From NCBI RefSeq assembly GCF_001437155.1, contig NZ_JQAR01000002.1, forward strand, positions 1-64,000: a stretch of 64,000 nt of DNA, in the 5' to 3' direction. Shown one piece after another: positions 1 to 64,000 of this stretch. The position numbers and the translations under genes are program-made. The number at the start of each line of letters is the position of its first letter. The first letter of the stretch is position 1. The notes below the pieces were generated by a model. The model made no database searches. It had not been told where the DNA came from and saw nothing but the letters and a program-made list of their open reading frames with translations. The stretch is from Liquorilactobacillus mali. GTDB taxonomy: Bacteria; Bacillota; Bacilli; Lactobacillales; Lactobacillaceae.

Positions 1-1
1 G

Positions 2-154
2 GATTCCCTTTTCAATAGGATTTTTATTCATTTACACAAACTATTTTATACTCTCATGAATATTAACGATTTTTCTGAAAATATTGATGGAACAACATAT
101 TTTCATCTTCCGCGAAAAAAATATCAGGCCTTGTTATTAACTAAAGTAGAATGA
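2..154 (+). CDS. 3' end of an unrecognised gene
   Basis: An open frame enters from the left edge and ends at TGA 152-154, giving the last 50 codons of a protein. The tail is rich in Phe, Leu and His and ends in LLLTKVE. I do not recognise a family. The frame is followed after about 40 bases by a strong terminator hairpin, which supports it as a real gene end. The decayed transposase just downstream means it could also be part of a mobile element, but nothing in the residues shows that. Confidence 0.4.
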   Translation, partial: DSLFNRIFIHLHKLFYTLMNINDFSENIDGTTYFHLPRKKYQALLLTKVE

Positions 155-191
155 AATTCTTTTAATTGAAGAAAATAATCAGCATTAATAA

Positions 192-232
192 GTGACTAGA
201 CCAAAATGAATTTTTGGTTCAGTCACTTTCTT
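192..232 (+). terminator. Rho-independent terminator
   Basis: GTGACTAGACCAAAA pairs with TTTTGGTTCAGTCAC across a 5-base loop, with one mismatch, and is followed by a T-rich stretch. It sits directly after the partial gene at the left edge. It belongs to a set of similar hairpins in this window built on a GTCAAAA / TTTTGAC core. Confidence 0.65.
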
Positions 233-357
233 CTTGTACGTTAAATAAACTGCAAGCTTTACTTGTGGGAGGCAAAGGACCTTAGCGAGAAAAACTTTCT
301 TTCGATATAATAGGTTTCGGCTACCAATCGAAACATTTACGAAAGGAAGTTTTTGCA

Positions 358-489
358 TTGTCAAAAGACAAAAATAGCTTAGAATATACGAGAGGAGATT
401 GTAAATATCACATAGTATTTATACCTGAGTACCCAAAAAAGTTATATGTGATAAAAGAAGTACAAATAATAGACCTCATTACATCCTAA
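358..489 (+). pseudogene. IS200/IS605 TnpA transposase remnant
   Basis: A TTG-initiated frame reads SKDKNSLEYTRGDCKYHIVF, which matches the typical amino-terminus of IS200-type TnpA (DKNSL...CKYHIVF.P.Y). TnpA is the HUH single-strand transposase. The frame stops after 43 codons, and the HUH histidine pair and catalytic tyrosine expected downstream are not found in the next 150 bases. A good ribosome binding site (GAAAGGAAG) precedes the start, so this is the original 5' end of the gene. The element is inactive here; only its left part is recognisable. Confidence 0.7.
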
Positions 490-677
490 TAAAACTTGGT
501 TCTACCACGGCCGCTTAACAAATGCCAGCAGCAAGACAAGAACATCAACAAACCAACCCAATACTTTAAGAATAGCGATACAAATTTTCTTGAGCAAATT
601 AATCAATTCCTTTTACCAAAAGATTACTCTCACTTTTAATATTTGTATAGTAAATTTAAGATATTTTTAAAAGAATA

Positions 678-1151
678 CTAATTAATTATTTTGAAATATT
701 TGTAATTATCAACGTACTTATCATTTATAAAAAATCTGTTGCGCTCTGTAACAAAACGTGTGAATCCCAAATTTTCATAGAATTTTATGGCTGTAGGATT
801 GGTTGAGAGTACGTCGAGATTTATTTGCTTAATATTGTGTGTCTGGGCTTTATTGATCATTTGTATAATTAATTTTTGACCAATCCCTAATCTTTGATAT
901 CTTTTTGAGATAAAAACTTCAAATTCGATCACATCTTTTGAGTTATACGAAGGGTAATAAATTAATGCCCCAACAACCAGATTTTTCAAGGTTGCAACTA
1001 TAGCTGTACCGTGACTGACTTTTTCGACAAATTTATCATAGTCTGTGCTGGAGTAAGGATAAGGGTCTTCAGTTAATGTCATTACTTCACGGCTGATTTG
1101 CCAAACGGCTCGAATATTTTGGCTAGTTAACTTCTGAAAAAGTAGCTTCAT
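678..1151 (-). CDS. GNAT family N-acetyltransferase
   Basis: 157 residues, the normal length for a single-domain GNAT acetyltransferase, which transfers acetyl from acetyl-CoA to an amine. The acetyl-CoA loop is visible as QRLGIGQKL (about residues 86-94), preceded by a beta-strand region IEFEVFISKRY and followed by the typical late motif NPTAIKFYENLGF. The substrate cannot be told from sequence. The ATG is preceded by GGAGGTATTTAAA. The gene stands alone on the minus strand. Confidence is high for the fold and low for any specific role. Confidence 0.85.
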   Translation of the reverse strand: MKLLFQKLTSQNIRAVWQISREVMTLTEDPYPYSSTDYDKFVEKVSHGTAIVATLKNLVVGALIYYPSYNSKDVIEFEVFISKRYQRLGIGQKLIIQMINKAQTHNIKQINLDVLSTNPTAIKFYENLGFTRFVTERNRFFINDKYVDNYKYFKIIN

Positions 1152-1248
1152 TTTAAATACCTCCTACATAACATAACCTTTTTTTATAGTATAACTTATA
1201 AATTCTTAAACTCTTGTTGATATCATGAAGAAAAATGAGGGTGATAAT

Positions 1249-1350
1249 ATGGAACTTTTTAGAGCTGTCAAAAATGCTTTTTTACCATCTGCATTATTTT
1301 GGATGGGCGTGTACTTGGTAATAAAAATATTAGTAGTATTAATAAAGTAA
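1249..1350 (+). CDS. Small single-span membrane peptide (putative)
   Basis: A 33-codon frame begins at ATG 1249 behind GAGGGTGATAAT and ends at TAA 1348-1350. Residues 10-32 are almost entirely hydrophobic (FLPSALFWMGVYLVIKILVV), enough for one transmembrane helix, with a short charged amino-terminus. An in-frame ATG at 1225 lacks a ribosome binding site. Such peptides can be small membrane regulators or type I toxins, but no antitoxin RNA or homologous neighbour is visible. The coding call rests only on the ribosome binding site and the hydrophobic pattern. Confidence 0.4.
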   Translation: MELFRAVKNAFLPSALFWMGVYLVIKILVVLIK

Positions 1351-1472
1351 CTAGAGTGTCAAAAATTAAGTGGTAGGGATTATTGTCTGCTTTTTAGTTG
1401 TAAGAAGTTCTATTAGAAATAATGAGTTTGAGTTAGGGATAGAAATATCATCATTTACGCTATAAAATCATT

Positions 1473-1532
1473 AAAAAATGAATTGGCCCCCAAAATCAGC
1501 TTTTTTAGTTTGCTGAGTTTGGAGGCCAATTC
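1473..1532 (-). terminator. Terminator of pnuC
   Basis: Bases 1480-1500 and 1512-1532 form a long stem of about 21 pairs with two mismatches around a T-rich loop. Read on the minus strand it is followed by a run of six T (1473-1478), the normal layout of an intrinsic terminator. It lies about 90 bases beyond the pnuC stop codon. Confidence 0.75.
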
Positions 1533-1623
1533 AATAATAGCCGTATGCATTATATTAGTGAGTAATTATATGATAGTACTGCTTTAATTCACGGTTGTTT
1601 TTGTGCTGATCAGAATAGATGAG

Positions 1624-2433
1624 CTAACTGACTTTTTTCTGTTGACCGTAGTACCAGAGGTAGAGTCCGTATAACGAATTTATAAACATAATGACTTGAA
1701 GAACGAACATTGATGTGGATGCAGGGCTAACAATTTTCAATTGATTGTACCAAATAATTATATTGACTATATCCAATGTGATCCATGCGATCCATTGTGA
1801 GCGGTAGCCATGCGTCATTAGTACTTGTCCTACAATGCCAAGAGGCAAGAGGGTGGCATCTAAGTAAACTTGAGTTCCATTTAGTCTCTTGCTGAAAAAG
1901 AGTACCACAAAATAGATGACGAAGGTCACAATCAACCAGAATAATCCGTTCAACCAAGTGAAACTGCGGGAAGTTAATTCATCTTTACTGGACTGTTTAT
2001 TGATTTGATTATGCCAAACGTACAAACCGACAAATTGCATTACCAAATAGAATGATTGTGATGCAATGTCGCCAATCAGACGATTGTTAATTGCAATTAT
2101 CAGCCAAACAACACAACCGAGTACCCCCCAGCTATAGTTAGTCAAGCGTCCTTGATCAACGAGAATCAAGTTTAGTACAACTGCAATTCCCGTTACCAAG
2201 CCAATCCAACCGGAAAAAGTATAATCATTGCCGAAAGCAAAAGAAGCAACCGTTGCAATTAGCATTACACTCATCATAATTTTTGTAGTTCTGCGCAAAG
2301 TTTTTATTTCTGAAATATTTCTTTGAAGATTAAAAACCTGTGTAAGTGCTGCAAAGAAGTTAGTGATAAATTGTGAAAAAGTTGGCAATGATTCTTTAGT
2401 GGGTTCTTTATAAGTCTTTGAAATATTTTTCAT
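1624..2433 (-). CDS. pnuC: Nicotinamide riboside transporter PnuC
   Basis: A 269-residue integral membrane protein with about seven hydrophobic segments. It resembles PnuC carriers, which take up nicotinamide riboside for NAD synthesis by facilitated diffusion; family features include the repeated aromatic WLxxI, YLVMQFVGLYVWH and VNIIIWY segments. The start chosen is ATG 2433, preceded by AAGGAG at nine bases. A longer frame to 2493 exists, but its extra 20 codons run through a predicted pseudoknot, so they are more likely leader than protein. The gene is monocistronic, with its own terminator. Regulation is probably by the upstream RNA. Confidence 0.85.
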   Translation of the reverse strand: MKNISKTYKEPTKESLPTFSQFITNFFAALTQVFNLQRNISEIKTLRRTTKIMMSVMLIATVASFAFGNDYTFSGWIGLVTGIAVVLNLILVDQGRLTNYSWGVLGCVVWLIIAINNRLIGDIASQSFYLVMQFVGLYVWHNQINKQSSKDELTSRSFTWLNGLFWLIVTFVIYFVVLFFSKRLNGTQVYLDATLLPLGIVGQVLMTHGYRSQWIAWITLDIVNIIIWYNQLKIVSPASTSMFVLQVIMFINSLYGLYLWYYGQQKKVS

Positions 2434-2442
2434 ACTGAAGAT

Positions 2443-2522
2443 CTCCTTAGTTGTTTTTAGACAGCCGTGGTCGGACGCAACGCTGTTAATCATATAAACT
2501 CTTAATGAATTCTACCCCTGTC
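2443..2522 (-). promoter_or_regulatory. Candidate pseudoknot riboswitch in pnuC leader
   Basis: On the minus strand, ACAGC (2482-2486) can pair with GCTGT (2461-2465). The GTTG inside this hairpin loop (2478-2481) is complementary to CAAC (2450-2453), which lies two bases before the AAGGAG ribosome binding site. This forms an H-type pseudoknot touching the initiation region. An alternative pairing, GACAG (2518-2522) with CTGTC (2460-2464), excludes the first stem. A class of NAD-binding riboswitch (NAD-II, pnuC motif) is known upstream of pnuC in Firmicutes and works through a pseudoknot near the start. I infer membership from position and pairing, not from a model match. Confidence 0.45.
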
Positions 2523-2549
2523 TTGACACCTAGTCAATCACTTTCTCGT

Positions 2550-2578
2550 TTGTATGATTTTATTTAATAGTCTACAAT
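2550..2578 (+). promoter_or_regulatory. Candidate promoter of the SemiSWEET gene
   Basis: TTGTAT (2550-2555) and TACAAT (2573-2578) are separated by 17 bases, about 40 bases before the ribosome binding site at 2619. The match to the sigma-A consensus is moderate. Confidence 0.45.
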
Positions 2579-2631
2579 AGACTTTGAACTTATTGTACAT
2601 AGGCAATGTAGTTCACTTGAGGAGGGTTTTT

Positions 2632-2898
2632 TTGAAAGAAGAAACAAGATTTATCCAAATTTTAGGACGTATCGCAACTGTTCTTTCAGTTTTAATGTAT
2701 GTTTCTTATGTTCCACAGATTATCAGTAATTTGAATGGTCAGTATGGTAATCCGATTCAACCACTGGTTGCGGCAATTAATTGCCTGTTTTGGTGTGTTT
2801 ATGCCTATTTCAAGATGAATCGCGATTGGCCGGTCTTTTTAGCAAATCTGCCAGGTATTTTCTTAGGAATCATTACTTTTGCTACATCGTTACATTAG
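2632..2898 (+). CDS. SemiSWEET / PQ-loop family transporter
   Basis: 88 residues with three hydrophobic helices and the PQ motif in the first (YVSYVPQI). This is the half-size bacterial relative of SWEET sugar carriers, which act as dimers in the membrane; a sugar is the likely cargo but is not shown by sequence. The TTG start at 2632 is chosen because GAGGAGGG lies six bases upstream, and it gives the usual family length. The longer frame from ATG 2584 adds 16 residues with no ribosome binding site. It is divergent from pnuC and followed by a terminator. Confidence 0.8.
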   Translation: MKEETRFIQILGRIATVLSVLMYVSYVPQIISNLNGQYGNPIQPLVAAINCLFWCVYAYFKMNRDWPVFLANLPGIFLGIITFATSLH

Positions 2899-3045
2899 AA
2901 AGTACGCAATAGCGATGCAAAGCTTGTGAATTTTTTCATTTTACACAACTTTTTTTATTTAATAAATAAGATAAAATGAATATATAAAGCAGATTGGTAA
3001 ATTGTCGTTACAGATTAATTTGTTCACAACTAATTTGCTTTTTAA

Positions 3046-3080
3046 ATAGGCCTATAACATTCCCTATAGGTCTATTTTTT
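3046..3080 (+). terminator. Rho-independent terminator
   Basis: ATAGGCCTATA (3046-3056) pairs with TATAGGTCTAT (3065-3075) with a single wobble pair, followed by a run of six T. It lies 150 bases after the SemiSWEET gene and probably ends that transcript. Confidence 0.7.
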
Positions 3081-3081
3081 G

Positions 3082-3117
3082 GGAGCTGACTCGAAAGTTG
3101 AATTTTGGGCCGGCTCC
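3082..3117. terminator. Second hairpin after the SemiSWEET gene
   Basis: GGAGC (3082-3086) pairs with GCTCC (3113-3117), and the stem continues inward through CGAAA / TTTTGG with two mismatches. The trailing sequence is only moderately T-rich. It resembles the other GTCAAAA-core hairpins of the window and may be a back-up terminator. The rest of the 2899-3333 gap is A/T-rich and shows no gene. Confidence 0.4.
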
Positions 3118-3247
3118 TATATTTATTTCTTATAAAAAGACAAATTTTTTTTTAAGTTTTACAAACCATAGCGAAGTACTCTCCATGTTCATAGTTTCGT
3201 GTCAGCACTTAAATTTTATCAACTTTTGTCATACTCCTTATTCTTGT

Positions 3248-3276
3248 AAAAAAAGAACCTGCCAAAATGCAGGTCC
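3248..3276 (-). terminator. Terminator of the 3334-3762 gene
   Basis: On the minus strand GGACCTGC and GCAGGTTC form an 8-base stem around a short loop, followed by seven T (3248-3254). It lies about 60 bases past the stop codon of the minus-strand gene. Confidence 0.75.
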
Positions 3277-3333
3277 TAATTTACACTTATCTTTAAATAT
3301 GATATACACTCTCACACCAAAAAATTCCCCATT

Positions 3334-3762
3334 TTATTTTGAGTCCTTGAGCTTGTAACTTACGATCAAAAGGTCCTTTTGTTTTTTTGGATGATTAACT
3401 TTACCTGTTTTACGCTGTGCTTTGTGAAAACCTAGAGGTGACACTGAATTACGAGCGTTCGTATTGCTTAGCATATTTACTTTTGGCGGTTTATTAGTAG
3501 TTTTTTGAGAAGTACTGTTCTTTTTTTTGAGTTTCACTGTCTGTAAAGTTTCTAGTTGACGAATTTCCTTTTTAGTATGGTGCTGAGCATCAATAGAAGA
3601 TAAGTTGGAAGTCAGTGGAACACTTAAAATGACAAAGGGGAGAGCAATGATACAAACAACTAGTGGACCCCACGAAGTCTTTTTTAAATAGGCAGTGACT
3701 AAGAAAATGACGATACAAATAGAAATCGTAACGGCAAATGTAAGTAATAATAGAGATAACAT
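3334..3762 (-). CDS. Hypothetical membrane-anchored basic protein
   Basis: 142 residues not recognised as any family. Two hydrophobic segments (about residues 3-24 and 32-48) are followed by a long hydrophilic tail very rich in Lys, Asn, Ser and Thr, with low-complexity stretches such as KLKKKN and NKPPK. The tail is predicted to be disordered. The start is preceded by AGGAGG at a good distance, and the gene has its own terminator, so it is probably real. No function can be inferred from neighbours, which are unrelated on the minus strand. Confidence 0.6.
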   Translation of the reverse strand: MLSLLLLTFAVTISICIVIFLVTAYLKKTSWGPLVVCIIALPFVILSVPLTSNLSSIDAQHHTKKEIRQLETLQTVKLKKKNSTSQKTTNKPPKVNMLSNTNARNSVSPLGFHKAQRKTGKVNHPKKQKDLLIVSYKLKDSK

Positions 3763-3918
3763 ATTATCCTCCTGTTGAAATAGTTCTTTGATTCAAAGAT
3801 AACGATATTGCGTAAGTATGGCTAACCTATGAAGAAGATGCCTCGATAAAAGTCATAACTTTTACAATACACCCTAATCTTACGACAAAATATAATTAAG
3901 TTACAGGGCAAATCGTAA

Positions 3919-4500
3919 CTATTTTTTTGATAAAGTTGTAATAAAGTCAGTTATACCTTGATTAAGTAATGAATTTGGACTTGAACCTGGTAATCCATTA
4001 GGGATGGGCAGGTTTATTTTTTTATAATAGGAATGCCATTCAGGTAATATTGAACCGTTAGGCCCAAATGACATGGGTGTTTGGGCAAAGATATCCTTGT
4101 ACAAGGCACAGACAAATTCAGAGCAATAATAACCCGGCTGTTCAGCTATAAAACTACTATTATATGGCTCCCCCAGTAATGTTTTACCATGCTGGATTGC
4201 AGATTCGTGATCAATATTACTATTTTTAAGTCGATATACATCAATGCTTTGCTGGTTATTTAAAAAGTCGGTCAGTGACTCTCTAATGCATCCCTTTGTC
4301 GGTGTTGCATGTAAGACAAATAGTCCTTCCAAACCATGTTCTAACACACCCACGTGGGTATAATTTTTACGAGGCTGAGGGCGTGTTACAGCCTTGACGA
4401 CTGTACTTTTGGCAATTATTTGCGATAATTTTTCATTTGTATCTGGGACAAAAAGTAAATCACCGCTTTTTAGCGATGCAAATGGTTGTTGCAATTTCAT
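3919..4500 (-). CDS. YiiX-like permuted papain-fold hydrolase
   Basis: 193 residues with the layout of circularly permuted NlpC/P60-like enzymes (YiiX/YebB group). An early SGDLLF motif (12-17) precedes THVGVL with the candidate catalytic His49, and YYCSEFV with candidate nucleophile Cys126 lies about 80 residues later. In this permuted family His comes before Cys, as seen here. No signal peptide is visible, so it probably acts in the cytoplasm; amidase or lipid-related substrates are known in the family. It lies 24 bases after the GIY-YIG gene, behind AAGGAA, and may be co-transcribed with it. Confidence 0.7.
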   Translation of the reverse strand: MKLQQPFASLKSGDLLFVPDTNEKLSQIIAKSTVVKAVTRPQPRKNYTHVGVLEHGLEGLFVLHATPTKGCIRESLTDFLNNQQSIDVYRLKNSNIDHESAIQHGKTLLGEPYNSSFIAEQPGYYCSEFVCALYKDIFAQTPMSFGPNGSILPEWHSYYKKINLPIPNGLPGSSPNSLLNQGITDFITTLSKK

Positions 4501-4524
4501 TTTATGTAATTCCTTAATAAAGTA

Positions 4525-5202
4525 TTATTCTAGTTCTTGATTTACCATTGGCTTGATGTCGGAGACAAGAATTCCATTATACTTGAACCAGTCAAAGCCA
4601 TTACGGTCTTTACCTTTTTCTTCATTCGGTAATGCATGATAGAAATCATAACAGCATATTGCTGCTCTCGAAAGAGTGTGTGCTTTTCCACAGCAACACA
4701 AAACATGATTTTTTTCATCGATTACAGTAACGACTAGCTTAGGATTTTCTTTAAAAGTCAGTCTTGCTCCAGTAGGGATACTGAGATATTTAAAATTACG
4801 ATTTGGGCGTGTCCCTATTCGTCTTTGCACTACCTTAAACGTTTTTCCAGTTATTTTTGCATTATATTCTTCTGGCCTAATCCATAAAGCGTTTGTATCA
4901 TTGAAAGTCAGTAATTCAAAGATGTTTTTTACCTGATTGTAAGTAGCTTTGAAAAATTCCTTTGAGGAGCTCTCACGTTTGTCAGCAAGTGCCTTATGTA
5001 AGATACGTTCGGCTTTTTTATAGTTTTCAAGGTATACCGCAAAGAGCAATAACGTAGGTTTACCTTCTGGGATTCCAGTATCATTGAATTGTGCCAATCT
5101 ATGTTCAAGATTTTTTGTTTGACCAATTTTGATATATCCAGGAAATGCCTTATTTTCTAAGGCGTAGACAAATCCATGATTTTCACGTTCATCACTATTC
5201 AT
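4525..5202 (-). CDS. GIY-YIG (T5orf172-type) protein with RAMA-like tail
   Basis: The first 90 residues (GFVYALENKAFPGYIKIG, then H-R-L and ..AERILHKAL) match the T5orf172 branch of the GIY-YIG nuclease fold. The middle is unassigned. The last third (IPTGARLTF...LSRAA) resembles the RAMA domain that accompanies restriction and modification proteins. CCCG within this part is Cys-rich. The start at ATG 5202 is chosen for AAGGGA ten bases upstream; a frame to 5250 has no ribosome binding site. No phage genes or methylase lie nearby. Nuclease activity is inferred from the fold only. Confidence 0.65.
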   Translation of the reverse strand: MNSDERENHGFVYALENKAFPGYIKIGQTKNLEHRLAQFNDTGIPEGKPTLLLFAVYLENYKKAERILHKALADKRESSSKEFFKATYNQVKNIFELLTFNDTNALWIRPEEYNAKITGKTFKVVQRRIGTRPNRNFKYLSIPTGARLTFKENPKLVVTVIDEKNHVLCCCGKAHTLSRAAICCYDFYHALPNEEKGKDRNGFDWFKYNGILVSDIKPMVNQELE

Positions 5203-5259
5203 TTTATCACAATCCCTTGAATCAAATTTATCAATTTGGTGTAATATCATTTCGCAATT

Positions 5260-5706
5260 TTATTTAATCTCTGTATGCCAGTCCCCATTATCTTCAAAAT
5301 AGTATAATTCACTGTTTTGACTCGTGAAAACCTCATACAGTTCTTCAAATCCGGCAGCTAGATTGGCTGAGAGAAGATTTTTCTGGTTAACCCAGAGAAT
5401 TTCGCCTTCGGAAGAAGATTTGATTTGTCCTGTAAACTTAGAAGCCTTGTAAAGAAGTACAATGTAGCGTCCATCTTCATCAGTTGTAAATTGCTTTATC
5501 CCGCAAAGTATTGGGTCTTGAATTGTCAGTCCCGTTTCTTCGTATACTTCACGGATAACTGAATCGACGAAAGATTCCTTGGGTTCAACATGTCCTCCCG
5601 GGAAAGTGACTCCCGACCAATTTTTGTTTTTGCGCTTTTCAATAAGAACCTTGTCTTGATGGGTAAGCATACAAAGGTTTGTTAGAGTTGCTTTTTCTGC
5701 TCGCAA
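5260..5706 (-). CDS. NUDIX hydrolase (MutT-like)
   Basis: 148 residues with a complete Nudix box beginning GGHVEPKESF and ending REVYEETGL (about residues 37-59), which coordinates Mg2+ and hydrolyses nucleoside diphosphates linked to another group. The family includes 8-oxo-dGTP diphosphatases, which clean the nucleotide pool; the exact substrate is open. The start is TTG 5706, supported by GAGGTG seven bases before it. It reads toward the GIY-YIG gene 57 bases away and may head a short minus-strand operon with it. Confidence 0.85.
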   Translation of the reverse strand: MRAEKATLTNLCMLTHQDKVLIEKRKNKNWSGVTFPGGHVEPKESFVDSVIREVYEETGLTIQDPILCGIKQFTTDEDGRYIVLLYKASKFTGQIKSSSEGEILWVNQKNLLSANLAAGFEELYEVFTSQNSELYYFEDNGDWHTEIK

Positions 5707-5827
5707 ATTGTTTCACCTCATTTTTTGCAATTATAACACAGTAAATTGGAGTGAGATTAAACTTGTGTAATGTTTATGCTAGAATATTGCTATGAGTTGA
5801 CATTTACTGAGAGGCAGATAAAAACAG

Positions 5828-6625
5828 ATGGAATATGCAAAATCTAAAAATCTTACTGACAGGCAAAGATTAGAAGTAAAACAATTAGTTGGCTTTGCAA
5901 TGCTTTATGCAGATGGGGACACTACTGAATCCGTTGATGTATTTATGATAGTTGCACCACAAAGCAGACGCCAAAAGATAGGGACGAAGCTTTGGCAGAA
6001 TGCATACCGCGTTTTACGAGAGTTCGGTTATCAGAAGTGGGAATTCATTTCTGAGAAGAGTTTCTTGGATAGAAATCCAGATTTTTTGAGTAACCTCAGT
6101 TTGGAAGCAGATGCCGACCCAGAATATCAGATGAGGCTTAGTAAAAATGAGCAAGAATTCATGGTTACAAGAGCAGACTTAGAAATCCGCTTGCTTGAGT
6201 CAAAAGACATTCCTACGCTCGTACCAATTTATAAAGAATCTTTCCCCGAGTCATCAACAAAAGAGGCAGCCACATATTTAACAAAAGGGTTAGCGGATGC
6301 TGCTAACAAAAACTTTGTCTTGGTATATGACAAAAAGATTGTCGGATATTGTTCTGTTGACGTTAGTACTGAGGTTGAATACTATCTGTATGGTGTTTTT
6401 GTTGCCAAAAAATATCGTAATCAAGGATTTGCACGCAATCTTATTGTTAAAGTAATCAACTGGTTTCCAGCAAATAACTTGCAAAGAAGAGATTGTGTGC
6501 TTGCAGTTGACGGCTCAAATCCGATAGCACTGCATTTATACAAGAGTATCGGTTTTAAGGCAGAAGCCGAGGTTTATTATTTATATGGGGAAACAATAAA
6601 CTGGCCGAGTTTTATAGAATTTTGA
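5828..6625 (+). CDS. Tandem GNAT acetyltransferase
   Basis: 265 residues with two GNAT-like halves. The second (from about residue 120) is complete, with the acetyl-CoA loop YRNQGFARN and a late NPIALHLYKSIGF motif. The first half has only the later part of the fold (SRRQKIGTKL loop) and seems shortened at its amino end: an in-frame stop lies three codons upstream of ATG 5828, so there is no hidden extension. Tandem GNAT proteins often keep one active and one structural half. A weak ribosome binding site (GAGAGG) precedes the start. Substrate unknown. Confidence 0.75.
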   Translation: MEYAKSKNLTDRQRLEVKQLVGFAMLYADGDTTESVDVFMIVAPQSRRQKIGTKLWQNAYRVLREFGYQKWEFISEKSFLDRNPDFLSNLSLEADADPEYQMRLSKNEQEFMVTRADLEIRLLESKDIPTLVPIYKESFPESSTKEAATYLTKGLADAANKNFVLVYDKKIVGYCSVDVSTEVEYYLYGVFVAKKYRNQGFARNLIVKVINWFPANNLQRRDCVLAVDGSNPIALHLYKSIGFKAEAEVYYLYGETINWPSFIEF

Positions 6626-6697
6626 ACAGCATAAGATGGTGAAAAATGAAAACCGTTAAGTGGACAACACAGCTTTTCACTAATAAATAAAATTAGC

Positions 6698-7840
6698 TTA
6701 ATGTGCTACAGCTAATGCCTGTTCTAGGTCTGCAATCAAATCATCTGCATCTTCAATGCCAATAGCTAGACGAACAAGATTTGGTGAAATACCGCAAGCA
6801 AGAAGTTCTTTGTCTGATAATTCTGCATGGGACATCTTGGATGGCAATTCAGCAAGACTCTCAACAGCGCCCAAACTTACTGCTAATTGAAATAATTTCA
6901 AACTATTAACAAATTTGACAACATCAATGTTTTGAACTTCAAATGATAGGACTGCTCCGAAATCCTTACATTCTTTTTTGGCAATCTCGTGTTCAGCAGT
7001 TCCTTCAATTCCCGGATAATTAATTTTTTTAATATCGGTTCTTTTTTGAAGAAAAGCGACAATTTTTTGCGTATTTAATAATTGTCTATCTAAACGCACA
7101 CTGAGAGTTTGAATTCCTCTACGAATCAAATTAGAATCTTCAGGGGAGAGAACGCCTCCAATGGCATTCTGAGAGAAATACAACCTATCTGATAATTCTT
7201 TACTTTTAGTGACCACGATTCCGGCGATTACGTCTGAATGGCCACCAAGATATTTGGTGGCGGAATGAATAACTATGTCTGCACCCAAATTCAGTGGCTG
7301 CTGAAGGTAAGGGGTCAAAAAAGTATTATCCACGATAACTAACAAGTCATTTTCTTGCGCAATTTCTGCAATACTGCGCACACTTGTGACATGAAGAAGC
7401 GGATTTGTGAAGGGCTCGAAGTAAATAGCTTTGGTATTAGGCTTGATTGCGGCTTTTACCGCAGCGGAATCTCTCGTATCAACAGCTGTAAATTCGATAT
7501 TCCAGCGCTTGAAGAACTGATTAAATAGGCGAAATGTTCCACCATAGATTTGGTCTCCAATAATTAAATGATCCCCAGGTGAGAAGATTGAAAGTACTGC
7601 GTGAATGGCTGCCATCCCAGATGAAAATGCAAAGCCTCTATCCCCATTTTCAAGTTGTGCAACCAGTTTTTCTAAAAATTCGCGCGTTGGATTTCCAGAA
7701 CGAGCGTAGTCCCAGCGTACTTTAGATTCTGAATCGGGATAGGCATATGTAGTTGAATTATAAATAGGTGGATTAACTGCTCCGGTCTTATTTTCGTTAC
7801 AGGGTAATCCGTGGACAAGGTTAGTATTGAATTTACTCAT
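6698..7840 (-). CDS. metC: Cystathionine beta-lyase (MetC-type, PLP)
   Basis: 380 residues of the Cys/Met PLP-dependent family. The PLP-binding lysine is K196 in HSATKYLGG, and the family motifs SGNPTRE and SSGMAAI are present. In the B. subtilis metIC pair the second gene cleaves cystathionine to homocysteine, and the same order here supports that role; gamma-lyase activity is an alternative that sequence cannot exclude. The start at 7840 follows AAAGGAG and lies 14 bases after metI. It is the last gene of the T-box-controlled metA-metI-metC operon. Confidence 0.82.
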   Translation of the reverse strand: MSKFNTNLVHGLPCNENKTGAVNPPIYNSTTYAYPDSESKVRWDYARSGNPTREFLEKLVAQLENGDRGFAFSSGMAAIHAVLSIFSPGDHLIIGDQIYGGTFRLFNQFFKRWNIEFTAVDTRDSAAVKAAIKPNTKAIYFEPFTNPLLHVTSVRSIAEIAQENDLLVIVDNTFLTPYLQQPLNLGADIVIHSATKYLGGHSDVIAGIVVTKSKELSDRLYFSQNAIGGVLSPEDSNLIRRGIQTLSVRLDRQLLNTQKIVAFLQKRTDIKKINYPGIEGTAEHEIAKKECKDFGAVLSFEVQNIDVVKFVNSLKLFQLAVSLGAVESLAELPSKMSHAELSDKELLACGISPNLVRLAIGIEDADDLIADLEQALAVAH

Positions 7841-7854
7841 TTAAAAAAGCTCCT

Positions 7855-8976
7855 TTATTCTAATGCATTTTTTAGTTCGGCAATCAAATCCTTACTACTT
7901 TCGAGACCGACTGAAAGACGCAGTAAGTTATCAGTGATGCCTAATTTTTCTCTCTGTTCAACTGGCATATCATGGTGCGTCTGCTTTGCAGGCAAGGTAA
8001 CTAATGACTCAATTCCGCCAAGACTTTCTGCAAATGAAATTATTTTTAATCTGTCAAAGAAAGCAGCCAATTTAGTCTTATCTTTCAGATAAAAACTAAT
8101 CATTCCACCTTTGCCAGGATAAAGGACTTTTGAAACAGCGGACGAATTTGATAAAAACTTAACGATATTCTGTGCATTTTCTGTATGTTGATGCATTCTG
8201 AGTGGAAGTGTTTTGAGACTCCGTAAAAGCAGCCATGAATCAAAAGGATCGAGGACTGCGCCTGTGGTATTAAAATTAAAAGTCAAACTGTCGGCTGTTT
8301 TTGTATCCTTGCAAATAACTGCACCACCAAGGAGATCATTGTGACCAGAGAGATATTTAGTGGCGCTGTGAACTACGATGTCGGCTCCAAGGTCAAGTGG
8401 CTTCTGATAAATAGGAGTATAGAACGTATTGTCCACAATGACTTTTATATTAGAATTGATTCCATGAACTAGTGCGGCTATTTCTGCAATATCAGTTTTT
8501 TTCATAGTGGGATTTGAAGGTGTCTCAATCCATAGGGCAACAGTTTTAGAAGTGACTCTTTTAATAAGTTCGTCATTGTTTGTTCCGTCCCACTGTGTAA
8601 ATTTAAGGCCATAATGTTCGCTGAGATGATCAAAGTAGCGAAATGTTCCACCATATAGATCATCTGTTGAGATGATTTCGTCACCACTTTTAAAGAGGGA
8701 GAAAACCAATTCGATTGCAGCCATTCCGGAACTTAATGCGAATCCTTTTGTTCCTTCTTCCAGTAACGTGAGAGTTTGCTCTAATGTTTTTCTTGTTGGA
8801 TTAGCCATCCTTGAATAGGCATACTGTTTTTCGTAGTCAAAATGATCTACATCAGATAGTTTGCCATGACGAAAGGTTGATGAGAGATAGATAGGTGTTG
8901 CAACTGTTCCGTATGGATCTTCTTGACTGTGATTTCCGGCTTGGGCTAAAAGTGTTTCAATTTCATATTTTTTCAA
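7855..8976 (-). CDS. metI: Cystathionine gamma-synthase / acylhomoserine thiolyase (MetI-type)
   Basis: 373 residues, the length of B. subtilis MetI, in the same PLP family as its neighbour. K207 in HSATKYLSG is the PLP lysine; RMANPTRK and SSGMAAI are also present. It is expected to join acylhomoserine with cysteine (or sulfide) to give cystathionine (or homocysteine). The start is TTG 8976, since GGAAGGAA lies eight bases upstream and this places the start one base after the metA stop. An upstream TTG at 9000 would overlap metA and lacks a site. Confidence 0.82.
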   Translation of the reverse strand: MKKYEIETLLAQAGNHSQEDPYGTVATPIYLSSTFRHGKLSDVDHFDYEKQYAYSRMANPTRKTLEQTLTLLEEGTKGFALSSGMAAIELVFSLFKSGDEIISTDDLYGGTFRYFDHLSEHYGLKFTQWDGTNNDELIKRVTSKTVALWIETPSNPTMKKTDIAEIAALVHGINSNIKVIVDNTFYTPIYQKPLDLGADIVVHSATKYLSGHNDLLGGAVICKDTKTADSLTFNFNTTGAVLDPFDSWLLLRSLKTLPLRMHQHTENAQNIVKFLSNSSAVSKVLYPGKGGMISFYLKDKTKLAAFFDRLKIISFAESLGGIESLVTLPAKQTHHDMPVEQREKLGITDNLLRLSVGLESSKDLIAELKNALE

Positions 8977-8977
8977 G

Positions 8978-9790
8978 TTAATTATTCCTTCCAAGAGCAA
9001 TTGATTTTTTTATTTCAGTAATATCATCTAACCACTGGCGATAGAAGCTACTAGCAGTCGCTGACCAGGTATCAGTGGGCTTGTTGTTTTCATCAAAGTA
9101 ATTACTTGGTTTATGCGGTGCAAGCCCCGCAAGTGAATCACGCTTATATTCTTGTGCCAGAGTATCGATTTGATATTCTAGATGACCTGTCAAGTAGGTT
9201 GAGTGTAGTCGTTTGTTTTGAATTAAGACGGCTCCAATCTCACGACTTCCAGCCACAATTGTTCCATCAATAGAATTCTGTAATGGGATTGTGAAGTAGC
9301 GTGAATGCGGGATGGTCAATTCATTGGTCGTATAGACCCCTGAAATTTTCTTAGTAAGCTGATGACCTTTGAAAATTCCTTCGATTTCTCCAGCGGCATA
9401 CGCACTCCAGCAAACAAAAAGGCTCTGTTGCGTATGAGTTTTACGCCATTCTACTATCTCTGAAAATTCATCCCAATAATCAACTGCAGCAAAATCCAAA
9501 CGATCTAACGGTGCTCCGGTAACAATCAGGGCATCATAGTAGTTTGAACTAATTTCATCGAAAGTTGCATATTTTTCTAATGATTCACGTGCATTGTTTT
9601 TCAAAGTATGGGTTTTGGGCAAGCAAAAGGTTAATGTGATATCTCTTCTTGAGTTTTTCAACAAAGAGACAAACTGGTGCTCGGTTTCCGCACGGTTAGG
9701 CATGAGATTTAACAGCAGTACTTTTAATGTTTCTGGATGTTCAATATTTGTATTTTGAGTAAATCCATTAGTAATGTAAATTACAGCCAT
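8978..9790 (-). CDS. metA: Homoserine O-acyltransferase MetA
   Basis: 270 residues; the first step of methionine synthesis, acylating homoserine. The catalytic Cys127 lies in FVCWSAYAA and the His-Glu pair in HLEYQ (about 220-222), matching E. coli MetA Cys142/His235/Glu237 after an amino-terminus about 15 residues shorter. The residue that separates acetyl-CoA users (Glu) from succinyl-CoA users (Gly) is Asp96 here, in TGAPLDRLDF; an acidic side chain suggests acetyl-CoA. The ATG follows GGAGGCGCATTAAA. First gene of the operon, directly behind the T-box leader. Confidence 0.9.
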   Translation of the reverse strand: MAVIYITNGFTQNTNIEHPETLKVLLLNLMPNRAETEHQFVSLLKNSRRDITLTFCLPKTHTLKNNARESLEKYATFDEISSNYYDALIVTGAPLDRLDFAAVDYWDEFSEIVEWRKTHTQQSLFVCWSAYAAGEIEGIFKGHQLTKKISGVYTTNELTIPHSRYFTIPLQNSIDGTIVAGSREIGAVLIQNKRLHSTYLTGHLEYQIDTLAQEYKRDSLAGLAPHKPSNYFDENNKPTDTWSATASSFYRQWLDDITEIKKSIALGRNN

Positions 9791-9892
9791 TTTAATGCGC
9801 CTCCTTTAGATATTTGTCACTTTTATAACTGGATTCTGTTTCTATAACTACAGACAAGCCAGTATTAATGGCGACGTGATTTGTTTCTGAAT

Positions 9893-10180
9893 AAAAAAAG
9901 CCCGCAGTCTAAAAATAGACTGCGGGACGACTCATCGTGGTACCACCCGGTTTTCAGCTTAAAAAGCCCTCATACGCACAAACTGGATTCTATGCGCGAA
10001 CACTGTAACGGGTGTACCCGTGTAAGATTTACTTTAGCTACTATGTTTAGCTACTAAGCTCACCTTGCCTAAACTCCAAGACCATCTTCATACCTTCACG
10101 ATAACCGAATCTCAGCATAATCGGCTTTCTGTAATATCGCTCCAAATACTACTTATCTTTTCAACGTTAATTATTACTAA
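9893..10180 (-). promoter_or_regulatory. Methionine T-box leader
   Basis: On the minus strand the conserved T-box element GGGTGGTACCACG (9936-9948) is followed by a strong terminator: a CCCGCAGTCT / AGACTGCGGG stem (9901-9926) and seven T (9893-9899). The long upstream stem I region contains AUG triplets on its 3' side (GGTATGAAGATGG), a fitting methionine specifier. Uncharged tRNA-Met would stabilise the antiterminator and let RNA polymerase read into metA. The T-box motif and terminator are seen directly; the exact specifier position is inferred. Confidence 0.9.
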
Positions 10181-10182
10181 TT

Positions 10183-10211
10183 AGATTAAGACTAATTTAA
10201 AAAAAGGTCAA
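10183..10211 (-). promoter_or_regulatory. Promoter of the met operon
   Basis: Read on the minus strand, TTGACC (10206-10211) and TAATCT (10183-10188) are 17 bases apart and lie just upstream of the T-box stem I. Confidence 0.6.
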
Positions 10212-10481
10212 GCATTTTCATGGCTAAGAGCTGAAAATAATTTTTTTTTGCTTATCAAACTTTTTTGACATAATTAGCGTATATTAAAAAGGTGAGAAGT
10301 GGTAATAGGAAGTAAGCTAGAAAATGTGTAAAATGTGAATTTTGAACCAATTTCTTTGTTGGCTCGGTACAAAGGTTTTTCATAAGTCAAAATTTTCTGT
10401 TTAACTTCGAATTATTCATAACATAGAGCACGACATACTTTCAATTTTGTATTTGTGCCGGTTTTTACGTCTCATGGAATA

Positions 10482-10508
10482 CTCTCCATCATGGTGGGGA
10501 GCTTTTTT
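10482..10508 (+). terminator. Orphan terminator upstream of lspA
   Basis: CTCTCC (10482-10487) pairs with GGGGAG (10496-10501), followed by six T. No gene precedes it on the plus strand. The 10212-10480 stretch has a further hairpin (GCAC..ATAC with GTAT..GTGC, about 10427-10459) but no open frame with a ribosome binding site on the plus strand. A small RNA or a decayed leader ending here is possible. Confidence 0.45.
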
Positions 10509-10522
10509 GAAAATACAAGGGT

Positions 10523-10550
10523 TTAAGATTTTCTTAAAATGCAGTATAAT
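10523..10550 (+). promoter_or_regulatory. Candidate promoter of lspA
   Basis: TATAAT at 10545-10550 is a perfect -10. The best -35 is TTAAGA (10523-10528) at 16 bases. It lies 70 bases before lspA. Confidence 0.5.
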
Positions 10551-10620
10551 GTAAGCTTGAATTACATACGTTGTTCCTGTAAAAGAACAGAAACATACCC
10601 GAAAGCGAGGATACGTCATT

Positions 10621-11067
10621 ATGGCGCTATATATCTTTTTGATTTTTGCAGTTATCTTGCTAGATCAAATAGTAAAATTATTAGTAGTAAACAGCATTCC
10701 ATTGGACAGTAGTGTTCAATTTATTCCATCTGTTTTATCGGTAGCTCATATTCGTAATTATGGAGCAGCATGGAATATCTTCACTGGACAGAAATGGTTT
10801 TTATTTTTAATAACCATTATTGCTCTAGGTGTATTAGTCTATCTTTTTTTGAAGCTATGGAAAAATTGGGTGTATGCACTGGGAATTAGTTTGATGATAG
10901 GTGGGACCTTAGGTAACTTTATTGATCGGATCAGAATAGGATATGTAGTTGATATGCTGCAACTTGATTTTATTAATTTTCCTATTTTCAATGTTGCTGA
11001 TTCAGCTCTATCAATTGGTGTAGTGGTTATTATAATTGCCATGTTGCGGGATGATAAAAATGACTGA
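10621..11067 (+). CDS. lspA: Lipoprotein signal peptidase II
   Basis: 148 residues with four transmembrane segments. The two catalytic aspartates are visible: D111 in RIGYVVDML and D127 in FNVADSALSIG, the aspartyl-protease dyad of LspA. The enzyme removes signal peptides from diacylglyceryl-modified prolipoproteins in the membrane, such as the binding lipoprotein encoded at 34051. The start follows GAGGATACGTCATT. Its end overlaps the rluD-type gene by eight bases, the usual order in lactobacilli upstream of pyrR. Confidence 0.95.
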   Translation: MALYIFLIFAVILLDQIVKLLVVNSIPLDSSVQFIPSVLSVAHIRNYGAAWNIFTGQKWFLFLITIIALGVLVYLFLKLWKNWVYALGISLMIGGTLGNFIDRIRIGYVVDMLQLDFINFPIFNVADSALSIGVVVIIIAMLRDDKND

Positions 11068-11965
11068 AAAAAAGATGATTAATGAACAAAGAGGGCGACT
11101 GGACAAGGTTTTGACTGAACTTTTCCCCCAATATTCTAGATCACAGTTAAAACAATGGTTGGTTGAAAGAGCTATCTTAGTAAATGCACAGCCAGCAAAG
11201 CCTAACTACAAAGTAAAAGAAAATGATCAAATTGAGCTAACAGTTCCACCGGTCAAAGAAACTAGTCTTCAACCTGAAAATATTCCATTGGATATTGTGT
11301 ATGAGGACGAAGATGTCCTAGTCGTTAATAAGCCTCAGGGTATGGTGGTTCATCCTTCACCAGGTCATCCAGACAAGACGCTTGTTAATGCTCTGCTTGC
11401 CCACAGTCCATTATCAACGATTAATGGTGAATTCCGTCCTGGAATCGTTCATCGTATAGACAAAGATACTTCAGGCTTGTTGATGGTTGCAAAGAATGAT
11501 CAAGCACACCGCAGTCTTGCGGCACAATTGAAAGCCAAAACAAATATTAGAGAGTATATTGCTTTGGTCCATGGAGTTATCAAGGAAGATAACGGGAAAA
11601 TTGATGCACCCCTAGGACGCTCACCAAAGGATCGAAAGAAACAGGCTGTTGTTTCAGGCGGGCGAAATGCAGTGACACGCTTTTCAGTCATCAAACGTTA
11701 TCAAAATTATACATTGATCAAGTGTATTTTGGAGACGGGGCGTACTCATCAGATTAGAGTACATCTAAAGTATATTGGACATCCACTTGTTGGTGATCCT
11801 TTGTATGGACCAGCTAAAACAATTAAAGGCAATGGACAGTTTTTACATGCTGGCAAGCTTGGATTTAAACATCCAAGGACCGGTAAAGAGTTGGTTTTTG
11901 ATGTGCCCTTACCAGAAATTTTCAGAAAAACGTTGGATTATCTTGACAAACAAGATAATCTCTAG
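11060..11965 (+). CDS. RluD-family 23S rRNA pseudouridine synthase
   Basis: 301 residues: an S4 RNA-binding domain (GRLDKVLTELFPQYSRSQLK) followed by the RsuA/RluD catalytic domain, whose active-site Asp lies in HRIDKDTSGLLMV; KARTREYIA-like and GRTHQIRVH motifs also occur. It converts specific uridines of large-subunit rRNA to pseudouridine. ATG 11060 is chosen with GGGATG upstream; frames from 11036 or 11051 overlap lspA further. It is translationally coupled to lspA. A pyr promoter candidate begins inside its last codons. Confidence 0.9.
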   Translation: MTEKKMINEQRGRLDKVLTELFPQYSRSQLKQWLVERAILVNAQPAKPNYKVKENDQIELTVPPVKETSLQPENIPLDIVYEDEDVLVVNKPQGMVVHPSPGHPDKTLVNALLAHSPLSTINGEFRPGIVHRIDKDTSGLLMVAKNDQAHRSLAAQLKAKTNIREYIALVHGVIKEDNGKIDAPLGRSPKDRKKQAVVSGGRNAVTRFSVIKRYQNYTLIKCILETGRTHQIRVHLKYIGHPLVGDPLYGPAKTIKGNGQFLHAGKLGFKHPRTGKELVFDVPLPEIFRKTLDYLDKQDNL

Positions 11966-11971
11966 TAACTT
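11943..11971 (+). promoter_or_regulatory. Candidate promoter of the pyr operon
   Basis: A perfect TTGACA (11943-11948), inside the end of the pseudouridine synthase gene, is followed at 17 bases by TAACTT (11966-11971). It lies just upstream of the first PyrR attenuator. The -10 is weak, so read-through from lspA may also contribute. Confidence 0.45.
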
Positions 11972-11998
11972 AATACGTAATCAAGGTCCTTTAAACAT

Positions 11999-12092
11999 AG
12001 TCCTGTGAGGCTAAGAAGGCAGTGTCTTAATTGAACTCGGAATAAAGACAGAAGTCTACCACTTAGCCTGCATTTGGCTAGGTGGCTTTTTT
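11999..12092 (+). promoter_or_regulatory. PyrR-dependent attenuator 1
   Basis: AGTCCTGTGAGGCTAAGAAGG (from 11999) fits the PyrR anti-antiterminator binding loop. It is followed by an intrinsic terminator, CCACTTAGCC / GGCTAGGTGG (12059-12085), with a T run at 12087-12092. With UMP or UTP present, PyrR holds the binding loop and termination occurs before pyrR. Confidence 0.85.
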
Positions 12093-12104
12093 ATGGACAA
12101 ATGA

Positions 12105-12659
<555 letters not shown>

Positions 12660-12678
12660 TAGCTGCGACCATTTAATT

Positions 12679-12782
12679 GACTCCAGAGAGAGCAAAAAGG
12701 TTGAAGAACCAGTTTCTTATTAAAGTGGGAATCTGGTCTGACCTTATGCCGACCTGGATCAATCAAGATTCAGGTTTTTTTG
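12679..12782 (+). promoter_or_regulatory. PyrR-dependent attenuator 2
   Basis: GACTCCAGAGAGAGCAAAAAGG-type binding loop (from 12679) lies in the pyrR-pyrP gap. It is followed by an antiterminator region and a terminator, ACCTGGATC / GATTCAGGT (12752-12775), with a long T run. The loop has AGAG where attenuator 1 has GAGG, so the two sites may differ in affinity. Confidence 0.8.
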
Positions 12783-12807
12783 TATATAGCATAGAAGGAG
12801 AATAAAG

Positions 12808-14094
12808 ATGAATTCAAGTGAACAAAAGGAATTTAGAAATGATGAGGCCTTATTAGACATTAAAGATCGACCAAGCTTTGGCCATTGGTTGGTTTTATCG
12901 ATTCAACATTTATTTACGATGTTCGGAGCAACTGTTCTCGTACCGCTCCTAGTGGGAATCAATCCAAGTATTGCGTTATTTAGTTCTGGAGTTGGAACCC
13001 TAGTTTACATAGCATGTACTAAGGCAAAGATTCCAGCATATCTTGGTTCGAGTTTTGCGTTTATTGCGACGATGCAGACTTTAATGAAGGTAGATGGTTA
13101 TCCGGCTGTTGCACAAGGTGCTATCTCTGCGGGTTTGGTTTACCTAGTCGTTTCTTTGATAGTTAGCCGTTTTGGTAGCAAATGGGTCGATAAGATTTTA
13201 CCTCCAGTTGTTGTTGGACCGATTATCATTGTGATTGGACTTTCAATTGCTTCAACAGCTGCCACAGATGCAATGATGAACGGAACTCATTATGATTTGA
13301 AATACTTTGCAGTAGCAATTTTTACCTTAATAATTACCATTATTTTTAATATGTATCTCAAAGGTTTCCCAAGTATGATACCAGTATTGCTAGGAATTGC
13401 ATGTGGTTATCTGGCTGCACTGGCAGTTGGAATCGTAGATTTGACACCTGTTGCACAAGCAAAATGGTTCTCATTGCCAGCATTTGATACGATGTTTGTC
13501 AACTATCACTTTAAGTGGTACCCAGCAGCGATCATCGGGATGGCTCCAATTGCATTCGTAACAATGACCGAACACATGGGACACGTAATGGTACTAAATA
13601 AGTTAACAAAGAGAAACTTCTTTAAAGATCCAGGCTTGCATCGTACATTATTCGGTGATGGTCTATCCTCGATCATTGCGGGTTTTGTTGGTGGACCACC
13701 AACAACTTCTTATGGTGAAAATATCGGAGTGCTTGCAATGACTAGAGTTCATAGTTTGTGGGTACTTGGTGGAGCAGCATTTTTTGCAATCTTATTCAGT
13801 TTCGTTGGTAAAATCAGTGCATTAATTCATTCGATTCCAAGTCCTGTAATTGGTGGAATCAGTTTCTTATTATTTGGAATGATTGCATCGAATGGCTTAA
13901 GAATCTTGGTAGACAACAAAGTAAACTATGAATTAAAGAGAAATTTGATTATCACATCAGTTATCTTGGTTATCGGGATTGGCGGAACTTACTTGCAATT
14001 AGGAAGTTTTCAATTAACAAGTATCGCATTAGCAACAGTCTTTGGCATAATTTTGAATTTGGTTCTTCCTGAGAAAGCAATAAGCGAAAGGTAG
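12808..14094 (+). CDS. pyrP: Uracil permease (NCS2 family)
   Basis: 428 residues with about 12-14 transmembrane segments. Nucleobase carrier signatures include the amino-terminal LSIQHLFTMFGATVLVPLLVG, the TEHMGHV segment, and GGPPTTSYGEN (about residues 296-306), which is characteristic of the uracil branch. It imports uracil by proton symport for salvage by PyrR or Upp. Its place after the second attenuator puts uptake under the same UMP control as synthesis. The start follows AAGGAGAATAAAG. Confidence 0.93.
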   Translation: MNSSEQKEFRNDEALLDIKDRPSFGHWLVLSIQHLFTMFGATVLVPLLVGINPSIALFSSGVGTLVYIACTKAKIPAYLGSSFAFIATMQTLMKVDGYPAVAQGAISAGLVYLVVSLIVSRFGSKWVDKILPPVVVGPIIIVIGLSIASTAATDAMMNGTHYDLKYFAVAIFTLIITIIFNMYLKGFPSMIPVLLGIACGYLAALAVGIVDLTPVAQAKWFSLPAFDTMFVNYHFKWYPAAIIGMAPIAFVTMTEHMGHVMVLNKLTKRNFFKDPGLHRTLFGDGLSSIIAGFVGGPPTTSYGENIGVLAMTRVHSLWVLGGAAFFAILFSFVGKISALIHSIPSPVIGGISFLLFGMIASNGLRILVDNKVNYELKRNLIITSVILVIGIGGTYLQLGSFQLTSIALATVFGIILNLVLPEKAISER

Positions 14095-14104
14095 GAGATA
14101 AGGA

Positions 14105-15052
14105 ATGTTAAAGGTAGGAAGTCACGTTAAGTTACAGCACTTTGTAACTGTCAAGGATCTACATGATGATCAAGTTATGGCATTGATTGAACGCGCAATT
14201 TATTTTAAAAATGGTGGTGCAGTTCCACATTTTGAACAGCCAATTTATGCCGTTAATATGTTTTTTGAGAACAGTACACGAACACATTGTAGTTTCGAGA
14301 TGGCTGAACGCAAATTAGGGTTACGGGTAATTCCATTCGATCCTGCTACTAGTTCAGTAAAAAAAGGCGAGACTCTCTATGACACATTGCTTTCTTTGAA
14401 TGCAATTGGAGTTAATCTAGCAATTATGCGTCATCAGGAAAATGAATATTATAAGGAACTAATTGAACTCGAACCGACGCAAAAGCTTGATATCGGTATT
14501 GTGAATGCGGGAGATGGCAGTGGACAGCATCCATCTCAATCACTGCTTGATATGATGACGATTTATGAGCAATTTGGAACATTTAAGAACTTAAAGGTCG
14601 CAATTATTGGTGATCTGAGTAATTCAAGGGTAGCACGAAGCAATATGCAATTATTAAAGAAGCTCGGGGCACAAGTCTTTTTTGCAGGACCAAGTTACTG
14701 GTATTCAAAAGAATTTGAAGAGTATGGTGAGCATCTTGAAGTCGATGATTTAGTTTCACAGGTGGATGTGTTGATGCTACTGCGTGTTCAGCATGAGCGC
14801 CACACTGATGAGACTGGTTTCTCTGCCGCTCAATATCACGAACAGTACGGTTTAACACTGGAACGTTACAAGAAGATGAAGAAGGATGCCATAATAATGC
14901 ATCCTGGTCCAATAAATCGTGGTGTTGAGATTGCTTCTGAATTAGTCGAAGCACCTAGGTCAAGATTTGTAAAGCAAATGCAAAATGGTGTGTACATGCG
15001 CATGGCAATGCTCGAAGCAGTTATCGCTGGCAGACATCTGGGAGGACTTTAA
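14105..15052 (+). CDS. pyrB: Aspartate carbamoyltransferase catalytic chain
   Basis: 315 residues. The carbamoyl-phosphate loop [20 protein letters not shown] (about 59-78) and the later [11 protein letters not shown] motif are intact. It condenses carbamoyl phosphate with aspartate, the committed step of UMP synthesis. No PyrI regulatory chain is encoded nearby, as is usual in Firmicutes, so control is by PyrR. The start follows GGAGATAAGG and lies ten bases after pyrP; pyrC follows after three bases. Confidence 0.95.
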
Positions 15053-15055
15053 AAT

Positions 15056-16339
15056 ATGGACTTTTTACTTGAAAATGGGGTTGTATATCAAGCTGGTAAA
15101 TTACAAAAAATGGATCTGCTTGTGCAAAATGGTGTAATTACTGCTTTTGGACAAAATCTTGGGCAATTGCTTGAAGATACCAAGAAAATTGATGTTTCAA
15201 ATAAATTAGTTTCTCCCGGACTTGTTGATGTACACGTTCACTACAGAGAACCTGGATTTACTTATAAGGAAACTATCAAAACAGGTAGTCAGGCAGCAGC
15301 ACATGGTGGATTTACAACAGTCTGTGCAATGCCAAACCTAAATCCAGTTCCGGATACGGCAGAACGACTAGCAAATGTGATAGCTAAAAATGAATCTGAT
15401 GGTGTTGTTCATATTAAACAGTATGCGGCAATTACAGCGGGTTTAAAAAGTGAGCAAATTAATGATTTGGCTGCTCTAAAAGATGCTGGGGCATTTGCCT
15501 TTAGTAATGACGGAAGTGGAATTCAGACCGCTGGGGTCATGTATCAAGCAATGAAGCAGGCGGCTGACCTAGAAATGCCACTTGTTGAACATATTGAGGA
15601 TAATTCATTACTATATGGAGGAGTAATGAATGAAGGCAGGCGCGCGCATGAGTTGGGTCTTCCTGGGATGCTTGGTTTGAGTGAATCATCTCAACTAGCA
15701 CGAGACTTAATTCTTGCACAAAAAACAGGAGTACATTATCATGCATGTCACTTATCGACAAAAGAGAGCGTTGAATTAATGCGTCTGGCTAAGTCGAAGG
15801 GAGTTAATGTCACTTGTGAAGTTGCACCACATCATCTTTTATTGAGCGACGAGGATATCCCAGCAGATGACGCATATTTCAAGATGAATCCGCCATTGCG
15901 TGACGAGAAGGATAAAGCGGCCTTGTTGGCGGGCCTGTTAGATGGCACGATTGATATGATTGCCACTGATCATGCTCCACACAGCCATGAAGAAAAAACT
16001 GGTGGAATGTGTCAGGCATCCTTTGGAATTACCGGAAGTGAGACAGCTTTCACATTGTTGTATACACATTTTGTGAAGAGTGGCAAGCTAACACTGGAAA
16101 AGTTGTTGGACAAGATGAGTAGTGAACCGGCAAAAGCATTTCGCATGAAGAGTGCCGGAGAATTGTTGATCGGCAGACCTGCAGATATTGCTGTGTTTGA
16201 TTTAGATACAGAATATGAATTGAAAGAAGAAGAGTATTTTTCAAAAGGTACAAACACACCTTTTACAGGTGAAAAAGTGTACGGTAAGACAATTATGACA
16301 TTTGTTGCTGGAGAACTTGTTTATCAAAAGGAGGACTGA
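15056..16339 (+). CDS. pyrC: Dihydroorotase (class I)
   Basis: 427 residues of the amidohydrolase fold. The first metal-binding motif is [10 protein letters not shown] (about 58-67) and the last is ATDHAPH (about 302-308), with HACHLST between them. It closes carbamoyl-aspartate to dihydroorotate. Class I long enzymes of this type are standard in Gram-positive pyr operons. Very tight spacing to pyrB and to carA, which starts two bases after its stop, indicates a single transcript. Confidence 0.95.
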
Positions 16340-16341
16340 AC

Positions 16342-17427
16342 TTGAAACGTTATTTGATTTTAGAGGATGGCAGCATCTTCAAAGGGGAAGGTTTTGGAGC
16401 AAATATCACAACTACTGGGGAGGTCGTCTTTACGACAGGAATGACAGGATATCAAGAAGCTGTCACCGATCAGTCTTTTGCAAATCAAATATTAGTATTC
16501 ACTAACCCTTTAATTGGTAATTACGGAGTGAACCTTGATGATTATGAATCAATTGAACCAAGATGTAAGGGTGTTATCTGTCACGAATTAGCCCGTACCT
16601 CAAGCAATTGGCGGCAACAAAGCAGCTTTGCAGATTTCTTAGTACAGATGAATATCCCTGGAATTAAAGGAATCGATACACGTGCACTGACTAAAAAACT
16701 GCGCTCTGCTGGAACGATGAAGGGAAGAATAATTGATTCTACTGATGATCTTGAACATGCCTTCTCACAATTAAATGCAACGGTTGTTAATAAGAATCTT
16801 GTGGCTCAAGTATCAACAAGTAAACCTTATCCGAACCCCGGAAGCAAGCGCAATGTCGTGGTAATTGATTTCGGATTGAAGCATAGTATCTTACGAGAAT
16901 TAGCTAAACGCGACTGCAACACAATCGTATTACCATATAATGCTACGGCAGAAGATATCTTCAAGCTGAAGCCAGATGGTGTTTTGTTAACTAATGGACC
17001 TGGTGATCCTAAGTCGCTCCCCGCGGCTATCGAAATGATTCAAAAGGTTGAACAGAAATTACCTCTCTTCGGAATTTGTCTTGGTCATCAACTGTTTGCA
17101 CTTGCTAATGGTGCTGATACGTTCAAGATGAAGTTTGGTCATCGTGGTTTCAATCATCCAGTTAGAGAAATTGCGAGCGGGAGAATCTGTTTTACTTCAC
17201 AGAATCACGGCTATGCGGTTGCTCCGGATTCCGTTGATAATGATGTAATGAATATTACTTACCGTGAAATCAATGATGGCACTGTAGAAGGGTTGCGCCA
17301 CAAAAATTATCCAGCTTTCAGTGTGCAGTTCCATCCGGATGCAGCACCTGGTCCGCATGATGCAGTAGATATATTTGATGACTTTATGCATATGATTGAT
17401 ACGAGAAAGGATGAACGTAATGCCTAA
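16342..17427 (+). CDS. carA: Carbamoyl-phosphate synthase small chain
   Basis: 361 residues: the amino-terminal CarA domain and a class I glutamine amidotransferase domain, which releases ammonia from glutamine for CarB. Cys246 (GICLGHQ) and His331 ([10 protein letters not shown]) of the triad are present. The third member, normally Glu two residues after His, is Asp333; I believe this occurs in other lactobacilli, and the domain is otherwise complete. The start is TTG 16342 with AAGGAGGACTGAAC before it. The gene overlaps carB by eight bases. Confidence 0.94.
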
Positions 17428-20400
17428 GAGAACTGACATTCATAAAATTATGGTGATTGGCTCCGGCCCAATTATTATTGGACAGGCAGCTGAATTTGAT
17501 TATTCTGGAACACAGGCTTGCATGGCACTGCGTGAAGAGGGATATGAGGTTGTTTTGGTCAACTCGAATCCAGCAACAATTATGACTGATACGGAAATTG
17601 CTGACAGAGTATACATCGAACCACTTACAACTGACTCTGTTTCTCGTATCATACGTCAAGAATATCCTGATGCAATTTTGCCAACACTTGGTGGACAAGT
17701 GGGATTAAACATGGCAATGTCACTATCTGAAGCAGGAATATTGGATGAACTTGGGATCGAATTGCTTGGAACCAAACTGACGGCCATTAATCAGGCTGAA
17801 GATCGTGAGCTGTTCAAGGAATTGATGAATGATTTAAATGAACCTATTCCGCCATCAAAGACTGTTAATACAACACAAGAAGCACTTGATTTTGCTGATG
17901 AAATCGGCTATCCAGTAATCGTTCGCCCAGCCTTTACAATGGGCGGTACTGGTGGCGGACTTTGTGATAATAAAGATCAATTAGCACAGATCGCTGCTAA
18001 TGGTCTGGATTTGTCACCCGTTACACAATGTTTAATTGAAAAAAGTATTACGGGGTATAAGGAAATTGAGTTTGAAGTTATGCGTGATCATAAAGATAAT
18101 ACGATGGTCGTTTGCAGCATGGAAAACTTCGATCCAGTTGGAATCCACACGGGAGATTCAATTGTTTTTGCACCAACGCAGACATTGGCTGATCGTGAAT
18201 ATCAAATACTGCGTGATGTTTCATTGCGCTTGATTAGTGCATTGAAAATCGAAGGGGGCTGCAATGTCCAACTTGCTCTTGATCCTAATAGCTTTAATTA
18301 CAATGTCATTGAAGTCAATCCACGTGTTAGCCGCTCATCAGCACTTGCTTCTAAGGCAACTGGTTATCCCATCGCTAAGATGGCGGCGAAGATTGCAGTT
18401 GGACTGACCTTGGATGAAATTAAGAATCCTGTCACCGGAACGACATTTGCAGAGTTTGAGCCAGCACTTGACTATGTTGTGGCCAAGATTCCACGCTGGC
18501 CGTTTGATAAATTTGCTCGTGCAAACCGTAAGTTAGGGACACAGATGAAAGCCACTGGAGAGGTAATGGCTATTGGTAGAACTGCAGAGGAAGCACTCCA
18601 AAAGGCAGTTCGTTCTCTTGAAATCGATGAAAAAGATCTGTTTTCTGATGAGGCACAGGCAGCTACTGATCAAAAGCTTGAAGAAAAAATCATGCATCCG
18701 CAAGATGACCGCATCTTCTACTTGACTGAGGCATTCAGGAGAGGCTATACGATCGAAGAACTACATGAATTAACGAAAATCAATGCATATTTTCTTGATT
18801 TATTGAAACACATTACGGAACTGGAAGTTGAAATCTGTAAGAATCCAAATAACTTAGAATCACTTGAAAAGGCCAAAAAATACGGTTTTAGTGATATGAC
18901 AGTTGCGAAACTCTGGAATTCAAAGGAAAGTAAGATACGTGCATTACGTAAATCAAACAAGTTGATCCCTGTGTACAAAATGGTTGATACTTGTGCAGCT
19001 GAATTTGAGTCACAGACCCCTTACTTTTACAGCACTTATGATATGGAGAATGAAAGTGTTCCTTCAGACAGAAAGTCAATTCTTGTAGTTGGTTCTGGCC
19101 CAATTAGAATCGGGCAAGGAGTAGAGTTTGATTATGCAACTGTTCACAGTGTTAAAGCAATTCAAAAACTAGGGTATGAAGCAATTGTAATGAATAGTAA
19201 TCCAGAAACAGTTTCAACTGATTTTTCTGTTTCGGATAAGTTATACTTTGAGCCATTGACGCTTGAAGATGTTCTGAATGTTATTGAATTGGAAAAGCCG
19301 CTTGGAGTAATTGTACAATTTGGCGGACAGACTGCAATTAATTTGGCTGCAGGTCTGGTTGAAAATGGTGTTAAGATTCTGGGAACAACGGTTGAGGATC
19401 TAGATCGAGCAGAAGATCGAGAGTTGTTTGATCAGGTAATTAATAATTTGGGACTCAAGCAGCCAATTGGAAAGACTGCAACAACACAGGAAGGCGTTGT
19501 AAAAATAGCCGCTGAGATTGGCTATCCAGTCTTAGTAAGGCCCAGCTATGTTCTAGGTGGACGTGCGATGGAAATTGTCAACGACGAAATTGAGTTAAAT
19601 GATTACCTTGAACATAATGCAAAGGCGGCAATCGACCATCCAATTCTTGTTGATGCATATCTTGAAGGAATGGAATGTGAAGTTGATGCAATTTGTGATG
19701 GGAAAGATGTTTTATTGCCAGGAATTATGGAGCACATCGAGCATGCAGGTGTCCATTCAGGTGATTCCATGGCAGTATACCCGCCACAATCATTTAGTGA
19801 AGATATTAAGCAGCAAATTGTTGATGCAACTAAAAAGTTGGCCGTGGCATTAAAGTGTGTTGGAATTATGAATATTCAGTTTATTATCCATGACAATGAA
19901 GCATATGTGTTGGAAGTCAACCCTCGTGCAAGCCGAACAGTCCCATTCTTAAGTAAGATTACGGGGATTGAGATGGCACAAGTTGCTACTAAGGTAATTT
20001 TGGGACAATCACTTAAAGAACTAGGATTTAAATCTGGTTTGTATCCAGAAAGCAAGACAATTCATGTTAAGGCACCCGTATTTTCATTCAGTAAGTTGGA
20101 AGATGTCGATAGTTATTTAGGACCTGAGATGAAGTCAACTGGTGAAGTAATGGGAAGCGATCATACTTTTGAGAAGGCACTGCTTAAGGCTTTTGCTGGA
20201 GCTAAGATGGAACTTCCAATGAGTGGAAATGTCTTATTAACAATTGATAGCAATGATAAAGAAGCTGTTTTACCAGTTGCCCAAAGATTCAGTCGTGTGG
20301 GATACCGCTTGTTTGCAACAAATGGAACAGCAGCCTTCTTGAAGGAACACGGATTGCATGTAATGAAAGTGAATAAAATCGGTGAAGACGGCAAGTCTGA

Positions 20401-20608
20401 TTTAGATATTTTGAAAATTATCAAGGATGGTCAGATACAGTTGGTCATCAACACAATGAGTCACGATCAAGAAGTAACCTCTGATGGCTTCACAATTCGG
20501 CAAACAGCAATTGAGCATAATGTTCCGTTGCTAACATCATTGAATACAGCGGATGCTTTAGGACGAGCAATGGAAAATCGTACTTTTGCGACTGACGTTA
20601 TAAAATAG
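17420..20608 (+). CDS. carB: Carbamoyl-phosphate synthase large chain
   Basis: 1062 residues, the usual size. Two homologous ATP-grasp halves are seen, each opening with a nucleotide motif ([11 protein letters not shown] near residue 12 and [11 protein letters not shown] near 556), and an MGS-like allosteric domain closes the protein. It makes carbamoyl phosphate from bicarbonate, ATP and ammonia supplied by CarA. ATG 17420 is chosen (AAAGGATGAAC upstream; overlap with the carA stop); the frame reaches back to 17396, but the extra codons are inside carA. It serves pyrimidine synthesis here, and arginine if no second copy exists. Confidence 0.95.
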
Positions 20609-20642
20609 TTTTGACAATCGTTATAAAAAGGTGGGGTTGTTT

Positions 20643-21575
20643 ATGAAAAATTCTCGTTTAGCAGTTTCATTACCAGGCTTGGAACTTAAAAATCCAGTGA
20701 TGCCGTCCAGCGGATGCTTTGGCTTTGGAGATAACAAGTTTGCACAAATGTACGATTTAAATAAGTTGGGTTCAATTATTTTGAAGTCAGCAACTTTGAA
20801 TGAAAGAAAAGGTAATCCCGAGCCAAGAATAGCAGTAGTAGAAGATGGAGCGTTAAATGCAGTAGGACTAAAGAATCCTGGGCTATCAGTGATTTTGTCA
20901 CAGAAAATACCTGAACTACGAGCGAAAGTTCCAGACTTGCCACTGATTGCAAGCGTTGCTGGGTCAACAAAATCAGAGTATGTAGAAGTTGCTAAGGCAT
21001 TGAGTGCGTCAGGGTTGGTTAATGCACTAGAATTGAATATCTCATGCCCAAATGTTCATGAAGGTGGGATGCTGTTTGGAACCAGTCCCAAAATTGCGGC
21101 TGAACTAACAAGAGCAGTTAAAGAAGTTACAGATATTCCGGTTTTCGTAAAATTAACTCCTAATGTTACAGATATTGTTGAAATAGCAAAGGCTGTTGCC
21201 GCTGCTGGTGCGGATGGACTTAGCATGATTAATACGTCCTTAGGAATGAAAATTGATATCAAGACTAGGAAGCCTGTTTTAGGTAATGGAACTGGTGGAC
21301 TATCTGGAAGAGCCATCAAACCGCTAGCCGTCAGAATGATTTATCAAGTAAGTCATGCTATTGATCTGCCGATTATTGCCTCAGGCGGAATTGAAAATGT
21401 TGATGATGTAATCGAAATGTACCTTGCAGGTGCGCACGCTGTCTCAATAGGGACTGCGCATTTTAAGAATCCGACTGCCTGCCTTGATTTAATTGAAGAA
21501 TTACCTGCCAAGCTGGATGAACTTGGAATAACAAGCTTGAAATCTTTGATCGAAGAAGTTAGGAGTAATCGATAA
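20643..21575 (+). CDS. pyrD: Dihydroorotate dehydrogenase, class 1B type
   Basis: 310 residues, FMN-dependent TIM barrel. The opening [20 protein letters not shown] and [15 protein letters not shown] (active-site Cys135) are hallmarks of class 1B (PyrDB) rather than the fumarate-linked class 1A, which has SCPNVPGKPQ. Class 1B enzymes normally pass electrons through PyrK to NAD+, yet no pyrK lies in this operon. The start ATG 20643 follows AGGTGGGG; a frame from 20631 adds four residues. pyrF overlaps its stop by one base. Confidence 0.92.
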
Positions 21576-22291
21576 TGCGAATTGAACGACCAATTATTGC
21601 GCTAGACTTTCCCGGCCGCAATGAAACAATGCAATTCTTGTCTGAATTTCCAAAGGATGAATCTTTATTTGTCAAAATAGGAATGGAACTCTACTATAGT
21701 GAAGGAACTGATATGGTCAGAGAAATAAAATCATTGGGTCATGATGTTTTTCTTGATTTAAAGTGCCATGATATTCCACATACAGTTGAGAATGCCATGA
21801 GAGTTCTTGGAAAGATTGGTGTTGACTTAACAACTTTGCATGCCAGTGGCGGTAGTGAGATGATGGAAGCTGCAAAGACTGGGATACTAGATGGAAGCGG
21901 CGGAAAGCAAACTGCAAGATTATTGTCGATCACTCAGTTGACTTCAACAAACCAGCAAATGGTTGAAGAAGAACAATTGATTTCTGTGCCGTTAAAAGAG
22001 AGTGTTTTGAATTATGCAAGATTGGCTCAGAAGTCGGGGATGGACGGAGTGGTTTGTTCTGCTCAAGAAGCGAAAAGCATCGCTGAAGAAACTGACGAGG
22101 ACTTCTTGCGTGTAACTCCTGGGATTAGGTTAGCAGGAGGAGCACTTGGTGACCAAAAACGGGTGATGACACCAGATGAAGCTGCTAGAAATCAAAGCAG
22201 TGCAATCGTTGTAGGAAGAGCAATCACACAGGCAAAAGACCGAGTTGGTGCATATCAAACAGTTAAGAAGTTATGGGAGGATGCGAAATAA
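21575..22291 (+). CDS. pyrF: Orotidine 5'-phosphate decarboxylase
   Basis: 238 residues. The catalytic Lys/Asp cluster is visible as LDLKCHDIPHTV (about residues 59-70), and the phosphate-binding end as VVGRAIT. It decarboxylates OMP to UMP, the last step of the pathway. The start is the ATG overlapping the pyrD stop (TAATG), and its own stop overlaps pyrE in the same way, so translation of D, F and E is coupled. Confidence 0.95.
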   Translation: MRIERPIIALDFPGRNETMQFLSEFPKDESLFVKIGMELYYSEGTDMVREIKSLGHDVFLDLKCHDIPHTVENAMRVLGKIGVDLTTLHASGGSEMMEAAKTGILDGSGGKQTARLLSITQLTSTNQQMVEEEQLISVPLKESVLNYARLAQKSGMDGVVCSAQEAKSIAEETDEDFLRVTPGIRLAGGALGDQKRVMTPDEAARNQSSAIVVGRAITQAKDRVGAYQTVKKLWEDAK

Positions 22292-22911
22292 TGAAGCAGG
22301 TAGCAAAAGATTTACTAGAAATTAATGCGGTAGCTTTATCACCTAATAGACCATTTACTTGGGCTAGTGGAATTAAAAGCCCGATTTACTGTGATAATCG
22401 ATTGACGATCAGCTATCCTAAAATTCGCAAGGAGATCGCGAAAGGAATCGCTAACTTAATTCGTGATCTTTTTCCAGAGGCACAGGTAATCGCGGGAACT
22501 GCAACTGCGGGAATTCCACATGCTGCATGGATTGCCGATGAATTGAACTTGCCAATGATTTATGTACGTTCCAAACCCAAGGATCATGGTCAAGGTCGTC
22601 AAATCGAAGGTGTTGTTGAAAAAGGACAGAAAACAATTCTGATTGATGATCTCATCTCAACAGGCGGGAGTGTCTTAAAAGCTGTCGAGGCTGCTCAAAA
22701 TGAAGGTGCGGATGTAATCGGTGTTTGCGGAATCTTTAGCTATCAATTAGCAACAGCAAAGGAGAATTTTGCCGAGGTTAATATCCCTTTTGTAACGCTA
22801 ACCAACTATAGCGAATTGATTGAAGTCGCTGTTGAAGAAAATCAGATTACGGCAGAAGATCGCAAATTGCTGCATAAGTGGCGTGAAAATCCGAAAGGCT
22901 GGTTAGAATAA
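22291..22911 (+). CDS. pyrE: Orotate phosphoribosyltransferase
   Basis: 206 residues. The PRPP loop ILIDDLISTGGS (about residues 117-128) and the KDHGQGRQIEG hood segment are present. It converts orotate and PRPP to OMP, one step before PyrF. ATG 22291 is chosen, with GGGAGG upstream and a TAATG overlap with the pyrF stop; the frame continues back to 22273 inside pyrF. It is the last gene of the operon and is followed by a terminator. Confidence 0.95.
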   Translation: MKQVAKDLLEINAVALSPNRPFTWASGIKSPIYCDNRLTISYPKIRKEIAKGIANLIRDLFPEAQVIAGTATAGIPHAAWIADELNLPMIYVRSKPKDHGQGRQIEGVVEKGQKTILIDDLISTGGSVLKAVEAAQNEGADVIGVCGIFSYQLATAKENFAEVNIPFVTLTNYSELIEVAVEENQITAEDRKLLHKWRENPKGWLE

Positions 22912-22926
22912 AGTAATACAAAAAAG

Positions 22927-22952
22927 CTGTAACCTAGGTTACGGTTTTTTTT
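22927..22952 (+). terminator. Terminator of the pyr operon
   Basis: A perfect palindrome GTAACCTAGGTTAC (22929-22942), extended by GCT/GG, is followed by eight T, 15 bases after the pyrE stop. Confidence 0.85.
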
Positions 22953-23070
22953 ATATTACTTAGCTACTGAAATGTACAATTTAATTCTTACTTGCATGTT
23001 CTAAAATTATTTACTAGAATTACAAGTGGTATAGCTTTAGAAAAATAATATTAATTATAGGAGTAATTAG

Positions 23071-24057
23071 ATGATATCTGTTGTTGTAGCAACGTATAAT
23101 GGAGAAAAATTCATTACCGAGCAGCTTAATTCGATAAAGAATCAAAATTGTCAACCTGATGAGGTTATTATAAGAGATGATAGGTCTAGTGATGCGACTG
23201 CGGAAATTGTTAGGAAATATATCAAAGAGAATAATCTAATTAACTGGGACTTTGAAATTAATTCTGAAAATAAGGGATACAAAAAAAATTTTTATGATTT
23301 ATTGAAACTCGCTAAGGGTGATTTAATTTTTCTTTCCGATCAAGATGATGTGTGGATGAATAACAAACTTGCTGTTATGAAAAATATAATGGAGCAAAAT
23401 AAGAAAATAGAAACACTTAATTCTGGAATACAATTGGTGGACCAGAACTTAAAGCGGATTGAATTAGGATTAAGAAAAAATTTCTATAATGCAAATTTTA
23501 TATATTCAGATCATAAGTTAGAAGAGTTAAATTATTTTAAATTGGAAGATATGATTGAAAGAAATATCTCACCTGGGTGTTCAATGTGTATTACTAAGGA
23601 ATTAAGAAACCAATTTATTACTACCTATAATTTTGTATTGCCTCATGATTGGTACATGAATTTGTTGGCATCTTTGAATGGAAATTGTTGTTTCGTAAAT
23701 ATAAAGTTAATAAACTATAGAATACATCAAAAAAATACGATTGGTTTATCAACTAAGTGGGATATTAGGACTAAATTACACTCGTATGAGGAGGATCGAA
23801 AAAAAAGAATAAAAAAATTTGCTGAATTATCCGAATCTTTTCAAAATATTGTTGATAATTATGAATTGGAAGAAGGGGAGAAGGTTCGTTTACAAGGGTA
23901 CCTGAAAGCAAGGCTTGATTTTTTGATTACACCAAACTTATATAATCTCAATAAGTTACGCAAATTTCCGGAGTATCTGCGGTCAACTACATTACGTGGA
24001 AAAATTTGGAATTTAATATTGTCATTACATTTAGATAGATTTATACTAAATAAATAA
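23071..24057 (+). CDS. Family 2 glycosyltransferase
   Basis: 328 residues. The GT-A nucleotide-sugar fold starts at once with SVVVATYNGEKFI, continues with the acceptor-side RDDRSSDAT, and has the metal-binding motif LSDQDDVW (about residues 89-96). The DQDDVW form is typical of rhamnosyl- and related transferases of cell-wall polysaccharide loci. No transmembrane helix is evident. The start follows AGGAGTAATTAG. It opens the polysaccharide region and precedes the rhamnose genes by 5 kb, so rhamnose is one candidate donor; this is inference. Confidence 0.85.
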   Translation: MISVVVATYNGEKFITEQLNSIKNQNCQPDEVIIRDDRSSDATAEIVRKYIKENNLINWDFEINSENKGYKKNFYDLLKLAKGDLIFLSDQDDVWMNNKLAVMKNIMEQNKKIETLNSGIQLVDQNLKRIELGLRKNFYNANFIYSDHKLEELNYFKLEDMIERNISPGCSMCITKELRNQFITTYNFVLPHDWYMNLLASLNGNCCFVNIKLINYRIHQKNTIGLSTKWDIRTKLHSYEEDRKKRIKKFAELSESFQNIVDNYELEEGEKVRLQGYLKARLDFLITPNLYNLNKLRKFPEYLRSTTLRGKIWNLILSLHLDRFILNK

Positions 24058-24142
24058 TATAATTTTGATTAAAAAGTTAATTATTAATGATTTGGTTGCA
24101 TGAAGTCTGACCAAATATTATTACATAATTAGGATATTAGAT

Positions 24143-24843
24143 ATGCTAGGTAGAGAAAGAAGGAGTAAAGCCTTAGTATTAATTCTGAGTGCGGCTTTTT
24201 TTGTTTGTTTCAGTGTTTATTCTGTAAAAGCTACTGAAATAGATAGTTGGTATATTGGTGATAGTACACGACCTGTTGTATCTGCTGTTGATGTCTCCTC
24301 TCATCAAAGTGGACTGACCGAGACAAATTATCAAAATCTCAAGTTACTCGGTGTAAAAACGATTATCGTAAAAGCAATGGAAGGATCATCATATACAAAT
24401 TCATACGCTCTTACACAAATGAAATACGCTGCAAATGCTGGTCTAAATGTAGCATTATATCAGTACGCAAAATATACTACTGCAACCGAGGCAGAAACTG
24501 AGGCCAATTATTTACTGACATGGTTGAAAGAAAATAATGTTAATACGGATATTTTAATTTTTTCTGATATTGAGGCGGAAGCAAGTGAAGTTTCATCAGT
24601 TTGGAGTAACTTGTCCGCATTTCAAAGTGTTTTGTCTAGTGGAGGTTATACTAACCAGGGGTTTTATGCATCAAAAAGTTCAACATACTTATCTAGATAC
24701 TTATCTAGCTTGGTAGCAGTTGGCAGACAATTGATGGTAAAAAGTACTACTTTTATAAAGACGGTAAATTATTAAGAGAAAGTCAAATTATTGATGGCGT
24801 TAAATATTACTTTAATGCATACACGGGTGTTTTAGAAAGTTAA
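24143..24843 (+). pseudogene. Broken GH25 lysozyme with cell-wall-binding repeats
   Basis: A 210-codon frame has a signal peptide (about residues 1-31) and the front of a GH25 muramidase domain: AVDVSSHQSG and FSDIEAEA carry the expected Asp and Asp-x-Glu. The frame then runs into 15 unrelated residues. From 24721 another frame reads WQTIDGKKYYFYKDGKLL and IIDGVKYYFNAYTGV, glucan/choline-binding type repeats, to TAA 24841-24843. The back half of the GH25 barrel is missing, so an internal deletion and frameshift joined catalytic and repeat parts. It would have cut peptidoglycan outside the cell; now probably inactive. Confidence 0.8.
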
Positions 24844-24974
24844 AAGGGTACAATTTTATTTTTAGATTATAGATTCTCCTGGACAGAGTGCTTAGGATAA
24901 ATTGGTTTTGTCTGTTATGAAAAAATAAAATTCGAAATATTATTTATAAAAAATTAAATTCAATAAACAGATAA

Positions 24975-25014
24975 ACAGAGACTTGCTTTTTTAGTAGCAA
25001 TTACTCTGTTTTTT
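24975..25014 (+). terminator. Rho-independent terminator
   Basis: ACAGAG (24975-24980) pairs with CTCTGT (25004-25009), with an inner TTGCT / AGCAA stem, followed by six T. It lies 130 bases after the broken lysozyme gene. Confidence 0.75.
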
Positions 25015-25652
25015 GTGAGCATAATAATCTGCTGGTGCATCGAAGAAGTATAATTTTATGATAAGAAGCAAAATTGTTTTGAAATAATTATTAAATATAC
25101 GATAAAAAATATAATTTTAAAAATTAAATTCTATTTATTAAGGAACTGTTAAATTAATATATATCTTTAGGTGCTGATCATTTTTATATTTATGATAGTA
25201 TAAGTACATATGTAATTTACTGAGGTAGTAGCATTACCCAGAGATGGCAATTTAAATTTTTATCAGTTTTTCAAGAATTACATGATATGTTGCCACTCTC
25301 AGCAAATTTAAGTATTTTCATATTTTTTAGAGTACAACATAATATGTATATTTGTTAAAGGGTAATCAAGAGTTATTGATTTTGATAGATGAATATAATG
25401 CTTAAAGTTTCTTAACGTTGGGAGATTATCCACTATCTGTTAAAAAATGGGCTAACATTTTAATATATTGATTAAATGTGAAATCGTTGCAACTTCTGGT
25501 CATTAAGCCATAAAGGTGTCGTTTTTCTAACGTTAATTGAGATTTACCGCTGTATCGTCTATAATTACACTTGGTTTAGTTTTTAATAAAGAAAACTTTT
25601 AATTTATGACAATTAATAGTTGTCAAATATGTGGATTATAAAGGAGCAAGAT
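25015..25652. other. Gene-free A/T-rich stretch, possible decayed glycosyltransferase
   Basis: No intact gene is visible in these 640 bases. A short plus-strand frame (25167-25223) reads LGADHFYIYDS, which recalls the LGVDHFYIYDN segment of GT92/DUF23-like glycosyltransferases, but it ends within 18 codons and no continuation is convincing. The rest is A/T-rich with many stops in all frames. Together with the broken lysozyme before it, this looks like a recombination or decay zone. Confidence 0.3.
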
Positions 25653-27068
25653 ATGAATGTTGTTCGCAACTACTTGTATAATGCTGGATACCAGTTATTA
25701 CTTGTAATGTTACCATTGGTCTCAATAACATACGTTAGTCGAGTTTTGACAAATACGGGAGTTGGGATAAATGCTTATACAAACTCGATTATTACATACT
25801 TCGTTTTATTTGGAAGTTTAGGAATTAATCTGTATGGTAATAGGCAGATAGCGTATTTAAGAGAAGACCAATATAAAATGTCAAAAACTTTTTGGGAAAT
25901 TGTAATTTTAAGAGCTGTAACTGTTATTGCAGCTTTTCTCGCATTCTTCATATATCTGCCATTTAGTAAACATTCTCTATTGATGTTGTTTCAGTCACTA
26001 AATTTATTAGCAGTTATGTTTGACATTTCATGGTTTTATATGGGAATTGAGGATTTCAAAAAAACGGTAACCAGAAATACTCTGGTAAAACTAATTTCAT
26101 TGGCTGCTATTTTTATTTTTGTAAAAGATAAAAGTGATATTGGAATATATATTATTATACTTGGTCTGGGTTCATTATTGGGGAACTTCACACTATGGCC
26201 ATTTATTAGGCATCTTATTATTAAAGTACCACTAAAGGATCTACAACCCTTTAGGCACATTAGGCCATCTATTGTATTATTTATTCCGCAAGTTGCTATT
26301 AGTGTCTATGCTGTTCTAAATAAAACGATGTTAGGTCAGTTAACTAGTACCGTTAATTCAGGATACTACAATAATGCCGACACTCTGATAAAAACCGTTC
26401 TAGCAGTCGCTACAGCAACTGGGACAGTCATGCTACCACATGTAGCAAATGCGTTCGCCAATGGAGAGAAAAATAAAGTAAACCAAATGTTGTATGACTC
26501 ATTTGATTTTATTTCTTTTTTAACGATGGCAATGATGTTTGGATTAGCTGGACTATCAATTCATCTAGGACCGTATTTCTTTGGAAAGGGATTTGAAGCA
26601 GTCGGAGGGGCAATATTACTTGAATCACCTGTTATTTTACTAATAGGATGGAGTAATGCAATCGGGACCCAATTCTTATTGCCGACAAATCGTACAAAAG
26701 AATATACAAATTCCGTACTTGTAGGAGCAATTGTTAATATTATTTTGAATTTACCACTAATTTATTTTGGAGGATTAGCAGGAGCTGTTTTGGCGACTGT
26801 AATTTCAGAAATATGTGTGACAGGCTACCAGCTTTGGGCGATCCGGAAGGAAGTCGAGTATCGAAAGCTATTTCAAAATGTTAGTAAGTATTTTGTAGCA
26901 GGAATTGTTATGTTTGTTCCTGTCTTCAAAATCAATAATTCAGTGAGGACAAGTGTGCTTTCACTTTTTCTAGAAGTTCTGCTTGGAATTATTATTTATT
27001 TTGGTATGATCTTAATTTTAAAACCAACAATTGTGGATAAAGCTAAGCAAATGTTGAAAAAAAAGTAG
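25653..27068 (+). CDS. Wzx-type polysaccharide flippase
   Basis: 471 residues with 12-14 hydrophobic segments and the MATE/polysaccharide-transporter layout: VRNYLYNAGYQLLLVMLPLVS at the start and YYNNADTLIKT in the middle. It would move lipid-linked repeat units across the membrane. ATG 25653 is chosen, since AAAGGAG lies seven bases before it; the frame to 25620 has no site. No Wzy polymerase or priming transferase is found in the window, so the complete locus must use genes elsewhere. Confidence 0.88.
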   Translation: MNVVRNYLYNAGYQLLLVMLPLVSITYVSRVLTNTGVGINAYTNSIITYFVLFGSLGINLYGNRQIAYLREDQYKMSKTFWEIVILRAVTVIAAFLAFFIYLPFSKHSLLMLFQSLNLLAVMFDISWFYMGIEDFKKTVTRNTLVKLISLAAIFIFVKDKSDIGIYIIILGLGSLLGNFTLWPFIRHLIIKVPLKDLQPFRHIRPSIVLFIPQVAISVYAVLNKTMLGQLTSTVNSGYYNNADTLIKTVLAVATATGTVMLPHVANAFANGEKNKVNQMLYDSFDFISFLTMAMMFGLAGLSIHLGPYFFGKGFEAVGGAILLESPVILLIGWSNAIGTQFLLPTNRTKEYTNSVLVGAIVNIILNLPLIYFGGLAGAVLATVISEICVTGYQLWAIRKEVEYRKLFQNVSKYFVAGIVMFVPVFKINNSVRTSVLSLFLEVLLGIIIYFGMILILKPTIVDKAKQMLKKK

Positions 27069-27103
27069 AGCAGCAATTCTAAACTTAAGGAGAGTTCTTT
27101 CTA

Positions 27104-28102
27104 ATGGCAAATTATGTTGTTACTTCTGGGGAGCCTGGTAAAATGGGTGGAAGCAAAGCGAAAGAAGATATAATCAACTTTTTAGCAAGGGATAACTATA
27201 TTTCTTTTATGATAAATCCATACCAGACCAACAAATTTTCAAGAATCTGGTACACACATTTTCGTTTAAAAAAATTTTTTTCAAATGATGAAATAAATAA
27301 TGTAATATTGCAACACCCAATTCCTTCACCATATATCGTTGACAATTTTGTCAAACGACTAGAGAAAAAAGAAAAAACTAAATTAATTATTTGGATTCAT
27401 GATGTACAAAGTTTACAACGTAATGGTGATGGGAAAAAGCAGGAATGGGAGATTAAACTTTTTAATAAAGCAGATGTATTGATAGTTCATAATAAAAGAA
27501 TGCAAACTTGGCTTAGAGAAAAAAAGGTATTAACACCAATGATTGTTTTGGGAATTTTTGACTACGATAATCCTGTACCAATCCAAGAGAACGTACCTTA
27601 TGAAAAGACTATTTGTTTTGCGGGGGCATTGTTTAAATCGACTTTTTTGTCTAAACTTAAGATGAAACATCAACTTTACACATTTGGTCCAGATATGCCC
27701 CAAGTGCATTCGAGCAATATAATTTATTCAGGCCAGTTTACGCCTGAGGAATTGCCTAGCCATTTGACACAGAATTTTGGCTTGATTTGGGATGGACCTG
27801 AGATTCAAACTTGCGCAGGAACATTTGGACATTATCAGCTCTTTAACAATCCGCACAAAGCCTCACTTTATATAAGTACAGGAATTCCAGTTATCATTTG
27901 GAGCAAAGCAGCACTTGCGGATTTCGTGTTAGAGAATAAAATAGGAGTAGTTATTGATAGCCTTGAGGAGTTGGATGATTTGTTAGATAATCTGTCAGAA
28001 GAGGATTATCTAGTTCTAAAGGATAATGTTGTTAAATTGGCAGAAAAACTGCGTTCAGGCTATTTTACGAAAAATGTTATTAAGCAGTTAGCCGAAATTT
28101 AA
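27104..28102 (+). CDS. Galactofuranosyltransferase-like GT-B sugar transferase
   Basis: 332 residues. The carboxy-terminal segment [20 protein letters not shown] and the earlier WIHDVQSLQ and VLIVHNKRM fit the Gtf3 / beta-1,6-galactofuranosyltransferase-like group of streptococcal and lactobacillal polysaccharide loci, which transfer hexose or galactofuranose to a lipid-linked acceptor. No Glf mutase that would supply UDP-galactofuranose lies here, so glucose or another sugar is possible. No transmembrane helix. It starts 35 bases after the flippase behind AAGGAGAG and is followed closely by rmlA. Confidence 0.7.
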
Positions 28103-28118
28103 TTTTTGGAGGACAGAT

Positions 28119-28988
28119 ATGAAAGGAATAATTTTAGCTGGTGGTTCAGGTACACGTTTGTATCCATTGACACGTGCGACATCAAAACAATTGATGCCAA
28201 TTTATGACAAGCCAATGATCTACTATCCAATGTCTACATTGATGTTGGCAGGAATCAAGGATATTTTGATCATTTCAACGCCACAAGATGAGTCGAGATT
28301 TGAAGAATTATTTGGGGATGGACATGAACTTGGTCTACATATTGAATATAAGGTCCAACCTAAGCCGGAAGGATTAGCACAGGCCTTTATTTTAGGGGCC
28401 GACTTTATTGGCAATGATAGTGTTTGTCTTGTCTTAGGAGATAATATCTACTATGGTGGCGGCCTTTCTAAGATGTTGCAGCATGCAGCTGAAAAAGAAC
28501 ATGGAGCAACTGTTTTTGGATATCACGTAAACGATCCAGAGCGTTTTGGCGTAGTTGATTTTGATAAAGACATGAATGCTTTGTCAATTGAAGAAAAACC
28601 AGAGCATCCAAAGTCACATTATGCGGTCACAGGTCTTTATTTCTACGATAATGATGTTGTGGAAATCGCGAAAAATATCAAGCCTTCACCACGTGGCGAA
28701 TTGGAAATTACGGATGTTAATAAGGAATACCTTTCACGCGGGACTTTGTCAGTTGAACTGATGGGTCGTGGTTTTGCATGGTTGGATACGGGTACCCACG
28801 AGTCATTGCTGGAAGCGTCATCGTTTATTGCAACGATTGAAAAAAGGCAAAATCAAAAAGTTGCTTGCTTAGAAGAGATCGCATATCGGATGGGTTACAT
28901 CAGTAGAGAACAGTTAGCTGTGTTAGCACAACCTTTGAAGAAGAATCAGTATGGTCAATATTTACTAAGATTAGCGAGTGAGGGTTAA
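28119..28988 (+). CDS. rmlA: Glucose-1-phosphate thymidylyltransferase
   Basis: 289 residues. The nucleotide-binding start [16 protein letters not shown] and [10 protein letters not shown] are intact, as are the RmlA segments [16 protein letters not shown] and TGLYFYD. It makes dTDP-glucose from glucose-1-phosphate and dTTP, the first step to dTDP-L-rhamnose. The start follows GGAGGACAG. It leads the rmlA-C-B-D cluster with gaps of 2, 11 and 24 bases, clearly one operon. Confidence 0.96.
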
Positions 28989-28990
28989 AG

Positions 28991-30612
<1,622 letters not shown>

Positions 30613-30636
30613 GATGCTGATTGAGAAGGTGACAAA

Positions 30637-31473
30637 GTGATATTAGTTACAGGTGGAAGCGGACAACTTGGTTCGGAATTACGATACTTGCTTGATGAAA
30701 AAAAGATCGAATATGTTGCACCAAGTTCAAAAGAATTGAATATTACTGATGAAAAGAGTGTTATGCAATATGTTGAGAAACTTAGACCTTCAGTAATTTA
30801 TCATTGCGCAGCTTATACAGCAGTCGATGCCGCTGAGGATGATGGCAAAGAGCTAAATTATCTGGTTAATAATGTAGGTACTGTCAATATGGCGAAAGCA
30901 GCTGCAAAAGTCGATGCAACTATTGTATATATTAGTACCGACTATGTCTTTGATGGTAATTTGACTGATGGAGAATACACAGTCGAGGCACAAACTAACC
31001 CACTGAATGAGTACGGTAAAGCCAAGCTTGCAGGTGAGAAGGCAATCCAAAATTTTGCAAGTAAATACTATATTATCAGGACGTCATGGGTATTTGGTCA
31101 ATATGGCAAGAATTTTGTTTTTACAATGCAACGCCTTGCGAAGCAGCATCCAAAGGTAACCGTTGTCGCGGATCAGTTTGGGAGACCAACTTGGACGAGA
31201 ACACTTGCAGAATTTATGACTTATGCAGTTGAAAATCACGTTGATTACGGAATCTATCATCTTTCAAATGACAACACATGTACATGGTATGACTTTGCAA
31301 GTGAGATCTTAAAGGATGAAGATGTTGTTGTAGAGCCGCTAACAAGTGAGCAATTTCCACAAAAAGCAACAAGACCAGCACATTCAATCATGGATTTAAG
31401 TAAGGTAAAGTCTACAGGATTTAAAATTCCAACATGGCAAGACGCACTAAATGAAATGTTAAACCGAATGTAA
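30637..31473 (+). CDS. rmlD: dTDP-4-dehydrorhamnose reductase
   Basis: 278 residues of the SDR fold. The cofactor loop ILVTGGSGQLGSEL, the STDYVFDG strand and YGKAKLAGE (catalytic Tyr-x3-Lys) are intact. It reduces the 4-keto group to finish dTDP-L-rhamnose. The start is GTG 30637 behind GAGAAGGTGACAAA. Rhamnose made here is the likely donor for the flanking family 2 transferases. Confidence 0.95.
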   Translation: MILVTGGSGQLGSELRYLLDEKKIEYVAPSSKELNITDEKSVMQYVEKLRPSVIYHCAAYTAVDAAEDDGKELNYLVNNVGTVNMAKAAAKVDATIVYISTDYVFDGNLTDGEYTVEAQTNPLNEYGKAKLAGEKAIQNFASKYYIIRTSWVFGQYGKNFVFTMQRLAKQHPKVTVVADQFGRPTWTRTLAEFMTYAVENHVDYGIYHLSNDNTCTWYDFASEILKDEDVVVEPLTSEQFPQKATRPAHSIMDLSKVKSTGFKIPTWQDALNEMLNRM

Positions 31474-31508
31474 TACAGGTGTATACGAGTTATGAAAGGA
31501 TTTAGAAA

Positions 31509-32405
31509 ATGAATAAGTATGGGATTGTTGTACTAAATTATCTGAACTATGAAGATACTATCGAATGTTTAGATACAATTAGGGATCAAACATTTAAAGA
31601 TATACCAATAGTAGTGGTCGATAATGGTTCCCAGAATGGGTCTGTTCCTGCAATAGAAAAGGCAATAACGAAGTATAAGAACATTTTTTTTATTAAGTCA
31701 TCAACAAACCTTGGCTTTGCAAAGGGGAATAACTTGGGAATTAATTATTTACGTGAGCAGTTAGATGTAGATAATATATTCTTGTGCAACAATGATTTAG
31801 TTTTTTCTGATTCTAATTACTTGGAACAACTTGTCAGTTTAAAGATTCCAGATGATGTAGGTGCAATTGGAACAGCAATTATTGGTAAACAAGGATTTGA
31901 TCAAAATCCTTTAAGTGAAAAAACATCAGAAAAAGATCTTACGGAATTGGTAAACAATTATGAACATCCTGATTTAAAAGAAAAAATCAAACAAATGTTA
32001 TACAAAAATTTTGGTGATCAGATTAGCAAAATTAAGCATATGAAGAAATCCAAGGTAATAAAAAATGAAGAAACTGTTGTGTTATCTGGGAAAGACTATC
32101 TTCATGGTTCAGCGATTTTGTTGACGAAAAATTATTTTCAGAAGTTCCCAGGTTTGTATCCGAAGACTTTTCTATATGGTGAAGAAATTATTCTAAAAGT
32201 TTTGTTTGAAAAAGCTGGCTTAAAAATGCTTTATGTTCCAGAGTTGGTCATAAATCACAAAGAAGATAAGTCATCTGCGTTAAGCTTTGTAAATAGGGCT
32301 AATATTGTCAATAAGTATAGGTATGAAGGGAATAAGATTGTCCTTCAGGTGTATGGAAAGTCCCTCAGTGATATTCAGGCTGATTTTTCAGAAGTAGGTG
32401 AATAG
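31509..32405 (+). CDS. Family 2 glycosyltransferase (rhamnosyltransferase-like)
   Basis: 298 residues. The GT-A fold is marked by GIVVLNYLNYEDT, VVVDNGSQNGS (about 35-45) and the metal motif LCNNDLVFS (about 95-103), and YGEEIILKVLFEKAGL is the usual later helix of rhamnosyltransferases. The gene lies 35 bases after rmlD behind GAAAGGA, so use of dTDP-rhamnose is a fair guess. The carboxy-terminus has no membrane helix. Confidence 0.82.
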   Translation: MNKYGIVVLNYLNYEDTIECLDTIRDQTFKDIPIVVVDNGSQNGSVPAIEKAITKYKNIFFIKSSTNLGFAKGNNLGINYLREQLDVDNIFLCNNDLVFSDSNYLEQLVSLKIPDDVGAIGTAIIGKQGFDQNPLSEKTSEKDLTELVNNYEHPDLKEKIKQMLYKNFGDQISKIKHMKKSKVIKNEETVVLSGKDYLHGSAILLTKNYFQKFPGLYPKTFLYGEEIILKVLFEKAGLKMLYVPELVINHKEDKSSALSFVNRANIVNKYRYEGNKIVLQVYGKSLSDIQADFSEVGE

Positions 32406-32516
32406 ATTTGCATGAATGGTTAGCAAAGAAAAAGTATATCACATATGTAGCAGCACTCTAATGAATATAAAAAATGGGAGATTTTTGTAATCTTCTAAAT
32501 CATTGGAGTGTAAAAA

Positions 32517-33710
32517 TTGAAAATTAAATATCATAAGAATATTAAATACAGTTACTATTACAGCTTTTTTTCTTTCTTTGGAGTGACAGGACTTTGGGTG
32601 ATGTATCTGCAGCATGCTGGTTTGACACTGTTTGAAGTCGGTCTATGTGAAAGTATTTTTCATATTGCAAGTTTTTTGTTTGAAGTTCCAAGCGGATTAC
32701 TGGCTGATCGTTTTTCATATAGAAAAGTATTGGTTGCAGGTAGGGTCGTGTCAATTTTATCGGCTGTGATAATGCTCTTTGCACATTCTTTTTGGCTTTT
32801 TGCTTTTAGTTTTATACTAAGTGCATTCTCATATAATCTTCAATCTGGAACGATTGATGCATTAATGTATGACTCACTGATTGAGAATCAGCAGACTTCT
32901 GATTTTCCAAAGATCATCAGTAAAACTGAAATTATTTTTGAGGTTGCAGACACATTGGGTGTTGTTGTAGCGGGCTTTTTTGTTCATTGGCATTTTGAAC
33001 TAACTTATGTAATTGCGATTTTAGTTGGAATGTTGGCACTTGTTTCAGTGTTGTTTTTGAAAGAGCCGCTCAAGAATAATCAAGTTCAAACTGACACTGT
33101 TGACGCTGTCAAAGAAGCGGAGTTAACGATTGTAGAGTTAATTAAATCTTCTTGGTCCATTTTGAAGAAAGAAAAATTTTTGCGTAACTTGATGATATAT
33201 CAGGCTGTGATTGATTTGATTTGTACTAGTTATTATTATTACTATCAATCTATCATGAAAAGTAATGGTTTTTCTGGATTTATGATCTCTGGGATTATTA
33301 TTGTTTCTTCGGTTATGGCCGTCCTTTCCATTAGCGTAACTCCTAGGATTACAAGATGTTTTAGCCAACTAACTATCCTGCGATTTCTAGTAGTTCCAAT
33401 ACTAGGATTAATCTCCTTAATGTTTTTTAGAAATGGGATAATTATGCTGCTGTTGTTCATGATTCTCAGGGTATTAAGCGCTGTGGTTGGACCATTGTTC
33501 AGTAACTATTACAATGATCTAATTGAATCAAAACAAAGAGCAACGCTGCTGAGCGTCGCGAGTGTGATTTTTTCAGCTTTTATGATTGTGCTGTTTCCGG
33601 TGATCGGATGGTTGATTGATCAGATTGGTTTTGCAATTACGTTTGGAGTTATAGGAATTGCGACATGTGCGATAACCTGCGTAAAAAAGTTTTTGATAAT
33701 AACTAAATAA
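32517..33710 (+). CDS. MFS transporter
   Basis: 397 residues with about 12 transmembrane segments. The conserved loop between helices 2 and 3 reads FEVPSGLLADRFSYRK (about residues 60-75), the MFS signature. The small-drug or unknown-solute branch with a FEVPSG motif is common in Firmicutes. The start is TTG 32517, with GGAG ten bases before. It lies at the end of the polysaccharide segment but has no obvious tie to it; cargo unknown. Confidence 0.8.
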   Translation: MKIKYHKNIKYSYYYSFFSFFGVTGLWVMYLQHAGLTLFEVGLCESIFHIASFLFEVPSGLLADRFSYRKVLVAGRVVSILSAVIMLFAHSFWLFAFSFILSAFSYNLQSGTIDALMYDSLIENQQTSDFPKIISKTEIIFEVADTLGVVVAGFFVHWHFELTYVIAILVGMLALVSVLFLKEPLKNNQVQTDTVDAVKEAELTIVELIKSSWSILKKEKFLRNLMIYQAVIDLICTSYYYYYQSIMKSNGFSGFMISGIIIVSSVMAVLSISVTPRITRCFSQLTILRFLVVPILGLISLMFFRNGIIMLLLFMILRVLSAVVGPLFSNYYNDLIESKQRATLLSVASVIFSAFMIVLFPVIGWLIDQIGFAITFGVIGIATCAITCVKKFLIITK

Positions 33711-33722
33711 AATAGTCAAAGT

Positions 33723-33766
33723 GAGAAGTTATAGATGTGTCAGCATTCTATGGCTTCTTATTTTTG
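33723..33766 (+). terminator. Rho-independent terminator
   Basis: GAAG..ATAG (33725-33735) pairs with CTAT..CTTC (33748-33757), followed by TTATTTTT. It ends the MFS transcript and isolates the next operon. Confidence 0.6.
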
Positions 33767-33859
33767 TATTATGTTTTGAAAGATAATTACTATTTTTTCA
33801 TTGACAAATAAGAATATTTTATTAAAACTTTATTAAATACAAAAAAATTAAACTTATTA

Positions 33860-33888
33860 TTGTCTTTTTAGAATATTAAGAATATAAT
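33860..33888 (+). promoter_or_regulatory. Candidate promoter of the fructosamine operon
   Basis: TTGTCT (33860-33865) and a perfect TATAAT (33883-33888) are 17 bases apart. They lie in an A/T-rich 340-base gap that shows no gene. Confidence 0.55.
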
Positions 33889-33940
33889 TAAAAATGTTTT
33901 TAACATTATATAATACGACTTAATACATATTATTATATGT

Positions 33941-33958
33941 ACTTATAAAGTTATAAGT
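33941..33958. promoter_or_regulatory. Palindromic operator candidate (GntR type)
   Basis: ACTTATAAAGTTATAAGT is an inverted repeat with perfect 8-base arms and a 2-base centre. Its position 50 bases downstream of the promoter and in front of the operon that encodes a GntR/UTRA regulator suggests a binding site for that regulator, blocking elongation or initiation. Confidence 0.5.
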
Positions 33959-34050
33959 TATTGGATACTCAAATAAATATAACTTTGATACATCTTTTAG
34001 TGCAAGAACTAATAGGGAGAAATGAGTGCCAGAAAAAGGAGAGATTAGAA

Positions 34051-34884
34051 ATGAAAAAAATATACAAGAAATTGATTTTAACTATTTTACTTTTGGGTTT
34101 AATAGTATCAGCGGCCGGTTGTTCCAGCAGTAATTCTAATAATAAAGACAATAGCGTAAAAAAAATTCAGGATAAAGGTACATTAGTTGTAGGAACCTCT
34201 GCAGATTTTGCACCATTTGAGTTTCCCATAGTAAAGAATGGGAAAAAGCAGATTGTTGGGTATGATATGATGATTGCAAAAAAGATAGCTAAAGAATTGC
34301 ATGTTAAGTTAAAAATTCAAAATGAAGAATTTTCCTCGTTGATCACTGATTTACGTGGAAATAAAATTGATTTGATTATAGCCGGACTTTCGGTAACTAA
34401 ACAACGCGAGAAATATATTAGCTTCTCAAAACCGTACTATAAGGCAAGTGATGTTTTATTGGTAAGGAAGGGTAATTCCCAAAAATATAACTCTGTCAAA
34501 TCCTTGACAAGTAAAAATATTGGAGTTCAGCAGAGCAGCAGTCAGGAGAGAGAGGCAAAAAAGATTTTTAAAAAGAGTACTTTGATTGTGGAAAGTGCAG
34601 TTACGGGCTTAGTAACAGAGTTATCCCAAGATAAATTAGATGGGGTAGTTCTTGGTCAAGCGATTGCAACCGAATATGTTTCTAAGTTTCCTGATAAATA
34701 TGCAATTGCAAAAGTGAATGTTCCTGTTAAAAAAGATGCACAAACAAATAATATTGGAGTTCGAAAGGGTGATAAAGAATTAAGGAAAAGAGTTAACAAG
34801 GTCATTACGCAGATTCAAAAAAATGGCGAAGATACAAAAATGTTCAACGAGGCAAAACAATTACAAGACAAATACGGTAAATAA
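34051..34884 (+). CDS. Amino-acid-type ABC binding lipoprotein of the fructosamine operon
   Basis: 277 residues. A lipoprotein signal with lipobox VSAAGC (Cys about 27) is followed by a family 3 binding-protein domain: GTLVVGTSADFAPFEF, FSSLITDLRGNKIDLIIAGLSVT and REKYISFSKPYY. These proteins sit on the outer face of the membrane and feed polar amino acids to ABC permeases. ATG 34051 follows AAGGAGAG; the frame opens at TTG 33961, but that part has no signal. As first gene ahead of deglycase and kinase, its ligand is probably a glycated amino acid. No permease or ATPase gene is present. Confidence 0.85.
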   Translation: MKKIYKKLILTILLLGLIVSAAGCSSSNSNNKDNSVKKIQDKGTLVVGTSADFAPFEFPIVKNGKKQIVGYDMMIAKKIAKELHVKLKIQNEEFSSLITDLRGNKIDLIIAGLSVTKQREKYISFSKPYYKASDVLLVRKGNSQKYNSVKSLTSKNIGVQQSSSQEREAKKIFKKSTLIVESAVTGLVTELSQDKLDGVVLGQAIATEYVSKFPDKYAIAKVNVPVKKDAQTNNIGVRKGDKELRKRVNKVITQIQKNGEDTKMFNEAKQLQDKYGK

Positions 34885-34932
34885 TTAACGATAGTTTAGT
34901 AAACATAAATGAAAGATACGAGGGGAATTTTA

Positions 34933-35901
34933 ATGGACATAGCAACAATTGCAGAAAATATAATACAAAAGAGTGATAAAAAGCTAAAAGAAATTTATTT
35001 TGTAGCTTGTGGTGGATCATTGGTTGATATGTATGTGTCCAACTATTTAATAATGCACGAATCAATGTCCTTGGTTAGCGGTTGGGTTACTGGTAACGAA
35101 TTTGCAAAAGCTACACCTAAAAGATTGGGCAAACAATCTCTAGTTATTTTGTGTTCTCATAGTGGGAATACACCAGAAACCGTAGATGCAGGAATAATAG
35201 CAAAAAAGGCCGGTGCACAAACTGTCGGTTTTACTTTCAATGAGAACGCCGATTTGTTGAAAATAACAGATTATAGCTATGTATATGATTGGGGCAACGA
35301 GCGTGAAGTTGATAATAATCCTATGGCGTTGATTATGAATCTAACTGTTGAGGTTTTAAGAAAAATTGAGGGTTTTGAGAATTATAGTAAATTTAAAGAT
35401 GGATTAAAAAAAATCAATTCAATAGTTGCAAATGCAGAAGATTTTGTTCAACAAAGAGCAAAAAATTTTGCGGTTGCAAGAGCAGATGAAAAATTATTTA
35501 ATGTAATTGGAAGTGGCGCTACATTTGGTCAAATATATGGTTTTGCAATTTGTTCATTAATGGAGATGCAATGGATAAATGCAATTGCGATAAATTCTGG
35601 TGAGTTTTTTCATGGTCCATTTGAAGTTACGGATAAAGAATTACCATTTATATTGACATTGAGTGTTGGTAAAACTAGATATCTAGATGAAAGAGTAAAG
35701 TCTTTTTTGAATTCCTATGCTAAAAAAATAGAAATAATTGATGCGAAAGAACTTGGGCTGGATCTAATTGATGAAGAAGTCGCTGAGTATTTTAATCCGA
35801 TTTTATTTTACAGCGTGCTAGCACAGTACCGAAAAGCTTTAGGTAATGTACGTAATCATCCGTTAGATATCAGAAGATATATGGGTAAAGTTGAATATTA
35901 A
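34933..35901 (+). CDS. frlB: FrlB-like fructosamine-6-phosphate deglycase (SIS domain)
   Basis: 322 residues with two SIS domains. The sugar-phosphate loop CSHSGNTPETVDA (about 75-87) and the FrlB-like carboxy-terminus VRNHPLDIRRYMGKVEY are present. FrlB splits fructoselysine-6-phosphate (or a related Amadori product) into glucose-6-phosphate and the free amino acid. The start ATG 34933 follows GAGGGG. It is followed after 17 bases by the kinase that makes its substrate. Which amino acid is carried cannot be told from sequence. Confidence 0.85.
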   Translation: MDIATIAENIIQKSDKKLKEIYFVACGGSLVDMYVSNYLIMHESMSLVSGWVTGNEFAKATPKRLGKQSLVILCSHSGNTPETVDAGIIAKKAGAQTVGFTFNENADLLKITDYSYVYDWGNEREVDNNPMALIMNLTVEVLRKIEGFENYSKFKDGLKKINSIVANAEDFVQQRAKNFAVARADEKLFNVIGSGATFGQIYGFAICSLMEMQWINAIAINSGEFFHGPFEVTDKELPFILTLSVGKTRYLDERVKSFLNSYAKKIEIIDAKELGLDLIDEEVAEYFNPILFYSVLAQYRKALGNVRNHPLDIRRYMGKVEY

Positions 35902-35918
35902 GTTAAGGTGGTTTTTAA

Positions 35919-36737
35919 ATGAATGTTCTAGGTTTAGGAGATGCAGTGGTCGATAAATATATTAATAAACATATAATGTATCCAGGTGGAAATGCATTGA
36001 ACTTTGCGGCTTTTGCTAAAAAGCTAGGACAACAAGCGAGTTTCCTAGGTGTTTTTGGTTCTGATAAAGAGGGATCATATTTAAAAGAAGTTATTGATAG
36101 TTTAAAAATTGATAGGAGCCATAGTAGAACAAGAAACGGGGAAAATGGTTATTCAGAAGTTAAAGTTCTAGATAGTGATCGAGTTTTTGTTGGTAGCAAT
36201 AAGGGAGGAATTTCGTCGGGAAAATTATTGAAATTAAATAAAGAAGATTATGATTATTTAAGAGACTTTGATTTGATTCACATTGGACTTTATGGTCAGG
36301 TCGATCATTTACTAGATAAGTTACAAGCAATGAATGTTTTATTGTCATATGATTTTTCTGATAACTTCACTACTGAGAAAGTTGATGGTATAATTAGCAA
36401 AATAAATTATGGCTTCTTCTCACTAAGTGGTAAAGACAGCAATTACGTTAAGAGTTTTTTGAAAAGAAATTATACTAGCAATAATAAAGTTTTATTGGCC
36501 ACTCGTGGTTCCAAGTCTGCTATAGCATTTGACGGTAAGAATTTCTTTGAGAAAAAACCAAATAATATTGTTCCAGTTGATACTATGGCGGCAGGTGATG
36601 CGTTTATAACATCATTCTTGTTGGCATATCTGTCGTCAGGTAAGGATAGTGTTGAAGAAGCGATGGCTAAAGCCAATATTTTTGCTGCCAAATCTTGTCA
36701 AGTAGCTGGATCATTTGGTTTTGGAGCGAAATATTAA
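35919..36737 (+). CDS. frlD: FrlD-like fructosamine 6-kinase (PfkB family)
   Basis: 272 residues of the ribokinase/PfkB fold. PGGNALNFAAFAKKLG near the start and PVDTMAAGDAFITS near the end (catalytic Asp of GDAF) are the two family signatures. FrlD phosphorylates fructoselysine on C6, giving the FrlB substrate. Presence of a kinase means the substrate enters unphosphorylated, by ABC or other transport and not by a PTS. A ribosome binding site (AAGGTGG) precedes the start. Confidence 0.85.
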   Translation: MNVLGLGDAVVDKYINKHIMYPGGNALNFAAFAKKLGQQASFLGVFGSDKEGSYLKEVIDSLKIDRSHSRTRNGENGYSEVKVLDSDRVFVGSNKGGISSGKLLKLNKEDYDYLRDFDLIHIGLYGQVDHLLDKLQAMNVLLSYDFSDNFTTEKVDGIISKINYGFFSLSGKDSNYVKSFLKRNYTSNNKVLLATRGSKSAIAFDGKNFFEKKPNNIVPVDTMAAGDAFITSFLLAYLSSGKDSVEEAMAKANIFAAKSCQVAGSFGFGAKY

Positions 36738-36762
36738 TTTTATACAGAATGGGAAGGTTTTA

Positions 36763-37476
36763 ATGAAATATAGCAATTCAATGAGGCCGCTTTATCTTCA
36801 AATTCAAGACGATATTAAAAATAGTATAAATTCAGGCAAATTTAAACATGGACAGAAAATACCCACTGAGTCACAATTGCAAAAAATGTTTAATGTTAGT
36901 CGAGTGACCGTTAGAAAAGCAATGAATGGCTTAGTTGATAATGGTGACTTAATCAGACAGCAGGGAATTGGGACCTTTGTCAATCATAGAAAAGTGAGTA
37001 GAAAGATAGAATATGTTCGTGGATTTACAGACAGCTGTACAGAAAACGGTCTAGTGCCTAAGACCCTCTTATTAGATAAGAAGGTAATGAATCCAACAGG
37101 TGAATTGAAAAAGCAGCTGGATCTTGAGGAAGACGAAAAAGTTATTTTAATTAAGCGAAAAAGATTGGCAAATGGTAGACCAATAATGTTTGAAAATAAT
37201 TATTTCCCACAAAAAAGATTTGAATTCTTGTTAGATGAAGATTTAAATGGTTCTCTATATCATTTGTTAGATAAAAAATATAATATTTATCCTGATAATC
37301 CAGGAAAAACAACTTTAGAGCTGTGTGTTGCAGATATTAGGATTGCTGAAATAATGGAAGTAGATATTGGAGTTCCTTTTTTCTATATGGAAACTGAAAT
37401 TTCAGATCAAAATAACATGCCAATTCATGTAGGCCATCAATATTATTTGGGTGAATATTATAAATTTGATATTTGA
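36763..37476 (+). CDS. frlR: GntR/UTRA regulator of the fructosamine operon
   Basis: 237 residues: a winged-helix GntR domain (PLYLQIQDDIKNSI, TESQLQKMFNVSRVTVRKAM) followed by a UTRA effector domain ending GHQYYLGEYYKFDI. UTRA domains bind small sugar-like ligands, often the phosphorylated pathway intermediate. It is most like FrlR-type repressors by context. ATG 36763 follows GGGAAGG; the frame reaches back to 36715 inside frlD. The palindrome at 33941 is the likely target. Confidence 0.82.
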   Translation: MKYSNSMRPLYLQIQDDIKNSINSGKFKHGQKIPTESQLQKMFNVSRVTVRKAMNGLVDNGDLIRQQGIGTFVNHRKVSRKIEYVRGFTDSCTENGLVPKTLLLDKKVMNPTGELKKQLDLEEDEKVILIKRKRLANGRPIMFENNYFPQKRFEFLLDEDLNGSLYHLLDKKYNIYPDNPGKTTLELCVADIRIAEIMEVDIGVPFFYMETEISDQNNMPIHVGHQYYLGEYYKFDI

Positions 37477-37496
37477 AACAAAATAAATAAAGCGAA

Positions 37497-37534
37497 GCCG
37501 GGTCGAATATTAAAATTTGACCTGGTTCTTTTAT
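37497..37534 (+). terminator. Terminator of the fructosamine operon
   Basis: GCCGGGTC (37497-37504) pairs with GACCTGGT (37519-37526) with wobble pairs, extended by an A/T core, and is followed by TCTTTTATTT. It belongs to the recurrent GTC/GAC-core hairpin set. Confidence 0.7.
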
Positions 37535-37668
37535 TTATACCATATAAATATGCCCCGTAAATACAAATATTGTGTTAAAATTACTTGGTAATGCTCAAAA
37601 TAACACAGTAAAAAAAATATATTTTGTGCTATATAACAGGCATTATAGCTCACTAATTAAAATGTTTT

Positions 37669-37738
37669 TTGTAATTTGTGAAATCTATTGCTTATAAAGA
37701 GAAAAAGTGCTATTATTCAATTGTGGAAAGCGCTTGCA
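37669..37738 (+). promoter_or_regulatory. pflB promoter candidate with cre site
   Basis: TTGTAA (37669-37674) and TATAAA (37693-37698) are 18 bases apart. GGAAAGCGCTTGCA (37725-37738) matches 12 of 14 bases of the palindromic cre TGAAAGCGCTTTCA and lies 27 bases downstream of the -10, where bound CcpA would block transcription. This ties formate-lyase expression to carbon status. Confidence 0.6.
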
Positions 37739-37776
37739 TAAAAACCAGATTTGACTTCATAAGGAGGCATTTAATG

Positions 37777-40035
37777 ATGAAACAACTTGAGAAGAGAGTG
37801 GAATCAAAGGCATGGGAAGGATTCAGTGGTGGAAATTGGCAGTCGGAGGTCGATATTCGTGACTTTATCCAACAGAACTTTAAACAGTATAACGGCGATG
37901 AATCATTTCTTGAAGATGCTACACCAGCAACAAAGGCGCTTAATGACCGTCTGGTTGCTTTAAAGCTTGAAGAACGTGCTGCTGGTGGTGTGCTTGATGC
38001 TGATACAAAGGTCGTTTCGACGATTACTTCCCACGGCCCAGGATATCTTGACAAAACACTTGAGAAAATTGTGGGACTTCAAACAGATAAACCTTTAAAG
38101 AAGGCTTTGATGCCTTATGGTGGAATCCGTATGGCAAAAGATGCACTTGAATCTTATGGATTAAAGCTTGATCCAGAAATGGAATATTTTTTTAATGATC
38201 TGTCAAAGACACATAATCAAGGTGTTTTTGATGCGTATACCCCGGATGTTAAGAGAGCACGGCATTATAAGATTGTAACTGGTCTTCCTGATGCATACGG
38301 ACGTGGTAGGATCGTTGGTGATTTTCCAAGAATTGCACTTTATGGAATTGATTACTTAGTTGCGTCTAAGTTGGATGATTTGGACAACTATGGTGATGGC
38401 GAGATGACAGACAGTGTAATCCAAATGAGAGAAGAAATCTCAGAGCAGATTCGTGCACTTAACCAGATCAAGGACATGGCTGCGTCATATGGTTATGACA
38501 TTTCTCAACCCGCTACAACGGCGCAAGAGGCAATTCAATGGCTCTACTTTGGTTATTTGGCAGCTATCAAACAACAAAATGGTGCTGCGATGTCAATTGG
38601 TAGAGTTGACACTTTCATTGATATTTTTGTTGAACGTGATATTGAACGTGGAATTTTGAATGAAAAAGAAGCTCAGGAGTTAATTGATCAGTTTACAATG
38701 AAGCTTCGTATGGTTTCCTTCATCCGTACACCTGAATATAATTCATTATTCTCAGGTAATCCGATTTGGGCAACATTGTCATTAGCAGGAATGGGAATTG
38801 ATGGTGAACATCATGTTACAAAGACAGCCTTTAGATTCCTGAACACATTGAAGAATATGGGTGCCGCTCCTGAACCTAATATTACGTTGTTATGGTCACA
38901 AAAGCTGCCAGATACTTTCAAGCGTTATGCAGCAGCAGTTTCAGTTGAAAGTTCAACTATTCAATATGAGAATGATGATTTAATGCGCAAACAATGGGGA
39001 ACTGACTATTATGCGATTGCTTGTTGTGTATCAGCGCAACCAGTAGCCAATGGGATTCAATATTTTGGTGCACGAGCAAATCTTGCTAAAACAGTTCTTT
39101 ATGCAATCAATGGTGGTAAAGATGAGATTGGAAAGGCTCAGGTTGGTCCGGCTTACGAACCAATTTCATCTGAATACATTGACTATGATGAATTTATGCA
39201 AAAATTTGATGCAATGATTGATTGGCTTGCTGACGTTTATGTCAATGCATTAAATACGATTCATTATATGCATGATAAATATTATTATGAATCAGCACAG
39301 CTTGCACTTAAAGATACAAGGCTGGATCGAACATTTGCAACTGGTATTTCAGGACTATCTGTTGCGGCAGACTCAATCTCAGCAATCAAGTATGGACATG
39401 TTAAAGTTATTCGTGATGAAGATGGCATTGCAGTTGATTTTAAAGCGGACAATGATTTCCCACGTTATGGTAACAATGATGAACGTGCTGATGAGATTGC
39501 AGTATGGTTGGTTAAATCCCTTTATACTAAAATGAACAAGCATCATCTATATCGTGGTTCTAAATTGTCGACTTCTGTTCTGACGATCACATCAAATGTT
39601 GTTTATGGCAAGAATACAGGGACAACGCCTAATGGACGTCAAAAGGGCGAACCATTTGCTCCAGGGGCTAACCCAGCATATGGGGCAGAAGAAAGTGGCG
39701 CGCTGGCTTCATTGCTGTCAGTGGCAAAGCTTCCTTACAAGTACGCAACGGACGGTATTTCGAATACTTTTGCTGTGACACCGACAACGTTAGGACATGA
39801 TGAAGATTTGCAAAAAGACACCTTGGTCAACATGATTAACGGTTATATGAAGAATAATGGGCATCATTTAAATATCAATGTCTTCAACCGTGAGACACTG
39901 CTTGATGCTCAGGTTCATCCTGAAAAGTATCCAACGTTGACAATTCGTGTTTCTGGTTACTGTGTATACTTTGCAGATTTAACCAAGGAACAACAAGATG
40001 ATGTAATTTCGAGAACGTTCCATCAAACTATGTAA
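37777..40035 (+). CDS. pflB: Formate acetyltransferase (pyruvate formate-lyase)
   Basis: 752 residues, the size of lactobacillal PFL. The active-site Cys-Cys pair lies in AIACCVSAQ and the glycyl radical Gly727 in RVSGYCVYF near the end. It turns pyruvate and CoA into acetyl-CoA and formate under anaerobic conditions; the radical is oxygen sensitive. ATG 37777 or 37774 both follow AAGGAGG; the frame reaches back to 37678, but this part contains the cre site and is untranslated. pflA follows at 120 bases. Confidence 0.96.
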
Positions 40036-40093
40036 TGCAGCTAAAAAATTTTAAATAGAGAATTCAGCACTTGAATGTGATGATATAAAAGGT

Positions 40094-40128
40094 GATTGTG
40101 GCAAGTGTGGGGGCCACAATCCCTTTTA
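40094..40128 (+). terminator. Hairpin between pflB and pflA
   Basis: GATTGTGGC (40094-40102) pairs perfectly with GCCACAATC (40113-40121), followed by CCTTTTATTTTA. It has the form of a partial terminator and could lower pflA expression relative to pflB or protect the pflB transcript end. Confidence 0.6.
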
Positions 40129-40154
40129 TTTTAGGTAGTGAGGAGGGAAGACTG

Positions 40155-40952
40155 ATGTTACAAAGACAAATGCATGAACGCAAAGTTCCAACGCGCGATG
40201 GTAAAATAATTGGGTATGTACATTCAACTGAAAGCTTTGGCGCGGTTGATGGCCCAGGTATTCGCTTTGTCGTCTTTATGCAGGGCTGCAATATGCGCTG
40301 CCAATTCTGCCATAATCCTGATACATGGCGTAAAAATGTCGGTACAGAGATGACAACAGACGAAATTCTTCAGATGGCGTTACCATATCGGCAATTCTGG
40401 GGCGAAAAGGGTGGTATCACACTCAGTGGTGGCGAGATAATGCTTCAAACAGAATTTGCTTTGGAGCTCTTTACAAAATGTAAGAAGTTGGGTATTAATA
40501 CTTGCTTAGATACTTGTGGACAGCCATTTACTAGGCGTCAGCCTTGGTTCGATAACTTCAAGAAGTTAATGAAAGTTACGGATATTTTGTTGGTAGATAT
40601 CAAGCACATTAATTCTGATGAACACCGTAAACTTACTGGATTTAGAAATGAGAACATTCTAGATATGTGCGAGTTTTTGTCAGATATTAATAAGCCTGTG
40701 TGGATACGTCATGTGTTGATTCCGGAGAGAACCGATTTTGACAATTATTTAATTCAGTTAGGTGATTATATCAAAACACTGCATAACGTTGAAAAGGTAG
40801 AAGTCCTTCCATATCATACAATGGGGGTGCATAAATACCGTGAGATGGGTATTAAGTATAAACTTGATGGTATTGAACCTCCAACTCCAGAGCGTGTGAG
40901 AAATGCAGAGAAACTATTGCACGTTGCAGATTATCGAGGATACTTGGAGTAA
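40155..40952 (+). CDS. pflA: Pyruvate formate-lyase activating enzyme
   Basis: 265 residues, radical SAM. The iron-sulfur motif CNMRCQFC (about residues 39-46) and the SAM-binding GGITLSGGE are intact. It abstracts hydrogen from the PFL glycine to create the radical. ATG 40155 follows GGAGGGAAGACTG; a frame from 40092 would be translated through the upstream hairpin and has no ribosome binding site. It is followed by a terminator. Confidence 0.95.
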   Translation: MLQRQMHERKVPTRDGKIIGYVHSTESFGAVDGPGIRFVVFMQGCNMRCQFCHNPDTWRKNVGTEMTTDEILQMALPYRQFWGEKGGITLSGGEIMLQTEFALELFTKCKKLGINTCLDTCGQPFTRRQPWFDNFKKLMKVTDILLVDIKHINSDEHRKLTGFRNENILDMCEFLSDINKPVWIRHVLIPERTDFDNYLIQLGDYIKTLHNVEKVEVLPYHTMGVHKYREMGIKYKLDGIEPPTPERVRNAEKLLHVADYRGYLE

Positions 40953-40990
40953 AGGTATAAAATTCAATAGATTATGTTTCTTAGAAGAAG

Positions 40991-41028
40991 GGTTGGGTCA
41001 GAGATTAACTTTTGATCCAGTCCTTTTT
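40991..41028 (+). terminator. Terminator of pflBA
   Basis: GGTTGGGTCA (40991-41000) pairs with TGATCCAGTCC (41013-41023) with wobble pairs, followed by five T. Confidence 0.75.
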
Positions 41029-41059
41029 AGTATCTAGAATTCACAGTTTTAAATATCTT

Positions 41060-41644
41060 CTAAGAAAATGGATCATTATTATTATCCTTAACGCGGATAT
41101 ATTCGATGTCATGAGCAATGTTATCAGCAAATTCCTCATTAACGGTATCTGCCAAAAATGCCAATGACATATCAATTCCGGCGGATACCCCAGAAGAAGA
41201 ATAAAGACGATCATCAACTATCCAACGTGCTTCTTTGACCCAATTAACCTGAGTGTTGCTACCCGTTACCCAGTCAAATGCTAACTTATTTGAAGTCGCT
41301 CTTTTGCCATCCATGAAATGTGTGGCAGCTAGTAATGCGGAACCTGTACAAACTGTCAGACAGTAGGTAGCTTTTGATGCCAGCAATGCAAGTTTTTTAA
41401 GAAAAGCAGTATCGGATATTAAAGTTCTTGTAGCTGCACCGCCTGGGATTAGTAAGACTCCTTCTTTATTGATATCAGATACGGATTTTGCATCCAGACT
41501 GATCTGATCGTAGCTCTTGATGCTGGAGGCCTTATCAAGTGTAAATAAATTTACCCGAAAGCCATCTGCATGTAAGAACACTTCCATAGGTCCAAAAACA
41601 TCAAGTGGTTCGAAATCGTTGAAAAGAAGAATATTGATATCCAT
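41060..41644 (-). CDS. DJ-1/PfpI family protein
   Basis: 194 residues of the class I glutamine amidotransferase-like fold. The elbow TVCTGSALLAA (Cys about 101) and the earlier FEPLDVFGPMEVF and LLIPGG match the ThiJ/PfpI branch close to isonitrile hydratase and to AraC-associated GATase1 proteins. Role unknown; hydratase, glyoxalase or chaperone functions all occur in the superfamily. ATG 41644 follows GGAGGTACTCATA. It is transcribed convergently with pflA and stands alone. Confidence 0.78.
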   Translation of the reverse strand: MDINILLFNDFEPLDVFGPMEVFLHADGFRVNLFTLDKASSIKSYDQISLDAKSVSDINKEGVLLIPGGAATRTLISDTAFLKKLALLASKATYCLTVCTGSALLAATHFMDGKRATSNKLAFDWVTGSNTQVNWVKEARWIVDDRLYSSSGVSAGIDMSLAFLADTVNEEFADNIAHDIEYIRVKDNNNDPFS

Positions 41645-41770
41645 TATGAGTACCTCCAAAGCAGGATGCGATTAAAGTGACAAGACTAATTCAAAAAAAC
41701 AATCTGGAAAAGCAAATTGAAAGCATGGATAGTGCTGCCGGCGTGTTTCAAATACTGTATAAAAATAATT

Positions 41771-41794
41771 TTTAAACATAACTTTAAACATAAC
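41771..41794. repeat. Perfect 12-base tandem repeat
   Basis: TTTAAACATAAC occurs twice without a gap. It lies in the 480-base gene-free gap between the DJ-1 gene and the PTS operon. Nearby are -10-like TATAAT boxes at 41993-41998 and 42050-42055 and an inverted ATAGTAAA / TTTACTAT pair (42016-42023, 42045-42052). A regulator site is possible; nothing else is seen in the gap. Confidence 0.5.
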
Positions 41795-42124
41795 TTATTT
41801 AAAATCTAATATAGCATAATAGTAAATCAATAAGGTGGATCCAAAAGAAATAAAGATAGCTAATTTACATTGAGAGTATTTATAAAAGAAAGATTTGCAG
41901 ATGGTCATGTGAATAAAGGAAGATTTAACGCAGTAGAATAGTTGTTATTCAATCAATTGGTCTATTCCATTTTATTTTATTTCCAGAGATGTTATAATTC
42001 TTTACATCTAGTATAAATAGTAAAGCTATGCATTTAAGTGAATATTTACTATAATGAGACGAGGTACCATTAAGCAAGACTGCATAGATATTATGTTAAT
42101 CAAATAAAAGGGGGATTTTTTATA

Positions 42125-42607
42125 ATGGGTACACCAAATATCGTTTTAACTAGAATTGATAATCGTTTAGTACATGGACAGGTCGGTGTTGTTTGGACCT
42201 CTTCAATTGGTGCTAATCTTTTGCTAGTAGCAAATGACGATGCTGCGAAGAGCGAGTTGCAGCAAGAATTGATGTCAGCAACAGCAGAAACTTCAGGTGT
42301 AGGTATTCGTTTTTGGTCATTGGAGAAAACGATCACTACAATTGGGAAGGCTAGTCAAAGACAAAAGATATTTTTAATTGTCAAAACACCGCAAGATGTA
42401 CTGAACTTGGTACAAGGAGGTGTTCCAATTACTGAACTGAATGTTGGCAATATGCATTATAGCGAAGATAAGGTTCAGATTACAAAGAAGGTCTATGTCG
42501 ATCAGGCGGACAAAGATGCGTTTAACAAGTTGGTCGAATTGGGGATTGATGTTTATATTCAAGATGTTCCAGAGGAGAGAAAAATAGCAATTAAGGATGT
42601 GATTTAA
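42125..42607 (+). CDS. PTS mannose-family EIIB
   Basis: 160 residues. The phospho-accepting histidine lies in IDNRLVHGQV (His about 17), diagnostic of mannose/sorbose/N-acetylgalactosamine-type IIB. It passes phosphate from IIA to the incoming sugar. It opens a IIB-IIC-IID-IIA operon behind GGGGGATTTTTTATA. The substrate is open: mannose-family systems carry hexoses, hexosamines and also fructosamines, and no sugar-specific enzyme lies in the operon. Confidence 0.92.
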   Translation: MGTPNIVLTRIDNRLVHGQVGVVWTSSIGANLLLVANDDAAKSELQQELMSATAETSGVGIRFWSLEKTITTIGKASQRQKIFLIVKTPQDVLNLVQGGVPITELNVGNMHYSEDKVQITKKVYVDQADKDAFNKLVELGIDVYIQDVPEERKIAIKDVI

Positions 42608-43417
42608 ATGGCAGTTACGTTGACCCAGGGTATTCTAATAGCAATCTTCGCTATTATCGCCGGGATTGATTTTTGGTTAGAAGGTTTTTACATATTTAGA
42701 CCCATGATTGTATGTACCGTTACAGGTTTCTTACTGGGTGACTTGAAATTAGGAATAATTGCAGGAGGTTTAACTGAGCTTGCATTTGCAGGGTTGACTC
42801 CTGTTGGAGGTACTCAGCCGCCTAATCCGATTATGGCAGGAATAATGACTGTTGTTATCGCACATACCACAGGACATAGTCCAGCAACGGCAATTGGTTT
42901 ATCATTGCCCTTTAGTATTTTAATGCAATATATAATTTTATTTTGTTATTCAATTTTTTCTGTATTTACAAAGAAAGCTGATGAGTATGTTGCAAAAGGA
43001 GAATTTCGTAAATTTGGAATGATTGTACTTCTGCCAACTGTACTCGTAGCCTTATTGTATAGTGCTTTTTCGTTCTTGAGTGTGTATGGAGCACAAAATT
43101 TAATGAAGACATTGGTTAACTCAATGCCAACATGGTTAAGTCATGGCTTTACGATTGCAGGAGGAATCTTACCCGCTGTAGGTTTTGGTTTACTGCTCAA
43201 GAGTATGTTGAAAGTCAAGTATGTTCCATATTTATTATTAGGTTTTACTGCGGCATGTTTCATAAAATTCGGAAACTTAATGCCTGTTGCAATTATTGGT
43301 GCCTCTCTTGCTTGGATTGAATATGGTAGGGAAAAGAAGGAGCAAGAGGTAAACAAGAAGTTCAAGAACATGGAGAAGTCGCTTGAAAATGTCGGAGGTG
43401 AAGAAGATGGAATCTGA
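42608..43417 (+). CDS. PTS mannose-family EIIC
   Basis: 269 residues, with about seven hydrophobic segments and the family motif GGLTELAFAGLTPVGGTQPPNP (about residues 55-76), which lines the sugar path. The ATG lies directly after the EIIB stop, with GGATG as weak ribosome binding site. It forms the membrane channel with EIID. The charged tail ends KKFKNMEKSLENVGGEEDGI and overlaps the EIID start by 11 bases. Confidence 0.92.
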   Translation: MAVTLTQGILIAIFAIIAGIDFWLEGFYIFRPMIVCTVTGFLLGDLKLGIIAGGLTELAFAGLTPVGGTQPPNPIMAGIMTVVIAHTTGHSPATAIGLSLPFSILMQYIILFCYSIFSVFTKKADEYVAKGEFRKFGMIVLLPTVLVALLYSAFSFLSVYGAQNLMKTLVNSMPTWLSHGFTIAGGILPAVGFGLLLKSMLKVKYVPYLLLGFTAACFIKFGNLMPVAIIGASLAWIEYGREKKEQEVNKKFKNMEKSLENVGGEEDGI

Positions 43418-44216
43418 GAAAAAAGCAAGAAACAAGCTGAGTAGAAGAGATATTACTAAGCTAGGACTCCTATCTTTATTTAACCAATCAGGGATGAATT
43501 ATCAACGAATGCAAGCTGATGGTTGGACTTTTGCGATGATTCCATCATTGAAGAAAGTATATGGTGATGATAAAAAGGGACTCATTGAAGCAGTAAAATC
43601 TAATTTGCAATTTATAAATACTAATAATTATGCGGCTCCGCTACTGATGGGTCTTGAGGCTTCACTAGAAGAAAATGGTGAAGAGCGTTCAACAATCGAT
43701 GGCTTGCGTGTAGCTCTGTTTGGTCCAATAGCTGGAATTGGTGATGCAATTACTTGGTACACGATTTTACCAATTGTTGCTGGTGTAACAGCCTCTTTTG
43801 CAAAACAAGGAAGTATTCTTGGGCCATTAGTATTCTTCATAGTGTATCTTGCAATGTTCTTGGCAAGGATTCCAATAGCTCATTTAGGATATTCAGCTGG
43901 TACAAAGGCTATCTCGAAGATACATGAGAACTCGGCGATTGTTGCACATGCGGCCAGTGTTCTTGGATGCACGGTCATTGGGGGATTAATTGCAACTTAT
44001 GTCCAAATTGATGTGGTCACTAAAATACAGGTGACATCTTCTCACACGATTTCAATACAGAAAGAATTCTTTGATAATATCTTTCCTAATATTCTTCCAC
44101 TGGGGTATACATTTCTATTATATTGGTTACTGAAAAAGAAGAATGTTAATCCTGTGACTTTGATAATTCTAACATTCTTACTATCAATTTTATTTTCGTG
44201 GATGGGAGTTCTTTAA
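43407..44216 (+). CDS. PTS mannose-family EIID
   Basis: 269 residues. LFNQSGMNYQRMQADGW near the start and GPIAGIGDAITWYTILPI (about residues 112-129) are the usual EIID signatures; several hydrophobic helices follow. Together with EIIC it forms the transport unit. ATG 43407 is chosen, with GGAGGTGAAGAAG before it; the frame extends to 43383 without a better site. Confidence 0.92.
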   Translation: MESEKKARNKLSRRDITKLGLLSLFNQSGMNYQRMQADGWTFAMIPSLKKVYGDDKKGLIEAVKSNLQFINTNNYAAPLLMGLEASLEENGEERSTIDGLRVALFGPIAGIGDAITWYTILPIVAGVTASFAKQGSILGPLVFFIVYLAMFLARIPIAHLGYSAGTKAISKIHENSAIVAHAASVLGCTVIGGLIATYVQIDVVTKIQVTSSHTISIQKEFFDNIFPNILPLGYTFLLYWLLKKKNVNPVTLIILTFLLSILFSWMGVL

Positions 44217-44218
44217 AG

Positions 44219-44644
44219 ATGCAGATTATTGTAACGGGTCATGGCAATTTTGGAACTGGGATTAAATCAACAGTCAAGTTGCTTGCAGGGTCAATTCCAA
44301 ATGTTAATTATGTCGACTTTTCTGCCAATATGAATGAAGAAGATCTGGCTGATGAGTTTGAAAGTCTTTTAAAAGAAGAGGCTAAAGCGGTTTTTTTCTG
44401 TGATTTAATCGGTGGAACACCGTACAAGCAAGCGGTGTATAAGAAAGAAAAATATGATGTTGCAGTTATCGCCGGCTGTAACGTAGGTTCATTGTTGGAA
44501 GTTGGTTTGCAGACTAACTTAAGTGAAGCCAGTGATGTACATTTAGTTGCACAGAATCTGGTTGAGGCTGCAAAAAACGGGATTCAGGAATTTGGTGTCA
44601 GAAAGACTCAAATTTTAGATGAGGCAGAGGAAGACGGTATTTAG
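44219..44644 (+). CDS. PTS mannose-family EIIA
   Basis: 141 residues. The phospho-histidine is His8 in IIVTGHGNFGTG, and LIGGTPYKQAV is the usual later loop of the EIIA-Man fold. It takes phosphate from HPr. ATG 44219 follows GGATGGGAG, two bases after the EIID stop. The operon order with IIA last and separate differs from the fused IIAB of the mannose housekeeping system, so this is a specialised transporter. Confidence 0.9.
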   Translation: MQIIVTGHGNFGTGIKSTVKLLAGSIPNVNYVDFSANMNEEDLADEFESLLKEEAKAVFFCDLIGGTPYKQAVYKKEKYDVAVIAGCNVGSLLEVGLQTNLSEASDVHLVAQNLVEAAKNGIQEFGVRKTQILDEAEEDGI

Positions 44645-44692
44645 AAGCGGACGAAGGTGCTGCTGTATATGAAATGTGTAACAGGTAGAGAA

Positions 44693-44728
44693 GCCATGTC
44701 AAAATTTAAAATTTGACATGGCTTTTTT
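44693..44728 (+). terminator. Terminator of the mannose-family PTS operon
   Basis: GCCATGTCAAA (44693-44703) pairs perfectly with TTTGACATGGC (44712-44722), followed by six T. The remaining gap to 44996 is very A/T-rich and shows no gene. Confidence 0.85.
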
Positions 44729-44996
44729 GGCTGTGCATGTTTATAAACACGCTTTGGAGTTTAAGTTTATTGTTAGATTTTAATCTAGTAATCAAATTTA
44801 TTAATATGTCATAAAGCAAATATATTTTTTTCAATTCAGATATAAAATATTGAATACAGAATTGTACTATATTTATTTCACATTTATTTCACAATTTTTC
44901 TCACGAAATTTTTAGTTGCCAAAAGTTATGAATGTGTTATTTTAATTATTGCTGATATTTTACAAGTAAATATTTTGCGATTATTATCTATGAGGG

Positions 44997-45674
44997 GTGA
45001 GTCCAATAAATTCATTCAAATATAATGTTTCAACTAATCTGAGAAAACAAATAGTTCCAGTTCCTTCTAGTATTGGAGAAGCAAGTGGAATTTCATTTAT
45101 GGGAAGAAACGTCAAATCTATAATTTTCACGACAGATATAGCAATCGTCAGGAATACAAATGCGGATGCAATCTGGGCAGTATATCCATTCACGCCAGAT
45201 CCTGCGATTATGCAGGCTATACATGTCGCCTCCGATAAACCTGTTTTCTCGGGAGTAGGTGGTGGATTAACAAGTGGCAAACGTTCAGCAGACATGAGCC
45301 TTTTTGCTGAGAGTTGGGGGAGCCTAGGTGTAATAGTGAATGCCCCCACATCTGTAGATACAATTAAATTGATAAATGATGTCGTTGATATTCCTATTAT
45401 TATGACTGTGATTTCGGCAGATATTGATTTTGATGAGAAATTTGCGGCTGGGATCGATGTCATTAATGTAAGTGGTGGTCGGAATACTGCTAAAATAGTT
45501 AAGGAAATTAGGATGAAGTATCCAGAAGTCCCCTTGATTGCAACAGGTGGTCATTCGGATGAATCTATTTGTTCGGCAATCGCTGCTGGAGCAAATGCAA
45601 TTATTTATACACCGCCGACAACAAGCAGTTTGTTTTCTCGAAAAATGAAGGAATATCGTGAGTTTGGATTCTGA
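44997..45674 (+). CDS. TIM-barrel protein of unknown function
   Basis: 225 residues, a beta/alpha barrel by pattern: alternating strands such as VKSIIFTTDIAIV, PVFSGVGGGLTSG, IPIIMTVISADID, GIDVINVSGG and VPLIATGGHSDES. The last two resemble a phosphate-binding end like that of NanE or HisA-type barrels. I do not know its substrate. The only start is GTG 44997, directly after GAGGGG, with a stop in frame two codons upstream, so the ribosome binding site is too close for normal initiation. The PTS terminator before it suggests separate transcription. Confidence 0.65.
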   Translation: MSPINSFKYNVSTNLRKQIVPVPSSIGEASGISFMGRNVKSIIFTTDIAIVRNTNADAIWAVYPFTPDPAIMQAIHVASDKPVFSGVGGGLTSGKRSADMSLFAESWGSLGVIVNAPTSVDTIKLINDVVDIPIIMTVISADIDFDEKFAAGIDVINVSGGRNTAKIVKEIRMKYPEVPLIATGGHSDESICSAIAAGANAIIYTPPTTSSLFSRKMKEYREFGF

Positions 45675-45861
45675 TCACTCAAGTATAAATAATCACGATG
45701 AAAATAATTCTCCATAAAAATATTTAATTTAAATTTGGTTTTTTATTGTAAGTGGTCTTGATTTTGTTATATTATTAACTTGTGAATTAAATATGAAATG
45801 TACAGATTAGCAATGTACGGCGAATAATATTTAATGATTAGTAATGGAGGAGAATCGATGT

Positions 45862-46830
45862 ATGAAGACAAAACAAGAGAATATTTTTTCTTCGAAAACG
45901 CTTAGTTACTTCTTGCAATTGGCTGAAACAATGAGTTATACGCAAGCAGCGCAGATCCTAGGAATTACACAACCAGCATTGACGCAGCAAATAAAGAAGC
46001 TGGAGAGAACAGTTGGAGCACCATTATTCTATTCTGTTGGTAAAAAGCTGCACTTATCGGATGCGGGGTATACAATGTTAGATGCAACTCATCAAATTTA
46101 CGAAACATTGAACCGTGCAACAGATGAGATTCAGCAATCAACTAGTGCTGTTCAAGGAGATATCAGTGTTGGGATTCTAGCTTCAGTAGAAGATCATGTC
46201 TTTACTCAATTCGCGATTGAATACTACAAGCAGCATAGTGATGTCAAGATCATTTATCATATGCTGACTCGCAAAGAAATTTGGGAACTTCTCGAAAGCA
46301 ATAGTATTGATCTAGCTGTAATGTATTTACCAGATGATAGTATCAAGAATTGGAAACCATATGAATCTAAGAAAATCATTGAGGAAAACTTGATTTTCTT
46401 ACATAGTGAAGATGAGTTTTCGAAGAAACGTCGTATCAAATTGCGTGATACCTTGAACCGTGATTGGGTAACTTATCCTCCTAAATATTATTTGAATAGT
46501 ACATTGCTTGAAACTTACAAGAATTCCTTAGTTGATAAACCGCATAGTGTTGCGCATTTTGCCACTCCGGAACAACTTTTTGATTTTGCACAGGCAACAG
46601 GTGTCAATACTGCTTTACCGACATCATTTGTGGTTTCACACCAAAATGAAAATGAGAAGAAACTCAGCGAGGCACATTTTGACCCAGAGATCACTTTTGA
46701 TTTGTCCTTTGTTTTTCGCAAGGATAAAGATCAAATCCCACGAATTGCAAGTTTCTTGGCAAGTTTCGATGACTTTCTAAGTGAAAAAAATTATATTTCG
46801 CGCTTGACAGAAATAAGCAATCAAGGTTAA
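45862..46830 (+). CDS. LysR-family transcriptional regulator
   Basis: 322 residues. The winged-helix domain is clear (LAETMSYTQAAQILGITQPALTQQIKKLE, about residues 16-44), followed by a LysR substrate-binding domain with GDISVGILASVEDH. It would bind DNA as a tetramer and respond to a small ligand, unknown here. ATG 45862 is chosen behind GGAGGAG; a start at 45844 would put the ribosome binding site inside the gene. It reads toward ppaC 44 bases away without a visible terminator. Confidence 0.88.
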   Translation: MKTKQENIFSSKTLSYFLQLAETMSYTQAAQILGITQPALTQQIKKLERTVGAPLFYSVGKKLHLSDAGYTMLDATHQIYETLNRATDEIQQSTSAVQGDISVGILASVEDHVFTQFAIEYYKQHSDVKIIYHMLTRKEIWELLESNSIDLAVMYLPDDSIKNWKPYESKKIIEENLIFLHSEDEFSKKRRIKLRDTLNRDWVTYPPKYYLNSTLLETYKNSLVDKPHSVAHFATPEQLFDFAQATGVNTALPTSFVVSHQNENEKKLSEAHFDPEITFDLSFVFRKDKDQIPRIASFLASFDDFLSEKNYISRLTEISNQG

Positions 46831-46873
46831 ATCAAATTAGAGAACTAAATAAGTAAGAATGGAGATTTTTTCG

Positions 46874-47794
46874 ATGAAAGAACTTGTTTTTGGTCACAAA
46901 AATCCAGATACAGATGCGATCGTTGCTGCTAAAGCTTTTGCATATTTACAGAACCAGCTTGGCGCTGATGCAGAAGCTGTTGCATTGGGTACACCTAATG
47001 AGGAAACAAAGTTTGTTCTAGAACATTTTGCTGAGAAGGCACCACGCGTGGTGACAGAAGTGAGCAAAGAAGTTGATGCTGTAATGCTTGTAGATCACAA
47101 CGAGGCTCAACAAAGTGTTGATGATATTAAAGATGTTACAGTCACACATGTTGTTGACCATCATCGTATTGCTAATTTTGAAACAGCTGCTCCACTGTAT
47201 TACTATGCTGAACCTGTTGGTTGTACAAGTACAATCATTTTGAAGCTGTTCAAGCAAAATAATGTGGAAGTACCTGCTAAACTGGCTGGTTTGATGTTGT
47301 CTGCAATTATTTCTGATACTCTATTATTCAAGTCACCTACAACTACGCCTGCTGATGAAGAAGCAGTTAAGGAATTAGCTAAGATTGCTGATGTTGACTA
47401 TGAGACATATGGTCTAGAAATGCTCAAGGCAGGAACGAACCTTGGCAGCAAATCGGAAAAAGAATTAATTGATTCAGATGCAAAGTCATTCAAGCTTGGT
47501 GGCAAGACTGTTAGAATCAATCAAGTAAACACTGTTGATCTCGCTGAAGTTTTTGCACGTGAGGCTAAGTTGCGTAGTGCAATTGAAGAAGAAAGTGCTG
47601 AAAAGGGATATGACCTGTTCCTGTTGATGGTTACAAACATTCTTGATAGCAATACACGCCTACTAGTTGTCGGCGAACCAAAAGATGTTGTTGAGAAGGC
47701 TTTTGATGTTAAATTGACAGATGACAAGGTTGATCTTCCAGGCGTTGTTTCACGTAAGAAACAAGTTGTACCTCCACTGGAAAAGGCATTTTAG
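46874..47794 (+). CDS. ppaC: Manganese-dependent inorganic pyrophosphatase
   Basis: 306 residues of the DHH phosphoesterase family, type II pyrophosphatase. Metal-binding motifs GHKNPDTDA (start), LVDHNE (about 74-79) and VDHHRIANF (about 95-103) are intact, and the carboxy-terminal [10 protein letters not shown] is the usual substrate-binding SRKKQ. It hydrolyses pyrophosphate from biosynthetic reactions. ATG 46874 follows GGAGA; the frame from 46859 adds five residues. A terminator follows. Confidence 0.96.
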
Positions 47795-47821
47795 TTAAAC
47801 ATTAAATTTAAATAAAGCAAG

Positions 47822-47860
47822 CACAAAGGTAATTGTAAAGATTATTTTTGTGTTTTTTTT
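47822..47860 (+). terminator. Terminator of ppaC
   Basis: CACAAA (47822-47827) pairs with TTTGTG (47847-47852) and is followed by eight T. Confidence 0.6.
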
Positions 47861-47903
47861 ATGTTACTATATAAGAAAATTGATTGTGGAGGGGTCTTAT
47901 TAG

Positions 47904-48770
47904 ATGGCAGATTCTTCATTTATTCATGAGATTATTAAACCAACCAATCCATTATCTGTCTGGATGTATTTGCATGATAAAAAAAACGTGACTTATGTTG
48001 CTCCACATTGGCATCAAGCCATTGAGTTATCGTATACCGTTTTTGGAACAATAGACGATTTCGTCATAAACCAAACACATTTTAAAACAAATTGCGGTAA
48101 AGTATTGGTTATTAATTCGCAAGAGGTACACAGTGTTTATGCAAGAAACAGCAGAAGTCAAGCAATTTCAATTATTTTTCCTTATCCGTTAGTTAGTAGA
48201 TTATATCCGCGAATTGAGGATCAGTTCATTGATATCAATAATACAGAAAAGTTTGACGCAATCAAAAAAGAAGCATATATCAAATTACAAACAAATTTAT
48301 TCAAATTGTACCAAATAATGAAAAGCGATGATGATTACAAAAATTTAAAATTGGAAGCAACCAGTATTGAAATTTTACAGTTGCTTATTGAATACTTCAC
48401 TGAATCAAAGAGTGAGTACAATAAAATATACGGAACAAAGGAATTTGTTGTGAACAGAATTCAAATGATCACAAAATTTGTTAATGAAAATTACTATCGA
48501 AAAATAAGTCTGGATGATATTGCTACTGAGGTAAATGTCTCAAAAGAATACTTAACAAAGTTTTTCAAGAAGTATATGGATTTGACAGTAGGACAATATA
48601 TTACAAATGTTAGAGCCCAAAAAGCTTATTACGATATTCTTGGAAAAGCAGGAAATTTAACACAGATTGCAAACAAAAATGGTTTCTCAACGACCAGGGC
48701 AATGAATAAGGCATTTGTAGGAATATATGGAAAAAATGCAAATGTGATTTATAAAGAAGATAATAATTGA
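47904..48770 (+). CDS. AraC-family regulator (beta-glucoside locus)
   Basis: 288 residues. An amino-terminal cupin-like sensor (APHWHQAIELSYTVFG) is followed by two helix-turn-helix units, the first ISLDDIATEVNVSKEYLTKFFKKYM and the second LTQIANKNGFSTTRAMNKAF. It is expected to activate sugar genes when its ligand is bound. The start follows GGAGGGGTCTT. It lies upstream of the esterase-MFS-kinase-GH1 genes and is probably their regulator, by position only. Confidence 0.85.
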   Translation: MADSSFIHEIIKPTNPLSVWMYLHDKKNVTYVAPHWHQAIELSYTVFGTIDDFVINQTHFKTNCGKVLVINSQEVHSVYARNSRSQAISIIFPYPLVSRLYPRIEDQFIDINNTEKFDAIKKEAYIKLQTNLFKLYQIMKSDDDYKNLKLEATSIEILQLLIEYFTESKSEYNKIYGTKEFVVNRIQMITKFVNENYYRKISLDDIATEVNVSKEYLTKFFKKYMDLTVGQYITNVRAQKAYYDILGKAGNLTQIANKNGFSTTRAMNKAFVGIYGKNANVIYKEDNN

Positions 48771-48821
48771 CAAGTCTTAAGATTATATAGAGCTTTTTTG
48801 AATAAAGTTCATAGTTTAAAA

Positions 48822-48835
48822 TGAAAGCGTAAACA
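48822..48835. promoter_or_regulatory. cre site upstream of the esterase gene
   Basis: TGAAAGCGTAAACA matches the cre consensus TGWAANCGNTNWCA at all but one position. It lies 17 bases before the esterase start, so CcpA would repress the following genes when preferred sugars are present. Confidence 0.7.
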
Positions 48836-48851
48836 AAAAGGAGGAAACGCT

Positions 48852-49742
48852 ATGCCAGAACAAAGTGTATTAGATCAAATAAGGCAGATCCGGGTAGATT
48901 GGAAAAAAGGAGATGATGAGCGGGATTCTGGATTACCTAGAGAAGTTGCTGGGGTAAAAAGGATAAATGATATTGCTTATGGACCTGATCCAAAGTGGAA
49001 TTTGTTGGATATCTATATACCACAAAATGTTGATGGGAAAATACCAGTTATCATTAGTATTCATGGTGGTGGTTGGTGCTATGGGACAAAAGAAACCTAT
49101 CAGTTCTATGGGCTTGGAATTGCTCAGAGAGGTTTTGCCTTTGTAAATCCTAATTATCGCTTAGCTCCTGATGTCGTTTTCCCAGAAGAATTGGATGATG
49201 TAAACCGCTATATTCACTGGGTTGATAAACACGCAGATGAATATGGACTAGATAGAAATAATGTTTTCTTGGTAGGAGATAGCGCCGGTGGTCAAATGGC
49301 CGAGCAATACTCTGCAATTATAAAGAATAAAGATTATCGAGAAAAATTTGGATATAAGTTGACTGATTTAAAATTCAGAGCGGTTGCCTTGAACAGTGCT
49401 GCTACTTTTGTATTAGATCCAGGAGTGATAAGTGGAGCACCAGAAGCATACTTTACAGACAAAGTAGTTAAAGAAAGATTAGATATGTTAGATACGGAAA
49501 AATATATCGACTCTTCTTTTTTGCCAACATATATTTCGACAGCAAATGAGGATTTCCTCAGAGAGTTATCGATCAAGTTCGATAGTTTCTTGACAGAACT
49601 TGGAGTGGAACATGTTTTTAAAGAGTATGGGGATAAAAATGATCCACGATCACATGTCTTTTTGATCAATCAAAAAGATGAAATCGCCAATTTGGCTAAT
49701 GATGATGAGATTAATTTCTTTAAGAAGTTTATTGTTGAGTGA
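48852..49742 (+). CDS. Alpha/beta hydrolase, acyl-sugar esterase-like
   Basis: 296 residues. The oxyanion motif HGGGW (71-75) and nucleophile Ser144 in VGDSAGGQM put it in the hormone-sensitive-lipase/BD-FAE-like esterase group; DPRSHVFL near the end supplies the probable catalytic His. No signal peptide, so it acts in the cytoplasm on imported substrate. Placed between an AraC regulator and a sugar-type MFS, kinase and 6-phospho-glycosidase, it may remove acetyl or phenolic acyl groups from glycosides. The start follows AAGGAGGAAACGCT. Confidence 0.82.
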   Translation: MPEQSVLDQIRQIRVDWKKGDDERDSGLPREVAGVKRINDIAYGPDPKWNLLDIYIPQNVDGKIPVIISIHGGGWCYGTKETYQFYGLGIAQRGFAFVNPNYRLAPDVVFPEELDDVNRYIHWVDKHADEYGLDRNNVFLVGDSAGGQMAEQYSAIIKNKDYREKFGYKLTDLKFRAVALNSAATFVLDPGVISGAPEAYFTDKVVKERLDMLDTEKYIDSSFLPTYISTANEDFLRELSIKFDSFLTELGVEHVFKEYGDKNDPRSHVFLINQKDEIANLANDDEINFFKKFIVE

Positions 49743-49764
49743 CTATTGAATAGGAGGTAACAAC

Positions 49765-50958
49765 ATGGATAATATCAAGGACAAGTTAAGTTTCAAAGCC
49801 TCACTGTTATCTATTTCTTTGTTTCTAATGATGGCCCCGCAAATTTCATCAGCACTACCATTGATGTATCATGCTTTTCCAGGAGTTAGTTCGGCGGGGG
49901 TTGATACTTTAGCAACTATTCCTAATTTTGGGATAGTGATTGGCTTGCTGATTAGTCCCTTTATAGTGCGTTTTATGAGTGCTAAACCAACAATTATAGT
50001 AGGACTGGTAATCACTTTAATTGCAGGAACATTTCCAATGTATTCAACAGTATACACGGCAATTTTAATTTCGAGATTATTATTAGGTTTCGGAATTGGT
50101 CTCTTTAATTCTTTAGCAGTTAGTCTTATTCCTGAGTTTTACAAAAATGATGAGGAAGAATTGGCTGCAATGATTGGTTATCAAAATGTAATGGGAAGTG
50201 TCGGTGCAGCACTTGCATCATTCCTACTCAGTTATTTAGTTACTATCAGTTGGCATGCGGCCTTTGCAATTTACTTTTTAGTAGTACCGGCATTGATATT
50301 GTTCACTTTATTCGTACCACTTTCAAAAAATAAGGATAATACGGCTAAGTCAAAGAAAATTGTTGCAGAGAAACAAAGTATAAATGGAACTGTGATTCTG
50401 ATTTCAATATTAATGTTTTTGATCTTTATGTTTTACATGCCAATATCTTTTGCTTTACCAAGCTTCATTGTTAATGAAAAGATTGGAACATCTAGCACAG
50501 CGGCCGTGATTGCAGGGGTGTCGACATTGGTTGGGATTCCTATTGGTGCGAGTTTTGGTTTCTTCTTTAAAAAACTACATGATAAGGTTTTTCCATTAGG
50601 TTTTGCACTTGTTGCACTTGGTTTTGCATTAGTAGCAATGTCTCAAAGTCTAGTCCTACTAGTTATAGCTGTACTCATATTAGGTTTTGGTTTTGGCATA
50701 GGAGTACCATATATGTACAATTGGTTAGACTGGGCAGCACCACAAAACTCAATCAATTTAGGTACAACAATCGTATTGGTTTTGGTAAATATTGGTTGTT
50801 TCATATCTCCAACGGTTATTAGTGGTATTGAAAGTTTGTTTGGAATGGATTCAGCAAGAGATATCATGATTTTAAGTTCAGGTGCCTTTGTACTGATCTT
50901 TATCTTCGCGTTGACTCATTACATTAAGGTTCATAATCAGCAAGTGAAGACCAATTAA
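49765..50958 (+). CDS. MFS transporter (glycoside import candidate)
   Basis: 397 residues with about 12 transmembrane helices: LLLGFGIGLFNSLAVSLIPEFY and LILGFGFGIGVPYMYNWL are the pseudo-symmetric halves. It belongs to the CynX/NimT-like or sugar/organic-anion part of the MFS; cargo is not set by sequence. It starts 22 bases after the esterase gene behind AGGAGGTAACA, so co-transcription is clear. Because a kinase follows, unphosphorylated glycoside import is the natural role. Confidence 0.78.
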   Translation: MDNIKDKLSFKASLLSISLFLMMAPQISSALPLMYHAFPGVSSAGVDTLATIPNFGIVIGLLISPFIVRFMSAKPTIIVGLVITLIAGTFPMYSTVYTAILISRLLLGFGIGLFNSLAVSLIPEFYKNDEEELAAMIGYQNVMGSVGAALASFLLSYLVTISWHAAFAIYFLVVPALILFTLFVPLSKNKDNTAKSKKIVAEKQSINGTVILISILMFLIFMFYMPISFALPSFIVNEKIGTSSTAAVIAGVSTLVGIPIGASFGFFFKKLHDKVFPLGFALVALGFALVAMSQSLVLLVIAVLILGFGFGIGVPYMYNWLDWAAPQNSINLGTTIVLVLVNIGCFISPTVISGIESLFGMDSARDIMILSSGAFVLIFIFALTHYIKVHNQQVKTN

Positions 50959-51226
50959 GTCCTTTTGTTTTTTTCGAATTGAGCAGCTATATTGATCTAA
51001 TTTGTGAAAATCTAAAATGTGACTAGGATGAATAGATTAATTCGAAGTTACAAGGAGGTGCGCCAAGTTCGTTGGCTTATTACACTTCCTTATTTGTCTG
51101 TAAAACATCTGATTGCTAAACAGCTCAGGATTCCATTTTAACGGTAGTAGTTTTTCTAAGATTCATTGGATCTAAATTGTGATAAAAAGTAAGAAATAAT
51201 AATATTTGAGAAAGAGAGGGAATTTT

Positions 51227-52135
51227 ATGCGTAACTATCTTAGCATTGATATTGGTGGAACCGCGATAAAATACGGATTACTTGATCATTCTGGGAATAT
51301 TAGTGAGAAAGATACAGTGGATACTCCACAAAATCTGGAAGAGTTCAAACAAACCATTAAAAATATTATTTCCAGATATAAAGGCAGAGTATATGGAATT
51401 GCATTTAGTGTTCCTGGTAAAGTCGATTCAAAGCAGGGAATTGTATATTTTGGAGGCGCATTACCTTTTTTAAATGAGTTTAACTTTGAAAAATTCGTCC
51501 GCGAAGAGTTTGGCGCAATACCAGTTGGTGTGGAGAATGATGGTAAATCTGCAGCACTTGCAGAAATGTGGTTAGGAAATCTCAGAGATGTAGACAATGG
51601 GGCGGCAATAATATTAGGTACGGGTGTTGGTGGAGGAATAATTATTAACGGAGACCTTCTACCAGGTAGCCATTTCCAGGCTGGTGAACTTAGTTTTATG
51701 ATAGGCAACTTTAATAATGTAGATTATAAAGAGTTTGTAGGTACGAGTTTGTCAGCTGTCAAGATGATAGAAAAAATTGCATTGAAAGAAAAATTGGAAA
51801 ATAAGAAAGACGGGCGAGCAGCATTTGCGTTGATAAATAAAGAAAATGCTGAGGCTATTGAGATTTTCAGAGAATACTGTAAAAAAATTGCATTATTGAT
51901 CATAAACGTTCAAACAGTTGTTGATGTGACAGATTTTGTAATTGGCGGTGGAATAAGTGGTCAACCGGTACTCATAAAAACTATTAACGAAGAGTATGAC
52001 AAAGTACTAAATAAATTGACTTTACTAAAGGACACTTTAACTAGACCACGAATAAAAAAAGCAAAGTTTGAAAATAGTGCCAATCTTTATGGCGCACTAT
52101 ATGGATTATTACAGAAGATTGATAATAATTCATAG
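51227..52135 (+). CDS. ROK-family sugar kinase (beta-glucoside kinase candidate)
   Basis: 302 residues. The ATP phosphate loop IDIGGTAIKYG lies at the start, ENDGKSAALAE carries the catalytic Asp region, and GTGVGGGI is the second phosphate motif. The CxCGxxGCxE zinc motif of most ROK proteins is not seen. A role like BglK, which puts phosphate on C6 of the non-reducing glucose of cellobiose, would feed the phospho-specific GH1 next door. ATG 51227 follows GAGAGGGAA; the frame reaches back to 51206. The 268-base gap before it holds no recognised gene. Confidence 0.8.
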   Translation: MRNYLSIDIGGTAIKYGLLDHSGNISEKDTVDTPQNLEEFKQTIKNIISRYKGRVYGIAFSVPGKVDSKQGIVYFGGALPFLNEFNFEKFVREEFGAIPVGVENDGKSAALAEMWLGNLRDVDNGAAIILGTGVGGGIIINGDLLPGSHFQAGELSFMIGNFNNVDYKEFVGTSLSAVKMIEKIALKEKLENKKDGRAAFALINKENAEAIEIFREYCKKIALLIINVQTVVDVTDFVIGGGISGQPVLIKTINEEYDKVLNKLTLLKDTLTRPRIKKAKFENSANLYGALYGLLQKIDNNS

Positions 52136-52164
52136 TATTTAACAAAAAATATGGTAAATGATAA

Positions 52165-53727
<1,563 letters not shown>

Positions 53728-53810
53728 AAGATGTAGCGAAAGTGAATAGTAGTCATTGCTAGACAAAAAATCTGATTTTTGGAACACGTTTATCCGGAAT
53801 AAATAGAAGA

Positions 53811-53847
53811 GCTAGGTTAAAAGTTAACTTTTGACCCAGCCTTTTTT
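53811..53847 (+). terminator. Terminator after the GH1 gene
   Basis: GCTAGGTTAAAAGTT (53811-53825) pairs with AACTTTTGACCCAGC (53826-53840) with wobble pairs, followed by seven T. It ends the esterase-to-GH1 group and, read on the other strand, lies beyond the end of the convergent AraC gene. Confidence 0.8.
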
Positions 53848-53881
53848 ATCGCTTTTTATTATTGGAAACCAGTAAAATCAA

Positions 53882-54727
53882 CTATATGTTGTTAATGATA
53901 GTCTGTCTATAATTTGTAGGGGACACATTGTATAAGGCATGGAATGCATTATATAAATTTCGATAATCGCTAAAGCCACATTTTTCAGCAATTTCTGACA
54001 TTGTCATTTTTGAATTTGACATTAAATTAATTGACTGATTTACTCTAACTGAGTTCAAAAAAGACTTGAAGGTAATTCCTAGACTATTCCTAATTAGTTT
54101 TGAGCAATAAGTATCTGAGTATGAAAAATGGAGGGCAACATCATGCAGAGTTATTTTTTCTGAGTAGTGTTGATTGATGAACTGAATAAACAAGTTAATG
54201 AATTTCAAATCTTCATTTGAGTTACTATTTTCGGGCACTTGCTTATAATTGTTAAATAAGAAGTTTATTGTATTTAATAATAAAGAAAAAATTTGGATGT
54301 TTTTTGAAATATAATTATCTTTTGAATTCTCTATTTTTGTGAGTAATTGTAATTTGGATTGCAGTTCTGCAGAGTTTGATGATCGATCTTTTACAGTATT
54401 TAGATTAAACAGAAATTTCTCTGAATATTCGCCAAAGGTTAGCGATTTTAAGAATTTTAGGGGAAGCTGAATACATAAGATCCAATTACGTTCGGTACTT
54501 TTAGTCTCATGGACAACATTAGGATTTATGACAATTACATCATTTTTTGAGAGGATATACTCTTTATTTATGAATTTAACATTAAGAGAACCTTCAAGAC
54601 AAAAGAGTAACTCAGTACTTTGGTGCCAATGAAATGGAAAGCTCCTTGTCAGATCAAATGCATGGAAGTCAAATAATTTAAAAGGATAGTCATTTTGTGT
54701 AAGGATTAGTTCATGGGTAATTTGCAT
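53882..54727 (-). CDS. AraC-family regulator (EIIC-GH3 locus)
   Basis: 281 residues: an amino-terminal cupin sensor (FPFHWHQSTELLFCLEG) and a carboxy-terminal double helix-turn-helix (ITLHDVALHFSYSDTYCSKLI and MSEIAEKCGFSDYRNLYNAF). ATG 54727 is chosen behind GAGAGGTGATAATA; a frame from 54736 adds three residues. It is divergent from the EIIC-GH3 pair, the usual arrangement for an activator and its target, with the cre-bearing promoter region between them. Confidence 0.87.
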   Translation of the reverse strand: MQITHELILTQNDYPFKLFDFHAFDLTRSFPFHWHQSTELLFCLEGSLNVKFINKEYILSKNDVIVINPNVVHETKSTERNWILCIQLPLKFLKSLTFGEYSEKFLFNLNTVKDRSSNSAELQSKLQLLTKIENSKDNYISKNIQIFSLLLNTINFLFNNYKQVPENSNSNEDLKFINLFIQFINQHYSEKITLHDVALHFSYSDTYCSKLIRNSLGITFKSFLNSVRVNQSINLMSNSKMTMSEIAEKCGFSDYRNLYNAFHALYNVSPTNYRQTIINNI

Positions 54728-54819
54728 TATTATCACCTCTCAGAAATTTGATACAAGTTAAGAATAACAAAATTATTGGAAATGACAAATAATTACATAC
54801 TTTCCATTAACAAGTTTCA

Positions 54820-54848
54820 TTGCTGAATTATTGTAAGCGCTATATTAT
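54820..54848 (+). promoter_or_regulatory. Promoter with overlapping cre-like site
   Basis: TTGCTG (54820-54825) and TATTAT (54843-54848) are 17 bases apart. TGTAAGCGCTATAT (54832-54845), the first ten bases of which fit a cre site apart from one T, fills the spacer. CcpA bound here would exclude RNA polymerase. Confidence 0.55.
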
Positions 54849-54875
54849 GTAAATGAAAAGAAAGGAATGATAAGA

Positions 54876-56141
54876 ATGAAGGACAAAATTACAAAGTTTT
54901 TTAATAAAGTTTCACCTGGATTGAATAAACTCGGAAATAATATTTATTTACAGACGATCATGGGAGCAATGATGACGCTTCTTGGTCCAATAATTCTGGG
55001 ATCATTTGCAGTTTTGGGAGCAGTTTATGCTGCAAAATATAATTTGACAGCTATTGCTAATTTATTAGGGGTTGTCAATACTTTAACAATTGGTTCCATG
55101 GCCCTTTATTTGGCATTCTTAATGGCTAAATTTTTAGCCAACAGTATGTTGAACGATGATGATGGGACTGCGGCAGGAATTATATCATTAATGAGTTTCT
55201 TGATTATGACACCGCTTGGAAAAATAGTGTCAAAATCCGGATCCGTTGAAGCTATTCCAACAACTTGGTTATCATCTCAGGGTGTTTTCTCAGCTATTAT
55301 TATTGGATTGTTAGTTGGTCGCGGATATGTATATATTAAAAGACATGGGTGGACAATAAAAATGCCAGAAGGTGTTCCACCAATGGTTTCTCAAGCATTC
55401 GCAAGTCTTATTCCTTCAATTGTGATTGGAGTAATAGCAGCAATTATTTCATTCATATTTACATTGACAAGTTGGAATAGTTTCCATCAGATGATTTTTA
55501 ATCTTATTCAAACACCACTCAGCAATATTGGTGGATCTGTCTGGGCTATGATAGCTGTGACGTTGTTAATGCAAATATTATGGTTTTTTGGAATACATGG
55601 GACAAATGTCATCTTACCGCTAGTTACTCCCATTTGGTTATCGCTTGATATGCAGAATCTTGCCGCTTTTAAAGCGGGAAAAGAAGTTCCAAACATGTTT
55701 GGACTTGCATTCTTCAATGTTGTTACTTGGGGTGGAACAGCATTAGGGCTTGTATTGCTGATGTTATTTGTTTCTAAGAGTAAAAGATATAAAGAAATGG
55801 GACGATTAGCAATAATTCCCTCACTTTTTGGAATAACTGAACCTGTCATCTTTGGAACACCTCTAGTTTTGAATTTTGATTTTCTGGTTCCTTTTGTAAC
55901 TAATAATACGATTGCCATAATTATAGCGATGATTAGTACAAAACTAGGTATAGTAGCTCCTTTTTCGGGGGCACAAGCTGTATTCGGATTACCGCTGGGG
56001 CTGCATGCTCTTGTTGGTGGACATATTTCAATTGTTTTCTTGCAGCTATTTATTCAATTGGTACTATCGCCATTACTATGGTTTCCTTGGTTCAAGAGAG
56101 CAGATAGAAAGGCATTTATTGAAGAAAACCAAACAAAATAA
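54876..56141 (+). CDS. PTS EIIC, lactose/cellobiose family
   Basis: 421 residues, with about ten transmembrane segments. Family signatures are IMGAMMTLLGPIILGSFAVL at the start, WFFGIHGTNVILPL in the middle and FGITEPVIFGTPLVLN (about 311-326), which holds the sugar-contacting residues. It imports and, with EIIA and EIIB, phosphorylates a beta-glucoside. No EIIA or EIIB is in the locus, so it must borrow them. ATG 54876 follows AAAGGAATGATAAG. Paired with a GH3 enzyme downstream. Confidence 0.9.
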   Translation: MKDKITKFFNKVSPGLNKLGNNIYLQTIMGAMMTLLGPIILGSFAVLGAVYAAKYNLTAIANLLGVVNTLTIGSMALYLAFLMAKFLANSMLNDDDGTAAGIISLMSFLIMTPLGKIVSKSGSVEAIPTTWLSSQGVFSAIIIGLLVGRGYVYIKRHGWTIKMPEGVPPMVSQAFASLIPSIVIGVIAAIISFIFTLTSWNSFHQMIFNLIQTPLSNIGGSVWAMIAVTLLMQILWFFGIHGTNVILPLVTPIWLSLDMQNLAAFKAGKEVPNMFGLAFFNVVTWGGTALGLVLLMLFVSKSKRYKEMGRLAIIPSLFGITEPVIFGTPLVLNFDFLVPFVTNNTIAIIIAMISTKLGIVAPFSGAQAVFGLPLGLHALVGGHISIVFLQLFIQLVLSPLLWFPWFKRADRKAFIEENQTK

Positions 56142-56184
56142 TGCTAATTAAATGTAACTATGTACAATGGAGGCAGGTAGTCGT

Positions 56185-58407
56185 ATGAAGGAAAACGAAT
56201 TGAGAAGTTTATTGAATGATTTGTCCTTAGAAGAGAAGATAGGACAACTGGTACAATTATCAGGTGAATTTTTTAAAGCAGATGATATTTCGATTGGACC
56301 TCAACAAAAGTTAGGTATTACCCAACGAACTGTTGATTTGACGGGTTCTATTCTAAACGTTGCTGGGGCAAAAGTCACAATGGATATTCAGAAAAGACAG
56401 ATGGAAAAGCAACCGCATCATATTCCAGTGCTGTTCATGTCAGACGTAATATATGGATACAAAACAATTTATCCTATTCCATTGGGTTTGGGTGCTACAT
56501 GGAACCCAGAATTAATAAAGAAAGCTTTTAATACCGCTGCGAATGAAGCCGCAGCGGCAGGAAATCATGTTACTTTTGCACCAATGGTAGATGTAGCACA
56601 CGATGCTCGTTGGGGCAGAGTGTTGGAGTCACCTGGCGAAGATCCATTCCTCAATGCTTCCTTTGCTAAAAATATGGTTGAGGGTTTGCAGGAGGATCTA
56701 GTAACTGGAGAAGGGCAGATTGCCTGTGTAAAACACTTTGCGGCCTATGGTGCCGTTGAGGCAGGAAGGGAATATAATACTGTTGATATGTCGCAAAGTA
56801 ACCTATTTCAGAATTATCTACCACCTTATAAAGCGGCTCTAGACGCTGGAGCAAAAATAGTTATGACGGCATTAAACTCATTAAATGGAGTTCCAGTAAC
56901 CGCAAATAAAGAAATACTAGTGGATTTGTTAAGAAAAAAATGGGGCTTTGATGGAGTAGTTATTTCAGATTATGCATCAATATATGAACTAATAAAACAT
57001 GGTTTTGCGAGTGATGAGTTGGATGCTAGCCAAAAAGCATTTGCGGCGACTGTTGATATTGATATGAAGTCTTCTTGTTATGCTAATAATTTAGAGCCAT
57101 TGCTAAAAAGTGGGAGAATAAGTGAAGAAAAAATCAATAAAGCGACATGGAGAGTTCTCAGTATAAAAAATGAACTTGGGCTGTTTGAGGATCCCTTTAG
57201 GGGGATTAGTGTTGAGAAGGAAAAGAAGAGAATTCTCTCTAGGGGTGAACGACTATTAGCTAGGAGGGTTTCTGAAGAGTCAATTGTTATGCTAAAAAAC
57301 AAAGATAATATTTTGCCATTGAATAGTTCTCTGAAAATAGCATTGATTGGGCCATATAGTGATAGTCAAGAGTTGCTGGGAATGTGGGCCGTTCATGGAA
57401 ATTCGAAGGATACTGTTAGCATAAAACAAGGATTTGAACAATATGTTGAAAAAGAAAATCTACTTGTCGCAAAAGGTACTGATCTTATCGATGACAGTAA
57501 AATATTACGTGAAATGAATTTTCTAAGCGAAGAACAAATAGAGAAGATTGTTTCTTCAGAAAATGTCAGAAAGAGCAATGAGAAGAAAGCTATAGATGTA
57601 GCAACAAAATCTGATATTGTAGTGATGGTTTTAGGTGAGCATACTTTAGAATCAGGTGAAGCGGGATCAAAAACCAATTTACATTTATCTAAGAATCAAA
57701 GGCTGTTGCTAAAAAAAATTAGCAAGCTTGGTAAAAAAATTGTTTTGGTAGTAATTAGTGGGAGACCACTCGTACTCACAGATGTTGAACCTGAAGTAGA
57801 TGCAATATTGGAAGCATGGTTTCCTGGTACGGAAGGGGGGAACGCAATTGCTAATATAGTTTTTGGTAAAGCTAATCCATCTGGAAGATTGTCAATGAGC
57901 TTTCCTTATGATGAAGGGCAAGAACCACTATACTACAATCAGTTAGTTACGGGCAGACCAATAAATAAATCACAACATGTTGGAAGATATGTTTCAAAGT
58001 ATATTGATAATCCCAATGCGCCTCTTTATCCCTTTGGATATGGACTTTCATATAGTCAAATTGAATATGGTGAAATAGTCCTAGAAAAAAATAAAATTAA
58101 GTTAGGAGAAGATTTGAGAGTACAAATTGAGCTTTTCAACAATAGTGTTTATGATTCTTTGGAAACTGTTCAAGTTTACCTGAATGATAAGGTTGCAAGT
58201 GTAGTCCAGCCAGAAAAAAAATTAATTGATTTTAAGAAAGTTCATGTTAATGCGAAGTCAAGGGTAACTGTTGATTTTACAATTAAACCAAATAGTTTAT
58301 CGTTTTTTAATAATAATGGAGAAAGGTTAATAGAGAAGGGAGCATTTACACTGCTTGTCGGCCGTAATTCAGTCGATTTAGCAGAAAAGAATTTTGAAGT
58401 TTTCTAG
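56185..58407 (+). CDS. GH3 beta-glucosidase
   Basis: 740 residues. The amino TIM barrel holds KHFAAYG (Lys183-His184) and the nucleophile Asp262 in VVISDYASIYEL; the alpha/beta sandwich follows (EAGSKTNL acid/base loop region about 490) and a fibronectin-III-like domain closes the protein (PLYPFGYGLSYS onward). No signal peptide, so cytoplasmic. GH3 enzymes of this BglX-like form cut beta-glucosides or xylosides. ATG 56185 follows GGAGGCAGG at a long spacing. It pairs with the EIIC gene 43 bases upstream. Confidence 0.88.
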   Translation: MKENELRSLLNDLSLEEKIGQLVQLSGEFFKADDISIGPQQKLGITQRTVDLTGSILNVAGAKVTMDIQKRQMEKQPHHIPVLFMSDVIYGYKTIYPIPLGLGATWNPELIKKAFNTAANEAAAAGNHVTFAPMVDVAHDARWGRVLESPGEDPFLNASFAKNMVEGLQEDLVTGEGQIACVKHFAAYGAVEAGREYNTVDMSQSNLFQNYLPPYKAALDAGAKIVMTALNSLNGVPVTANKEILVDLLRKKWGFDGVVISDYASIYELIKHGFASDELDASQKAFAATVDIDMKSSCYANNLEPLLKSGRISEEKINKATWRVLSIKNELGLFEDPFRGISVEKEKKRILSRGERLLARRVSEESIVMLKNKDNILPLNSSLKIALIGPYSDSQELLGMWAVHGNSKDTVSIKQGFEQYVEKENLLVAKGTDLIDDSKILREMNFLSEEQIEKIVSSENVRKSNEKKAIDVATKSDIVVMVLGEHTLESGEAGSKTNLHLSKNQRLLLKKISKLGKKIVLVVISGRPLVLTDVEPEVDAILEAWFPGTEGGNAIANIVFGKANPSGRLSMSFPYDEGQEPLYYNQLVTGRPINKSQHVGRYVSKYIDNPNAPLYPFGYGLSYSQIEYGEIVLEKNKIKLGEDLRVQIELFNNSVYDSLETVQVYLNDKVASVVQPEKKLIDFKKVHVNAKSRVTVDFTIKPNSLSFFNNNGERLIEKGAFTLLVGRNSVDLAEKNFEVF

Positions 58408-58589
58408 GTAACATAATTCTTTGTGGTGAGTAATAATAATTTCTAAATTTTTGTCATAGTTATTCATAATTTACATTTTGAGCAGAGTATTCTTATATCA
58501 ACCATTTTCTGTAAGTCTTTGTCTTTATATCCTTAATATAGTATAATTAATTTTAGATTTTTAAAAGTTGATAGATTTGAGGAATATTG

Positions 58590-59351
58590 ATGAGTCAAGA
58601 AAAAAGAATTGAATTAATTAAGAGATTACTGGATGAGAAGCAGGAACTAACCACAAAGGACATAATGGCTGAATTTGGTGTATCGCAAGATACCGCACGA
58701 CGTGACATAGTGCTTTTGTCTGAACGAGGTGAAGTAAAGCGGACGCATGGTGGAATTTTACCACTTGATTTTGGAAATAAAGTACCTAACTTTCAAAGCC
58801 GTCTTTCAAGATTTACCGAGCAAAAGACCAAGATTGCATTAGAAGCATTGAATTACTTTCATGCACATCGTGTTTATTTTGTTGATGCATCTACAATTTT
58901 GTTGAAAACATGTCAGAATTTGAATTTACCGATGACAATCATTACACATTCATTAGATAATTGTATGGCGCTTGCCGAGGAAGGCAAGGTCAATGTTAAA
59001 GTTCTAAGCGGAACTTTAGACCACCAAAACCGTTTCTTCCATTCAAGTGCAGCAATTACTGAATTAGAGAATGTTGCGTTGGATACAGCTTTTATTGCTG
59101 CATCTGGGATTGATGAACATGGTATCTACTTACTTAATCAAGAAGACGCAGAAATTGTCGGAAAGGCTGTTGAGCGAGCACGCAAGGTCATCTTAGTGGC
59201 GGAACATCAGAAATTCATCAATAATTCTTATTATCGGATCTGCTCTCCAGATAAGATTTCAATGTTTATTACTGATCGTGAATTGACTGTCGCAGAACGT
59301 GCAATCTTCCCTGAGTCGACAAGAATACAGCTTGCTGGTGAGGTTGATTAG
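58590..59351 (+). CDS. DeoR-family transcriptional regulator
   Basis: 253 residues. The amino helix-turn-helix is TTKDIMAEFGVSQDTARRDIVLLSERGEVKRTHGG (about residues 19-53), and the DeoR sensor domain follows with AFIAASGIDEHGIY and KVILVAEHQKF. Effectors of this family are sugar phosphates. ATG 58590 is chosen over TTG 58587; GAGGA precedes both. It stands alone, 180 bases after GH3, with no clear target. Confidence 0.86.
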   Translation: MSQEKRIELIKRLLDEKQELTTKDIMAEFGVSQDTARRDIVLLSERGEVKRTHGGILPLDFGNKVPNFQSRLSRFTEQKTKIALEALNYFHAHRVYFVDASTILLKTCQNLNLPMTIITHSLDNCMALAEEGKVNVKVLSGTLDHQNRFFHSSAAITELENVALDTAFIAASGIDEHGIYLLNQEDAEIVGKAVERARKVILVAEHQKFINNSYYRICSPDKISMFITDRELTVAERAIFPESTRIQLAGEVD

Positions 59352-59540
59352 GGCAGCATTAAACGTATCCTGTGCAATAGCTTAGATACAGGACTTGCAA
59401 AAATTATGAAAATATAATAGTATTTTAATTATATAGTTAGTATATTTTTAATTCTACTAGCTGAGTAACACTTTGTTTTGCAGAATAATAGTTTTTGTAA
59501 CTTGTTTCAAGTAGCTAGTGTTTGCAGGAGGTTGATTATA

Positions 59541-59870
59541 GTGGATATCAGTTTAGGCGATGAATTATTCGATAAGATTTCAAGCGGTACTAAAACGGTT
59601 GAAGTTTTTCTCAATGACGAGCAAATGAAACATTTTGGTGTAGGTGACACACTTGCCATCCATCGAAAAAGCGACGACGAAGATGTGATATTGACGAGTG
59701 CGTGGAGCATTAAAAAATGTCGAACAATGGTAGAGCTCTACCAACGGTACACCCCAGAAGCAGTAGGAATGGCTCCCAAAGAATTATCTGGGATATACGA
59801 TTCCGATACCGTAAAAAAGCAAGGATTGCTAGCAGTTAAGATGAAAGTTTTAAGGCCAAATTATGAATAG
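59541..59870 (+). CDS. ASCH-domain protein
   Basis: 109 residues from GTG 59541, which follows AGGAGG at nine bases; an ATG-led frame from 59478 has no ribosome binding site. The pattern LFDKISSGTKTVEVFLND and VGDTLAIHR is the ASCH fold, related to PUA RNA-binding domains. Some ASCH proteins bind RNA and some hydrolyse modified cytidines such as N4-acetylcytidine. The role here is unknown. A terminator follows at about 30 bases. Confidence 0.75.
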   Translation: MDISLGDELFDKISSGTKTVEVFLNDEQMKHFGVGDTLAIHRKSDDEDVILTSAWSIKKCRTMVELYQRYTPEAVGMAPKELSGIYDSDTVKKQGLLAVKMKVLRPNYE

Positions 59871-59901
59871 ATAAGAATGAATTTGAATAAGTATGAATAT
59901 G

Positions 59902-59932
59902 AACGTTTCGCTTTTAGCGATGCGTTTTTTTT
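59902..59932 (+). terminator. Terminator of the ASCH gene
   Basis: AACGTTTCGC (59902-59911) pairs with GCGATGCGTT (59917-59926) with one mismatch, followed by a T run. Confidence 0.75.
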
Positions 59933-59972
59933 ATTTATTATTTAGGTACCTCTAAAAATGAAAGCTTTATGA

Positions 59973-60326
59973 CAAATTTGGTCTGGCAAGTACAACCGCT
60001 ACTATTATTATAATGCATGTAGATTACCTTATAATTTAGCACAGAGTAAAGATACCAAAAGTAGGAAAGTTTTAAATAAAATGATGAAGTTCTTTATGAC
60101 AAAGGAGTATATTGCAGGTGGATATACACTTAGTGGGCGACAACTGTCAAATTATCAGTCCGCTAGCTTTGGTGCACCTATCTTCTATGCTGCTAAGGAT
60201 TCGCAGAAATATAACAAATTAATTCAAATGGAAAAATATATTTTTATGCAAAAACTCGAAGCAGATAATTACTATCAGTCTGCATTAATAACTTTAGCTA
60301 GTGAGAAGTTCTTAAAGAATCAATAA
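59973..60326 (+). pseudogene. Carboxy-terminal remnant of a GH8 glycosidase
   Basis: A frame open from 59973 to the TAA at 60324-60326 reads YNRYYYYNACRLPYNLAQ and then GYTLSGRQLSNYQSASFGAP. These match the late part of GH8 (endoglucanase/chitosanase-type) enzymes, where YDAxRxPxxLA and a later Asn-Tyr-x-Ser-x-Phe segment close the barrel. The front half with the catalytic Glu and Asp is missing, and a TGA stands directly before the frame. About 117 codons remain. Its promoter is gone and the preceding terminator isolates it, so it is probably silent. Confidence 0.55.
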
Positions 60327-60349
60327 TTTGAATTCTTAAAATGAAAAAG

Positions 60350-60386
60350 ACTGTATTCTAAGATATCTTGGAATGCAGTTTTTTTT
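60350..60386 (+). terminator. Terminator after the GH8 remnant
   Basis: ACTGTATTC (60350-60358) pairs with GAATGCAGT (60371-60379) with one mismatch, followed by eight T. It is a leftover of the original gene end. Confidence 0.75.
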
Positions 60387-60517
60387 GAAATTATCTATTC
60401 TGGGAAATATCAGATTTCAGCCTTAAAAATATGTAGTTTACATGCAAAACAATAAGATATCCTATCATCTCTTATTTTAATTCCCGTTGATGCTGCTTAA
60501 TTTACTGGAAGATAGAG

Positions 60518-61093
60518 TTACCAAAAGGTGCTATATAGTTTAGTGAAGATATTTGTCATCTCTAGGCAAGATTCTTTTGTTCCATTTGCAATCCAAAGTG
60601 TAAAGACATTAAAAAGAGCTCCAGATTGAAGATATACCTGATATTTTTCAAGCTTTGTTGCGGCATGACTATATTTCAGCATCAAGTCATTTAATTGTTT
60701 CAGAATTTGATGACTAAGACCTGCATTAATAAGAGTTGCATACAACGTACGATGATTGAAAACTATTTCAAACAGATTAAAGATAAATTGCTTAGGATTA
60801 TTGGTTTTACCTGAAACCGGGTCAACATAGGGTTTCAGTCCTGAGTTGACTTCTTCTATAAAGTTATCAATTAAATCATTCAGGATCTCAACTTTGGAAT
60901 TATAGTTATTGTAATATGCAGTCCGAGAGACACCAGCTAATTTAACAATTGAACTGATCGTTATTTTTTCAAAATCTTGTTTTCTCAATAATTCAACCAG
61001 TGCTGTGGCAATGGCCTCGCGTGTCAATCGATTTACTTCAGAGTTTGATTTGTTTTTCATTTTTATTTGAATCTCTGAGAACAAGTTGGACAT
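60518..61093 (-). CDS. TetR-family transcriptional regulator
   Basis: 191 residues. The amino helix-turn-helix is ITISSIVKLAGVSRTAYYNNYNSKVEIL (about residues 43-70); the YYNNY form, instead of YYHF, belongs to the Firmicute TetR group with a TetR_C-like ligand domain. ATG 61093 follows AAGGAGATTTTGTA; a frame from 61117 has no site. It is divergent from the membrane M28-like gene, which it probably represses together with itself, given repeated sequence between them. Confidence 0.86.
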   Translation of the reverse strand: MSNLFSEIQIKMKNKSNSEVNRLTREAIATALVELLRKQDFEKITISSIVKLAGVSRTAYYNNYNSKVEILNDLIDNFIEEVNSGLKPYVDPVSGKTNNPKQFIFNLFEIVFNHRTLYATLINAGLSHQILKQLNDLMLKYSHAATKLEKYQVYLQSGALFNVFTLWIANGTKESCLEMTNIFTKLYSTFW

Positions 61094-61112
61094 TACAAAA
61101 TCTCCTTTTTTG

Positions 61113-61186
61113 TACAAGTTATGGTATAAGTAGCTTTTTTTAATTGTTGCAGTTTTTTCAATACTTTATACTACAAGTTAACATAT
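61113..61186. promoter_or_regulatory. Divergent promoter region with repeated operator
   Basis: TACAAGTTATGGTAT (61113-61127) and TACAAGTTAACATAT (61172-61186) share 12 of 15 bases. The plus promoter TTGTTG (61144-61149) / TATACT (61167-61172), 17 bases apart, ends where the second copy begins; the first copy overlaps a TATACC box on the minus strand in front of the tetR gene. This is the expected place for TetR binding. Confidence 0.55.
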
Positions 61187-61228
61187 GATATTACATTTGT
61201 AATGTCTAAAGATATTGGGGGAGAATTT

Positions 61229-63049
61229 ATGAACTTGTTTATTAGTTTAATATTATTAGTATTATCTGTCATGACTTGCTTACTCACGGGTTATCCCATT
61301 GCAACAGCTGCTATTTCGCTGTTTGCAAGTTTAATGTTGTGCATGTATATAATGATGTCAAAGAAGATAAGAAAAAAATTAATAGTATCGTTGTTTTTAG
61401 TTTCTGCGTTGTTAGATTTTATTTATATTATTACCTCTTGGGTACCAATGATTTGGGTACAAGTCGTTGTGTATCTCATTATGAGTTTATATTTTATTTT
61501 AAAGATACAAATAGCATCTTCTGTAGGTAAATATCTCACAAAGGGATTATTAATGTTATCAGTTTGTCTGATCAGTGGATTATTACTTATTGATATTTCT
61601 AGTAATTCAATTGCCACCACTGTGAACAGCAGCGAGAAACTACCTTCTGTACGAATAAAAAAACAAAAATTAGAAAATCAGAAATCATTGCTGGCCGATA
61701 TGAATACTATGAATAATTTTGGCAGTCGCTTGACAGGTTCTACGGGACAAAACCAGTTTATTGGTTGGCTTGAAAACCAAGCTAAAAAAATGAATTTAGC
61801 TGTTCACGAAAATAAGTATAGTTTTTTGAATTGGACAGAAAAAGATAGTTCACTTTATGTTAATAAACAAAAAATCTCAATATCATCTGCGTATCCTTAT
61901 TCCGGAAAAACAGATAGTAGAGGAATCAGCAAAGAATTAGTTTACACAGACAATAATAATCTTGATAGAGCTAAAGGAAAAATAGCCGTTATACAAGTGG
62001 ATAATACAAAAACGATACCTAAGCAGTTAATCATGAATCAACAGAGTTCTTTTCCTAAGGGCACACATATTACTTCCAACGATGGAGATATTACTTTATC
62101 GGCTGCTCTAAGAGCCACTAATCTAAAAAAAGCGAGAAAAGCGGGCGTAAAAGGGGTTATTTTAGTTTGGAAAGGTGCATCTGATTCAAAAGTAAAGGAA
62201 CAATATCAACCTTTTACAACTGATTATGCTGGTGTTCCGGCACTTTGGGTGAATGAAAGCGAAGGTAAAAAGGTAATTAAGGCTGCAAAGGCACATCAAA
62301 AGGGGAAAATTACATTAATAGCGACACGTAAAAGGGTAAAAACAAAATCATTTTATGTTACTATACCGGGAAAAAATAAAAAGGAATCCATTATTATTAA
62401 TACGCATACCGACGGTGTCAATGCAATTGAAGAAAACGGGGCAATCGCATTGCTTGCAATGATGCGCTATCTAAAAGATCAAAAACCTAATAAAACACTT
62501 GTTTTTGCATTTGTAACGGGCCATTTTCGCTTACCTGTTTTTAAAGGGACCTCACAAGCAACTTCGACCTGGCTTAAAGATAACCCTCAGGTTTGGGATG
62601 GCAAGGGGAAACACCTCAAAGCTGTGGCTGCAATAACCGCAGAACATCTGGGTAGTATGGAGTGGAAAGACAATAAAAATGGAAAGTTCAGCCCAACTGG
62701 GAAAATACAAACTGAATATACCTATGTGGGCAATCAAACAATGAACGAAATATGGATGAAAGCAGTAAAAAATAGAAAATTAACTAGAACTGTTACATTA
62801 AGAGGACATAATGGTTTTGAATTCGGTGAAAGTCAGCCGCTTTTTAATGAAAAAATACCAGTAATTGGGTTGATTACTATGCCGGATTACTTAACTACAA
62901 GCAGCAAGAGTTTGGAAATGGATAAGTTTAATGTTAATTTGATGCACCAACAAATCAGTTCTTTATTAAAGGCAACACTAACTATTGATCAATTAAGTTC
63001 AAAGCAACTAGGCAAAGGGCAAAGCTACTCATATTTTATCGGCAGATAA
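61229..63049 (+). CDS. Membrane protein with M28-like peptidase domain
   Basis: 606 residues. Four or five hydrophobic helices fill residues 1-125; an exposed part follows with a PA-like insertion (about 200-370) and an M28 aminopeptidase-like core. IIINTHTDG (His393, Asp395) lies where the first zinc ligands fall, but the usual D-D and E-E ligand pairs are replaced by EEN (401-403) and TGH (430-432). ITAEHLGSMEW follows at 469. It may be a divergent metallopeptidase or an inactive relative. ATG 61229 follows GGGGGAGA. It is divergent from tetR. Confidence 0.7.
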   Translation: MNLFISLILLVLSVMTCLLTGYPIATAAISLFASLMLCMYIMMSKKIRKKLIVSLFLVSALLDFIYIITSWVPMIWVQVVVYLIMSLYFILKIQIASSVGKYLTKGLLMLSVCLISGLLLIDISSNSIATTVNSSEKLPSVRIKKQKLENQKSLLADMNTMNNFGSRLTGSTGQNQFIGWLENQAKKMNLAVHENKYSFLNWTEKDSSLYVNKQKISISSAYPYSGKTDSRGISKELVYTDNNNLDRAKGKIAVIQVDNTKTIPKQLIMNQQSSFPKGTHITSNDGDITLSAALRATNLKKARKAGVKGVILVWKGASDSKVKEQYQPFTTDYAGVPALWVNESEGKKVIKAAKAHQKGKITLIATRKRVKTKSFYVTIPGKNKKESIIINTHTDGVNAIEENGAIALLAMMRYLKDQKPNKTLVFAFVTGHFRLPVFKGTSQATSTWLKDNPQVWDGKGKHLKAVAAITAEHLGSMEWKDNKNGKFSPTGKIQTEYTYVGNQTMNEIWMKAVKNRKLTRTVTLRGHNGFEFGESQPLFNEKIPVIGLITMPDYLTTSSKSLEMDKFNVNLMHQQISSLLKATLTIDQLSSKQLGKGQSYSYFIGR

Positions 63050-63070
63050 TCTTTATTGAAACTTATACAT

Positions 63071-63094
63071 GATACAGTATCAAAGTATTGATAC
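63071..63094. promoter_or_regulatory. Overlapping palindromes upstream of lacD
   Basis: GATACAGTATC (63071-63081) and GTATCAAAGTATTGATAC (63077-63094) are two perfect inverted repeats that share GTATC. TTGATA of the second could be the -35 of a promoter with a poor TAAACA -10 at 17 bases. A repressor site for the aldolase gene is likely. Confidence 0.5.
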
Positions 63095-63172
63095 CCCTCT
63101 TTACAATAGATAAACAAAAGCGTACCATTTAAAGTGTAATCATTACTGTTTAACCGAAAGGGAGGAATCATA

Positions 63173-64000
63173 ATGGTAAAAAAAAGAATTTCACGCGGCA
63201 AGTTCGACAAATTACAAAAATTGTCTAATGATCACGGAATTATCGCTGCACTCGCGATCGATCAACGCGGTTCAATGAAGAGAATGATGGAAGCTGCTGC
63301 TCAACAAGCAGGAAAGAATTATAATATTGAAATGGTTTACGAGTTTAAGGAACTTGTTTCGCAAGTTTTAACTAACCATGTTTCGGGTATTTTATTGGAT
63401 GAAGAGCTAGGATTTAAAGGAATTAAGTCTAAGGCAAAACAAACTGGCTTGATCTTATCCTATGAAAAAACGGGCTATGATGTTAAAACAGTTGGGCGCT
63501 TTCCTGAGTTATTACCAAATGAAAGTCTGCACCGTTTATTAAGCAAGGGAGCAGATGCTGCTAAAGTTCTAGTCTACTATAATCCTAATGATAAAGCAGA
63601 AATAAATGATGTTAAGCATGCCTTTTTGGAACGTTTGGGTACTGAAGGTCTAGCAGCTGATATTCCACTTTTTGTGGAGATTGTGACTTATGATGACGCA
63701 ATTCCAGATACAAAAAGTGTTTCTTTTGCTAAAGAAAAGCCGCAATTGGTCATTGATTCAATGCGGGAATTTTCTAAGGGAAAGTACCACATCGATGTTA
63801 TTAAGACCGAAGTTCCAGTCAACTTTGATTATGTAGAAGGTTATACTGCAGACGGTGTTGCCCCACTCTACACTAAAGAAGAAGCAGCCAAATATTTTGC
63901 TTCAGCCAACAAGGCCGTTGATCGACCTTTCATCTATTTGTCTGCGGGCGTCAGTGCTGAGACTTTTCGTAATGAATTGACTTTTGCAGGAGAAGCCCAT
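63173..64000 (+). CDS. lacD: Tagatose-1,6-bisphosphate aldolase, LacD type (partial)
   Basis: 276 codons are present and the frame runs off the right edge; full LacD has about 325 residues. LAIDQRGSMKRM near residue 27 and Lys211 in HIDVIKTEVPV, the Schiff-base lysine, are typical of this class I aldolase, which splits tagatose-1,6-bisphosphate to triose phosphates. It serves galactose or tagatose use, though LacD paralogs may have other roles. The start follows GGGAGGAATCATA. Partner genes would lie beyond the window. Confidence 0.9.
   Translation, partial: MVKKRISRGKFDKLQKLSNDHGIIAALAIDQRGSMKRMMEAAAQQAGKNYNIEMVYEFKELVSQVLTNHVSGILLDEELGFKGIKSKAKQTGLILSYEKTGYDVKTVGRFPELLPNESLHRLLSKGADAAKVLVYYNPNDKAEINDVKHAFLERLGTEGLAADIPLFVEIVTYDDAIPDTKSVSFAKEKPQLVIDSMREFSKGKYHIDVIKTEVPVNFDYVEGYTADGVAPLYTKEEAAKYFASANKAVDRPFIYLSAGVSAETFRNELTFAGEAH

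Follow-up and report, generated by a model that had tools for sequence, protein, structure and literature searches.

M28 enzymes feature in textbooks as a two-zinc system, and the role of each metal is a long-standing question. The closest described counterparts of the protein studied here are the zinc aminopeptidase of Bacillus subtilis (BSAP; 6hc6) and the Aneurinibacillus AM-1 aminopeptidase (2ek8), both of which have the Glu-Glu motif. They share with our protein the fold with a PA insertion, the HxD motif and the order of the motifs. In the available part of PMC7522609, both are listed with two zinc ions. Table 1 of that survey assigns the metal sites of 1amp to His97 (site 1), Asp117 (site 2), Glu152 (site 3), Asp179 (site 4) and His256 (site 5), and His occupies sites 1 and 5 in all of the 145 solved M28 structures that it covers. 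The glutaminyl cyclases and GPAA1, which also have the M28 fold, are thought to hold a single zinc, at sites 2, 3 and 5 (PMC7522609, available part). Our protein, in contrast, appears to keep sites 1, 2 and 4. In the E151H form of the Aeromonas proteolytica aminopeptidase (2anp), His replaces the catalytic Glu; the entry bears the title 'Functional Glutamate 151 to Histidine mutant'. That protein is a one-residue laboratory mutant, whereas the substitution described here is natural and is accompanied by changes at sites 3 and 5.

Regulators of the TetR family that lie less than 200 bp from a divergent neighbour usually repress that neighbour, according to the available part of PMC3511530. The TetR/TetA-type switch combines divergent genes, a short gap and a palindromic operator, and all three are recognisable from the sequence at our locus. 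The target of TetR/TetA is a pump, whereas here it is an enzyme-like membrane protein. We describe this protein, of 606 residues, and its gene, which lies in a window of 64,000 nucleotides (the whole stretch of DNA that was analysed). Compared with BSAP and the AM-1 aminopeptidase, it has His-Phe for Glu-Glu, lacks the site 5 His and carries five predicted membrane helices.

The gene and its product

The open reading frame at 61202-63049 (forward strand) encodes 615 residues from ATG 61202 or 606 residues from ATG 61229. We prefer the second start because it is preceded by GGGGGAG, and ATG 61202 overlaps the operator palindrome at 61190-61203 (Table 1). Residue numbers below are those of the 606-residue protein, as in a preliminary description of this DNA. 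The nearest named relative, from Liquorilactobacillus mali, is 94% identical, and a genome of the same genus has the same 94% copy. A DeoC/LacD-type aldolase gene lies downstream, and the gene order is the same in that genome. Relative to the L. mali orthologue, dN/dS was 0.14 for the M28 core, 0.29 for the membrane part and 0.025 for the TetR regulator. The core and TetR values indicate purifying selection. A search for paralogues among the proteins of the own genome retrieved, apart from the query, only L014, which resembles the membrane part weakly. As a separate observation, the matches of Pfam PF04389 in this genome include three proteins that read as M20-like (L001-L003), as well as L004 and L006.

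Table 1. Features of the locus, with positions counted from the first letter of the window
Feature	Position	Strand	Basis
Divergent TetR-family regulator, 199 aa from TTG 61117; alternative start ATG 61093 with SD AAGGAGA	60518..61117	-	Pfam TetR_N; loci of relatives; dN/dS 0.025
Possible -10 box TATACT, directly before the operator	61167..61172	+	By eye; not listed by consensus scan, weak
Predicted operator palindrome ATTACATTTGTAAT	61190..61203	.	Conservation among TetR-linked loci
Ribosome-binding site GGGGGAG for ATG 61229	61217..61223	+	Sequence
Membrane-anchored M28-fold protein, 606 aa; alternative start ATG 61202 (615 aa)	61229..63049	+	Open reading frame, fold and family evidence
N-terminal membrane anchor, residues 1-126, five predicted helices	61229..61606	+	AF2 secondary structure; hydropathy
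Predicted M28-fold core with inserted PA domain, residues 136-606	61634..63046	+	VIA-align range 142..590 against 6hc6_A, Z 30.8
PA domain, residues 245-357 in 615-aa numbering	61934..62272	+	Pfam PF02225 at 23.4 bits, just under the cut-off of 23.9; M28 + PA relatives head the fold search
His393-x-Asp395, putative metal site 1 and partner	62405..62413	+	Aligned with HxD of canonical M28; 17/17 unselected rows
Glu401-Glu402-Asn403, putative metal site 2 (either Glu)	62429..62437	+	14/17 each, unselected rows; register differs between alignments
His432-Phe433, in place of Glu-Glu (catalytic base, metal site 3)	62522..62527	+	His 95/96, Phe 91/96; hhalign and MAFFT register
Glu472-His473, putative metal site 4 and next residue	62642..62647	+	96/96 each; alignment of the site 4 acid
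Glu534 in G-E-[GS]-Q, in place of the M28 S-D-H aspartate	62828..62830	+	87/90; 12/17 unselected; aligned with Asp of SDH

The core adopts the M28 fold in structure prediction

Sequence profiles give faint signals for this protein. PF04389 scores 21.6 bits against a cut-off of 21.3 and covers only positions 4-65 of its 193 (62 positions); within set A2 it reaches E <= 0.01 in only two of ten members, the near-identical L008 being included in the set. NCBIfam gave no match for the 606-residue protein, nor did a PDB sequence search with the single protein. A PDB search with profile A4 found 2ek8 at 1.5e-4. The underlying alignment A4 holds 63 sequences, namely the 606-residue protein and 62 of 65 chosen representatives, four of them trimmed at the front.

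AlphaFold2, run on the 63 aligned sequences, produced a model with a mean pLDDT of 89.3 and a pTM of 0.82, consisting of five N-terminal helices followed by a mixed core. Residues 431-440, the loop after His432, are a low-confidence stretch of this model (mean pLDDT 62). The top Foldseek matches are the M28 aminopeptidases 2ek8 (E 1.5e-23) and 6hc6. With VIA-align, 6hc6_A superimposes with a Z of 30.8 and an rmsd of 3.2 over 371 aligned residues at 17% identity, and the Z to 1tkf is 26.2; other fold matches include transferrin receptors. The preliminary description had proposed an M28-like core, to be given up if structure comparison pointed to another fold; both Foldseek and VIA-align return M28. 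We conclude that structure comparison of the model settles the alpha/beta fold of the core as that of M28. The same description had counted four or more helices before the core. There are five in the model, at residues 2-18, 23-43, 50-69, 73-91 and 98-126, and hydropathy likewise gives five segments.

Unusual pocket residues are conserved across the family

We scanned 84,980 species genomes with the degenerate pattern H-[TS]-D-G-x-N-x-[IVC]-E-E. The pattern matched 277 stretches, of which 237 encode relatives, and the best 80 of the 237 were retained. Because the pattern demanded these residues, 237 is a lower bound and the counts of His393, Asp395, Glu401 and Glu402 are inflated. The TGH and EHLG motifs were absent from the pattern, so that His432, Glu472 and His473 played no part in selecting sequences. 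The 80 sequences from the scan entered a 90-row alignment from which L008, a copy of L023, and L022, a copy of L018, were omitted. A 96-row alignment was obtained by omitting the short L041 and adding L115-L117, L121-L123 and a Herbiconiux protein; it includes two sister-subfamily proteins, and 17 of its rows were found without the motif pattern (unselected rows).

In the 90 rows, the first four motif residues being partly selected for, His393, Asp395, Glu472, His473 and Leu555 are invariant, Glu401, Glu402 and His432 occur in 89, and Glu534 in 87. The extended alignment keeps the same five residues in all 96 rows, with His432 in 95 and Phe433 in 91. Exceptions are few: position 432 is Leu in L028, position 401 is Gln in the Rhodococcus protein and position 402 is Gly in L009. 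In the 17 unselected rows, His393, Asp395, His432, Glu472 and His473 are found without exception. Glu401 is kept in 14 (two Asp, one Gln elsewhere), Glu402 also in 14 (two Ala, one Gly), and Phe433 and Glu534 in 12 each. The motifs read earlier from the single sequence (H-T-D-G kept, together with E-E-N, T-G-H and E-H-L-G) are all present in the 606-residue protein as described. The candidate ligands named at that stage also proved to be conserved across homologues, His393, Asp395, His432 and Glu472 in 17/17 unselected rows and Glu402 in 14/17.

Several distant copies look decayed, among them L009, which has lost both Glu402 and Glu534, the split G123 and the short G259.

Mapping onto the metal sites of M28 enzymes

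The family was mapped onto the M28 sites through canonical Bacillota M28 proteins (alignment A5) and an intermediate, L123. Aligned to the family profile with hhalign, L123 reached a probability of 99.1 and A5 a probability of 35.6 (E 4e-4). L123 belongs to a sister subfamily, found in a genome of the same class (G542) and in Herbiconiux, where the protein is annotated 'M28 family peptidase' (WP_322843346.1, our L157). The sister subfamily likewise has T-H-F where canonical proteins have Glu-Glu, and E-H where they have D-x. It differs in its site 2, which reads V-[EQ]-D-A-S-G, and L123 has one N-terminal hydrophobic segment against five in the 606-residue protein.

In both hhalign and MAFFT, the two residues of Glu-Glu are matched by His432 and Phe433, in that order. 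A first mapping, which set Gly431 and His432 on the two Glu residues, was dropped on these grounds. Of the non-standard ligands proposed in the preliminary description, E-E-N in place of D-D is present, whereas the canonical E-E corresponds to H-F in these alignments and not to G-H. Site 2 appears to remain acidic, but as a Glu (401 or 402) and not as the canonical bridging Asp.

The alignments differ at site 4. In a short alignment Glu472 stands opposite the site 4 acid of five of six canonical proteins, and in the AF2 model it ends the strand 464-472. Direct hhalign of the family against canonical M28 puts another residue on site 4, and in three longer MAFFT alignments L127 and L129 are gapped there. 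A Glu at site 4 is not unusual in itself, since L127-L130, which have canonical ligands, also have one (NFEARG). At site 5, the 606-residue protein has no His in residues 551-570, and neither do its near relatives (40/96 rows). The other 56 of the 96 rows do have a His within this stretch, and in 49 of these it stands at column 562. By our own count this His lies three positions before the D-K pair, out of register with site 5, and a displaced site 5 ligand is possible in those members.

By these alignments, the 606-residue protein appears to keep sites 1, 2 and 4, to have Phe at site 3, to have lost the site 5 His within its clade and to carry a His where the catalytic Glu would stand. Without sites 3 and 5, it also departs from the single-zinc M28 proteins, which use sites 2, 3 and 5. 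Since it departs from competent M28 peptidases in two defining features, we do not class it among them.

A divergent TetR gene and a conserved operator

The neighbouring gene on the opposite strand encodes a protein that scores 24.3 bits with Pfam PF00440 (TetR_N; cut-off 24), against 27.4 for the L. mali copy; TetR_C_8 falls just under its cut-off. Start to start, the two genes are 111 bp apart if the TetR gene begins at TTG 61117 and 135 bp apart if it begins at ATG 61093. A TetR gene of the same type is divergent and adjacent in 11 loci, our own locus counted; the regulators of L121 and L122 are 48% and 47% identical to ours. The gap at our locus obeys the 200-bp rule, whereas those of L025 (515 bp) and L031 (784 bp) exceed it, and there the operator lies towards the TetR gene.

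Of the 11 TetR-linked loci, 9 carry an exact copy of the palindrome ATTACA-NN-TGTAAT; the copy in L026 departs from it at one position, and that in L122 is degenerate. These loci are not all independent, as our own and L023 are near-identical and others form pairs of close relatives. Elsewhere, 1,427,415 bases of partly overlapping sequence from other loci contain one match, in L126, a locus that had been fetched by the pattern search itself. The own genome has the palindrome at only two sites, the locus itself and C56, and the regulator is thus probably local. Nine of the 12 members with a multi-helix N-terminus have a TetR neighbour; L024 and L030 have none, and L036 is cut by the end of its contig. 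The tight pairing with a divergent TetR gene suggested in the preliminary description is thus borne out by a conserved palindromic operator in the shared intergenic region, exact in 9/11 loci.

Patchy distribution of the family

Among the best 80 sequences of the scan, members come from Paenibacillus, Cohnella, Clostridium, Lacrimispora and many uncultured gut Clostridia. Others are plasmid-borne, with 31 records from Rhizobium, three from Bradyrhizobium, two from Novosphingobium and one from Rhodococcus; in bean-nodulating Rhizobium the plasmids concerned are large ones. Plasmid p42d of R. etli CFN 42 carries a member near a tyrosinase-family gene, and in the annotated plasmids examined the members appear as hypothetical proteins. 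A member was present in 3 of 14 genomes of the genus sample (one, G008, only distantly related), in 8 of 301 of the family sample, the own genome counted, and in 4 of 398 of the phylum sample, which include the own genome and G542 with its sister-subfamily protein (E 6e-15). A phylum-wide search with L123 found only L123 itself among 348 genomes. This patchy distribution suggests horizontal spread of the gene. In a quick tree with long branches, the 606-residue protein falls roughly beside members from Lachnospiraceae and Paenibacillaceae.

A phage origin was considered and rejected. Among 50,697 phage records, MT835484.1 alone matched at E <= 0.01; it carries genes that read as a replicative helicase, a topoisomerase and an oligopeptidase-like protein, and it resembles a bacterial contig. 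A search of viral contigs yielded no confirmed relative. Neither Pfam nor NCBIfam, in the copies searched, contains a model dedicated to the family, and we recognised no description of it in the literature available in open PubMed Central.

Cell compartment and gene neighbours

The five helices and the positive loops suggest that, in the 606-residue protein and its clade, the core lies outside the membrane. Most clostridial members, by reading of their N-termini, begin near the core and have no membrane helix or signal; they are probably cytosolic. The Rhizobium and Novosphingobium members have N-termini that look twin-arginine-like by eye, which would suit an export substrate loaded with its cofactor; those of Bradyrhizobium do not. 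The chemistry of the family thus spans compartments, which argues against a dedicated role in protein trimming. The earlier suggestion that the protein acts on peptides outside the cell stands only in part: an extracellular domain is suggested in its own clade, but most clostridial members lack any membrane helix or signal, and none of the neighbours examined indicates peptides.

The neighbour survey covers 81 of 89 targets, eight having been lost at gene calling, and 62 of 78 upstream neighbours were scanned. At most loci the neighbours are unrelated to one another. In Novosphingobium RL4, one strand carries in succession a TetR gene, a TonB receptor gene, a first copy of the family, an acyl-CoA ligase gene and a second copy. 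Two clostridial contigs (L049, L067) encode the family protein fused to patatin and DUF6363. A BaiCD/old-yellow-enzyme-like flavoprotein gene lies directly downstream in L085, L091 and L093 (the protein was identified for L085), DUF3141 adjoins the family gene in Rhizobium and Bradyrhizobium, and the sister-subfamily gene sits in a run with an ABC transporter, an amidase, a cupin and an FAD oxidoreductase. The release of a carboxylic acid from a small conjugate would fit these contexts, which are few and come from distant members, and we weakly favour a small acyl or amide conjugate as the substrate.

MFS or ABC-2 genes are found close to several of the lactobacillus copies. A partner in efflux or drug resistance was rejected, as polytopic and ABC proteins show no clear enrichment by distance (polytopic neighbours, 13/156 at distance 1 and 6/110 at distance 5), and for the same reason the proximity of MFS and ABC-2 genes is not used as evidence.

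Discussion

The reading that best accounts for the fold, the family-wide conservation of the odd residues and the conserved operator between the gene and the TetR gene is an M28-fold hydrolase with a redrawn one-metal centre, a small-conjugate substrate and a TetR-repressed surface form; taken whole, it falls just short of probable. One metal ion would be held by His393, Glu401 or Glu402, and Glu472, at the Zn2 position of the two-zinc M28 enzymes. The other metal position would have been lost because its private ligands became Phe433 and a residue other than His. His432 would take over from the catalytic Glu as the base, and His473 would be a neighbour of the metal. Hydrolysis would most likely target an amide or ester bond in a small conjugate and not in proteins. 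In the organism studied here, five helices would hold the catalytic domain outside the membrane, and the TetR regulator would repress the gene through 61190-61203 until released by a small molecule, either substrate or product.

A broader proposal, which we regard as possible and somewhat doubtful, is that the family forms a class of M28-fold metalloenzymes that keeps only sites 1, 2 and 4 and has His for the catalytic Glu. Its substrates would be small conjugates of the acyl or amide type, and its metal might be one other than zinc. The class would have spread among Bacillota, plasmids of bean-nodulating rhizobia and other bacteria, with one clade made inducible and surface-anchored under its own TetR regulator.

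The protein might instead be aminopeptidase-like after all, with His432 or another residue as a ligand, two metals and a role in trimming extracellular peptides. The nearest folds are indeed zinc aminopeptidases, the Glu-Glu register could be off by one, the site 4 Glu also occurs in L127-L130, which keep the other ligands, and a His stands near site 5 at column 562 in about half of the rows. This account is rather unlikely, as it has to accommodate a Phe at site 3 in nearly all rows, the apparently cytosolic location of most clostridial members and a stretch at residues 551-570 devoid of His, against the His found at both sites 1 and 5 throughout the structures surveyed in the available part of PMC7522609.

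Under another interpretation the protein is a pseudoenzyme: like transferrin receptor 1, it would use the M28 fold as a receptor or for binding, to sense or hold a ligand. Transferrin receptors are among the fold matches, and the two residues most needed classically, the catalytic Glu and the site 3 Glu, are both gone. Conservation of polar pocket residues across phyla would, however, be needless in a binding role with changing ligands, and patatin hydrolase fusions and catabolic-looking gene runs also speak against it; we consider this interpretation improbable. The pocket residues shared across phyla, the dN/dS of 0.14 and the patatin fusions argue that the 606-residue protein is alive and not a dead pseudoenzyme. 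The preliminary description had left the choice between a new type of metallopeptidase and a pseudoenzyme. A variant metal-dependent enzyme fits better, because the odd residues are retained in Bacillota, in alphaproteobacteria and in an actinomycete alike, but it does not belong with the M28 peptidases. That the protein is instead a non-hydrolytic M28-fold enzyme, a lyase or an acyl transferase (glutaminyl cyclase being a transferase), is very unlikely: single-metal M28-fold cyclases exist (7d1b and 7d18 are among the VIA-align matches; PMC7522609, available part) and without the Glu base water would no longer be activated in the usual way, but the cyclases use sites 2, 3 and 5, of which 3 and 5 are missing here, and no pathway context demands a transferase.

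The M28 fold itself was known. What is new is an unnamed, conserved family with an apparently redrawn metal centre, most likely metal-dependent hydrolases, which in this clade would have an inducible surface form. The family appears to keep the metal position that its single-zinc relatives do not use, with the base exchanged for His, and it may thus offer a ready-made test of what that metal does alone. The conserved TetR operator would provide a direct route to the substrate, through the ligand that releases the repressor.

Variation in the active-site region and domain fusions

Column 562 of the alignment (window protein numbering) holds His in 49 of the 96 rows, which comprise the family and two sister-subfamily proteins; the window protein has Leu562, and this His is missing from its near relatives as well. 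The column-562 His of other family members could be a displaced metal ligand. His432, which takes the place of the catalytic Glu and is elsewhere conserved, is Leu in the copy from Paenibacillus lacisoli (L028:7965-9815). At two loci the M28-fold core is naturally fused, each time within one open frame, to a patatin-like phospholipase and DUF6363.

Coordinates of the fusion proteins and of the small frame near the TetR gene
Feature	Location	Strand	Length	Position
Patatin-like phospholipase + DUF6363 + M28-fold core fusion	L049:7080-9395		771 aa	
Patatin-like phospholipase + DUF6363 + M28-fold core fusion	L067:5199-7520		773 aa	
Frame without proper start	window 59973-60326	+	117 aa	between ASCH-domain gene and TetR gene

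The TetR gene and its surroundings

An ATG at 61093, inside the TetR ORF and preceded by the SD AAGGAGA, appears a better start than the TTG at 61117. The operator half-site TGTAATG recurs in the sequence surrounding this ATG. Additional sequence separates operator from M28-fold gene start in L025 (7456-7970) and L031 (7214-7997), and is missing from their close relative L029. The small frame matched nothing above chance in a Pfam search and is perhaps the remnant end of a decayed gene.

Genomic contexts and possible gene loss

A DUF3141 gene adjoins the family member in both Rhizobium (R. etli p42d, L015, 72538-103950) and Bradyrhizobium (B. ottawaense, L018), with a tyrosinase-family gene also close by in the former. 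Novosphingobium RL4 (L017:3051-11434, no genes annotated in PLSDB) encodes, consecutively on a single strand, TetR, a TonB receptor, a first family copy, an acyl-CoA ligase and a second family copy. The family member of MT835484.1 (L021, 58203-70851) is adjoined by genes read as a replicative helicase, a topoisomerase subunit and an oligoendopeptidase; this record, labelled 'Bacteriophage sp.', looks like a contig from an uncultured Clostridia bacterium. Two Lactobacillaceae copies (L119 in genome G123, L120 in G259) are broken into two frames or short, hinting that the family gene has been lost repeatedly.
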